Below are positions 1-41,749 of a stretch of 41,749 nucleotides of DNA, piece after piece. Position 1 is the first letter of the stretch. Every line of letters starts with the position of its first letter. Source of the stretch: Acidobacteriota bacterium (GTDB lineage: Bacteria > Acidobacteriota > Terriglobia > Acidiferrales > UBA7541). The notes under the pieces were generated by a model. That model searched no databases. It was not told where the DNA came from and saw only the letters and a program-made list of their open reading frames with translations. The translations under genes were made by a program, and so were the position numbers. The stretch covers positions 9,277-51,025 of the forward strand of contig QHYS01000121.1 in the NCBI GenBank assembly GCA_003223325.1, read 5' to 3'.

Positions 1-564
1 CAGATAATTGCCGAAGCGCGTGACTCGCGTGGTCACTGTCGCTTTCGGGCTGAGGGGCGCCCCAACGCGGGTAATGAAACCTTCTTTGAGGTGGTCGGTT
101 GTGAATACCAGGGTGCTGCCTTCCCATTTCCCGGTCGAAAAGCCTGAAAATTTGTGAGCTGCGTAATCGGGAGGGTGCGGCCGGCCATCCAACCAAACCC
201 TAAAATCCGACCAGTAGGCATGGAAGTGATAATCAACGATCTGCTGTGTGGCGCTATCCAGTTCTGTAGAAATGTAGAGCTGCGCTGGGGCAACACGTAA
301 TCCAATGTCAAAGGAATGAGGTCTGCATATATTTTCCGGCAGATCAAACTGCTCCGGGTGGAAACTCTCTGCTCTTAATCGGCCTGCTTCATTGAGTGGA
401 ATCCCCGTATAGTCGCCAACGTCTCTCCCGTCATTGTAAATCCTGGGCGACCACTCGCCCGTAAGGTCCACCTGGGCCCAGAGCGATCTAGCGGGAAACA
501 CCAGAAACAAGAGCAGAAGAAAATATAAGCCCTTCATCTTCAGGTCGCTCTTTCTGAATCTCAT
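1..564 (-). CDS. Exported protein of unknown function, 3' end cut by window edge
   Basis: The frame is open from an ATG at 564 to the left edge (188 codons), so the C-terminus is missing. AGGAGG sits 8 bases before this ATG, which favours it over the in-frame ATG at 537. The N-terminus has basic residues followed by a hydrophobic stretch (LYFLLLLFLVFPA) ending near LWAQ, a clear signal peptide. The mature part reads DLTGEWSPR, then DYTGIPLNEAGR, RPHSFD, DGRPHPPDYAAH, GFSTGKWEGSTLVFTT and DHLKEGF. This is a pattern I recognise from uncharacterised exported proteins that accompany DUF6152 genes in Acidobacteria and Proteobacteria. The closing segment resembles the C-terminal third of the next gene (605-1522), so the two are probably related. 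It is the last visible gene of a minus-strand series. No biochemical function can be assigned. Confidence 0.75.
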   Translation of the reverse strand, partial: MRFRKSDLKMKGLYFLLLLFLVFPARSLWAQVDLTGEWSPRIYNDGRDVGDYTGIPLNEAGRLRAESFHPEQFDLPENICRPHSFDIGLRVAPAQLYISTELDSATQQIVDYHFHAYWSDFRVWLDGRPHPPDYAAHKFSGFSTGKWEGSTLVFTTDHLKEGFITRVGAPLSPKATVTTRVTRFGNYL

Positions 565-604
565 CTGCTCGTCCTCCTACCAAGCGATTTGAGGAGAAAT
601 CGAA

Positions 605-1522
605 TTAGCGTGCTTCATCACCCCGGCAGGGCGTCGGATCCCATCCAGAACCGTCCGGAATCTTCTTGAAGTGCGCATGTGTGATGGAAGGCTCCATGAG
701 ATATTGGGGATCCGTTACCACCGTCGTTACCACAAGCCAAGTCTCACTATCACTACTGTAGGGGTCCGTAAAGCGATCAAAATATTCTTCCATCGTCGCG
801 TTGGCACCGTAAGGAACGCCGTTCTTACGCAGATACCCTGAACGCATTTGCGTGGTTACCACCTTGAGATAACCAGGGACTTCTCCTCCCACCTCTCTCG
901 GACCGCGTCCTACGGCCCCCGTGGCTCCCCCCCCCGTGGCTCCCCCGACGCTTACGTCCCGTATGGGTCCACCACCGCCGGCACGCTGGGAATCGGGTCT
1001 GAATCCCTCCCAAGAGGCTACCGAGTATCCTTGCCATTCAGGTGTTCCGTTCGCGGGTGCTGAGCCGCCGAAATGCAACAGACGAGTCTGAGTTCCGGAA
1101 TCCGTATCAATTCGCAGCGTGGTGTCATCTTGCCAATAAATGTGCAGCCGCCCCGGAACCTGCATGATAGCTGCGGCGCCATACGCCTTGCATTCATTGC
1201 CCTCGGCTTTATCTTTTGCGGGATCCCAGGCATCCGCGACTTTACGGCCATCTGCATTGAGCGGAACAATCACGTAGTCCCCTTTGTCCGGTATAACCAT
1301 GCGGTAGCGCCAATACTCAGTGACAATCGATTCCCAATACCCGGTCAAATCCTTCGGGGCTGCCGCCCGTGGCGCTCTTGTGGCCGGGTTTTGGACCTCA
1401 CCCCGCCCTTGGTCACCAAAACCTTGGGCGCCGAGGTGCCCCGCTAGCACTTGCGCCAATGCTGCCGCAAACAGGAATACCTGGCTGGCCCGCACCAGCG
1501 CAATTCGGTAGGGTATTTTCAT
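605..1522 (-). CDS. Exported protein of unknown function, companion of DUF6152 gene
   Basis: A protein of about 305 residues if translation starts at the ATG at 1522. The frame stays open upstream to a GTG at 1579, but that start would overlap the previous gene and put 19 polar residues before the signal sequence. From 1522 the N-terminus is MKIPYR followed by a hydrophobic segment ending near GHLGAQG, a signal peptide. The mature part opens with DLTGYWES and ends with a segment containing SGYLRKNGVPYG, ATMEEYFDRF and DPQYLMEP, matching the pattern in the gene at 1-564. The middle contains a Gly/Ala/Thr-rich low-complexity linker encoded over a run of nine Cs on the plus strand (927-935). It lies 35 bases downstream of the DUF6152 gene on the same strand and is probably co-transcribed with it. 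Function unknown; probably periplasmic. Confidence 0.75.
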   Translation of the reverse strand: MKIPYRIALVRASQVFLFAAALAQVLAGHLGAQGFGDQGRGEVQNPATRAPRAAAPKDLTGYWESIVTEYWRYRMVIPDKGDYVIVPLNADGRKVADAWDPAKDKAEGNECKAYGAAAIMQVPGRLHIYWQDDTTLRIDTDSGTQTRLLHFGGSAPANGTPEWQGYSVASWEGFRPDSQRAGGGGPIRDVSVGGATGGGATGAVGRGPREVGGEVPGYLKVVTTQMRSGYLRKNGVPYGANATMEEYFDRFTDPYSSDSETWLVVTTVVTDPQYLMEPSITHAHFKKIPDGSGWDPTPCRGDEAR

Positions 1523-1557
1523 TCTTGTCTCTGGCAGAAAGTACGAGCTATACCAGC

Positions 1558-1956
1558 TTACTGAATATTGCCTTCCCACTTAAAGCCATCCGACGGGCGC
1601 TCCACTTTCATCAGTTGCAACCTATGATTCTCAGCAACACGTCCGGGATGGCCCGTAATGACGATCTTGTCGCCAGGTCGGAGCGTCGCACTGGACACAC
1701 CCTTCTCGGTCAACTGCGCAGGCGCGGCCCACTCAATAACCCAGCTTTGTACCTCTCCTTTTTCGTCCGGGGCCTCCACCCTGACGAAGGAATGCGGATT
1801 GCGCCATATGAACTCTTTTAGTGTTCCTTCGATCTTTACGGTTTTGTCGCGGTCATAAACCGAGTAAAAGGCGTGATGGGCGAAGGTCAGACTGCTGCCG
1901 ACTGTCAGAAGTGCTCCGATTCCCAACAAGATTAAGATTGCCAATGTGCGTTTCAT
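1558..1956 (-). CDS. DUF6152 family exported protein
   Basis: 132 residues, starting at an ATG preceded by AGGAG with a 6-base gap. A signal peptide (MKRTLAILILLGIGALL through TFAHH) is followed by the hallmark start of the mature domain, AHHAFYSVYD. A small beta-rich domain follows with IEGTLKEFIWRNPHSF, VIEWAAPAQL and LRPGDKIVITGHPGR. I recognise this layout as DUF6152, a single-domain periplasmic family of unknown function. The HH pair right after the cleavage site and the WRNPH segment are typical of the family. It sits between the MBL-fold gene and two exported companion proteins, all on the minus strand, suggesting one transcript. The metal or ligand it may bind is not known. Confidence 0.85.
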   Translation of the reverse strand: MKRTLAILILLGIGALLTVGSSLTFAHHAFYSVYDRDKTVKIEGTLKEFIWRNPHSFVRVEAPDEKGEVQSWVIEWAAPAQLTEKGVSSATLRPGDKIVITGHPGRVAENHRLQLMKVERPSDGFKWEGNIQ

Positions 1957-2027
1957 AACCGTCTCCTGGTATGCGTCAGAGAATTCTTAAACCCGCGAAC
2001 CTAAAAAGACCGCCGCCCGACTCGCCC

Positions 2028-3200
2028 TTAGTTTCCATGGCTCTGTGAAGTTTCCTGCTTGCCGCTAAGACTCTTGTATGCCGCGTCAATGAACATGTCC
2101 GTCGTCCAGTTGCCCGTAGTGCTGCCATAAATCGGATCGTAATCTCGGGTCGGTTTGGCCGCCTTCACCTGCTCGAGCGTCATGCCCCGCTTGCTCATGT
2201 CCTGCAGGCGGTCTCGAACGATGGTCACCATTTGCTGATAGACAGCCAAGTCGGCGGCGTCGCTAAGCCTTCCATGGCCGGGGATGATCATCGTGCCGCC
2301 TTCCTGGTGGTCCGCCGCGATAACCATCTGCTTAAGGCGATTCAGGCCGTCGAGTACTCCCTGAAGGCTCCCACCGCGCTTCAGGTCGATGATGGGATAT
2401 TCGCTGGGATCGAAAATATCACCCGCGCTAACCACATCGGAGCGGCGAAAAAGTACGAAGCTGTTGCCGTCTGTGTTGGCCGGCTGATGAAAGATCTCCA
2501 CAGCTTCGCCGTTAAAATAGAGGTTCTTCTGGGGTACGGAATACGTATCGTTCGGCCACGCCCCTTCGGGTGTCGCGGCCGCCTGCCCGGTCGGCGTGCT
2601 CATCCGGTCCAGCACTGTTTGAAAGGCAATGATGTAAGCATGAGATGCCGCGACCCGGTCGGCCACGGCGTATCGCTGGGAGTCGGTGGGTACGGGGCGG
2701 CCCGTCTTCCCGATATTTTCGTTGCCGCCGATGTGATCGCCTCTATCGTCGGTATTGATGATGTAGACCAGGGGCCTTTTCGATAAGGGCCGGATCGCCT
2801 CGAGCACCTTATCGCTCATTGATGCCAGCCCGGTGTCGACAAGAAGGATACCGTCCTCCCCCGCCTGCACCGTGACGTTGCCGCCCGCGCCTACCAGCAT
2901 GCTGATATTGCCTTGGACGGGCAGAAGGTGGACCTCCCCGGCGCTGGAGTTCGAGCTTAGCTTGACATTGTTAGGAGGAGCACTCTGGCGACTGCGGCTT
3001 TGGGCTTCCTGAGGGTAAGCGAATTCATACGCCCCAGCGGTCCCCAGCAAAACCATGCTCGCAACGACGCACATCGTCCACGATTTCGATAAGAGAAAAT
3101 CCGCGTTCTTTCTGAACGTCTCTCGATGAGCCAATTTTGTTTCCTTAGTCCCTAGAAAGGCGTATTTATTGCCGTATGATCCACTCACTGCGAATCGCAT
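2028..3200 (-). CDS. Exported MBL-fold protein lacking the Zn1 ligands
   Basis: Up to 390 residues with a metallo-beta-lactamase fold: the opening strand region SMLVGAGGNVTVQAGEDGI, then LLVDTGL, then a metal-motif region. In this family the motif is normally NTHxHxDHxGGN; here residues about 149-156 read NTDDRGDH, so both histidines are replaced (Asp and Arg) while the Asp-His pair remains. The next ligand region, usually AHTDGDS, reads ANTDGNS, so a third His is lost. GDIFD and IIPGHG keep the bridging Asp and the last His. The Zn1 site is therefore gone and the Zn2 site intact. The start is uncertain: the ATG at 3200 lacks a ribosome site and gives a 42-residue leader before the hydrophobic segment near MCVVASMVLLG; a TTG at 3134 has AAGGA seven bases upstream; an ATG at 3074 is also possible. 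An exported hydrolase, lactonase-like enzyme or binding protein is plausible. Confidence 0.8.
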   Translation of the reverse strand: MRFAVSGSYGNKYAFLGTKETKLAHRETFRKNADFLLSKSWTMCVVASMVLLGTAGAYEFAYPQEAQSRSRQSAPPNNVKLSSNSSAGEVHLLPVQGNISMLVGAGGNVTVQAGEDGILLVDTGLASMSDKVLEAIRPLSKRPLVYIINTDDRGDHIGGNENIGKTGRPVPTDSQRYAVADRVAASHAYIIAFQTVLDRMSTPTGQAAATPEGAWPNDTYSVPQKNLYFNGEAVEIFHQPANTDGNSFVLFRRSDVVSAGDIFDPSEYPIIDLKRGGSLQGVLDGLNRLKQMVIAADHQEGGTMIIPGHGRLSDAADLAVYQQMVTIVRDRLQDMSKRGMTLEQVKAAKPTRDYDPIYGSTTGNWTTDMFIDAAYKSLSGKQETSQSHGN

Positions 3201-3220
3201 GTCAAGATGTTAAATTTGGC

Positions 3221-4666
3221 TCACGATCGGTCCCGTTCTTCCATGACCGCCGAATTTGCCTCGGCCACTGTCGTTGTGTTGGCCGCAACGTGGCGGCGCG
3301 TGGCGAGCCAATTCAAGAGCGCAATTACCGCCGTCGCCAGGATCCACCCAAGCTCCTCCCGAGTCGTGTGTGCGAAGAGCACGATCATCAACGCAATGCC
3401 AATTACGGCGAATATCGGACCCAGCGGGAGCCGGTAAGAAGCTAGGCTAGGCGTTTTGCGGCGCAAAACCACCAGCGCTCCGCAAACTAGCCCATACGTT
3501 ATCAGCCGGGATGCTGACGAGAGCACTACGTTCCATCGGAAATTCCCCACCGTAGCGATCGCCCAAAGCAAAGTCGCAAACACGAGAATGGATATGTACG
3601 GAGTTCGGAAACGATTGTGAACCGCGGCGAAAACAGACGGAAGATCGCCTTGCTCCGCCAGGGCAAAGGTCATGCGCGGAACGTGCACCATCTGCGCACT
3701 CAAATAGCCGAACAAGGCCAGAAGCGCGCTGACGGCAATAAACGCGGCTCCGGCGGGTCCTAAGAAAACCTGCGCCGCCATCGCCAGTGGCCGATCGGTT
3801 TGTGCCGGGTCCGGCAGGACGCGGACGACGACAATCTGCACCAGGATGTAAATCAGAGTAACGCTCAAAAAAGCTACGGCCATCGCAAACGGCACGTCTC
3901 GTTGCGGGGCGCGGGCTTCGGACATGGGAACGAGCGCGCCCTCAAAACCGCCGTAGGCAAAGATCAGCACGAGCGATGCGTCGAACCAATCCGCGGCTGT
4001 CGCCACGCGCGGATTTACGGGCGAGACGGCCGGGTGAGCAACGCCATAGAGCACACCGGCGGCCGCAAAAATCAACAGCGGTGCAATCTTGGCGATCGTG
4101 AATGCGGAACTCAGGTGCGCGCCGATCTTCACACCCAAGAGGTTGACGCCGGTGATCACCACCAGAATGGCTGCTGCCAGCAAAGCGCGTTCGAGTGGCC
4201 GTTGCGCCGATGGCCAGAAATAGCCCAGATAAGTGGCGAAAAGATTGATTGCTGCCGCTCCCGCCGTCAGGCGGGACAGCCAATGGAGCCAGGCGACTTC
4301 GAGGGCCAGCAAACGCCCAAAGGCCACCCGTGTATAGAGAAAAGGTCCGCCAGCCTGACGGAATTGCGAGGCCACTTCGGTGAAGCAGCCCATGACAATT
4401 CCGATGCCTGCTGCGGCGACAAGATAGGCGAACGGGCTCTCCCGGCCCAGATCGGCGGCCACAATCGCGGGAAGGCCAAAGATACCGCTGCCGATAACGG
4501 AATTGATCACGAGCGCAGCGAGGCCCCAGCGGCCAATGGCTCTTACGAGGTGCTTTGGTTCGCGTGCGGAGCGATCGACGATCCCCTTAGCCTCTTGCTG
4601 TGTCAGTTCGCGCCGTCCCGGAGGGCAAAGACAAACAGGCTGTTCCCCGAGGCGATGGAGACGCAT
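3221..4666 (-). CDS. APC-superfamily amino acid permease
   Basis: 481 residues with about twelve hydrophobic segments. The first one carries the APC signature VINSVIGSGIFGLPA, where the unwound helix 1 (GSGIF) binds substrate. Later landmarks are FAYGGFEGALVPMSEAR, also typical of the family, and regular membrane segments to the end (LGWILATAVIALLNWLA). Length fits the family. This is an inner-membrane transporter for amino acids or related amines; the substrate cannot be read from sequence. The only ATG is at 4666, which makes the gene overlap the 3' end of the upstream PQQ dehydrogenase by 64 bases and gives a polar leader of about 40 residues. A rarer start just after that gene's stop (around 4600) is possible. 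It ends 20 bases before the first possible start of the MBL gene. Confidence 0.88.
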   Translation of the reverse strand: MRLHRLGEQPVCLCPPGRRELTQQEAKGIVDRSAREPKHLVRAIGRWGLAALVINSVIGSGIFGLPAIVAADLGRESPFAYLVAAAGIGIVMGCFTEVASQFRQAGGPFLYTRVAFGRLLALEVAWLHWLSRLTAGAAAINLFATYLGYFWPSAQRPLERALLAAAILVVITGVNLLGVKIGAHLSSAFTIAKIAPLLIFAAAGVLYGVAHPAVSPVNPRVATAADWFDASLVLIFAYGGFEGALVPMSEARAPQRDVPFAMAVAFLSVTLIYILVQIVVVRVLPDPAQTDRPLAMAAQVFLGPAGAAFIAVSALLALFGYLSAQMVHVPRMTFALAEQGDLPSVFAAVHNRFRTPYISILVFATLLWAIATVGNFRWNVVLSSASRLITYGLVCGALVVLRRKTPSLASYRLPLGPIFAVIGIALMIVLFAHTTREELGWILATAVIALLNWLATRRHVAANTTTVAEANSAVMEERDRS

Positions 4667-6206
4667 TGTTTGCCGTCCAGCTGGTAGCTGATCGGCCCGG
4701 CGATAATTTCACCACCGAGATTCACCTTCCAGAGCAACGCCCCCGTGCGCGCATCGAGCGCCTGGAAATAGCCCTCGCGTCCGCCGGCGAAGAGAAGATC
4801 CGATGCGGTGGTCAGAATCCCGCCGACATTGACGTCGTGCATCTCAAAACTCCACTTCTTTTTTCCGGTGTGGGGATCGAGAGCAATTACGGCGCCGCGA
4901 CCGAGCGCTTCTGTGTAGGTGTTGACGGGACCTTGGCGGGCGCCCGCGGGATTATCGGCGCCGGCAATGGGGCTGGTGTTTGCGCCACCGGTATAGCGCA
5001 GGCCCTCTCTGTAGTCCACATCTACGCCCGTGAAGACCGTCGAGTAGTTTTCCCAAGTGGAGAGATAAAATAAGCCCGTGCGCGGGCTGTAGGACGGCGA
5101 ATACCAGTTCGTTCCGCCTTGAATGCCTGGGAACGTCGAAGCTCCCGGAGGTTGGGGCGTCGGGATCGGGCGCCCATTCGCGTCCAGGCCACTGGCCCAA
5201 TTCACCTTTACGAATGGCCTGCCGGTGAGAAACTTCCCCGTCGTTCGGTCCAAAACGTAAAAGAACCCGTTTCGATTGCCCCAGAGTATCAACTTCCGAG
5301 GACTCCCGTTCCAATCCATATTCGCGAGAACGGGAATCTGCACCGAGTCATAATCGTAAGGGTCGTTTGGGGTGAACTGGAAATACCACTTCAGCTTTCC
5401 GGTGTCGGGCTCAAGCGCCAGGACGCAATCGGTATAGAGATTGTCGCCGGGCCGTTGCCCGGATTCCAATCCGGACCCGGATTGCCGGTACCCCAATAGG
5501 TCAGGTTTAGATCGGGATCGTAGGAGCCGGTAAGCCAGACGGCGGCGCTCCCGTGCTTCCAGTCGTCTCCGTGCCAGGTTTCGTGACCGGGCTCGCCGGG
5601 CTCCGGAATGGTGTTGAAGCGCCAAGCTTCTTTGCCGTTGTGCGCTTCGTAGGCGGCGATGAAGCCACGAATGCCATATTCACCGCCGGCCACGCCGACG
5701 ATTACTTTGTCTTTCACCACCAGCGGCGCCATGGTCATGGCGTAACCCGCGGCCGCGTCGGCTAGCTTGTTATTCCAAATGGCGTGCCCGTTTCTGGCGT
5801 CCACGGCCACGAGATGAGCATCGACGGTGGCCATGAACAGTGTATCGCCCAGGATGGCCAGACCGCGATTCACGATCCCGCAGCAGGGGCGGGAGTCGGG
5901 AGACGTAGCGTAATGGTAGACCCAGAATACGCGCCCCGTTTTGGCGTCGAGCGCCACCACATCGTTGGGCGACTGCGTAAGGTACATGATCCCGTCGACC
6001 ACCAGCGGCGTGGTCTCGAATTTCTGCAGCGACTGCGCCTGAAACACCCACTGCAGCTCCAGATTTTTCACGTTCGCCGCATTGATCTGTTGGAGCGCGC
6101 TGTAGCGCTGGCTCATGTAACTGCCGGAGTAGGTCAGCCAGTTTTGTGGTTCCTCGCGCGCACGAAGCAGCCGCTCGGAGATCACATCGAAAATTTTCTG
6201 AATCAT
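4603..6206 (-). pseudogene. PQQ-dependent dehydrogenase, split by a one-base frameshift
   Basis: Two overlapping frames make up one quinoprotein dehydrogenase of about 534 residues. The first runs from 6206 and carries EPQNWLTYSG, SQRYS, the adjacent cysteine pair in SRPCCG (about residue 108), repeated beta-propeller strands (VVALDAKTGRVFW, LVAVDARNGHAIW) and TGNPGPDWNPG. The second resumes with QRPGDNLYT, LALEPDTGKLKW, TPNDPYDYD, GGTNWYSPSY and GYFQALDARTGALLW to the stop at 4603. Reading passes from one to the other if a single base is restored at CCC 5458-5460 (GGG to GGGG on the coding strand). This is a contraction in a short homopolymer, so it may be a sequencing error or a true inactivation. 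The family oxidises alcohols with PQQ in the periplasm and passes electrons to cytochrome c. No signal peptide precedes the domain. Its ATG overlaps the cytochrome stop (ATGA). Confidence 0.85.
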
Positions 6207-7018
6207 CGCAGGCCTTTCAAGGTGAGCAGGTAAGTGATTACATCCGCCATTTCCTGCGCACTGAGTTTGTCCTTGTAGGAGGGCATCGTGGAGGTCGTGA
6301 GAACGGCGTATTCGCGCAGGTTCGCCTTATCCAGAGACAGCAAGTGCTCTTGCTCGTCGATGAGCTGCACCGAATAGGTATCTTCGTTCAGCCGCCGTCC
6401 ATTGATCACCTTGCCGTCCTTCGTAACCGCGCGCACGGCGCGATTCATTGGCAGCATCATCCCGCTAGGATCGAGAAGAGTGCGCTGTAGGAAGTCGGCG
6501 CTGCGGAGCGCGCCAATGTCACTAAGGTCCGGGGCGAGTCGCGGCCCTTCGCCGTTGACGCGATGACAGCCGGTGCATCCGCCTGCTCCCTCGAACCAAG
6601 CCCGACCGCGATTGGCGTCGCCCAGGGTTCCTGCGTGGCTGTCAAAATTGCGCATGTTGCGGACATAGGCGACGATGGCGGTGACTTCGGATGGGTCAAA
6701 ACGGAAGGGCGGCATCGCCGTTCCTGGAATGCCGTTTGCCAGAACGGTGCGCAGATCTTGATCGGACGAAGCTCGCCGCAGCGCGCCGCCGCCCAAATCG
6801 ACGCCGCCGATTTGGGTGCCGTTCACCCCATGGCATGCCGAGCACTGCGCGGCGTAAATCTGCGCGCCATAGCGAATATCCGCCGGAGCATACGCGACGG
6901 CGCGATCCTGAGCTTGGCCCTTCGAGGTCCACAGCGCGCTCAGCAAGAGTGCAATGGCGCAAGCGGCGGGCCGCTTCCACCACCCGAGCAGCTTCAAACG
7001 CTTCTCCGAAGCGAGCAT
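6203..7018 (-). CDS. Exported diheme c-type cytochrome
   Basis: About 271 residues from an ATG at 7018 with GGTGA five bases upstream. The frame is open further, to 7096, but that would put 26 cysteine-containing residues before the signal peptide (KRPAACAIALLLSALW, ending near GQAQ). Two cytochrome c domains follow, each with a haem-binding CxxCH: CSACH then CTGCH, with likely Met ligands in GTAMPPF and later STMPSYKDKLS. The C-terminal helix ADVITYLLTLKG is typical. Its stop overlaps the start of the PQQ dehydrogenase by four bases, so the two are translationally coupled. The natural role is to accept electrons from that enzyme in the periplasm. A fused cytochrome-PQQ protein in the ancestor is possible, since only the cytochrome half carries an export signal. 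Confidence 0.9.
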   Translation of the reverse strand: MLASEKRLKLLGWWKRPAACAIALLLSALWTSKGQAQDRAVAYAPADIRYGAQIYAAQCSACHGVNGTQIGGVDLGGGALRRASSDQDLRTVLANGIPGTAMPPFRFDPSEVTAIVAYVRNMRNFDSHAGTLGDANRGRAWFEGAGGCTGCHRVNGEGPRLAPDLSDIGALRSADFLQRTLLDPSGMMLPMNRAVRAVTKDGKVINGRRLNEDTYSVQLIDEQEHLLSLDKANLREYAVLTTSTMPSYKDKLSAQEMADVITYLLTLKGLR

Positions 7019-7249
7019 CGTTTCACCCGGAACCGCGTTCTGATTGCAGCGCCCGCATGGCATTTTGATTCCTAACGATTGACGGGCAATATACACCTAG
7101 CCGCCGGCTTTGGGAAGGCTTGCCGCGTCCGCGCTGTCCGCGCTTGGCGCTCTCCGGCGCTAGGCACCACTCCAGCGCACGGCATGGACGCATAGTGTGA
7201 TTTGTGCGAGGATACCCGGCAAGTTCGCAGACACGCACCGGAGGAGCCT

Positions 7250-8059
7250 ATGCAAAGACGCAAATTCCTGGCTTCGTCGCTGGCAGCATCCGCGCTCGCA
7301 ATCACGCAATCCGGCTCTCGTTTGGGGGCCGCGGAGGACGGCGCGCAACAGAAGGACCGCGAGTTCTATCAGCTCCGCCGCTACCACATCATCAGCGGAC
7401 CGCAAAGGAAGCTGTGCGATGACTTTTTTGGCGGTGTCCTGATCCCCGCGCTGAACCGCCTAGGCATCGGTCCGGTCGGTGTGTTTGATCTTTCGATTGG
7501 GCCGGACACGCCGACGATCTACGTCGTGATGCCGGGCCCTTCGGCCGAAACGCTCGCCACCGTCGAAACGCACCTGGCGAAGGACGCCGAGTATGTGAAA
7601 GCTGGCGCGGCCTTTTTGAACGCACCCGCCAAGGAGCCGGCGTTTGACCGCATGGAGAGCTCCTTCCTGCAGGCATTCGAGAAGTGGCCGAAGCTCACGC
7701 CGCCGGCGGCCACCAAAACGCGTAGCCCGCGCGTCTTTGAGCTCCGCATCTACGAAGGCGCCACCGACCAGGATCACAAGCGCAAAGTGGAAATGATGCA
7801 GTCGGGTGAAGCAGAAATCTTCACGAAAGCTGGCGTCGAACAAGTGTTCTATAGCGACACGCTGGTCGGAACACGCCTTCCCAATCTGACTTACATGCTG
7901 GCGTTTGATAATCTCGCGGACCGTGACAAAAAGTGGGCTGCGTTCCGTGGCTCGGATGAGTGGAAGGCGTATTCGACTCAGCCGCGCTACGCCTTCGAGC
8001 CGATCGTCTCCAACATCACCAACGTGATCCTAACGCCTACCGGATACTCGCAAATTTAA
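7250..8059 (+). CDS. Exported NIPSNAP-family protein
   Basis: 269 residues from an ATG at 7250, preceded by GGAGGAG three bases upstream; the frame is open to 7202 but that start has no ribosome site. The N-terminus QRRKFLASSLAASALAIT has twin arginines, so Tat export is likely. Two repeats of a dimeric ferredoxin-like fold follow: YQLRRYHIISGPQ in the first half, and VFELRIYEGATDQDHKRKVEMM and FYSDTLVGTRLPNLTYML in the second. These match the NIPSNAP domain. Such Tat-exported NIPSNAP proteins are common in Acidobacteria and Planctomycetes, but no activity is established. The gene stands alone, divergent from the cytochrome/PQQ genes and convergent with the TonB receptor. Confidence 0.88.
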   Translation: MQRRKFLASSLAASALAITQSGSRLGAAEDGAQQKDREFYQLRRYHIISGPQRKLCDDFFGGVLIPALNRLGIGPVGVFDLSIGPDTPTIYVVMPGPSAETLATVETHLAKDAEYVKAGAAFLNAPAKEPAFDRMESSFLQAFEKWPKLTPPAATKTRSPRVFELRIYEGATDQDHKRKVEMMQSGEAEIFTKAGVEQVFYSDTLVGTRLPNLTYMLAFDNLADRDKKWAAFRGSDEWKAYSTQPRYAFEPIVSNITNVILTPTGYSQI

Positions 8060-8139
8060 GCACGCAGCAGGGATTGGCAAAAAAGAAGGGAAGACCCGTA
8101 GGCCCCTCCCTTTGGACACTTTTGGCGACCAGGAGTCGC

Positions 8140-11100
8140 TTAGAAAATAACCTTCAGGCCTAGTTCCATTCTTCGGCTCCCGCCGTTGAATATCGTGTTG
8201 TTCAGGAAGAGATTCCCTGCCGTCACGAACGGGTAAGCGGTACTCAACGGATTCGCATTTTGGTTCTGATCGATCGTACCGTTATTCGTTGGGAGCCCGA
8301 TGCTGGGGTTGGGGTGGTTGAACGTGTCAAAGGTTGCGGCGCGGAATTGAACCGACCACCGTTCCGTAAACCTGATGTTCTTGATAATCGACATATTCCA
8401 GATGTTTAGGCCGGGCGTGCTGATGGTGTCGCGCCCCACGTTCGCTTTCGTACCGGTCTGGGCCTGCACGTACTTCGCCTTCGAATCCTCCGCCGCGTAT
8501 CCGACGACGTTGGCATCATCCCCGGCACCGCACGGAATGACGCCGGTCGTAGGATCCACCGCGCCTGCGGACACGATGCGGGTTGCGCCGCCCGGTCCGT
8601 CATTGCAAACGAAGTCCACAATCGTACCTGTTCGGTCGATACCAGCCGGGTTCAGGATTGTTCGGTCTCCGGCAACGTCCCCATTGGCGTTGGAATCTGT
8701 TCCGGAGAGAGCTGTGATCGGTTGGCCGGATTGCGCCAGGTAAGTCCCAACCCATTCCCAGCCGTTGGCGAATCCCTTTACAATCGAATTGCTCGAGCCG
8801 ACATTGGGGAAGTCATAGACCACGGCGAATGCAAACTTACTGCGGATATCCAGCGCCGAACGGCCCCAATCGGCCCTCAGGTTGTAGCCATCGAGCGCGC
8901 GGCGGGGGTTCACGCGGCTGGTGAAGAGCTCATTGGTCGCATCATCATCCACGTGTCCGAAGGTATACGTTCCTCGGACGTAAATCCCGTGACTGATGCG
9001 ATGAGTGATATCGACGCTTCCCGAATGATAGACGCTTGAAGCGATCGGCGGAATCACCGTAAAGACACTCTTGAACCCATCCACGGAAAGGGGCTGGGGG
9101 TTATAGTTGTCAAAGCTCAGAAGCGTGTTCGCGGGGGCGGCTATGGCCGCGGGAACTTGAGAAGCCGAAAAGTAAGTAGGTAACGGAGTTAATGGACCAC
9201 CCGGTACGTTTGGATCGAAAGCCGAAAGCGTGTTCAAGCGGCGTTGCGCGGGCAGGCTCCAGGCATGGTTGCCCATGTAACGCAATTCTATGCTCGTGTT
9301 GCCCGGGAGTTGATGCTCAAGGCTGAGGGTCCAGGTTAAGATCTCCGGCTCGACCACATCCACCATCAGTCCTTGGGTCGCCCTCCGAGCAGCTTGCTGG
9401 GTCGCTGGCGGCACATTGATCTGCGATAGGCCTCCTCCCGCCAAAAATCCCGCTCCCGGTCCTCCGGCCAGAAATGAAGGGCACCAGGCCGGCGCTGGAA
9501 CCAATGAGCAGGTGATCTTGGCGTTCTGCTCGCTCTGAAGTTGAGGCGGCAACGAGAGCTGCGGGAAGTTCACGGGAGTAATGTCATAGAAGAGGCCAAC
9601 GCCTCCGCGGATCGACCATCGCCCGGTGCCAAAAGGATCGTAAGCAAAGCCTAGCCGCGGTGCCCAATTATTCTTGTCGGTTTCTGGCGTGCGGAAGATC
9701 AACCCCAAGTTCGGATCGTTAGAAATGGCGTTGAGGTTCTGGAGTTTCTCATCGCGAGGCAGCCCATTAAATTCATAGCGCAGGCCGAGGTTGACGGTCA
9801 GTTTCGGAGTCACTTTCCAGTCATCTTGCGCGAATCCGTAGATGGACTTGAAATCAGAGGCGAAGAAGCCGGAACCCGCGCCTCGAAGCGCTCCGTTGGC
9901 ACCAATCGGCACCAAATCGTTGATGAAACTTTGCAGATCTGGATAGTCCCATTCGCCGCGGGCCCGCGGCAGGAAGTCGCTGGGACCGATATTGTTACGA
10001 ACTTCAATGCCGGCCTTGACGGTGTGCTTGCCGAAGGTCTTGGTCACATCGTCCACCCACTGATAGGTGTTGACGATGGTGCTCTGGGGGGAACAACCGT
10101 TCGGTCCGATATCCACGCCCAAGCTATCGATTTCGACGTTCGGGAAATTCGCGAACGCCGAGGGCACCACCAGATCGGGGCCGACGGCGCGCGAGAACGA
10201 AAAACGAAACTCGTTGACTACGGTGGGCGATATGGCCCAAACGTCATTCAGGATGATCTTCCGCGCATCGCTATTGTTTGTGCCGTTGAATTGCGGCTGC
10301 GGCTCCACCGCATTGACCTCTGGCTGGCGCAGCCGGTCGAAAATGTAGCGCCCACGAAGCGAATGCGTGCCGAGGTTGCCATCGAGACTGATGATAAAGT
10401 CATGCTGATGAGTGAAATTCGGAGCCACACCCTGGAACGTACCCACGGGAATGGCTACTCCGTTCACCATTTCGGTCGCGCTCGCAGAGGGTGCCACTGC
10501 AAACTGCGAAAGAACCGTCTGGATGGCCGGATCGACGCCAGGCATAGCCTTTAGCATCGCCAAGCCCGCTGCCGTTGGCGTATTCACCGTGGGTCCGGCA
10601 GACGCTTTGTTCTCATCCTGATATTCGACGGCGCCGAAGTAAAAGAGCCGGTCTTTGAGGATCGGGCCGCCGATGCTTCCGCCCATTCGATTATAATCGT
10701 AGCGGTTCTGGAAGCCTTGCTGGACCTCCTGCATATCAAGGGCATCGTAGCTGCGGCTGCGATTATATTCATGGGCTTCGCCATGTATGCTATTCGTGCC
10801 TGACTTCGTGGTGATGGCGAATATGCCCCCTGCGGAGTGCCCATACTCCGCATTAAATTGATTCGTCAGTACGGTGAAATCCGCTACGGAATCCTCAATC
10901 ACCGGAGTGAGGCTACCGTTGACATAAGCGCTGTTATCATCGGCGCCGTCGATGGTGAAGCTGTTGTACCGGGGTCGCAAACCGCCAATCGATCCGCCAG
11001 AGCCTGCGACGCCGCCCGGCTGGGTGGTGGTATTGGGAAGAACGACAGCCAATTCTTTCACGTCTCCGCCAATGGTGCTGATGGGGAGTTGCTCGGCAAC

Positions 11101-11574
11101 CGTGCCTGCAAATCCAGACTGTATCTGCGAGGAGGTAACCTCGACGGGCGCCTCACCTTCCGCGGTCACTTCCACGGTCGTCGCCACGCTGCCAACTTCC
11201 AACGACGCCGGCGCGTCAACCGTCTGGTTGGGAAGGACGTTGACGTGCGTGCGGACGTATTTATTGAATCCGTCCTTGGTAACTTCAACCGTGTAGGGGC
11301 CCGGAAGGAGGTCCGGAAAGACGTAAACATCGCCGCTCGTCGTAGCGGCGGTAATGACTTTAGTGTCCTCGTTTGTGGCGGTAACCTTGGCTGCTGGAAC
11401 TGTCGCGCCACTCTTATCCGTCACCTCGACCTGCAACGTGCCGCCCAGTCTCTGGGCCAAGCCCCGAGGCGGCCATACTGCCGTCAGCAGCAGTGCGCCC
11501 AAAATTGGCAGCACGATGCCGAAACGCTTCGAAAAACCACCCGCAATGTTCGTGTACTTGTGAGTAATTATCAT
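8140..11574 (-). CDS. Oar-like TonB-dependent outer-membrane receptor
   Basis: About 1144 residues. The ATG at 11574 is chosen because a G-run ribosome site lies nine bases upstream and a promoter -10 element sits at 11600-11605, which would overlap the ATG at 11604. Order of parts: signal peptide ending at RGLAQ; a carboxypeptidase-regulatory-like Ig domain (about residues 35-115: GGTLQVEVTDKSGATVPAA, DLLPGPYTVEV); the TonB plug (VAEQLPISTIGGDVKEL, YNSFTIDGADDN, FNAEYGHSAGGI); then a long beta-barrel ending in MELGLKVIF with the terminal Phe typical of outer-membrane proteins. This matches the large Oar-type receptors expanded in Acidobacteria, thought to import large or sugar-containing ligands; the ligand is unknown. 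It follows the TPR gene on the same strand, 118 bases downstream. Confidence 0.93.
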   Translation of the reverse strand: MIITHKYTNIAGGFSKRFGIVLPILGALLLTAVWPPRGLAQRLGGTLQVEVTDKSGATVPAAKVTATNEDTKVITAATTSGDVYVFPDLLPGPYTVEVTKDGFNKYVRTHVNVLPNQTVDAPASLEVGSVATTVEVTAEGEAPVEVTSSQIQSGFAGTVAEQLPISTIGGDVKELAVVLPNTTTQPGGVAGSGGSIGGLRPRYNSFTIDGADDNSAYVNGSLTPVIEDSVADFTVLTNQFNAEYGHSAGGIFAITTKSGTNSIHGEAHEYNRSRSYDALDMQEVQQGFQNRYDYNRMGGSIGGPILKDRLFYFGAVEYQDENKASAGPTVNTPTAAGLAMLKAMPGVDPAIQTVLSQFAVAPSASATEMVNGVAIPVGTFQGVAPNFTHQHDFIISLDGNLGTHSLRGRYIFDRLRQPEVNAVEPQPQFNGTNNSDARKIILNDVWAISPTVVNEFRFSFSRAVGPDLVVPSAFANFPNVEIDSLGVDIGPNGCSPQSTIVNTYQWVDDVTKTFGKHTVKAGIEVRNNIGPSDFLPRARGEWDYPDLQSFINDLVPIGANGALRGAGSGFFASDFKSIYGFAQDDWKVTPKLTVNLGLRYEFNGLPRDEKLQNLNAISNDPNLGLIFRTPETDKNNWAPRLGFAYDPFGTGRWSIRGGVGLFYDITPVNFPQLSLPPQLQSEQNAKITCSLVPAPAWCPSFLAGGPGAGFLAGGGLSQINVPPATQQAARRATQGLMVDVVEPEILTWTLSLEHQLPGNTSIELRYMGNHAWSLPAQRRLNTLSAFDPNVPGGPLTPLPTYFSASQVPAAIAAPANTLLSFDNYNPQPLSVDGFKSVFTVIPPIASSVYHSGSVDITHRISHGIYVRGTYTFGHVDDDATNELFTSRVNPRRALDGYNLRADWGRSALDIRSKFAFAVVYDFPNVGSSNSIVKGFANGWEWVGTYLAQSGQPITALSGTDSNANGDVAGDRTILNPAGIDRTGTIVDFVCNDGPGGATRIVSAGAVDPTTGVIPCGAGDDANVVGYAAEDSKAKYVQAQTGTKANVGRDTISTPGLNIWNMSIIKNIRFTERWSVQFRAATFDTFNHPNPSIGLPTNNGTIDQNQNANPLSTAYPFVTAGNLFLNNTIFNGGSRRMELGLKVIF

Positions 11575-11599
11575 CACGACTGACCCCCTCATTGCGCGG

Positions 11600-11632
11600 A
11601 TCATACCACACTTGATTTCCCGATTGGTATCA
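11600..11632 (-). promoter_or_regulatory. Extended -10 promoter with overlapping inverted repeat, for the TonB receptor
   Basis: On the minus strand, TGG followed by TATGAT (11608-11600) forms an extended -10 element about 25 bases before the receptor ATG. The plus-strand sequences TCATACCA (11601-11608) and TGGTATCA (11625-11632) form an inverted repeat with one mismatch and a 16-base spacer. One arm lies on the -10 and the other at about -31, a good position for a repressor or other regulator. No convincing -35 hexamer is visible. Confidence 0.45.
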
Positions 11633-11692
11633 GGTGATTTAGCTAACTAATTTTTGGATACGGTCTATTCGGACCGGGGGGATCTGCCGGCG

Positions 11693-13381
11693 CTATTGAG
11701 CTATCGGCGCACCCACGCCAGGGTTCGAGGCAGCCTTTTCAATGACTGCCAGCGGGGGGAAATCGACATCCGCGTGATTCCAGTAGGTCTTTGCCGTGTC
11801 GAATTCCTGCGCCGCCCCTGCGCGCTCCTTACGATGCTCGGTGACCAGGGCTTTGGCGTAATGCGAACCGCCGTAATAAGGATCGACCGCGAGCATCAAG
11901 GACGCCAGTTCCTCGGCGATATTCCATCGGCCAGTTTCACGCGCAAGTGTTGACAGCACTTCAATGCGGAAGAGGCCCTGCGACCAGGAATCAGCGCTGG
12001 TGGACCGCCGGGTGTATTGGCTGATCCGCTCCACGAGGGCAGGCGCGTCTGCGAGCGAACCGAGCCTAAGCGCTAAGGCCAACCTGAGAAGATCCAAATA
12101 GGGCGAGACGGCCCCTGCGTCAGCCCGGTTGAGGCCCCTCGATTGCGTTTCCGCAGAATTGAGTTCGGCTTCGGCTTCCTCGCTTCGATGCACTGCAACG
12201 AGGGCGATGCCGGCGAGGCAATTGCCGGCGACGCGGCTGAGCACCGACGTGCTGCCAGTCATCTCCCTCGCCGCCTCCAGCGCCGTGCCGAAATCGCCAC
12301 GATTCAAAAGGAACTCCGGCCAGTCCTTGCGATTAAAGGCTGCATATTCCGTGAAAGGCGTGAGCTGGCGTTCCGCGACGAAATAGCGCTCAGCGAGATG
12401 AAGCTGCCCCTCGTACTGATAGGCGCTCGCCAGCAGGCTCAGGTTGTGCGCATGGTGCCAATCGAGCGAAGGAGGAATATTTTCCTGCCTATAGTAAGCA
12501 TTCTCGACCGATTCGGCTTTCAAAAAAAATTGAATGGCTTCCTCGGTGCGCCCCACGCAGCGCAGTTCGTGTCCGTACATATGCTGGGCATGAGGAATCT
12601 GCGGCGCCATTTCTGCGTAGATGCGGGCGTGTTCCAGCGCTTCTGAAAACTTGCCCTGATTCTCATAGCAGTGCGCCAAAAAATGATGCGCGGCGAAATT
12701 GTCTGGCGAGATCGTCAGCGCCCGCTGATAGTAAGCAATTGCCGGCGCGATGCAGCCCTGGCCGTCTCCAAAGGGCGTGGGCTCCTCGGCATGGCCGCGG
12801 AGCAAGAGCAGCTCCACATCATCCGGATATGCGGCAAGCGCATCATCGATCTCTTTGCGGAAGGCCAGCAGTTTGGCGATCGCCTCAGCATTGCCCGCAG
12901 CCTCCATGGCGTCGAGTTGAGCCCGGCGTATCGCTATTCGTCTGCGCTCGCGGTCACTCGAAGCTGCGGAGAGCGACACCGCGCGCTCCAGCGCCGCACG
13001 CGCGGCACGGTAATCCATGGGCGAATAGGCGTAACTCAGTCCGACATAGGCCATGGCCATTTTCGGCTCGCTTCGCAGGGCCTGATGGAAAGCTCGTGCC
13101 GCCTCGATCCAGACGTAGGAGTGAAGGTAAGCGACGCCCTGGTCGTAGAACTTCTGCGCCATCGTGGGAGACGTAGTCCCCTTCTCGTGGTAAACGCCGA
13201 TACCCATCCGCAGCGCTACCGGCCGGCTCAAGATTTCCTCGGGTACCCAGCCGACTGTGGCGTGGTTCGCGTGCTCATCGGCTTGGGCAAAGATCCTCGC
13301 GGGAATCATCAGCAGAAGAATCCCTGCGGCCGCTGTAAGGCCGCAGCGGTGAAGAAATCGGGCAGAGTGCATGGCGATCAT
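11693..13381 (-). CDS. Exported tetratricopeptide-repeat protein
   Basis: 562 residues with a signal peptide (LTAAAGILLLMIPARIFAQ). It begins at an ATG that touches the stop codon of the sulfite-oxidase-like gene (TAG then ATG), with GAGGGG eight bases upstream inside that gene. Helical TPR units can be seen: FYDQGVAYLHSYVWIEAARA, AFHQALRSEPKMAMAYVGL, AIAYYQRALTISPDNFAAHH, LAHCYENQGKFSEALEHARI, and others in the middle and toward the C-terminus (LASLMLAVDPYYGGSHYAKA). The mature start has a His-rich segment (DEHANHATVGW). This is likely a periplasmic or secreted scaffold; it has no recognisable enzymatic domain. The tight coupling suggests it works with the upstream oxidoreductase, or at least is expressed in step with it. 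Confidence 0.85.
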   Translation of the reverse strand: MIAMHSARFLHRCGLTAAAGILLLMIPARIFAQADEHANHATVGWVPEEILSRPVALRMGIGVYHEKGTTSPTMAQKFYDQGVAYLHSYVWIEAARAFHQALRSEPKMAMAYVGLSYAYSPMDYRAARAALERAVSLSAASSDRERRRIAIRRAQLDAMEAAGNAEAIAKLLAFRKEIDDALAAYPDDVELLLLRGHAEEPTPFGDGQGCIAPAIAYYQRALTISPDNFAAHHFLAHCYENQGKFSEALEHARIYAEMAPQIPHAQHMYGHELRCVGRTEEAIQFFLKAESVENAYYRQENIPPSLDWHHAHNLSLLASAYQYEGQLHLAERYFVAERQLTPFTEYAAFNRKDWPEFLLNRGDFGTALEAAREMTGSTSVLSRVAGNCLAGIALVAVHRSEEAEAELNSAETQSRGLNRADAGAVSPYLDLLRLALALRLGSLADAPALVERISQYTRRSTSADSWSQGLFRIEVLSTLARETGRWNIAEELASLMLAVDPYYGGSHYAKALVTEHRKERAGAAQEFDTAKTYWNHADVDFPPLAVIEKAASNPGVGAPIAQ

Positions 13382-14638
13382 CTAACCGGCCCCTCGACCT
13401 ACAGTCACTCGAATGCGATCCATCGCGTTCCACAAATATCCGCCAGGATTCGACGGCAGTTCGAGAGGCTGGCTCCGTCCCCGATTATCGGTGGCGCGCG
13501 AGAGGACGATGTAAGCTCCCTCCTCGGGTGGTTTCCACTCGAAATCCCAAAAGCGCCAGGCATAACGCGCATGCTCGGAACCGAGCGCGGCGGGTTGCCA
13601 GGATTTGCCTGAGTCGGTCGAAATCTCCACCCGCGCCACGGTTGACGTGCCCGCCCACGTGGCTCCGAAGATACGCACCTGGGCCCCGCCCAGGTCAATG
13701 GCAGAGCCGTCTACGGGCGCCGCGATGATCGACTTCACAGGCAGCGAAGTGATAACCGAACCCCGTGGACTGTCGACGGGAACGTTCGCGTTTTCTCTGG
13801 CGGGTTGGCTGGGACGCGCGGGCAGCCGATAAGCCGAATCCATGTAGTAGCCGGCGAGTTCGTGCGTGAGCAAGCGAATCTCGGTCAGCCACTTTATAGA
13901 AGCCGAGCCAATCCATCCTGGCACCAAAGCTCTCGCGGGATACCCATGTTCAGGAGTAAGCGGTAAGCCATTCATCTCCGTGGCCACGATCGTGTCCTGA
14001 TCCTGAGCTTTGCCCATGGGAATGCTCCGCGTGAAGAGGGGGTCGGGGGACGGCAAAGCCGCACCCCGAAACGCTACGTGTCGCGCAGTGCTCTTTGCCC
14101 CTGCTAGCTGCAACAAAGCGCCAAGCGCGGGACCTCGGAACACGGCGTTTCCTACTCCTCCGCGGGTCCACGGAACTCCCCCGATGCGCGGCTGAAAAAA
14201 TGCTCTGCCGTTGCCGGCGCATTCGATTGTATTCGTCACGTTGCGCGGTTCGACCTTCGAAAGCTCGGCCATCGTAAGCGTCAGAGGCCGCGCCACCTCG
14301 CCCGTAACCGAAAGCCGCCATTCATCCAGATTGATCTGCGGCATGTGCTCGTTATTGCGTACGAAGAAGTGCTCAGTCGGCGTGATCCAGCTATCGAGAA
14401 ATGAAACGGGCATCTCCCGGGTGATGTATTCCTCGGAATAAACGATCATCCCGTGGGCATCCGTCTCCAGGCGGGAACCGGCGCCGCTTTGTGGGCTCAA
14501 GGCGGCGTTCTGCGCAGCACGTGAGGACAGGGGTGTGAGCCCGCCGAACGCTCCTTCGGCCATTCCCGCGAGCAGGGATGCGCCAGCCAATTTCGTTCCG
14601 CCCGCCAGGAATCGTCTTCGCGTAAGCCTCTGGTCCAT
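13382..14638 (-). CDS. Tat-exported sulfite-oxidase-like molybdenum enzyme
   Basis: 418 residues from an ATG at 14638, chosen because it starts just before the twin-arginine signal TRRRFLAGG. The frame opens at a GTG at 14704, but that leaves 22 extra residues ahead of the Tat signal; neither start has a clear ribosome site. The catalytic domain carries TNTIECAGNGR, where the Cys is the expected ligand to molybdenum-molybdopterin, then GGVPWTRGGVGNA and HGYPARALVPGW. The C-terminal half (VARVEISTDSGKSW, WRFWDFEW) is the Ig-like Mo-co oxidoreductase dimerisation domain. The family oxidises sulfite or similar compounds in the periplasm and passes electrons to cytochromes; the actual substrate is not certain. 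It is followed directly by the TPR gene and then the TonB receptor. Confidence 0.9.
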   Translation of the reverse strand: MDQRLTRRRFLAGGTKLAGASLLAGMAEGAFGGLTPLSSRAAQNAALSPQSGAGSRLETDAHGMIVYSEEYITREMPVSFLDSWITPTEHFFVRNNEHMPQINLDEWRLSVTGEVARPLTLTMAELSKVEPRNVTNTIECAGNGRAFFQPRIGGVPWTRGGVGNAVFRGPALGALLQLAGAKSTARHVAFRGAALPSPDPLFTRSIPMGKAQDQDTIVATEMNGLPLTPEHGYPARALVPGWIGSASIKWLTEIRLLTHELAGYYMDSAYRLPARPSQPARENANVPVDSPRGSVITSLPVKSIIAAPVDGSAIDLGGAQVRIFGATWAGTSTVARVEISTDSGKSWQPAALGSEHARYAWRFWDFEWKPPEEGAYIVLSRATDNRGRSQPLELPSNPGGYLWNAMDRIRVTVGRGAG

Positions 14639-14773
14639 ACTGGGTAAGGTGCCGCGCGACGGCCGCAAAGCGCTCCTGAGACCGTACGGCTCGTCACCTA
14701 TCACAAGACCGCAAGTTAGCCGAAATATCGCACGTCAGTCAATTCGACCGGCTGCTGTAACTTATAGGACATT

Positions 14774-16249
14774 GTGACGGACGAGGCGTTCGCCCCACTG
14801 CGGCAAAATGAGACGCTGGAGTTCATGAGAACGAGCCAAGCGAGCTCAAGCGTTGCGATTCCGCCTCTTCGAGAGGACCTCATTCCGGCTGCGCTGCGAT
14901 CGCCTCTAACTGCGGTGGCAGCGGCGCTGCTGCTGCGTCTCAGTTTTCTCTATTTGGCTCATCAAGCCGGAGGAGACTTCTTTCCGGTGGGTCAGGAAGC
15001 GGGAAACGTAGCCTGGGCGCTGGCATTAGGCCATGGCTTTTCCTCGCCTCTCATCGGCATGCAAGGGCCGACGGCGTGGGTAGCCCCGGTTTATCCCATT
15101 CTTCTCGCGCTTGGATTCAAGCTGCTGAGCATGAATCCGTACCACGTGGTGATTTTCGGCCAAATGCTGAACTCTATTTTCTCAGCGCTGACCTGCTGGC
15201 CGATTTACCTTTTTGCTAAAAAAATCTTCAGCCCGCGAGTCGCCTTAGTGTCCTGTTGGACGTGGGCCGTGCTGCCGACTGCCATTCTCTTTCCCTTGGA
15301 ATGGATTTGGGACCAGAGCCTCTCCGCGCTTCTGCTGACCGTGTTGATCTGCGCCACACTCTATCTTCCTGCAGAGCCGGCAATCCGCGCGGCACGCGAC
15401 GCCCACCGCTGGCCGATCTGGGCGGGATACGGAATTGGCTGGGCTGTCGCCCTGCTCACGAATCCGGCGATCGGCCTGCTGCTTCCTGTCTTCCTGGCTT
15501 GGCTCGCGTGGCGACGCCACAAGAGCGGCGTCACCTGGAAGGGCCCGATTGGAATTGTTGTGTTGACTTGCGCGCTTGGCATAGTTCCATGGACAGCAAG
15601 AAACTATGCGGTCCTCGGGCACCTTGTGCCGGTCAAATCCAATTTCGGCCTGGAATTTTGGCTCGGAAACAATCCTGACGTGAACATCGTCTGGACCTGG
15701 TGGCGCAGTCCCGCGTCGGATGCGGCCGAAAGCGACGAGCTCCACCGGCTGGGCGAAATCCCTTATATGCACGAGAAGCTGAGCCAGGCCCTGCAGTTCA
15801 TCAAGGCGCATCCGGGAGCTTTTCTGGATTGGTCTTTTGACCGCTTCGTGGATACATGGACAGCGCTGTGGGATCGGCGCGTCGACCCATGGGTGAACGC
15901 GCTGCATGCGGACGGGGCCTACGCGTTCTTTTGTAGCAGCTTTTCGCTTCTGGCGCTTTTAGGTTTGCTGCAGGCACGCCGAGCGGACGCGCTGCAGACT
16001 TTTCCGCTCTCCGCCGCGGTGCTTCTGTTTCCTGTGACTTACTACGTCACCCACAGCGCTGTGCGTTATCGCCATCCCATCGATCCGGTGATGACGGTTC
16101 TGGCGGTATATGCGGCATCGTGGGCGTATGCGAGAGTCACGAACAGAACTGCGGCCCAAAGTCGGGCGAGGACTAAAGAGAAAGGCCCGGAGTTGGCCGT
16201 CGAATCGCCCCAGCACAGCGTCGCGGGCGAAGCACGCGCGGCAAAGTGA
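14774..16249 (+). CDS. GT39-like integral membrane glycosyltransferase
   Basis: About 491 residues from a GTG at 14774 with AGGA four bases upstream, or about 474 from an ATG at 14825. Around ten hydrophobic segments are visible, from LTAVAAALLLRLSFLYLA to ALQTFPLSAAVLLFPVTYYV. The first periplasmic loop contains DFFPVGQEAGNVAWALALG, at the place where PMT/ArnT-type enzymes carry acidic residues that bind the polyprenyl-phosphate sugar. Later HSAVRYRHPIDPVMTVLA is also typical of this group. Such enzymes move a sugar from a lipid carrier onto lipid or protein on the outer face of the inner membrane. The acceptor cannot be deduced. The gene is divergent from the sulfite-oxidase-like gene and has no co-directional partner nearby. 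Confidence 0.8.
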   Translation: MTDEAFAPLRQNETLEFMRTSQASSSVAIPPLREDLIPAALRSPLTAVAAALLLRLSFLYLAHQAGGDFFPVGQEAGNVAWALALGHGFSSPLIGMQGPTAWVAPVYPILLALGFKLLSMNPYHVVIFGQMLNSIFSALTCWPIYLFAKKIFSPRVALVSCWTWAVLPTAILFPLEWIWDQSLSALLLTVLICATLYLPAEPAIRAARDAHRWPIWAGYGIGWAVALLTNPAIGLLLPVFLAWLAWRRHKSGVTWKGPIGIVVLTCALGIVPWTARNYAVLGHLVPVKSNFGLEFWLGNNPDVNIVWTWWRSPASDAAESDELHRLGEIPYMHEKLSQALQFIKAHPGAFLDWSFDRFVDTWTALWDRRVDPWVNALHADGAYAFFCSSFSLLALLGLLQARRADALQTFPLSAAVLLFPVTYYVTHSAVRYRHPIDPVMTVLAVYAASWAYARVTNRTAAQSRARTKEKGPELAVESPQHSVAGEARAAK

Positions 16250-16265
16250 GACTCCAAGGCAACGG

Positions 16266-16352
16266 TGTCATTCTGAAGGCCAGTACGATCGGCCCGAAGA
16301 ATCTCTCTTCAGCTGCCGAACGGAGAGATTCTTCGCTGCGCTTAGCATGACA
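16266..16352. repeat. Dispersed palindromic element, copy 1
   Basis: Begins TGTCATTCTGAAGG and ends TAGCATGACA, with the inner inverted pair GAAGAATCTCTCTTC and GGAGAGATTCTTCGC. It closely matches copy 2 at 17890-17977. It can fold into one long hairpin and lies between two convergent genes, where it may also help end transcription. Confidence 0.8.
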
Positions 16353-16365
16353 TCGGACGCGGAGC

Positions 16366-17590
16366 CTACCGACTGCTGCTGGTCACCACGGGAACGAATT
16401 TCTGAATCCGCTTGGCCTGTTCCACTTCGCCCGTATAGATATTCCCCTTGGAATCCATTCCGATGGCGTTGATCCAGTGGAATTGGCCGGCGTATTTGCC
16501 GTTGCCGCCGAATGAGCCCAGCGTCTTGCCGCTCTTGCGGTCGAGAATCCAGACCAGATCGTTGGTCCCGTCGGCCACGAACATATATTTTTGCTGCGGG
16601 TCTTTGGAGAAGACCATCTTATAGGTGGTTCCGCAGGGAGGCATCTTCGTATTCGGCGGAAGCCCTCCGCAATCCGGGCCGCGCGAAGGCGTGTTCGGCG
16701 ATACGTAAAAATCCTGCACCCACTTGCCTTGCTTTGTGTATACCGAGATGCGGTCCTGGCCGCGCTCGCCGACGTAGACCAGTCCGTCCTTGGCAATCTC
16801 CACAAAGTGCAAGTCGGGCACGAAGTTCTTGTCTTCCGTACGCTGCGCGCCGGTCCACTTGTACGGCGGGATGGGATCATTGGAAATTTCGCTCAACGGC
16901 ATCCCGTGACCGCCCCAGCCGCGCTTGAATGCTCCGGTATCCATGTCGTAAACGAGCACGCGCTTCCAATTAATCAGATAGATTTCGCGAGCGTCTTGGT
17001 CGAGATTGAACCGGCCCTTCGATACCAGGACGTCCGTCTGGGTGTTGTCCTCTTTGAGCGGTCCTGCATCCTTCGGCGGACGGTGGCCGAAGTCCCAAAG
17101 CAGTTTCCCGTCGGGTGAGAATTTGAGGATGCTGTCCTGCGCCGCCGTTCCGGCGACCCAGACGTTTCCCTCGCGGTCCACGAGGACGGTCTGCAACGCG
17201 GTGGGCCATTGCGGGATATAGCCGGGACCGCGGATCGAGTTCGATGACTTCGGGTCCGCGCACGCAGCAGGCAATCCGCGGCGGATCGTCGCCGCCGCCG
17301 ACCTCATCACCGTCGGCTGCCGCGCCACGGTTCAGGAACCAGACGTGGTCGTTCCTTTCGTCCACGTACAAGCCGGTCACCTGCTGCATGCTCCAGCGAT
17401 TCGGCAGGCGCTTCGGCCAGAAAGGGTCTACGCGGTACGTTGGCGCGCCCTGCGCGTCCACAGATTGCGCCGCCGCTTTTGCTTCCGGCCGCGCCCGCAT
17501 CGTCATGGCCAGCGCCAGCAAACAAAGCGCAAAGGTCAGCGCAAAGATCAGGCTTCGGCTCCCTGGCCTGCTCACGCGGTTTGCGTTCAT
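16366..17590 (-). pseudogene. NHL-repeat secreted protein (amidating-lyase-like), frameshifted
   Basis: One secreted beta-propeller protein of about 400 residues in two frames. The N-terminal frame starts at 17590 (AGGGGAGGAATTCCG just upstream), has a signal peptide (SLIFALTFALCLLALAM) and runs through YRVDPFWPKRLPNRW and RGPEVIELD. The C-terminal frame resumes with RGPGYIPQWP, then LVDREGNVWVAGTAAQDSIL, FGGNGKYAGQFHWINAIGMD and KRIQKFVPV to a stop at 16366. Frames change near 17228-17236. The segment between VIELD and GPGY, where related proteins have roughly nine more residues including a GN turn and a Trp, is missing; a deletion of length not divisible by three would explain both the lost residues and the shift. 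The repeats resemble NHL proteins annotated as peptidyl-alpha-hydroxyglycine alpha-amidating lyase; real activity is unproven. Either a decaying gene or an assembly fault. Confidence 0.75.
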
Positions 17591-18005
17591 CGGAATTCCT
17601 CCCCTGAGGCGCCCAGGCTCAAGGAACCTTTGCACAGGGCAAAACCCTTCCTCGGGCGAAGCTCCTCCCGATCGTGTTTCCGTAAGTTGGCGGCTAGGGT
17701 ATCACAGTCGCGCTGCGGCTTTGTAGACGGCCGCCGTTCGTGGCCGTTCGTGGGCCATGTTCTGCAATCTGCAGTGCCCGGCTCCAGCTTCAGCCCGGCA
17801 TCTTCACTACGCTTCGGCAATCCACTCCCGTTGTCATCCCGAGGTCGCCGGACCGACCGAGAGATTTGCCTTTCGGGGATAAGTCTCATTGTCATTCTGA
17901 GGACCGGCATCATCGGCCCGAAGAATCTCTCTTCAGCCAACCGAAGGAGAGATTCTTCGCTCCGTTTTGAAATGACACGGGACGCGGAAAGGGTCTTCCG
18001 CCTCC
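17591..18005. other. Non-coding stretch with palindromic elements
   Basis: About 415 bases between the NHL gene start and the peptidase fragment, with no credible gene. The segment 17831-17880 starts GTCATCCCGAGG and carries GAGAGATTTGCC, a degenerate half-copy of the dispersed palindrome. The full copy 2 follows at 17890-17977. The remainder (17591-17830) holds the upstream region of the NHL gene, and I see no clear promoter in it. Confidence 0.6.
17890..17977. repeat. Dispersed palindromic element, copy 2
   Basis: Starts TGTCATTCTGAGG, contains CGGCCCGAAGAATCTCTCTTC and GGAGAGATTCTTCGCTCCG, and ends GAAATGACA. It is the nearest relative of copy 1, sharing the core word for word. Confidence 0.85.
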
Positions 18006-18111
18006 TCACCAGATTTTGCGAACCTGGTTAGCGGGCTTCACCATGGCGTCGCCGGCCTGGCAGTCAAACGACTTCGCGAAATCCGGCATGTTCAACAGGG
18101 CGCCCGCGGCG
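18006..18111 (-). pseudogene. Duplicated 3' fragment of an M13 peptidase gene
   Basis: These 106 bases match 18175-18280, the end of the neighbouring M13 peptidase gene, with about six differences and no gaps by eye. Read on the minus strand it encodes AGALLNMPDFAKSFDCQAGD and then AMVKPANQV, ending RKIW and a TGA stop. The intact gene ends CKIW; the C-terminal CxxW of M13 peptidases is conserved, and the copy has Arg in place of that Cys. Nothing upstream of the fragment resembles the rest of the gene. It is a remnant of a partial tandem duplication, or of a second peptidase gene that was mostly deleted. Confidence 0.85.
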
Positions 18112-18174
18112 TCGCGTTCGAAGCACGCGCATAAGCAAGTCACCCTCGCGCCGCGGGCGAAACGGCTTCCGCCA

Positions 18175-20259
18175 TCACCAGATTTTGCAAACCTGGTTGG
18201 CGGGCTTCACCATGGCATCACCGGCCTGGCAGTCAAACGGCTTCGCGAAATCCGGCATGTTCAACAGGGCGCCCGCAGCGCGGAACCGCGGAAGCGGGTG
18301 CGGATCTACCGTGGTCATCATGCGTTCGTACTCTGGTCTGGCGGTCGTACTCCATATCCGGGCGAAGGACAGGAAGAATCGCTGCTCGGCAGTAAAGCCA
18401 TCGATCTTGGCCGGCTCCGGTTTGCCGGCGAGCGTGCGGTCGAAGGCCATGTGCGCGACGGTGAGGCCGCCGAGATCGGCGATGCTCTCGCCCAGCACGA
18501 GCTTGCCGTTTTCGTGCAAGTCGTCCACGACCACGAAGGAATCAAACTGTTTTTCGACGCAGGCGGTGCGTTCCTTGAAATTCTTCAGGTCCTCGGGAGT
18601 CCACCAGTTGTGCAGATTGCCCTGCGCGTCGTATTGCGCGCCCTGATCGTCGAAGCCATGCGTCATTTCATGACCGATCACGGCGCCGATGCCGCCATAG
18701 TTCAGAGCATCGTCAGCGCTGGCATCGAAGAAGGGCGGCTGAAGAATGCCGGCGGGAAAAACGATTTCATTCATGTTGGAATCGTAATAGGCATTAACCG
18801 TTGGTGGGCTCATGCCCCACTCGTTGCGGTCCACGGGCTTATCGATCTTGGCCAGTTCCCGGTGGAACTCGAACGCGCTGCCGCGCTCGAGGTTCAAGAC
18901 ATAGGAATCGCGCGCGACCTGGTAGGCGGAATAATCGCGCCATTTATCCGGATAGCCGATCTTTAGCTTCATGGCGCTGAGCTTGGCAAGCGCCTGTTTG
19001 CGAGTGGGATCGCTCATCCAGGGCAGCGTCTCGATATCGGAACGCAACGCGGCGACGAGATTCCGCACCATCTCGTACGCCCGCGTTTTGGCTTCCGGAG
19101 GAAATACCTTTTCCACGTATTTCTGGCCCAGCGCTTCGCCAAGGTTGCGGTCCGTGGCGTTGACGCAACGCTTCCAGCGCGGCTGAATTTCTTTGGCGCC
19201 GGTGAGGGTGCGGCCGTAGAAATTGAAATTCTCGTCCACGAATTTGCCAGAAAGCGCGGGAGCCGAGGCGCGGATAAGGTGCCAGCGCAGATAAATCTTC
19301 CAGTCGGAAATCGGCACGGATTTCAATTCTTTGTCGAGTACCTGAAAAAACTCGGGCTGACCGACATTGACCGCGTGAATATTGGGGAAGCCCACGTTGC
19401 GAAAGTAGCTGTCCCAGGAAAAATCGGGGGTGAGCGCGCGCAGCCCTGCCGGATCCATCTTGTGGTAATTGGCTTCGGGGTCGCGCCGCTCCACGCGCGT
19501 CTTGGAGGCTTGCGCCATCTGCGTCTCGATGGCCAGGACCGTGCTCGCCTCGGCGGAAGCTTTGTCCGGGGTGTCGCCGGCCAGTTCCATCATTTTCGCG
19601 ATGTGCTGCACGTACTGATCACGAAGCTGCTTGGACTTCTCGTCGTCCTTGGTGTAGTAGTCGCGATCAGGCAGTCCCAAGCCACCCTGCCGGGCCCCTC
19701 CGATTACCTGCTGGCTGTTCTTATCGTCCTGCTCGGACCCGAAGGAGAAAAGCACGCGCGTGCCCTGGCTCTGCAAATGGGCTACTTCGTCCTCAAGCTG
19801 CGCGAGATTACTGATCGCGGGGATGCGCTCCAGTTCCGGCTCGATGGGCTTGAGGCCGGTGGCTTCGATTGCGTCCGTGTTCATGCACGCAGCGTAGAAA
19901 TCGCCGATCTTCTGCTCGATGGAGCCTGGTGTGCTTTTGCTCACGGCGGCGACTTCCAGAATCTGGCGCAGGACTTCCTGATTGTGGCTTTGCAGCGCGT
20001 TGAAGCGGCCCCAGCTGGCGTACTCCGGCTGGATGGGATTGCGCTTGATCCAGCCGCCGGTGGCGTACTGGAAGAAGTCCTGGCAGGGCTTGCAGGTCGC
20101 GTCCAAATCGGCGAGGTCGAAGCCGTGGCCCTCGGAAGCGGAAACGGTTTGTGGAAGCCGCGCCGCACTACCCGTCGGGAACAGGCCTGGGAAGAGGATT
20201 AGTCCCGAAGCCAGAATCATCAGGCCAAAAAGAATGAGTAAAGCTGCGGTCCTTCGCAT
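18175..20259 (-). CDS. M13-family (neprilysin-like) metallopeptidase
   Basis: 694 residues with an N-terminal hydrophobic segment (ALLILFGLMILASGLILFP), so it is exported or membrane-anchored on the periplasmic side. The opening DLDATCKPCQDFFQYATGGW is the standard M13 start. The catalytic domain contains NAYYDSNMNEIVFPAGIL, the zinc motif GHEMTHGFDDQG near residue 530 (both His plus the catalytic Glu), and GESIADLGG with the third zinc ligand Glu and its supporting Asp. It ends CKIW, the family's CxxW tail. Length is usual for the family. It hydrolyses peptides, probably in nutrient or signal-peptide turnover. A duplicated piece of its 3' end lies 64 bases further downstream. Confidence 0.95.
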   Translation of the reverse strand: MRRTAALLILFGLMILASGLILFPGLFPTGSAARLPQTVSASEGHGFDLADLDATCKPCQDFFQYATGGWIKRNPIQPEYASWGRFNALQSHNQEVLRQILEVAAVSKSTPGSIEQKIGDFYAACMNTDAIEATGLKPIEPELERIPAISNLAQLEDEVAHLQSQGTRVLFSFGSEQDDKNSQQVIGGARQGGLGLPDRDYYTKDDEKSKQLRDQYVQHIAKMMELAGDTPDKASAEASTVLAIETQMAQASKTRVERRDPEANYHKMDPAGLRALTPDFSWDSYFRNVGFPNIHAVNVGQPEFFQVLDKELKSVPISDWKIYLRWHLIRASAPALSGKFVDENFNFYGRTLTGAKEIQPRWKRCVNATDRNLGEALGQKYVEKVFPPEAKTRAYEMVRNLVAALRSDIETLPWMSDPTRKQALAKLSAMKLKIGYPDKWRDYSAYQVARDSYVLNLERGSAFEFHRELAKIDKPVDRNEWGMSPPTVNAYYDSNMNEIVFPAGILQPPFFDASADDALNYGGIGAVIGHEMTHGFDDQGAQYDAQGNLHNWWTPEDLKNFKERTACVEKQFDSFVVVDDLHENGKLVLGESIADLGGLTVAHMAFDRTLAGKPEPAKIDGFTAEQRFFLSFARIWSTTARPEYERMMTTVDPHPLPRFRAAGALLNMPDFAKPFDCQAGDAMVKPANQVCKIW

Positions 20260-20466
20260 AGCGGCCTCCGGAACGTTCGCGTCCGTTCTAGATACGTGGC
20301 AGTTTCAGAATAGTTGCACGCCTCGCCTGAGTCAAACCGCCGGCGCATTGCCTTCGGCGGCCCGTTACGCTTTGCCGGCTGGGCCAGAGTCCTTGCTAGG
20401 AACCGATACGAAGAGTGTGCGCCGCTTGCGCGAAGGGCCCGGGTGCTACGACCAATGGCGCTTGAG

Positions 20467-20475
20467 TGTTATGAT
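20467..20475 (+). promoter_or_regulatory. Possible extended -10 promoter for the DUF442-like gene
   Basis: TGT directly followed by TATGAT gives an extended -10 element about 48 bases before the ATG at 20523. The hexamer 17 bases upstream is TACGAC, a weak -35, as expected for extended -10 promoters. Confidence 0.35.
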
Positions 20476-20522
20476 CGGCAGGGGCAAATTAAGCTAATAG
20501 AGTTTCGTCGAGGAGGATGGGC

Positions 20523-21065
20523 ATGAGAGCGCATTTCCTGATGGCGGCGGGTTTGCTTGCGGCGGCCTGGATTGCAGTGATGCCGGCGCGGGCCCAAGAG
20601 GTCACCAAGGATAATATTGACGGCATCACCAATTTCCATCGCCTCTCGACCGTCGTGGCATGTTCCGGGGCGATCAAGCCCGAGGTGGTGCCGCAGATCA
20701 AACAGATGGGCTTCGTCTCCATCATCAATCTGCGGGAACCGACCGAGGAGGGCGCGAACATCGAAGGCGAAGGCGCGGCCGCAAAGGCTGAAGGCTTGCG
20801 CTACTACAGCATCCCGTTCAGCGTCATGAACCCTGATCCCGCTGCGGCGGACAAGTTCCTCGACGCCATCACCACGAAGGGCACCGAGCCTGCGTTCATC
20901 CACTGCGCAGGCGGAGGGCGCGCGGCCACCATGTGGTTCATCAAGCGCATGGCGGTGGATCATTGGGACGTGGACCGCGCCGCAAAAGAAGCCACCGACC
21001 TGGGCATGAACAATCCCAAGCTGAAGCAATTCGCTATCGACTACGCGCAGTCCCACAAGCGCTAA
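20523..21065 (+). CDS. Exported DUF442-like (BLH-type) phosphatase
   Basis: 180 residues from the ATG at 20523, which has AGGAGG six bases upstream; the ATG at 20517 abuts the ribosome site and is less likely. The signal peptide (MAAGLLAAAWIAVMPARAQ) implies a periplasmic protein. The body has HRLSTVVACSGAI, MGFVSIINLREPTEEGANIE and the P-loop HCAGGGRAATMW. The Cys-x4-Arg spacing and flanks match the beta-lactamase-hydrolase-like phosphatase group (DUF442), a branch of the dual-specificity phosphatase fold. The nucleophilic Cys and the Arg are both present, so it may be active, though no substrate is known for exported members. It stands alone, divergent from the M13 peptidase gene. Confidence 0.85.
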   Translation: MRAHFLMAAGLLAAAWIAVMPARAQEVTKDNIDGITNFHRLSTVVACSGAIKPEVVPQIKQMGFVSIINLREPTEEGANIEGEGAAAKAEGLRYYSIPFSVMNPDPAAADKFLDAITTKGTEPAFIHCAGGGRAATMWFIKRMAVDHWDVDRAAKEATDLGMNNPKLKQFAIDYAQSHKR

Positions 21066-21141
21066 ACGCTGCTACAAGGGCTGGTTGTGTAGCGGCCGCC
21101 TACAGGGGGTGGGTGGTCGTCGCCTTCGCTAACCGCCCTGC

Positions 21142-21258
21142 TGTGATCCCGAGCCCCGAGTTGCGGGCCGAGGGATCTGCTTTTCACCCCAGCGCCAAAA
21201 GCAGATTCCTCGTCGCGCGTAAGGCGCGAAAATGCAGTTTGCGCTCCTCGGAATGACA
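21142..21258. repeat. Dispersed palindromic element, copy 3
   Basis: Begins TGTGATCCCGAG and ends CTCGGAATGACA. Inner arms GAGGGATCTGCTTTT and AAAAGCAGATTCCTCG form a long hairpin. This copy has the GAGGAATCTGCTTTT type of core rather than GAAGAATCTC. Confidence 0.8.
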
Positions 21259-21273
21259 GCTTCTCGCGCCCAT

Positions 21274-21297
21274 GGCGCCCTGAAGGGCGGCGCTACA
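21274..21297. repeat. Short palindrome of a second family (GTAGCGCC type)
   Basis: GGCGCCCTGAAGGGCGGCGCTACA contains the self-complementary CGCCCTGAAGGGCG. A related sequence, GGCCCTGAAGAGTAGCGCTACA, occurs near 25096-25121 upstream of trpC. Confidence 0.5.
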
Positions 21298-21330
21298 AAT
21301 GCGGCTCCGATGGTGTCGTTCTGACGCGAC

Positions 21331-21360
21331 GCGCGACAAGCCCGCGCCGGCTTGTCGCGC
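21331..21360. terminator. Perfect 12-bp hairpin between convergent genes
   Basis: GCGCGACAAGCC and GGCTTGTCGCGC are exact complements around a six-base loop, followed by TTTAGT. It lies between the ends of the DUF442-like gene and aguA, so it may act as a terminator, though the T-run is short. It could also be one more repetitive palindrome. Confidence 0.45.
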
Positions 21361-21369
21361 TTTAGTAAG

Positions 21370-21474
21370 TGAAGTCGCGTGAAGAATCTCTCTTTTGCTT
21401 CTCTCCGGACAAAATAGGCGAAAAAGAATCAGAGGGATTCTTCGCCCGCCTCGGGCGGACTCCGAACGACCCAA
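21370..21474. repeat. Dispersed palindromic element, copy 4 (degraded)
   Basis: Holds GTGAAGAATCTCTCTTTTGC and, further on, GAGGGATTCTTCGCC, with a final CTCCGAACGAC in place of the usual GGAATGAC. The outer end is missing on the left side. Confidence 0.6.
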
Positions 21475-21488
21475 GTAACCATCGCCAT

Positions 21489-22655
21489 TCAAGCCGGTTG
21501 CTGCTGGGTCATGCAGTGCAAGGTGCCGAGGCCGAGGACCAGATCGCGCGAGGCGATGCCAATCACTTCGCGGTCGGGGAATAGCGCGGCGAGAGTATTG
21601 AGCGCAGCGCAATCGGCAGGGTCGCTGAAGGTGGGAACCAGCACGATTTTGTTGGCGATGTAGAAGTTGGCGTAGCTCGCGGGCAGCCGCTGCCCATCGA
21701 ACCAGACCGGCTGCGGCATGGGCAGCGGGTCGACGCGCAGGGGGCGCCCATCCTGATCTTTCATCTCGCGCAGGCGCGCGAGATTTTCCTGCAAAGGCTC
21801 GAAGTTGGCTTCGGACGGATCGGGTTCCACGACCGTCACCACGGTCGCGGGATTGACGAAGCGCGCGAGATCGTCGACGTGGCCATGCGTATCGTCGCCG
21901 GCAATGCCGCGTCCCAGCCAGAGAATGTTCGTCGCGCCGAGAAAATCGCGAAAGATCGCCTGCCAATTGGCTCGCGCGAAACCTGGATTTCGCGCCTGCT
22001 CGGCACTGAGCAGGCATTCTTCCGTCGTAAGCAGCGAGCCCAGGCCGTTGACCTCAATGCTTCCGCCTTCCAGCACGACGGGGCGGCCACGGTACCGCGG
22101 CTCCCACACGGGCATTTTCAGCTTGAGCAAAACGCGGCGCATGGCGGCGTTGTCTTTCTGCCAGTCGTCGTATTTGGCCCAGGCGTTGAACCGCCACTTC
22201 GTCGCGCCGACGCCGGAAGCATAGACACGAGGATCGGCGCCGGCCGCGCCGCATCTCTTCACGAAAATGGCCCCGAAATCGCGGGTCCAGCCACGATTGG
22301 TAGGCGCGATGAAAAACTCCACCGCGGCAAGATCTGCGCCGCTCTTTTGCAGGATGCGGCGCGCGGCGCGCTCTTCGGCGCGATCCTGCACCAGGATGCG
22401 CACGCGTTCCGCGCGCGCCAGGTGACGCACGATATCGGCATAGACCCAGGGAATCGGCGCGAATTTGCCGGGCCAGTCGGTGCGTTCGTGAGGCCATGCG
22501 AGCCAGGTGGCTTCGTGCGGCTCCCACTCCGCGGGCATGCGGTAGCCGAATGCTACGGGCGCGGCGCCGCCGCGAGCGGTTACCCGCGCGGCGGCTGCGC
22601 GTTCCCGCGGCGCGGGCTCCTGGCGCACAGAAGACTTCGCGCTCCGCGTTTTCAA
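21489..22655 (-). CDS. aguA: Agmatine deiminase
   Basis: Converts agmatine to N-carbamoylputrescine and ammonia, in the route from arginine to putrescine. The conserved start of the domain is FGYRMPAEWEPHEATWLAWP, followed by TNRGWTRDFGA, VLEGGSIEVNG, DDTHGHVDDLARF and, at the end, LGTLHCMTQQQPA, whose Cys is the catalytic nucleophile of the guanidine-modifying fold. The start is uncertain. A TTG at 22655 overlaps the aguB stop (TTGA), a GTG lies at 22628, and the ATG at 22538 is where some homologues begin; none has a strong ribosome site. The frame is open much further upstream, but only because it shadows aguB. The gene follows aguB in a two-gene operon and makes that enzyme's substrate. 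Confidence 0.92.
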   Translation of the reverse strand: MKTRSAKSSVRQEPAPRERAAAARVTARGGAAPVAFGYRMPAEWEPHEATWLAWPHERTDWPGKFAPIPWVYADIVRHLARAERVRILVQDRAEERAARRILQKSGADLAAVEFFIAPTNRGWTRDFGAIFVKRCGAAGADPRVYASGVGATKWRFNAWAKYDDWQKDNAAMRRVLLKLKMPVWEPRYRGRPVVLEGGSIEVNGLGSLLTTEECLLSAEQARNPGFARANWQAIFRDFLGATNILWLGRGIAGDDTHGHVDDLARFVNPATVVTVVEPDPSEANFEPLQENLARLREMKDQDGRPLRVDPLPMPQPVWFDGQRLPASYANFYIANKIVLVPTFSDPADCAALNTLAALFPDREVIGIASRDLVLGLGTLHCMTQQQPA

Positions 22656-23530
22656 CCGAGCCACCGCTCGAGCAGCGGCGCGTACGCGTCGGTGCGGCGA
22701 TCGCGCAGGAAGGGCCAATTGCGCCGCACTTCTTCCATGCGGCGCAGATCGCATTCCACGACCAGCGTCTCCTCTTTGTCGGCTGACGCCTCGGCGATGA
22801 TCTGCCCAAAGGGATCGGCCACGAACGAAGAGCCCCAGAATTCGAGGCCGTTCTCCGGCGGGCCTTCGAAGCCCACACGGTTCACCGCGGCGACGAAAAT
22901 TCCGTTGGCGATGGCATGCGAACGCTGGATCGTTAGCCAGGCGTCGAGTTGAGCCGCGCCGAACTGCTCCTTTTCCGCAGGATGCCAGCCGATGGCCGTG
23001 GGATAAAAAAGAATATTCGCGCCGCGCAGGCTCGAGAGACGCGCGCCTTCCGGATACCACTGGTCCCAGCAGACCAGAGCGCCGATCCTGCCGTACCGCG
23101 TGTTGAAATTGGGAAAGCCCAGATCACCCGGAGTGAAATAGAACTTCTCGTAGTAGAACGGATCGTCAGGGATGTGCATCTTGCGGTAAAGCCCGAGCAG
23201 CGCACCGTCGGCGTCGAGCACGGCGGCGGTGTTGTGATAAAGCCCGGCGGCGCGGCGCTCGAAGATCGACGCGACGATGACCACCCCCAGCTCGCGTGCG
23301 AGCTTGCTGAGCGCTTCCGTGGTGGGGCCGGGAATCGCTTCGGCCAAATCGAAGCGCTCGGCATTTTCTTCGCGGCAAAAATATTGAGTACGAAACAGCT
23401 CCTCGAGGCAAACGATCTGAACGCCGCGCCGGGCCGCTTCGCGGATGCCCTCGATGGTGCGCGCGAGATTTGCGGCGGGGTCGGCGGAGCATTTCCGCTG
23501 CAGCAGCCCGATGGTCAGCTTCTCGATCAT
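22652..23530 (-). CDS. aguB: N-carbamoylputrescine amidohydrolase
   Basis: 292 residues of the nitrilase superfamily. The Glu-Lys-Cys catalytic triad is visible in VCLEELFRTQYF (Glu), GLYRKMHIPDD (Lys) and ALVCWDQWYPEGARL (Cys). DPFYYEKFYFTPGD and AIGWHPAEKEQFG are characteristic of the N-carbamoylputrescine group, which releases putrescine, CO2 and ammonia. It overlaps the start of aguA, and the pair completes agmatine conversion to putrescine. The ATG at 23530 lacks an evident ribosome site. No arginine decarboxylase gene is visible here, so agmatine must come from elsewhere. Confidence 0.93.
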   Translation of the reverse strand: MIEKLTIGLLQRKCSADPAANLARTIEGIREAARRGVQIVCLEELFRTQYFCREENAERFDLAEAIPGPTTEALSKLARELGVVIVASIFERRAAGLYHNTAAVLDADGALLGLYRKMHIPDDPFYYEKFYFTPGDLGFPNFNTRYGRIGALVCWDQWYPEGARLSSLRGANILFYPTAIGWHPAEKEQFGAAQLDAWLTIQRSHAIANGIFVAAVNRVGFEGPPENGLEFWGSSFVADPFGQIIAEASADKEETLVVECDLRRMEEVRRNWPFLRDRRTDAYAPLLERWLG

Positions 23531-23582
23531 GAGAGGAATACTACCATCCCGATTTTGAATCTGCGGAAAAAGTCAATTTTCA

Positions 23583-23664
23583 TGTGATTCTGAACGGAGC
23601 GAAGAATCTCTCCGAGGGAACAAAAACAGAGAGATCCTTCGTCGCCTTGCTCCCCGGAATGACA
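23583..23664. repeat. Dispersed palindromic element, copy 5
   Basis: Begins TGTGATTCTGAACGGAGCGA and ends CCCCGGAATGACA, with inner arms GAAGAATCTCTCC and AGAGAGATCCTTCG. It lies just upstream of aguB. Confidence 0.75.
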
Positions 23665-23707
23665 CGCCCAAAGATTTTTCCGCTCTTTAGCGCCTAAGTC
23701 TGTGGGG

Positions 23708-24433
23708 CTACTTTCGCCCCGAGGCCCTCACCGCGCGGCGTATGCGGCGCAGCACAGCGTCGAACATCGCCGGAGTGAGCCGGCCGGTCTGCGTATTTTG
23801 CTGGCTGGGATGATAGCTGGCGAAAAGATACGGCAGGTCGCCGGGAAGCTTGAACTCGGCGCCATGAGAAAAAATGTAATGGGCGCGCGAGGCCAGCCGC
23901 CCCTGCTTCACCAGCAACCCCAGATAGCTATGAAACGCGATGGCACCGAGCGCCAGCACGGCGCGAGGGCGCAAAATGGCGAGCTCCTCTTCGAGATAGC
24001 ATGCGCAGTTGCGCAACTCCTCCGGCAGCGGCCGATTATCGGGCGGAGCGCAACGCGCGGCAGCCGAGATGTAAGCATCGTGCAGCTCGAAGCCGTCGTT
24101 GGACTTGACCGAAGTCGGCTGATTGGCAAATCCGGCGCGATAGAGCCGCGCGGAGAGAAAATCACCGGAGCGATCGCCCGTGAACATGCGCCCGGTGCGA
24201 TTGGCGCCGTGAGCGGCGGGCGCCAGGCCGACGATAAGCAGCTTGGCGTGCGGATCGCCGAAGCCGGGCACCGGCCGGCCCCAATAGTTCCAGTCGTGAA
24301 AGGCACGGCGCTTACTGCGCGCCACTTCTTCGCGATACTGCACCAGGCGCGGGCATTTGTGGCAGCCGACTACAGCTTCGCGCAGATGCGCGAGGCGCTC
24401 GGCCCCCGATTCGCCGCGGCCCGGCGCAGTCAT
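23708..24433 (-). CDS. Family 5 uracil-DNA glycosylase (UDGb type)
   Basis: 241 residues. It has the family 5 motif GLAPAAHGANRTGRMFTGDR and the second motif HPSQQNTQTGRLT. Cysteines that bind a 4Fe-4S cluster are seen in CHKCP near the N-terminus and in the CAPP and CACYLEEEL regions. Enzymes of this group remove uracil, and often hypoxanthine or other damaged bases, from double-stranded DNA in the cytoplasm. The ATG overlaps the DUF488 stop by four bases (ATGA), so translation is coupled to that gene. A YHPS segment and a basic C-terminal tail (RRIRRAVRASGRK) are consistent with DNA binding. Confidence 0.9.
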   Translation of the reverse strand: MTAPGRGESGAERLAHLREAVVGCHKCPRLVQYREEVARSKRRAFHDWNYWGRPVPGFGDPHAKLLIVGLAPAAHGANRTGRMFTGDRSGDFLSARLYRAGFANQPTSVKSNDGFELHDAYISAAARCAPPDNRPLPEELRNCACYLEEELAILRPRAVLALGAIAFHSYLGLLVKQGRLASRAHYIFSHGAEFKLPGDLPYLFASYHPSQQNTQTGRLTPAMFDAVLRRIRRAVRASGRK

Positions 24434-24822
24434 CCACGCACCCTTTTCGCCGCTCGTCTCCGCTCACGCTTGGGCCTGCGCCTCGCCAGCAAATCGCGCA
24501 ACACAATGGCCTGATTACGCTCCTCATCGCGAGCGGAGAAGACGAGCGTGACGATGCGATGCTCGTGCTCAAGCTGCCTGATGCGCGCTGTCAACTCGGA
24601 CTTACCCCGCAACTCCTCCCGGTAGCGCTTCTGAAATTCGGGCCAGCGTTTGGGATCATGCCCGAACCATTTGCGCAGCGCGGTCGAAGGGCCGATCTCT
24701 TTCAGCCACACAGCAATTTCGGCGCGTTCTTTGGAGACGCCGCGCGGCCAAATGCGGTCCACCAGAATGCGGCAGCCATCGGCGGGCTGCGGGACTTCGT
24801 AAATGCGCTTCAAGGTGATCAC
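24430..24822 (-). CDS. DUF488 family protein
   Basis: 130 residues from a GTG at 24822, where family members normally start: VITLKRIYEVP, then ILVDRIWPRGVSKERAEI, VWLKEIGPSTALRKWFGHDP and VTLVFSARDEERNQAIVLRD. The C-terminus is strongly basic (RRRPKRERRRAAKR). DUF488 is a small cytoplasmic family of unknown biochemical role. The GTG has no ribosome site; TACAAT at 24833-24838 lies ten bases upstream, so a nearly leaderless transcript could start there. However, an ATG at 24942 in the same frame has a perfect GGAGGT seven bases upstream and would add 40 residues, including a hydrophobic stretch (YFFAPTLFAGATIFIAVI). Which start is used cannot be settled here. It is coupled to the uracil-DNA glycosylase. 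Confidence 0.75.
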   Translation of the reverse strand: MITLKRIYEVPQPADGCRILVDRIWPRGVSKERAEIAVWLKEIGPSTALRKWFGHDPKRWPEFQKRYREELRGKSELTARIRQLEHEHRIVTLVFSARDEERNQAIVLRDLLARRRPKRERRRAAKRVRG

Positions 24823-24832
24823 CGCGATGAAA

Positions 24833-24838
24833 ATTGTA
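24833..24838 (-). promoter_or_regulatory. Possible -10 element for a near-leaderless DUF488 transcript
   Basis: TACAAT on the minus strand, ten bases before the GTG at 24822. No good -35 at the usual spacing; TTGCGC lies 19 bases upstream. Confidence 0.3.
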
Positions 24839-24861
24839 GCGCCGGCAAAAAGAGTCGGCGC

Positions 24862-24955
24862 AAAAAAATACCGCCTCCGCAGGAGATCGAGTGGGAAGAA
24901 GGGTCTTACCGCGGAGGCGGTTCCAGTGGACTTTGGCTGCATCCACATTACCTCC
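24862..24955 (-). promoter_or_regulatory. DUF488 leader with ribosome site and terminator-like hairpin
   Basis: Read on the minus strand: GGAGGT (24955-24950), ATG at 24942, then ACCGCCTCCGC (24921-24911) and its exact complement GCGGAGGCGGT (24880-24870) around a 30-base loop, followed by A and seven Ts (24869-24862). This looks like an intrinsic terminator placed inside the leader, upstream of the domain start at 24822. It is a candidate attenuator. The upstream AT-rich stretch at 24957-24990 may hold the promoter. Confidence 0.5.
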
Positions 24956-25159
24956 ACGAATATGTCGTGTAAAGATATATTTGTAGGGCGAGGCCAAGGC
25001 GTAAACTTTCGCCTCTTGCTCGTCGCTCGACTGCCGCGGGGATCTAGACGCAGCAGCGGCTTTAGCGCGGCGTAGCGCACACGGCAATGGTTCGTGCGGC
25101 CCTGAAGAGTAGCGCTACAGGGGTTGGCACGGCGTGCGCCGGTTGCGCCGCGGACCAAA

Positions 25160-25188
25160 TTGACATCGCGCAGGGCGGGGCATAGCAT
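25160..25188 (+). promoter_or_regulatory. Sigma-70-type promoter of the trp/aro cluster
   Basis: TTGACA (25160-25165), a 17-base spacer and TAGCAT (25183-25188). Transcription would start near 25195, which rules out the ATG at 25191 and agrees with the GTG at 25233 as the trpC start. Confidence 0.6.
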
Positions 25189-25232
25189 TCATGGTTTACC
25201 CACGATGCGTTGAAAGCGCCGGAGCCGAGCGC

Positions 25233-26084
25233 GTGTCCATTGCCGAAACCAAGCCGGGAACGATCCTCAGCAGGATCCTCGAGAGCCGCCGAGCGGAAGT
25301 GGCGCGGCGGCAGCGCATCATGCCGGAAACAGTGCTGCGTATCGCGGCGGGCAAGGCCGATGCGCCGCGGGATTTTGCCCAGGCGCTCGCGCGGGACAAA
25401 GTCAACGTGATCGCCGAAATCAAGAAGGCTTCGCCTTCGGCGGGAGTTCTCCGGCGCGATTTCGAGCCCGCCGCGCTTGCTCGCGCCTTCGAGCAGGCAG
25501 ACGCCGCGGCGCTTTCGGTGCTCACGGAAGAAGAACATTTTCAGGGCACGCTGGCGCATTTGCGGGACGCGCGCGCGGCCGTAGCGCTTCCCGTGCTCCG
25601 CAAAGATTTCGTCGTAGACCGCTGGCAGGTGTGGGAGGCGCGCGCCGCCAACGCGGATTCGTTTCTGCTGATCGCGGCCGCCCTGGATGACGCCGCGCTC
25701 GCGGACTTGCTCGCATTGGGACGGGAGCTGGGCATGGAGGCGCTGGTCGAAGTGCACACCGCCGGGGAACTCGAACGGGTGCTCGCCGTGGGCGCTCGCG
25801 TCGTCGGAGTAAATAACCGAAGTCTGCATACCCTTGATGTACGCCCGGAGACTTCCCTGGAACTCGTGGACATGATTCCAGACGATCGCATCGCCGTAAG
25901 CGAATCGGGACTGCGTTCAGCGGAAGATTTGAGCAAATTGCGCGCTTCCGGATTCGATGCGTTTTTGATCGGCGAAAGCCTAATGCGCGAAGCCGAGCCG
26001 GGCGCGGCGCTTGGGCGCCTGATCGATGCTGTTTCCGCGGCGAGCGGCGATTTGGGAGCGGGGAGTTCCGATCGTTCACGTTAA
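25233..26084 (+). CDS. trpC: Indole-3-glycerol-phosphate synthase
   Basis: 283 residues. It makes indole-3-glycerol phosphate from carboxyphenylaminodeoxyribulose phosphate, the fourth step of tryptophan synthesis. Landmarks of the (beta/alpha)8 barrel are VIAEIKKASPSAGVLR (catalytic Lys and phosphate contacts), AALSVLTEEEHFQG, LPVLRKDFVVDRWQV, VGVNNRSLHTLDV and VSESGLRSAEDL, followed by FLIGESLMR. The GTG at 25233 is preferred because GGAG lies eight bases upstream and the predicted promoter ends just before. It is the first gene of the cluster. The 3' end overlaps trpF by 59 bases if the trpF ATG at 26026 is used. Confidence 0.95.
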   Translation: MSIAETKPGTILSRILESRRAEVARRQRIMPETVLRIAAGKADAPRDFAQALARDKVNVIAEIKKASPSAGVLRRDFEPAALARAFEQADAAALSVLTEEEHFQGTLAHLRDARAAVALPVLRKDFVVDRWQVWEARAANADSFLLIAAALDDAALADLLALGRELGMEALVEVHTAGELERVLAVGARVVGVNNRSLHTLDVRPETSLELVDMIPDDRIAVSESGLRSAEDLSKLRASGFDAFLIGESLMREAEPGAALGRLIDAVSAASGDLGAGSSDRSR

Positions 26085-26715
26085 GATTTGCGGCGTCACG
26101 AATTGGCCCGATGCCCGGCTGGCGGTGGATTTAGGGGCGCACGCGCTAGGCTTTAATTTTTATCCGCTTAGTCCGCGCTCGATCAGCCCCGCAGTCGCCT
26201 GGGAGATCGCGCGGAAACTCCCACCGCTGGTGGCGACGATCGGCGTCTTTGTGAACTGGCCAGCGAACGTAATTGCCGCGCTGGCCGGCGCATTGCGGCT
26301 GGATGGGGTGCAACTCCACGGGGACGAGCTGCCCGGCGATGTCAAGGACTTGGTCGGGCGCTTTCGGGTGATCAAGGCTTTTGCGGCCGGGCCGCGATTC
26401 AAGCTGGCGACGCTATCGCGATATAGAGCGGCTTCCGCGTTTCTCTTGGACGGCCATCGTAGCGGTCTTTATGGCGGCACAGGGCACACCTCGGATTGGC
26501 GGCTCGCCCTCCGAGCCCGCCGCTACGGCCGCGTAATCGTGGCGGGCGGGCTGCGGCCGGACAATGTCGCCCAAGCCATCGCCGAAGCAAAGCCTTTCGG
26601 GATCGATGTGGCCAGCGGCGTGGAGTCGCGCCCGGGGAAAAAAGATCCGCGCGCGTTGCGCGAGCTGATGCGCGAAGTGGAAGCCGCCGATCGCGCCGCT
26701 GTTGAGGATCGCTGA
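26026..26715 (+). CDS. trpF: Phosphoribosylanthranilate isomerase
   Basis: Up to 229 residues. It catalyses the third step of tryptophan synthesis. The domain begins VHVKICGVTN (catalytic Cys in KICG) and contains LGFNFYPLSPRSI, IGVFVNWP, GVQLHGDE, FLLDG (catalytic Asp), GGTGHTSDW, VIVAGGLRPDNV and IDVASGVESRPGKKD. The ATG at 26026 lies inside trpC and adds about 16 residues before VHVK; no ATG, GTG or TTG start is nearer. A rare ATC start at about 26069, five bases after GGGGAG, would fit the family length better. It is followed by a palindromic element and then trpB, 191 bases on. Confidence 0.93.
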   Translation: MLFPRRAAIWERGVPIVHVKICGVTNWPDARLAVDLGAHALGFNFYPLSPRSISPAVAWEIARKLPPLVATIGVFVNWPANVIAALAGALRLDGVQLHGDELPGDVKDLVGRFRVIKAFAAGPRFKLATLSRYRAASAFLLDGHRSGLYGGTGHTSDWRLALRARRYGRVIVAGGLRPDNVAQAIAEAKPFGIDVASGVESRPGKKDPRALRELMREVEAADRAAVEDR

Positions 26716-26761
26716 GAATAGTTGCGGCTCCGAGTTAACTGGAGGCCGAACCATGAAGGCT

Positions 26762-26883
26762 TGTCATTGCGCCCGCCTTGGCGCGAGGAATCTGCTGTTT
26801 CCATCGCCAAGCAAGATGCAGATCCCTCCCGGCGCACACCAAACCGGCGTGCGCCGGGGACCCCGGCTAGGCTGAGGATGACA
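26762..26883. repeat. Dispersed palindromic element, copy 6, inside the trp cluster
   Basis: Begins TTGTCATTGCGCCCGC and ends GCTGAGGATGACAA, with GAGGAATCTGCTGTTT facing GATGCAGATCCCTCCC. It contains a second inner hairpin, CCGGCGCACACC and CCGGCGTGCGCCGG. It separates trpF from trpB, so it will be in the transcript if the cluster is read through. Confidence 0.75.
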
Positions 26884-26906
26884 ATTCTGAGGACTCGGGA
26901 GAAGAA

Positions 26907-28118
26907 ATGAACACGGCGGTAAAAACCTGGCCTGACCTGCGCGGGCGATTCGGCCCTTACGGAGGGCGGTATGTTCCGGAGACACTGGTCGCGCCTCTCG
27001 AAGAGCTGGAGCAGGCCTACGCCAAGGCGCGCGCGGATGACAGCTTCGCGCGCGAGCTCGATCAATTATTGCGAAATTTCGCAGGACGTCCGACGCCGCT
27101 GCAATTCGCGTCGCGGCTGACCGAGCATCTCGGCGGACCGCGCATTTACATCAAGCGCGAAGATTTGCTGCATACCGGCGCGCACAAAATCAACAATTGC
27201 CTGGGCCAGGCATTGCTGGCGAAAAGAATGGGCAAACGGCGCATCATCGCGGAGACGGGCGCCGGGCAGCACGGTGTGGCCACGGCGGCAGTGGCGGCGC
27301 GCTTTGGCATGGAATGCGTCGTTTACATGGGTACGGAGGACATGGAGCGGCAGCGGCTCAACGTCTCGCGCATGAAGCTGATGGGCGCGGAAGTTGTGGG
27401 CGTAAATGCAGGCAGCCGCACACTCAAAGACGCGATCAACGAAGCCATGCGCGATTGGGCGACAAACGTCCGTACGACGCATTATCTGCTCGGATCGGTC
27501 TTGGGCGCACATCCCTATCCGCAGATGGTCCGCGATTTTCACAAAGTGATTGGCAAAGAAGCGCGACGCCAGATTTTGCAAGCCGAAGGCGGGCTGCCGG
27601 ATTTGCTGGTTGCGTGCGTCGGCGGAGGCTCGAATGCCATCGGCCTTTTTCACGCATTCCTGGAAGATTCGGCCGTGAAGATGCTCGGCGTGGAAGCGGG
27701 CGGGCGCGGCCACCAACTCGGCGAGCACGCGGCGCGGCTCGCCGAAGCGATGGGCTTCACCGGCTCGCGGCCCGGTGTCCTGCAGGGGACGTACACGTAT
27801 GTGTTGCAAACGGAAGATGGCCAGATCGCCACGACGCATTCCGTCTCCGCCGGCTTGGATTATCCCGCGGTCGGCCCGGAACACGCGCTGCTGGCCGAAC
27901 AGCATCGCGCCGAATACTCCGCGGCGAGCGACGCCGCAGCCATCGATGCCGCACGCACGCTGGCCCGGGTCGAGGGCATCATCCCCGCGCTCGAAAGCGC
28001 GCACGCGCTGGCTGCTCTGATCGCGCGCGCGCCCCGCATGCGCCGAGAGGAGATGGTCATCTTCAATCTTTCCGGCCGCGGCGATAAAGACATGGAAATC
28101 ATTGCGCGCTATCTGTGA
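26907..28118 (+). CDS. trpB: Tryptophan synthase beta chain
   Basis: 403 residues starting at an ATG with GGGAG five bases upstream. It joins indole to serine using [23 protein letters not shown] opens the protein; the PLP-binding Lys is in [14 protein letters not shown] near residue 94; [30 protein letters not shown], the phosphate-binding [10 protein letters not shown], and [11 protein letters not shown] follow. The short type (TrpB1) is indicated by length and by pairing with trpA, which overlaps its stop codon. The end product-forming complex is TrpA2B2 in the cytoplasm. Confidence 0.97.
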
Positions 28119-28981
28119 TGGCCACGAACTCCATGGCTCTGCCGAAAACGCCCACGACGACGCGTATCAAGCGCCGATTCGAGGAGCTTGGTAGCCGGGG
28201 CGAAATGGGTTTGGTCGCCTTTCTCACCGCCGGCGATCCGTCGCTGGAGGCGACCGAATCGTTCGTCCTCACATTGGCCGGCGCAGGCGCGGATGTCGTC
28301 GAAGTGGGTGTGCCGTTCAGCGATCCCGTCGCGGATGGCCCCGCGATTCAGCGCTCGAGCGAGCGCTCATTGCGCGCAGGCACGACGCTTTCGGGCGTGT
28401 TGGATCTGGTCGTGTCCATTCGCCGCAAGAGCGACGTGGCCCTGGTACTTTTCAGCTACTACAATCCCGTGCTGCAGATGGGCATCGAACGCTTCGCCCG
28501 CCGCGCCGCGAGCGCGGGCGCCGACGGCGCGTTGATTACTGATCTCACGCCCGAGGAAGCGGGCGATTATCGACGCACCGTCCAGGCCCACGGCCTGGAC
28601 ACAATTTTCCTGGCCGCGCCCACGTCCACGGACGAACGCCTCGCGAGGATCGCAGAAGCTTCGAGCGGCTTTCTCTACGTCATCTCCAGAACGGGTGTAA
28701 CCGGCGCGAGAGAGAGCTTGCCCGAAGATTTGCCGGCTCTCGTCCGCCGCGTGCGCCGGGTGAGCCGTCTGCCGCTTGCGGTTGGGTTCGGCATTTCCTT
28801 GCCCGGCCAGGTGTCGATCCTGGGCGGGCTCGCCGATGCCGCCGTGGTGGGCTCGGCCCTGGTGCAGGAGATCGAGCGAGCCGCGAGCGTAGATGCCGCG
28901 CGAGAGGCGCTCGGCATGCGCGTGCGCATATTGAAGCACGCCGGCAAGGCGGGAATGAGCCGGCGGGAGCCCGGCGCATGA
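28118..28981 (+). CDS. trpA: Tryptophan synthase alpha chain
   Basis: 287 residues from the ATG at 28118 that overlaps the trpB stop (TGATG); a GTG at 28115 is one codon earlier. It splits indole-3-glycerol phosphate and passes indole to TrpB. Characteristic segments are LVAFLTAGDPS, VEVGVPFSDPVADGPAIQ (catalytic Glu in the VEVG element, Asp in SDPVADG), ITDLTPEEAGDY, FLAAPTSTDERL, LYVISRTGVTGAR and AVGFGISLPGQV. About 20 extra residues precede the usual start. The 3' end overlaps the chorismate mutase gene by four bases. Confidence 0.96.
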   Translation: MATNSMALPKTPTTTRIKRRFEELGSRGEMGLVAFLTAGDPSLEATESFVLTLAGAGADVVEVGVPFSDPVADGPAIQRSSERSLRAGTTLSGVLDLVVSIRRKSDVALVLFSYYNPVLQMGIERFARRAASAGADGALITDLTPEEAGDYRRTVQAHGLDTIFLAAPTSTDERLARIAEASSGFLYVISRTGVTGARESLPEDLPALVRRVRRVSRLPLAVGFGISLPGQVSILGGLADAAVVGSALVQEIERAASVDAAREALGMRVRILKHAGKAGMSRREPGA

Positions 28982-29271
28982 GCGTCGAGGATTGGCGTCG
29001 CAAAATCGACGAAATCGACCGCAAATTGGTCGAGCTGCTAAACGAGCGGTCGCGCTGCGTACTGGAGATCGGCCGGTTAAAGAAGGAAGATGGCTCGCCT
29101 CTGTATCAGCCCGACCGCGAGCGGGAGGTTTTGGCTGCGGCCGTGCGAGCCAATCGCGGCCCCTTGAGCGAGGCTGCCATTCGGCGATTATTCGAGCGCA
29201 TTCTGGACGAAGCGCGCTCGGTCGAGCGCACCGTGATACGCGACGATGCCGAGCCCGATCGTCACAAATAA
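28978..29271 (+). CDS. aroQ: Chorismate mutase, AroQ type
   Basis: 97 residues, one all-helical AroQ domain: WRRKIDEIDRKLVELLNERS, then VLEIGRLKKEDG, YQPDREREVL and ERILDEARSVE. These carry the Arg and Lys residues that hold chorismate and the Glu/Arg in the DRERE region. It turns chorismate into prephenate, the branch toward phenylalanine and tyrosine. The ATG overlaps the trpA stop (ATGA) and has GGGAG eight bases upstream. The tail after the domain (RDDAEPDRHK) is polar. It sits just before the DAHP synthase gene; in some bacteria AroQ mutases bind this type of DAHP synthase, but a complex here is only inferred. Confidence 0.93.
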   Translation: MSVEDWRRKIDEIDRKLVELLNERSRCVLEIGRLKKEDGSPLYQPDREREVLAAAVRANRGPLSEAAIRRLFERILDEARSVERTVIRDDAEPDRHK

Positions 29272-29302
29272 CCGACGGCGGGCAGTCTGAATTTGCAATT
29301 GT

Positions 29303-29398
29303 TGTCATTCCGAGGAGTCTGCCCAAACGCGCTGGCTTCAAATCTGGGCGGACGACGAGAAATCTGGAGTTGTCTCTGAGGCGTCGTTCGGGATGACA
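29303..29398. repeat. Dispersed palindromic element, copy 7
   Basis: Begins TGTCATTCCGAGGAG and ends TCGTTCGGGATGACA. The inner part differs from other copies (CTGCCCAAACGC, then GGGCGGACGACGAGAAATCT). It lies directly before the terminator at 29414. Confidence 0.7.
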
Positions 29399-29413
29399 GT
29401 AGGCGATTGTCGA

Positions 29414-29451
29414 GCGCGAAAAGGGCCCTGATGCCCAGGGCCTTTTTGCGC
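29414..29451 (+). terminator. Strong intrinsic terminator between aroQ and aroF
   Basis: GGCCCTG (29424-29430) pairs exactly with CAGGGCC (29436-29442) around a five-base loop. The pairing continues through AAAA against TTTT and an outer GCGC pair. A five-T run follows the GC stem. The hairpin ends 23 bases before the aroF ATG, so it can end the trp transcript or attenuate aroF. Confidence 0.75.
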
Positions 29452-29474
29452 TTAAAAAAGTCCAGGGAGCATTC

Positions 29475-30497
29475 ATGGTTGTCGTAATGCAGGCCGGAGC
29501 AAGCGAGGAGCAGATCCAAAATGTGATCGACCACCTCATCGCCCTCGGGTTCGATATTCATCGCTCGACCGGAGTTTCACAAACGGTGCTCGGCGCCGTG
29601 GGAGTGCATCCGGATTTTGATCCGCGCGATATCGAACTGCTGACGGGTGTGCGCGAAGTCGTTCGCATCACGCAGCCCTATAAGTTGGCCAGTCGTGCAT
29701 TTCGTCCGGAAGGAACCATCGTCAAATTGCCGCGCGGGGTGTGCATCGGCGGACCGGAGGTTATGGTCGCGGCAGGACCTTGCGCCGTGGAATCGGCGGA
29801 GCAAATCGAGCTGATCGCCGCGCGCGTGGCGCGGGCCGGCGCGCGGCTGCTGCGCGGAGGTGCTTTCAAGCCGCGCAGTTCGCCGTATTCCTTCCAGGGA
29901 CTTGGCGAGCAAGGCTTGCGACTGCTGCGCGCCGCCGGCGAGCATTACAATCTCGTGGTGGTCAGCGAGGTTATGGACCCATCGCAGATCGCTCTGATGC
30001 TTCCTTACGTCGACGTCCTGCAAGTCGGCGCGCGCAATATGCAGAATTACCATCTTCTGCGCGCCTTGGGCTCCGTAGACAAGCCGGTGCTGCTGAAGCG
30101 CGGCATGTCTGCCACTATCGAAGAATGGCTGCTCAGCGCCGAATACATCATGTCCGGCGGAAACTACAACGTGGTTCTCTGCGAGCGCGGAATCCGCACT
30201 TTTGAAACCTATACGCGCAACACCCTGGATATCGCCGCCATTCCCGTAATCAAGAAGCTTTCTCACCTGCCCATTCTGGCAGACCCTTCGCACGGTACGG
30301 GCCGGCGCGACAAAGTTGCGCCCATGGCCCGCGCGGCGGTTGCCGCAGGCGCGGATGGTCTGCTGCTCGAAGTCCACAACGACCCCGAACATGCGCTATC
30401 CGACGGCGCGCAATCGCTCCATTTCGAGCAATTCGAGCAATTGATCGCGGAGTTGCGCATGATCGCGCCTGCCGTCGGCCGCAGTATCGCCGCGTGA
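29475..30497 (+). CDS. aroF: 3-deoxy-7-phosphoheptulonate (DAHP) synthase
   Basis: 340 residues starting at an ATG with AGGGAG five bases upstream. It makes DAHP from phosphoenolpyruvate and erythrose 4-phosphate, the entry step of the shikimate pathway. The N-terminal 70 residues (VVVMQAGASEEQIQNVIDHL, then VLGAVGVHP) form a ferredoxin-like regulatory domain. The barrel has VMVAAGPCAVESAEQ, GGAFKPRSSPYSFQGLG, LLKRGMSATIEEWL, LPILADPSHGTGRRD and LLLEVHNDPEHALSDG, which hold the metal ligands (Cys, His, Glu, Asp) and phosphate contacts. This is the type I-beta form. Feedback control through the N-terminal domain is likely but cannot be proved from sequence. The tyrA start overlaps its stop. 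Confidence 0.95.
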   Translation: MVVVMQAGASEEQIQNVIDHLIALGFDIHRSTGVSQTVLGAVGVHPDFDPRDIELLTGVREVVRITQPYKLASRAFRPEGTIVKLPRGVCIGGPEVMVAAGPCAVESAEQIELIAARVARAGARLLRGGAFKPRSSPYSFQGLGEQGLRLLRAAGEHYNLVVVSEVMDPSQIALMLPYVDVLQVGARNMQNYHLLRALGSVDKPVLLKRGMSATIEEWLLSAEYIMSGGNYNVVLCERGIRTFETYTRNTLDIAAIPVIKKLSHLPILADPSHGTGRRDKVAPMARAAVAAGADGLLLEVHNDPEHALSDGAQSLHFEQFEQLIAELRMIAPAVGRSIAA

Positions 30498-31501
30498 TGG
30501 CTCCGCTCGTCTCGCGGGCTGCAGTGCTGGGCACAGGCCGAATTGCCGTGCTCGGAACAGGATTGATTGGCGGCTCCTTTGCCCTTGCTGTGCGGCAGGT
30601 GCTTCCCGGGATCCGCATTGCGGGTTGGGACAAACCAGACGTGCTCGAACGCGCACTCGAGTTGGGCGTCGTGGATGAGGCCAGCCCGCAACTGCAAGAG
30701 GTCGTAAAAAGAGCGGACCTCGTTTATATTGCCTTGCCGGTCGGGCTGGCCATCGAACGCCTGCCGGAGATCGCCCGCCACGTTCCGCGCCATGCGCTGG
30801 TCACCGATGCTTGTAGCACCAAACGCGCCCTTTGCGCCGCGGCCGACAAGTGTTTTTCGGAAGATGTCCTCTTTCTCGGCGGCCATCCCATGGCGGGCAG
30901 CGAAGTATCAGGGATCGACGGTGCGGACGCGTCGCTCTTTCAGGGCGCAAAGTACGCTCTGGTTGGCACGGCAGCAGAAGGCGCGTCTGGCGTCGAGCCC
31001 GGCCCGATTTCCGGCCACCCGATTTTAGGAAACCAAATTTCCGGCGACGCCATTTCAGCGGACCGCATTTCAGAAGAAAAGATCGGGCGCATCGAACAAG
31101 GGGAAGCGCGGATTGCCAATTTTGTGCGCTTGATCGAATCCATTGGCGCGCGTCCGATATGGATAGACGCTGAGACGCACGACCGTGCGACGGCCTTCGT
31201 GTCGCATCTGCCGCAATTGGTTTCCATAGCGCTCGCCGGCGTGACGCGCGAGGCCACCGATCAGACGGGCTTGCCGCTTACGCTTGCGGGACGCGGGTTA
31301 CGTGACGCGCTGCGGCTGGCCGGCAGCCCCTATTCCGTCTGGCGGGATATTGTGCTCACCAATACAGATAATTTGGATATGGCCCTGGACCGGCTCATCC
31401 AAGCCATCGAACATCTGCGCGCGCATCTGCGCCAACGCGAACTGGAAGAGGAGTTTGCCGCCGCAAACGACGTCTATAAACTGCTCCACAATTTGCGTTA
31501 G
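30497..31501 (+). CDS. tyrA: Prephenate dehydrogenase with repeat insertion
   Basis: 334 residues from an ATG overlapping the aroF stop (TGATGG); a GTG one codon earlier is possible. It oxidises prephenate to 4-hydroxyphenylpyruvate with NAD(P). The Rossmann motif is RIAVLGTGLIGGSFALAV; VTDACSTK, FLGGHPMAGSEVSG, the catalytic-loop segment AETHDRATAFVSHLPQLVS and GRGLRDALRLAGSPYSVWRD follow. Between the strand ALVGT and the helix ARIANFVRLIES it carries an extra loop of about 30 residues, made of 5-residue repeats (PISGH, PILGN, QISGD, AISAD, RISEE) encoded by 15-base units. In most relatives this loop is short. The enzyme core looks complete, so activity is expected. Confidence 0.93.
   Translation: MAPLVSRAAVLGTGRIAVLGTGLIGGSFALAVRQVLPGIRIAGWDKPDVLERALELGVVDEASPQLQEVVKRADLVYIALPVGLAIERLPEIARHVPRHALVTDACSTKRALCAAADKCFSEDVLFLGGHPMAGSEVSGIDGADASLFQGAKYALVGTAAEGASGVEPGPISGHPILGNQISGDAISADRISEEKIGRIEQGEARIANFVRLIESIGARPIWIDAETHDRATAFVSHLPQLVSIALAGVTREATDQTGLPLTLAGRGLRDALRLAGSPYSVWRDIVLTNTDNLDMALDRLIQAIEHLRAHLRQRELEEEFAAANDVYKLLHNLR
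31004..31093 (+). repeat. 15-bp tandem repeat inside tyrA
   Basis: Six contiguous 15-base units in frame, each with ATT or ATC at bases 4-6: CCGATTTCCGGCCAC, CCGATTTTAGGAAAC, CAAATTTCCGGCGAC, GCCATTTCAGCGGAC, CGCATTTCAGAAGAA and a weaker sixth. They translate to pentads with Ile at the second position. Confidence 0.85.
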
Positions 31502-31529
31502 AGTGATGGAGTCCAACGCGTTCAATTAT

Positions 31530-31620
31530 TGTCATTCTGAGGAGCGGGGTCCCCAGCACGCGCCAGTTTTGCGCATACTGAGGTAGTAGCGGCGAGGAAA
31601 ATCTGCTTTTGTGCCCTGAG
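31530..31620. repeat. Dispersed palindromic element, copy 8 (incomplete)
   Basis: Begins TGTCATTCTGAGGAGCGG and contains GGCGAGGAAAATCTGCTTTT near its right end; the closing GGAATGACA is absent. It separates tyrA from the CoA-transferase genes. Confidence 0.65.
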
Positions 31621-31660
31621 TAACTGCTGGGCCATTTTGGGGGGAGGGTTTTCAAAACGG

Positions 31661-32365
31661 ATGGACAAGACAGTTGCTAATGCGGACCTAGCGGTCCGCC
31701 GCATTCACGACGGCGCCTCGATCATGATGGGCGGCTTCGGCATCTGCGGCATTCCCGAAAATCTGATTGCTGCCGTCCACCGAGCTGGCACGAAGAATCT
31801 CACAGTCATCTCCAATAATGCGGGTACGGCGGATTTCGGCATCGGATTTTTGCTTCAGGCCAAGCAAGTGCACAAAATGGTAGCTTCCTACGTGGGAGAA
31901 AATAAGCTTTTCGAGCAACTCGTGCTCAGTGGCGAAATCGAGCTCGAGCTCAATCCTCAGGGAACGCTCGCGGAGAGAATCCGCGCCGGCGGCGCTGGCA
32001 TACCGGCCTTCTATACTCCGACGGGCTACGGCACCATGATTGCTGAAGGAAAAGAGACGCGCGAGTTTGGCGGCAGAATGTATGTGCTGGAAAAGGCGCT
32101 GCGGGCCGATTTTGCCTTTGTCAAAGCTTGGAAGGGCGATCGCTGGGGCAATCTGATGTATCGCAAGACGGCGCGAAACTACAATCCGGTGATGGCCACG
32201 GCGGCCGATTACGTGATTGCCGAGGTAGAAGAGCTCGTGGAACTCGGTGGCATTCCGTCGGACCAGGTGCATACGCCCGGCGTGTACGTGAACGCCATCT
32301 TCCAGGGCGCGCACTACGAGAGACGGATCGAGAAGCGCACCGTTCGCCGGCGCGTGCGAGTCTAA
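31661..32365 (+). CDS. scoA: 3-oxoacid CoA-transferase subunit A
   Basis: About 234 residues from the ATG at 31661; the frame opens at a TTG at 31637 with no better support. A G-rich ribosome site (GGAGGG) lies 12 bases upstream. Landmarks are IHDGASIMMGGFGICGIPEN (the CoA-binding GGFGxxGxP), VISNNAGTADFGIG, SYVGENKLFEQ, ELELNPQGTLAERIRAGGAG and PAFYTPTGYGT. With subunit B it moves CoA between succinyl-CoA and acetoacetate or a related 3-oxoacid, in ketone-body or polyhydroxybutyrate use. The alpha and beta genes are separate, as is usual in bacteria, and are spaced 20 bases apart. Confidence 0.93.
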   Translation: MDKTVANADLAVRRIHDGASIMMGGFGICGIPENLIAAVHRAGTKNLTVISNNAGTADFGIGFLLQAKQVHKMVASYVGENKLFEQLVLSGEIELELNPQGTLAERIRAGGAGIPAFYTPTGYGTMIAEGKETREFGGRMYVLEKALRADFAFVKAWKGDRWGNLMYRKTARNYNPVMATAADYVIAEVEELVELGGIPSDQVHTPGVYVNAIFQGAHYERRIEKRTVRRRVRV

Positions 32366-32385
32366 TTCTCCGGAGAGGAGGAAAC

Positions 32386-33054
32386 ATGCGGGCAAGTGAA
32401 GTGGATAAGCGGGAGTTGGTCGCCCGGCGCGTGGCCCAGGAGTTGCGCGACGGCTACACCGTAAATTTGGGCATTGGCATGCCCACGCTGGTTGCCAACT
32501 ATATTCCCGCCGGCACAGAAGTAATATTCCAATCTGAAAACGGAATGCTCGGCATGGGCCCTTTTCCACTGGAAGGCGAAGAAGATGCCGATCTGGTGAA
32601 TGCCGGGAAGGAAACCGTCTCGGAGATTCCTGGCAGCAGCTATTTTTCGAGTTCCGATTCCTTCGCCATGATTCGCGGCGGGCATGTGGATCTGACCGTT
32701 CTAGGAGGCCTGCAGGCAGACGAAAAAGGCAATCTGGCCAACTGGGCTATCCCTGGCAGAATGCTGAAGGGTATGGGTGGAGCGATGGACTTGGTCTCGG
32801 GCGCGAAACGCGTGATCATCGCCATGGAACACACGAGCAAAGACGGCAAACCCAAGATCATGCGCAAATGTACGTTGCCGCTCACGGGAGTGGGCGTGGT
32901 GGATCTTGTCGTTACCGAATTGGCCGTAATCGAGGTCACCCCCCAGGGGCTTGTGCTGCGCGAGATCGCGGAAGACGTAACGCCCGAAGCCGTTCAGAAA
33001 GTGACGGAAGCGCGCCTGCGTGTTGCGCCGGACCTGAAAAAAATCGCACTGTGA
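32386..33054 (+). CDS. scoB: 3-oxoacid CoA-transferase subunit B
   Basis: 222 residues from an ATG with GAGGAGG four bases upstream. The domain contains YTVNLGIGMPTLVANYIP, then FQSENGMLGMGPFP, whose Glu is the residue that forms the glutamyl-CoA thioester, SYFSSSDSFAMIRGGHVDLT, VLGGLQADEKGNLANW, MGGAMDLVSGAKRVI and the C-terminal VTPQGLVLREIAEDV. It pairs with scoA in one transcription unit. Catalytic residue and family length are intact. Confidence 0.94.
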   Translation: MRASEVDKRELVARRVAQELRDGYTVNLGIGMPTLVANYIPAGTEVIFQSENGMLGMGPFPLEGEEDADLVNAGKETVSEIPGSSYFSSSDSFAMIRGGHVDLTVLGGLQADEKGNLANWAIPGRMLKGMGGAMDLVSGAKRVIIAMEHTSKDGKPKIMRKCTLPLTGVGVVDLVVTELAVIEVTPQGLVLREIAEDVTPEAVQKVTEARLRVAPDLKKIAL

Positions 33055-33167
33055 GACAGGCACAGGCAGATCGAAACGTAGAACCGCGGCCTTTAGCGCG
33101 CACGTTATGGAACGCGCCGGGGCGGCAACTTAACCTGAGTTTTTTTTCAGGATTCGGAGATAAACAC

Positions 33168-33476
33168 TTGGACTTGCACTCGGTAGTGATTCTGAGCCTG
33201 CACACACCGCGCGAAAAGGTGTGGGGTGAGCTGCTGTCCCTCAATACCGCCGGCGTGACACTGCGCGGCATCGATCTGAATTCCTTCGATGATTTCGTGC
33301 ACCAGGTCTTGCATCCGGAAGGCGAACGTGTCAGCCTGCCCACGCTGTTTTTTCCCATGCAGCGCGTAGAGCGGATTGCGCTGGACGAACCTAGCGGCTC
33401 GATTCCTTCCTTTTCTGATATATTCGAGCGCAAGGTGGGCCGTTCGCTGAAGGATTATCTCGAACTGTTCGCCTGA
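33168..33476 (+). CDS. Conserved hypothetical protein, 102 residues
   Basis: Starts at a TTG with GGAG eight bases upstream; the longer frame reading back to 32868 overlaps scoB and is a shadow. The protein reads LHSVVILSLHTPREKVWGEL, LSLNTAGVTLRGIDLNSFDD, FVHQVLHPEG, LPTLFFPMQRVERIALDEPS and SFSDIFERKVGRSLKDYLEL. The pattern suggests a small beta-rich cytoplasmic protein (no signal peptide, no membrane segment), reminiscent of a Sm-like or similar regulatory barrel, but I do not assign a family. I believe similar proteins occur in Acidobacteria. Upstream, eight Ts form the loop of a small CCTGA/TCAGG hairpin (33135-33152). It is followed 24 bases later by the phosphatidyltransferase gene, probably co-transcribed. 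Confidence 0.75.
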   Translation: MDLHSVVILSLHTPREKVWGELLSLNTAGVTLRGIDLNSFDDFVHQVLHPEGERVSLPTLFFPMQRVERIALDEPSGSIPSFSDIFERKVGRSLKDYLELFA

Positions 33477-33500
33477 CCTGCTTCCGAAAATTTCCATTTT

Positions 33501-34067
33501 ATGGCCAGACGCATCCTGACGGTGCCGAACCAGCTTACCTTCCTGCGCTTGAGTTTCCTGCCGCTCTTCATCATTCTGGTTTTTTATCGGCGCTATCCCT
33601 GGGCGCTCGCCATTTTGATTCTTGCGGCCCTGACCGATAGCATGGATGGCTTGCTGGCGCGTTCCCTCAATCAAAAGACGAGTCTAGGCGCCTATCTCGA
33701 TCCGATTGCCGATAAGCTCCTGCTTTCCTCCTCGTTCGTGGTCCTGGCGCTCAATGGGCAAATTCGCTGGTGGCTGACGATTCTGGTTCTCGGTCGCGAC
33801 GTCCTGATTCTCACGACGGCAGCGGTGATCCTATTGACTGCCGGCTATCGCGCATTTCCTCCCTCCCTCTACGGGAAGCTGACTACCATGCTGCAAATCC
33901 TTCTTGTATTTACGGTGTTGGCGGCAGTGGTTTTCCACCGGCCTGCGTTTTCTCTAGCGCGACGCGTATTGGTCTATCTGGTGGCCGGGTTCACGGTATT
34001 CTCCGGCTTCCACTACAGCGTGGTAGTAGCGCGACGATTGAGCCAGGAAAGCCCGGAGCCGTCGTAA
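33501..34067 (+). CDS. CDP-alcohol phosphatidyltransferase
   Basis: 188 residues with five to six membrane segments. The signature of the family is complete: D-x2-DG-x2-AR-x8-G-x3-D-x3-D, seen as DSMDGLLARSLNQKTSLGAY followed by LDPIADK. These Asp residues bind the divalent metals and CDP. The N-terminus TVPNQLTFLRLSFLPLFI resembles PgsA-type phosphatidylglycerophosphate synthases, which make phosphatidylglycerol precursors, but cardiolipin-type and phosphatidylinositol-phosphate enzymes share the motif, so the exact product is not certain. It lies in the inner membrane. Convergent with the rhomboid gene, 22 bases apart. Confidence 0.88.
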   Translation: MARRILTVPNQLTFLRLSFLPLFIILVFYRRYPWALAILILAALTDSMDGLLARSLNQKTSLGAYLDPIADKLLLSSSFVVLALNGQIRWWLTILVLGRDVLILTTAAVILLTAGYRAFPPSLYGKLTTMLQILLVFTVLAAVVFHRPAFSLARRVLVYLVAGFTVFSGFHYSVVVARRLSQESPEPS

Positions 34068-34089
34068 CTGGCGTGTGACGGCGCGGCTT

Positions 34090-35031
34090 CTAGCCAACGC
34101 CAATCGGTGAACTGAAATAGTTCAGGAGCATGAAGACGAAGCTCGCCAGAACGGCGACTCCTGTGGTCCATCCGAGTGCATATGCCCGGCGGCGCTCGAC
34201 TACATCCGCCGGATGGCGGTCGGCCATTACTTTTCCGAGCAGGAAGCCGGCCACGAATCCGCCGATGTGGGCGTAATTATCGATGCCCGGCATCAGTATA
34301 CCCAGCACCGCGATATAAGCTAGCCAGTAGAGCAATTGACTCCGCAGCATGCGCATGCCGATGCTTTGCCGTCCTGTGGTGAGCGCGAGTAGCAGGCCAA
34401 CCAGACCAAGCAGCGAACCAGAAGCTCCGACGCTGTTGGGATGTCCTGTAACGAAGCTCAAGATGTAGCCGCAAATCCCTGTCACAATGAAGACGAAGAG
34501 AAAGCGGGCCGACCCATAGAGTTCCTCGATCGTCGGCGCCAGATCCATCATCACCCACATATTGAAGCCGATATGCAGCAGACTGCCGTGAAGGAAAATC
34601 GCGGTAATGAGTCTCCACGGTTGCGCGGGATCAAGGAAACTTGAACTACTACCCATTCTCACCAGCACGAGCGGATTAATTCCGCCCAGTCCAAATAGGG
34701 CGCCGAACCCTCCTCCACCCGGCGCCTGGAAGCCGTTGCGGTTAATGGTGATCAGCAGGCTGACACCATAAAGGATGCAGCAAAGGCCCAAGATTCCGTA
34801 GCTGACGGGTGAAGTTTGCGGCAGGAGCTTGCTGAGCGAGCGGCTGGCGGCAGCAAGAGAAAAAGTCAGGCTCGCGCCGCACTGATGGCAGCGGCCGGCG
34901 GTCGAGCCCACCAGCGTTCCACAGGCCGGGCACAATCGCGGGCGGGCTACCGAAGGCTGCCTGTGAAACAGTGAATCAAATTGATTGCGCCAGCGGTCGA
35001 TTTTGTAGCGCCAACGAATGGGGAGCGGCAC
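34090..35031 (-). CDS. Rhomboid-family protease with N-terminal zinc ribbon
   Basis: About 313 residues from a GTG at 35031 that has AAGGAGG four bases upstream. The frame is open to 35148, but that part runs into a palindromic element and lacks a ribosome site. A cytoplasmic zinc ribbon (LCPACGTLVG, then RCHQCGAS; four Cys) is followed by membrane segments. Rhomboid landmarks: RLITAIFLHGSLLHIGFNMW, the catalytic Ser in SVGASGSLLGLVG and the catalytic His in YAHIGGFVAGFL. This is an intramembrane serine protease; its substrates are unknown. Both catalytic residues are present. Confidence 0.9.
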   Translation of the reverse strand: MPLPIRWRYKIDRWRNQFDSLFHRQPSVARPRLCPACGTLVGSTAGRCHQCGASLTFSLAAASRSLSKLLPQTSPVSYGILGLCCILYGVSLLITINRNGFQAPGGGGFGALFGLGGINPLVLVRMGSSSSFLDPAQPWRLITAIFLHGSLLHIGFNMWVMMDLAPTIEELYGSARFLFVFIVTGICGYILSFVTGHPNSVGASGSLLGLVGLLLALTTGRQSIGMRMLRSQLLYWLAYIAVLGILMPGIDNYAHIGGFVAGFLLGKVMADRHPADVVERRRAYALGWTTGVAVLASFVFMLLNYFSSPIGVG

Positions 35032-35142
35032 ACGGCCTCCTTGCGAGCCGACGAGACACCTGTCTATAATACCGAAAAAGTTGATGAGGGCGAGGAAAGC
35101 GGCGCGTCTTGCGAGCGCAGGCACGCTTGGCCGAAAAATCGC

Positions 35143-35216
35143 GGTCATCCCGAACCCACCCTCCGACCTTCTGGGCGCAGCAGGACCGCTGCAGCGGGTC
35201 AGGAATCTGCTTTTTC
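35143..35216. repeat. Dispersed palindromic element, copy 9 (partial)
   Basis: Begins GGTCATCCCGAACCCACC and ends with CAGGAATCTGCTTTTTCCG. It lies between the divergent rhomboid and small coiled-coil genes; the right-hand GTCAT end is lost. Confidence 0.55.
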
Positions 35217-35231
35217 CGAGTGAGGATTATA

Positions 35232-35423
35232 GTGCCCACCTTTGAGGATTTCGGCCGCAAACTGGACCGCGAAATCGAGCGCTTGCGTGAGTTGACCACG
35301 AAGAAAATCACCCCCGCGGCGCGTCTTAAGACCGCCCAGTCCCTCAGGCGAATGTCCGAAAAGCTGGCGCAAATGGCCGCGGATATAGAAGCCAAAGTTG
35401 AACCCAAAGCGGATTCACGCTGA
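35232..35423 (+). CDS. Small helical (coiled-coil) protein, 63 residues
   Basis: Starts at a GTG with GAGGA five bases upstream. The sequence is all-helical and charged: [38 protein letters not shown] and [18 protein letters not shown] heptad-like pattern of Leu/Ile suggests a short coiled coil. No family can be named. It is followed by the RlpA-like gene and may be co-transcribed with it. No membrane or signal sequence. The reading frame has good spacing and composition, but a gene this short should be treated as probable, not certain. Confidence 0.6.
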
Positions 35424-35472
35424 CCGGCGGAATTGCTTCCAGTTTACCTACCCACTGCGTTGGCATCTCTAT

Positions 35473-36156
35473 ATGGGAGTTCTTTTACTTTTTGGCGGTG
35501 CGGGGTGTGCCCACAAGCCTGCACGCGCGAGTGTTCCGGCGCCTCCGGCTCCCGCGGCTCCGAGCGCGCCCGCGGTCCCGCCCGAGCGGGCCCTCGCACC
35601 GGGAACCTACGTCGAACGGGGAGTGGCCTCGTGGTACGGTGCGCCGTTTCATGGGCGGCAATCGTCGAGCGGCGAAATCTTCGATATGAACCGATTTGTC
35701 GCCGCCCATCGTACGCTGCCCTTTGGCAGTATTGTCCGCGTGACGAATCTGAATAACGGCAAGCATACCGAGGTGCGCATCATCGATCGCGGTCCATTTA
35801 TCGAGGGGCGCTTGATCGATTTGTCTCTGGCCGCCGCTCATGCCATCGACATGGTCGGGACGGGCGTCGCGCCTGTGCGCGTGGAGCTTGTATCGAGTAC
35901 GTCGCCGCTCACGGGCGCCTTCTCGGTCCAAGTGGGCGCATTTCAGCAGCGCAAGAACGCGGACCGGCTGCGAGCCGATTTGAGCCGGCGCTACCCGGTC
36001 TTCGTGCAGGATTATGCAGCGCCGGCGGGACGCCTTTACCGCGTGCGCGTTGGGCGCCTCGCAACCCAGCAAGCGGCGGAACATTTCGCGGCGCAACTCA
36101 CGCGCGAGCGGGGCTTTCACAACACCTTTGTCGTGAGATTGGACGGACTCCAATAG
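35473..36156 (+). CDS. rlpA: RlpA-like septal lipoprotein with SPOR domain
   Basis: About 227 residues. A hydrophobic stretch ends in GGAGC, a plausible lipobox, followed by a Pro/Ala-rich linker ([16 protein letters not shown]). The double-psi barrel has [37 protein letters not shown] and VRIIDRGPF, with the Asp typical of the catalytic site; [14 protein letters not shown] follows. The C-terminus is a SPOR domain ([20 protein letters not shown]), which binds denuded glycan at the septum. RlpA proteins cleave such glycans as lytic transglycosylases during separation of daughter cells. The ATG at 35473 gives a very short leader; the open frame continues upstream to a TTG at 35398 and a start between the two may be used. 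No clear ribosome site. Confidence 0.88.
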
Positions 36157-36212
36157 GCGGCTGATGCTTCGATCTTTCAGACTGTGAGTTTTAATAATTG
36201 CTGAGGCCAAAT

Positions 36213-36465
36213 CTTGTCATCCCGAGCAAGCCGGATCGCAGCGCGTGCAGGAGCGCGCGCCACGCTGCCGAGCGAGGGATCTGTTTTCGGGTGACCGTGT
36301 CATTCGGAGCCCGCCGTCGGGCGCGCAGTTCGCGACCGACGTTCCCTGTGGGCGGGTGCCGGCGTCCTCAACAGGCCGATCTTGCGCGTGTTGGGGTGGG
36401 AGGACTTTCTGTCCTTCAGTATGAGGGGGGATTCTTCAGGCCGATAAGACCGCTTTCAGATGACA
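36213..36465. repeat. Intergenic palindrome-rich segment, copy 10 and remnants
   Basis: Starts TTGTCATCCCGAGCAAGCCG, holds GAGCGAGGGATCTGTTTTCG, then TGTCATTCGGAGCCCGC, a GC-rich middle, GAGGGGGGATTCTTCAGGC and a final TTCAGATGACA. It seems to be two or more copies merged or decayed. It fills most of the 346-base gap (36157-36502) before the HIT gene; I see no gene there. Confidence 0.6.
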
Positions 36466-36502
36466 ATTTCTCATTAACAATTTTTCAGGTAGGCTTGCGG
36501 CT

Positions 36503-36844
36503 ATGAATGACTGTATCTTTTGCAAGATCAGCAAACGCGAATTACCCGCAAAATTGGTGTACGAAGATCCGGAACTCTTCGCATTCGAAGATATCGCGCC
36601 GCAGGCGCCTACACATATCCTTATCTGCTCGCGCAAGCATATGGTGAATCTTGCCGACTCGAAGGAAGAGGACGGCGCTTTGTTTGGGCGGGCATTGCTG
36701 TTGGCGAGCCGCTTGGCCGCGGAGCGTAAGCTGACTTCTGGCTATCGAGTGGTGGTGAACAATGGACGCGGCGCCGGGCAGACCGTCTTCCACCTACACT
36801 TCCATCTGCTCGGCGGGCGCGATTTCCGCTGGCCGCCCGGCTAG
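36503..36844 (+). CDS. HIT-family (HINT-like) nucleotide hydrolase
   Basis: 113 residues, normal for the HINT branch. It starts DCIFCKISKRELPAKLVYED, with ELFAFEDIAPQAPTHILICS, then YRVVVNNGRGAGQTV, and ends with the histidine triad FHLHFHLLGGR. HINT proteins hydrolyse adenosine 5'-phosphoramidates and acyl-AMPs and are cytoplasmic dimers. The CxxC pair near the N-terminus is common in this branch and may bind zinc. Convergent with rmuC, 22 bases apart, and preceded by a palindrome-rich stretch. Confidence 0.94.
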   Translation: MNDCIFCKISKRELPAKLVYEDPELFAFEDIAPQAPTHILICSRKHMVNLADSKEEDGALFGRALLLASRLAAERKLTSGYRVVVNNGRGAGQTVFHLHFHLLGGRDFRWPPG

Positions 36845-36866
36845 GATCTGCCATCGGGACTTGTGG

Positions 36867-37946
36867 TCATCCTAAGTCTGCGGATTCCAGCACTTTCTCG
36901 ACCGGTGCGCCTTGCGCCAACTCCTCGAGTGAGGCGCACGCGCGGTCGAGCTTCCGATCGGCGTCGGAATAGCTCTGCTGCGCGTTGCGCAAATGAGTGC
37001 CGAGCTTCTCATACACTTCTCCAAAGGTGTCCATCTGTCTCTTCAAGCCGGTGAGGCTCCCCAGCAATCTCTTGGCATTCTCCTCGATCTGCATCCCGCG
37101 CAGCCCCAGGGAAATAATCTTGAGGTGGGCGAAAAGGGTGCTGGGGGATACGGGCACGACGCACCTCGTACGGCAATATTCGTCGAGCGGCGTGCCTTTC
37201 GCGTCCTCCGACCGCAGGAGCTCGTAGTAAACGCCTTCCGAGGGCACGAACATCAAGGCGATGTCGAGTGTCTCTTTCGCGGGCAGAATATATTTTTTGG
37301 CGATGGAGTCGGCGTGCAGCCGGACCGCATTAGAAAAGTCCTTGCGGCATCCCTCGCCCAGATCGAGCAGCCTTCGATAGCCGTCGAGCGGAAATTTGGA
37401 ATCGATGGGCAATAGTTTGTCGCTCAAGCGCACCACGGCATCTACGACTTCTCCGGTGGAAAATCGGAATTGCGTCTCATAGCTGGCGCGAGGCAGGGTG
37501 TCCGCGAGAATCCGATCGAGCGCGACTTCGCCCAAGGTGCCGCGCGTCTTCGCGCCGCCCAGCACGTCTTCGATTTGCTTGGCCGCCACCGAAAGCTCGT
37601 GGCCTGCCTGCTGCACCTCCCCCAACTGCTGCCGGATGCTTCCCAGCATTTGCGTGGAAGCCTGCAATTGCTCCGAGACCGCCTTTTGTGCAGTCGAAGT
37701 GATGGTCCCGACCGAGGCCATGCCGCTTTGTACTTGCTGGGTGACCTGCCCCAACTGCGCGGCCACGGATTGCGCAAGCTGGCTGATTTGCGCAGCTGTG
37801 GCCTGCGATTGTGCGGCCAGCAACGACTGCATTTCTTTGCGAAGCGCCTCACCATGCGCATCGGCCACACTCCGAGCCTTGAGCGCCACGAAGATCCCAA
37901 ACGCGCCAAGAATTGCGATGATTGCAGCTGCGCTCCATCCCATCAT
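36867..37946 (-). CDS. rmuC: DNA recombination protein RmuC
   Basis: 359 residues. An N-terminal membrane helix (WSAAAIIAILGAFGIFVALK) is followed by a long coiled coil rich in Gln and Ala (AAQISQLAQSVAAQLGQVTQ). The C-terminal nuclease-like domain has RGTLGEVALDRILADTL, LPIDSKFPLDGYRRLLD, DIALMFVPSEGVYYELL and TLFAHLKIISLGLRG. These are the hallmarks of RmuC, which limits inversions at short repeats in E. coli. Two adjacent ATGs (37946 and 37943) are equivalent. It lies 48 bases downstream of the PilZ gene on the same strand and may share its transcript. Confidence 0.94.
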   Translation of the reverse strand: MMGWSAAAIIAILGAFGIFVALKARSVADAHGEALRKEMQSLLAAQSQATAAQISQLAQSVAAQLGQVTQQVQSGMASVGTITSTAQKAVSEQLQASTQMLGSIRQQLGEVQQAGHELSVAAKQIEDVLGGAKTRGTLGEVALDRILADTLPRASYETQFRFSTGEVVDAVVRLSDKLLPIDSKFPLDGYRRLLDLGEGCRKDFSNAVRLHADSIAKKYILPAKETLDIALMFVPSEGVYYELLRSEDAKGTPLDEYCRTRCVVPVSPSTLFAHLKIISLGLRGMQIEENAKRLLGSLTGLKRQMDTFGEVYEKLGTHLRNAQQSYSDADRKLDRACASLEELAQGAPVEKVLESADLG

Positions 37947-37994
37947 TCTGTTACTTTATCGCGATTCCAGGAACTACGGAGGCAAAACCGCAGG

Positions 37995-40550
37995 TTAATC
38001 GAGAAGTTTGTTAATGCGGCGGCGGAGCTTCTCGCGGTCATCCTGGCTCATGTGCACAAATTCAACGCCGCAGCCCTTGGCGCTGACGCTGCGCACCACG
38101 GCGGTGGCGTGGATCTTGTCGAATCCGGCATGAATCTCGATGCGCAGCGACTCGCCTACAGCATACTGAGCCGAGGTATCGAGCAGCGCTCCGCCCAAGC
38201 CGATCGATCGCACCCGGGCGGAACGCGCCTGCGGCCCTTCCATTTTGGCCGGCAACGGATCAGACAAGGCCACCCGCAAATAGCGCCGCGGCTGGACAAA
38301 GCGACTGTTGGAAGTCGAGGCTTTGGCCGGCTGCCGCAGATTGAGCGATCCCCCGCGATCCTCGATCAAAGCCAGGGCATCTTCGGCGGCGGACCGTAAA
38401 CCTGCCGGCTCGGCATAGGCCAGGCCGGAACGATTGCGCACCAGACTGCGTAGCAGCGTGGCCGCGCCCGATGCTTTCATTCTGCCGAGCGCTTCGATGG
38501 ACTTGATGCGAAGAAAGACGTCGCCTAAACGCTCCACGTCCCCTGCAGCGATCTCAACCAGGTGCGGCACGGCCGCGGCATCGCCGACGAGTCCGATCTG
38601 ATCGATCATTCCCGGCATAACCAGCAGATGTGCCTCACGGAGTAAGGCCAGGAAGAGCTGAGCCACTTGCGGGCGCAGCCCCGGAGCGGATTGCCGCGAT
38701 AGTTCCGTAACGGCCAGGTCCTGCAAGCTCCAATCCCAACTCGAGAACGCCCTCGGCAGGGCTGCAATCAGGCGCTCAGGCGCGGCAGCGGACAACAGCT
38801 TGATGGCCGTGGCCACGCGCTGGTGGCGTGGCTCGAGGAGGTGCGTTTCGAGGGCGCCCAAAACTGGTTCCCCCGCTGCGCGAACCAACCTGACCATCGC
38901 CGGGAAGGCGTTCGAGCCTGCGGAAGAAGTCAAAAGAAGCCGCAGGCGATCGAGCAGCCGTTCCGGATCGCGCCGCAAAAGGCGAGGCAGCGCCGAATCG
39001 AGCGGCCGATTGGCGAGAGCCAAATCGACCAGCAGCAGCCATTCCTCGCAGTCCACGATCCGACGCATAAGCGGAGCCAGACGCTCTTCGTCGAATTCGG
39101 TAGGCGCCTTCTCCATTTCCGCCAGAATGGCCTCAACTTCGGCACAATCGCCACGCGCCAGAGCCAGCGTGGCCAACGATTGCGTCAATTGTTCCAGCAA
39201 ATTGGCAATCCCAGGGGAAACCTCGCGGCCCAGCGCCGCCACCACACTCTTCCCTAGGTCGGCAAGCTGGGGGCAGGGCCAGATGCGCTCTAGTACGTCC
39301 TTCAGCTCGAGCAGACCAGAAGCCACGGCCCGCCGTGCCTTTTCCTCTTCCGAGCCGAGGCAGCGCGCGTAATCGGCGAGCGCGCGGCGCGCTTCGCGGC
39401 GAGAGGCTTCCGCGCGCCTGCTTTCCGCCGCCACGATCAGTCCTTCCAGGTAATCGCGCAGCAGGGTGACGGGCAGACACCAGGCTTCCGGAGTTGCCAG
39501 CAGACGCGTTCGCTCACGCGCGGCCAGAGAACTCCAAAACCGCTCCACCAAGGGGTCCAGGCTGGCATCGCTTTCTTGATGGCCGTCGCGTTCCGGGCGG
39601 AGTTGAGAGAGCAGCATACGCACTTCAGCCGCGCGAAGGCGCCGCGCCAGATATTCCGAACGCGTGTAATGGACACTCAGGGTGTCCGCCAGCCGCGCAA
39701 GATACAAGCCGAGCGATTCGCTCTCGTGAGGCGGTTCGAGCGCGACGCCCTGCATGAGCAGGGAACGAAGCAACTCATCGGCGCCCGCAAATTCGGCGCG
39801 AATGGCTCGTGCGGCTTCCTGTGGTGCCTCCACCCGCACTTGCCCAAGGCGCGCGGCGGAGGCCCACAAAAGGCGCAACGCCACCCGGAGTTGGTCCGGC
39901 GCGGCGCTCGTCAATAACTCGGCGCCCGCGGAACTATCAAGTCCGCCTCCCAGCAACGCTTCGAGCAGGCTGGCAAAGGTGATGGGCTCGCTGGGGCGTT
40001 CCGGCGCCTGATTGACGCGAATTCCTGTAATTCGATGTTCGCGCAGGCGCGACGCCCAATCCTCGCGCGAAGCCTCCCGACCGCGGCACGCCGTATCGAT
40101 GGACCGTGCAAACTGCAGCAACTCGTCGAGTCGCGTATGAGGAACGAATGTCAGCGAGCGAATACTGGCGCGCGCAAAAACCTCCGCCAGGGTTTTCAAT
40201 TCGCCACGCGCATCCGCGAGGGCATGGCCCGAGCTTGAGGGTTGCTTCGTAACCACCAGGCGGTCGTGCTCGACGGCAAAACCAAGCACCGCCGAACCGC
40301 TGAGGGCCGCGTCGAGGGCATGGCCCGCGGATTTGAGGGTTTCAATCAGGCGAGGGTGGTGCTGGTGATAAAGCCGCACCGCGCGCAGCAAAACGTGCAG
40401 CGAGCGCAGAAATTGAGCCGCCGAAGCATCGGAATCCACCGGGATCGCTGCGGCCGCGAGCGGCTCCGGGCCTGAGCGCTTTGGCATCGGTGGCGAAGAG
40501 GCTTCGGCTGGCTGGCGACGTGGAAAGTGGGCCAGGTTCTTGGCGGTCAT
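37995..40550 (-). CDS. Large HEAT-like repeat protein with C-terminal PilZ domain
   Basis: 851 residues. Residues about 45-120 (FLRSLHVLLRAVRLYHQHHP, then LGFAVEHDRLVV) match a helical domain seen at the start of HEAT-repeat and HD-GYP signalling proteins in Acidobacteria and Deltaproteobacteria. The middle is almost entirely helical, with HEAT-like units (for example AAAVPHLVEIAAGDVERLGD and FLRIKSIEALGRMKASGAAT). The last 100 residues (RRYLRVALSDPLPAKM, VRSIGLGGALLDTS, GCGVEFVHMSQDDREKLRR) form a PilZ domain, whose RxxxR-like start and xSxGG element bind cyclic di-GMP. No membrane segment. A cytoplasmic cyclic di-GMP effector is the best inference; its target is unknown. No clear ribosome site at the ATG. 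Confidence 0.82.
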   Translation of the reverse strand: MTAKNLAHFPRRQPAEASSPPMPKRSGPEPLAAAAIPVDSDASAAQFLRSLHVLLRAVRLYHQHHPRLIETLKSAGHALDAALSGSAVLGFAVEHDRLVVTKQPSSSGHALADARGELKTLAEVFARASIRSLTFVPHTRLDELLQFARSIDTACRGREASREDWASRLREHRITGIRVNQAPERPSEPITFASLLEALLGGGLDSSAGAELLTSAAPDQLRVALRLLWASAARLGQVRVEAPQEAARAIRAEFAGADELLRSLLMQGVALEPPHESESLGLYLARLADTLSVHYTRSEYLARRLRAAEVRMLLSQLRPERDGHQESDASLDPLVERFWSSLAARERTRLLATPEAWCLPVTLLRDYLEGLIVAAESRRAEASRREARRALADYARCLGSEEEKARRAVASGLLELKDVLERIWPCPQLADLGKSVVAALGREVSPGIANLLEQLTQSLATLALARGDCAEVEAILAEMEKAPTEFDEERLAPLMRRIVDCEEWLLLVDLALANRPLDSALPRLLRRDPERLLDRLRLLLTSSAGSNAFPAMVRLVRAAGEPVLGALETHLLEPRHQRVATAIKLLSAAAPERLIAALPRAFSSWDWSLQDLAVTELSRQSAPGLRPQVAQLFLALLREAHLLVMPGMIDQIGLVGDAAAVPHLVEIAAGDVERLGDVFLRIKSIEALGRMKASGAATLLRSLVRNRSGLAYAEPAGLRSAAEDALALIEDRGGSLNLRQPAKASTSNSRFVQPRRYLRVALSDPLPAKMEGPQARSARVRSIGLGGALLDTSAQYAVGESLRIEIHAGFDKIHATAVVRSVSAKGCGVEFVHMSQDDREKLRRRINKLLD

Positions 40551-40746
40551 TAGAATACGCGCTCGCCCAACTGCGGCGAGTGAGTGCCTCCGTGCTCTTG
40601 CCCGCTTGGCACACTTCTGCGCCGTGTTCTGGCGACACGGGTTTCCTACTTACCAGAATGCCTTTGCAGTACCCGCTTTGACAAGCAAGGAAGCTGAGCG
40701 CGCTGCGTATGCGTAAATCATCTGGGACTTGCAGGAATGAGCGGCG

Positions 40747-41748
40747 TTAATCATGCTCCGAGGCGCCCGCACCGGTCAGTTGCACCAGCCCCTGAGCTGC
40801 CGGCACGCCGGCGGGGCTTGGTCGCATCGTCTGAGGGGCACGCCAGTTGTCGAGCATGGCCACCTGCTGAGAGCAGGAGACTGTGCAGTGCGGCGCGCAG
40901 GGCTTGGCCGTGTTGAATTCGCGGCGAAAATCGTCCAGCGTGTATTGCATCAGCGGAATGCCGGGATAACCGCGCTGCTGCGAACACCAGTGAACCAGCC
41001 CGTCCTCGCAGATATACAGGTACCGCGCCCCGGAACGGCAACGCCACTCGTTGGTTTTGCCGCGTGCGATATTGTGCTGGAACTGGTTGAAACGCGAGTA
41101 AGAGCGCTTACCGAGATCCATCACCTCTTCGAAGATTCCCTGCTCTTTACGGCTCAAAGGCTTGAGCTGGCCATTGCCATCATGCAACACGCCGATGGTG
41201 CTGGTAAAACCAAGCTCCAGGGCCCGCCGGGCCACTTTCAGCGCATCTTCGGGAAATCTTATGCCGCAGCCCAGGACGGAGTTGATGTTGACCTGAAATT
41301 CGGCGTATTCCGAGAGAAGCACCAGTTTCTGGTCCAGAACTTTCAGGCTCTTCTTGGAGGTCTCGTCGGGCATGGCATTGTCGATGCTGATCTGCAGATG
41401 CTCGAGCCCCGCGCGATTTAGCCGTTCGATGCGTTCCCGCGTAAGCAGATAACCATTCGTAATCATCCCGGCGAGAACCCCGTGGCCGCGCACGCGGGCG
41501 ATGATGCGGTCGAGATCTGGATGCAATAAAGGCTCGCCGCCGCTCTGCGTAATGATGGTCGCTCCCAATTGCGCCAGCCGGTCGATTCTCCGAAGCATCT
41601 CTTCGAGAGGCACGGGCTTGGAGACATCGTCGTATTCATTGCAATAAGTGCAAGAGAGATTGCACCGGCGGATGGGAATGACGTGCGCGAGGACAGGATG
41701 TTCAGTGGAGAGCAAGCCCCACCCGATCATGCGCCATTCCTTGAGCCT
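40747..41748 (-). CDS. Radical SAM protein with SPASM-like C-terminus, running off the right edge
   Basis: At least 327 residues. The 4Fe-4S/SAM motif is [14 protein letters not shown], followed by [30 protein letters not shown] and [20 protein letters not shown]. Late cysteines ([37 protein letters not shown]) suggest an auxiliary Fe-S cluster as in SPASM or twitch proteins. An ATG at 41730 has AAGGA seven bases upstream, but the frame stays open to the edge (RLKEWR before the Met), and I believe homologues begin with a similar LKEWR segment, so the true start may lie outside. It is an enzyme that makes 5'-deoxyadenosyl radicals; its substrate is unknown. Confidence 0.85.
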
Positions 41749-41749
41749 G

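Follow-up and report, generated by a model that had tools for sequence, protein, structure and literature searches.

The metallo-beta-lactamase (MBL) superfamily as a whole tolerates departure from its canonical di-zinc motif, and single-site MBLs (CphA and chlorothalonil dehalogenase, Chd), MBLs with arginine at position 118 (B3-RQK) and MBL domains lacking the canonical ligands (Flv1/Flv2) are already known. Class B2 enzymes (CphA, Sfh-I), which carry Cys221, work with Zn2 alone and are called mono-zinc in PDB titles. Excerpts of the published work describe the catalytic zinc of Chd (PDB 6UXU) as mononuclear, with Asp116, His117, His257, Asn216 and a water as ligands (PMC12784990), B3-RQK (SPR-1, CSR-1) as a natural monophyletic MBL group with Arg118 in the Zn1 site (PMC10318434), and the cyanobacterial Flv1/Flv2 as MBL-domain proteins without the canonical metal ligands (PMC4390876).

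We analysed a stretch of 41,749 nucleotides from an Acidobacteriota bacterium (contig QHYS01000121.1), hereafter the window, in which the gene at 2028-3200 encodes an MBL-fold protein, probably secreted, with the Zn1 histidines all gone and the Zn2 site intact. B3-RQK differs in that its HRH/DQK pattern in the excerpted source keeps His116 and His196 and changes Zn2 (Q121, K263). The original prediction had likened the protein to class B2. A Zn2-only enzyme of the MBL fold does exist (6UXU), but class B2 is the weaker analogue: the alignment shows it with His118 and His196 retained and with N116 and R121, whereas the window protein carries D, R, N and H at positions 116, 118, 196 and 121 and, unlike class B2, retains both His121 and Asp221.

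Cells with Flv1/Flv2 hold canonical Flv3/Flv4, and Flv2/Flv4 heterodimers are reported in the excerpted source (PMC4390876), whereas the genome of the window has no canonical family member. Its only two family members (100% and 65% identity to the window protein; next match 39%) both lack the Zn1 histidines. More distant canonical MBLs, for example L003, are present in this genome. Since it holds no intact copy within the family, a role as helper of an active, canonical family paralogue was rejected.

As far as the listings of our literature searches show, the family and its gene cassette are new, and so are the fusions and the repeated loss of ligands, chiefly on the Zn1 side. Searches on MBL-fold pseudoenzymes and on Acidobacteria with MBL or DUF6152 gave nothing on the family among the matches listed (titles and abstract starts), and a search on DUF6152 found no paper in the literature collection used.

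The window protein and its metal-ligand motifs

The motifs DDRGDH, NTDGNS, GDIFD and PGHG were confirmed from the DNA as first noted (Table 1). The stretch INTDDRGDHIGG, read from the DNA, holds D151, R153, D155 and H156 at the positions of His116, His118, Asp120 and His121 in beta-lactamase numbering. An N-terminal hydrophobic, signal-like segment was recognised by eye rather than with a prediction program.

With 34.4 bits against Pfam Lactamase_B (gathering cut-off 22.7) the protein belongs to the MBL superfamily, and DDRGDH and N242 place it outside the canonical di-zinc subset, marked by HxHxDH and the third Zn1 histidine. It scored under the cut-off of all four NCBIfam models that it matched. 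The class B core model NF012229 gave 32.5 bits against a cut-off of 100, outside the true metallo-beta-lactamases (B1/B2/B3). The nearest named NCBIfam models were those of the SoxH-related quinoprotein relay metallohydrolases, and a role as a SoxH-like PQQ relay partner was rejected on scores far below the cut-offs (TIGR04558, 39.9 bits versus 300; TIGR04559, 50.7 versus 280).

Table 1. Cassette genes and metal-ligand motifs in the window
Feature	Position (strand)	Length	Remarks
Zn1-less MBL-fold protein	2028..3200 (-)	390 aa	MBL domain at about residues 90-380
DDRGDH	2733..2750 (-)		D151 and R153 replace His116 and His118 (Zn1); D155 and H156 keep Asp120 and His121 (Zn2)
NTDGNS	2460..2477 (-)		N242 replaces His196 (Zn1); context PANTDGNSF
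GDIFD	2409..2423 (-)		D261, the bridging/Zn2 Asp (Asp/Cys221 position), retained; context AGDIFDPS
PGHG	2271..2282 (-)		H309, His263 of Zn2, retained; context IPGHGR
DUF6152 protein	1558..1956 (-)	132 aa	Second cassette gene; Pfam PF19649, 85 bits
upA, orphan protein	605..1579 (-)	324 aa	Third cassette gene; conserved near MBL
upB, orphan protein	1..564 (-)	first 188 aa in window	Fourth cassette gene; whole gene G000:C98:8980-9840

Recurrence of the Zn1 loss in a clade

Homologues were sought in the genome of the window and 61 genomes close to it, in sets of 396 genomes from the phylum, 399 from the class, 193 from a second class and 89 from the family, in 11 genomes from the family to which G059 belongs, and in the GTDB species contigs. 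The search gave 221 ORF matches, of which 9 spanning fewer than 230 residues were dropped. The other 212 yielded 170 distinct domains, namely 130 family rows (BLAST score of at least 197 against the window protein) and 40 lower-scoring outgroup rows. The family rows are the best matches to the window protein and not a random sample. The tree was built by a quick method, with SH-aLRT support only, from the family rows and 10 of the outgroup rows, and the motif columns were excluded. A gap at a ligand column, found in 4 rows, was counted as a loss.

The window protein falls in a 12-member clade (support 100) from nine genomes of two classes (G000, G001, G003, G059 and G453 of its own class; G795, G840, G841 and G855 of the second). 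All three Zn1 histidines are absent and the four Zn2 ligands present in 12/12 members, so that the claim of a selective loss holds for the clade as for the window protein. Searching for homologues, as had been proposed, thus showed that the substitution pattern recurs as a clade and is not a single-sequence oddity. Two partial members (L046, L048), among the rows dropped for their span, both lack His196 and have the Zn2-side motifs GDIFDP and PGHGR.

In the sister clade (16 rows, support 100) His116 and His196 are missing from 16/16 rows, and His118 is present in 3. All four Zn2 ligands are retained in 7 rows, D120E is the sole Zn2 change in 4, and the site is altered in other ways in 5. One of its branches, formed by two genes of one genome (L067 and L086), reads IWEYNPH, with six of the seven metal ligands changed. 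The two clades together comprise 28 rows (union support 95). The pattern would fit descent from a di-zinc hydrolase, with His116 and His196 lost in the ancestor of this 28-member superclade and His118 additionally gone in the 12-member clade.

A conserved gene cassette and upB-MBL fusions

The window genes stand on one strand in the order MBL, DUF6152, upA and upB, the last running past the window edge, and the DUF6152 profile match starts 75 bases beyond the MBL match. Profiles of DUF6152, upA and upB were run on all loci. The usual family order is upB-MBL-(DUF6152)-upA, and that of the window clade is MBL-(DUF6152)-upA-upB in 11/12 members, of which L002 and L045 have no DUF6152; the locus of the remaining member, L044, reaches no further than DUF6152.

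Counting neighbours on the same strand and no more than 1.6 kb away, an arrangement that the window locus shows as well, upB was found beside 120 of the 130 family rows, upA beside 90 and at least one of them beside 125, all lower bounds because the flank is only about 1.5 kb long at many loci. No upA or upB match scoring above 60 was found anywhere in the loci of the 40 outgroup rows, which served as control. The DUF6152 neighbourhood stressed by the original prediction does adjoin the window gene, but upA and upB are more constant partners: DUF6152 is present at 58/130 rows against 125/130 for upA or upB. Damage to the ligands does not free the MBL gene from this neighbourhood, since upA or upB lies beside 50/51 Zn1-intact and 75/79 Zn1-damaged rows.

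Twenty-six ORFs (L103, L104, L151, L146 and 22 others) join upB and MBL without an intervening stop. Zn1 is intact in 8 of these fusions, 2 of which have a Zn2 change, and damaged in 18. The genome of the window carries two MBL family members, two upA and two upB genes, and these sit together at the same two sites. A single draw of 396 phylum genomes had upB (E 1e-30 or better) in 7, exactly the 7 that hold the MBL family (best E 1.1e-81 or better; next genome 6.1e-51).

Pfam searches up to E 1 gave no match for upA or for two whole upB relatives, and the piece of upB in the window had one sub-threshold match (YiaAB, E 0.1). PDB sequences gave no upB match up to E 1, and the AlphaFold2 model of upB was unusable (pLDDT 38.9). 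In a Bryobacteraceae MAG (L049, 3929-4962), upB matches extend across three ORFs while the adjoining MBL is open. A canonical family member with adjoining upA and upB was found in a record labelled Gammaproteobacteria (L047), either a transfer from phylum to phylum or a binning error.

Predicted fold and a proposed single-metal site

An AlphaFold2 model of residues 85-390, made with the 28-row alignment, reached pLDDT 85.9 and pTM 0.86. Foldseek matched the model to 499 PDB entries with E values of 0.001 or better. The best 50 of the 499 were lactamases, alkylsulfatases, PqsE and Chd, which share the alpha-beta/beta-alpha MBL fold. VIA-align placed Chd first (6uxu, Z 27.6, rmsd 2.5 A, 263 residues), followed by 8d2z (Z 25.4) and then beta-lactamases at about 22. 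Foldseek itself puts alkylsulfatases and 8d2z at the top and 6uxu 27th, and with the family profile both 8d2z and the class B2 enzymes come out ahead of 6uxu. The class B2 structure 1x8i was matched both by the family profile (E 1e-15) and by fold (Z 21.4). Used singly, the window protein matched 6UXU alone among PDB sequences at E 0.001. In the structural alignments the two are 18-21% identical. The Burkholderia cenocepacia protein 8d2z has the MBL fold with a different loss, its aligned SHYHAVR being without the Zn2-side Asp-His.

The Chd ligands Asp116, His117, His257 and Asn216 align to D155, H156, H309 and D261 of the window protein; the Asp and the two His align exactly, and the fourth ligand is Asn in Chd and Asp here. 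Like the window protein, Chd is also without His116 and His196 (Ser and Gln), and a Zn2-only MBL hydrolase with the same lost pair therefore exists. Chd keeps His114 at position 118, where the window protein has Arg153.

We favour, with a probability of about one half, the reading that the gene encodes a functional, probably secreted protein with no more than one metal, bound at the intact Zn2 site of D155, H156, D261 and H309. The protein would work as part of a four-gene cassette of MBL, DUF6152, upA and upB, with upB, to which it is fused in relatives, as its closest partner. The precedent of Chd inclines us to a single Zn2 metal, with a charge from Arg153, in a protein that would form a complex with upB. 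By this analogy the metal would most likely polarise one substrate or water, and the arginine replacing His118 may supply positive charge in the former Zn1 space. Counted against this reading are the incomplete Zn2 retention in the sister clade, the IWEYNPH branch, the loss of His118, and the modest difference in number between Zn1 and Zn2 events described below.

Ligand loss across the family

Among the 130 family rows, the Zn1 ligands His116, His118 and His196 are kept in 56, 59 and 81, and the Zn2 ligands Asp120, His121, Asp221 and His263 in 112, 116, 121 and 118. In the outgroup (n=40), His116 is canonical in 39/40 rows and the other six positions in 40/40. Both sites are complete in 45 family rows and damaged in 27; Zn1 alone is damaged in 52 and Zn2 alone in 6. 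The fewest changes on the tree were 18, 24 and 11 for H116, H118 and H196, and 13, 10, 8 and 10 for D120, H121, D221 and H263. These counts carry no direction by themselves, and loss is inferred from the canonical outgroup. Any Zn1 ligand changed 21 times and any Zn2 ligand 17 times, or 15 with D120E allowed, so the bias towards Zn1 is strong in rows (52 versus 6) and moderate in events. A tree-aware test of Zn1 against Zn2 damage found 11 pairs, too few to be decisive (median p 0.25).

Zn2 ligands have also been lost in further lineages of the family, which makes complete loss of metal a live alternative for the window protein. Its MBL domain would then be a structural or binding subunit of an upB/upA/DUF6152 assembly, a pseudoenzyme whose Zn2 residues survive only because they belong to the fold or because descent is recent. 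Branches that lost Zn2 ligands stay in the cassette, with upA or upB near 25/27 rows that lost ligands of both sites, and are under purifying selection; the L067/L086 pair, nearly ligand-free, has a dN/dS of 0.13 with six of seven ligands changed, which suggests that the fold can persist without metal. The prevalence of Zn1 damage among the upB-MBL fusions (18/26) points the same way. So does Zn2 retention where at least two of the three Zn1 ligands are missing (75 rows): at 0.79-0.91 it is no better than that of many non-ligand columns equally conserved in canonical members. Against this, the four Zn2 ligands are invariant in 12/12 members of the window clade, although pairs within it differ by up to dN 0.27. 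We place the metal-free role next in line, because other branches went that way, and consider it a real possibility, though less probable than a single retained metal.

Aspartate and asparagine are able to bind metals, and D151, N242 or other side chains could stand in for the lost histidines in a remodelled two-metal site. Aspartate does occupy position 116 in 6/12 clade members, and a combination of Asp118 with His196 (24/26 Asp118 rows) that is common elsewhere in the family looks remodelled there. The window clade itself, however, offers no consistent ligand set, with D, G, S or N at position 116, Arg at 118 in 11/12 (Ser in 1/12) and N, S or T at 196, and we regard a second metal as improbable.

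Arg118 coincides with an absent His196 in 19/19 rows; a tree-aware test of position 118 against 196 found 3 pairs, too few to judge. The Asp118 rows (for example L173, L175 and L176) form what looks like a second remodelled Zn1 type, mostly NTSxDxDH, with Ser116 in 15/26 and 17 changes of the Asp118 state on the tree.

Purifying selection

Substitution rates were estimated by the Nei-Gojobori method for pairs with dS below 2, and the window clade was set beside 17 fully canonical rows, out of 45, and a further 25 eroded rows, all of our own choosing. The ratio dN/dS was 0.09-0.32 within the window clade (65 of 66 pairs with dS below 2), and 0.25 at a dS of 0.23 between the window protein and its nearest relative (L038). 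The chosen canonical members gave 0.06-0.27 and the other eroded members 0.06-0.34. The window gene is therefore under purifying selection and not decaying, in line with the prediction of a retained gene. Constraint in its clade is no tighter than among the canonical members.

Decay of a functionless duplicate might have been suspected from the large paralogue families (39 matches in G059) and the graded loss of ligands. These ratios, the conserved cassette and a genome without an intact family copy all argue against it, and we consider it very improbable; the open frame adds only weak evidence, because the ORFs were picked as open frames. Nothing was found in favour of a sequencing or assembly error confined to one MAG, and the recurrence of the same pattern in nine genomes from different assemblies refutes it; neither error nor chance accounts for the substitutions.

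A possible series of sites in the family

A broader reading, tentative and on balance doubtful, is that upB-MBL-(DUF6152)-upA forms a previously undescribed module, probably secreted, that occurs chiefly in Acidobacteria and reaches 17 or more MBL copies in one genome. A di-zinc hydrolase would repeatedly have turned into single-site or metal-free partners while the partnership with upB was kept, and the window branch would be a natural Zn2-only design with arginine standing in for Zn1. If so, the family would be a natural series within one gene context, from intact di-zinc sites through two remodelled kinds of Zn1, one with Asp and a retained His196 and the other with Arg and no His196, to sites that have lost most of their ligands. 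It would allow direct tests of the role of the first metal in MBLs and of the conversion of an enzyme fold into a binding partner, and would offer a starting point for understanding DUF6152 and two families of orphan proteins in Acidobacteria.

Expansion of the family is pronounced in several genomes. G059 has 39 matches (E 0.001), with 17 places at 1e-44 or better; G454 gave 62 first-look candidates and G373 55, and G453, which like G454 belongs to the family of G059, likewise has very many.

Genes upstream of the cassette

Upstream of the MBL gene, at a distance of 1.4 kb, is a PQQ dehydrogenase. The upstream genes (the PQQ piece and a permease) are common to the window and a congener (L216) but not to the family: among 37 loci flanked by 3.5 kb on either side, PQQ was found in 1, a permease in 1 and cytochrome c in 0. 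A TonB receptor, present at 7 of these 37 well-flanked loci, was rejected as a fixed partner. The PQQ dehydrogenase of the window (4603-6206, minus strand) consists of two overlapping ORFs in different frames, one matching profile positions 1-257 and the other the profile from 256, and this split indicates a frameshift, either genuine or made by the assembly.
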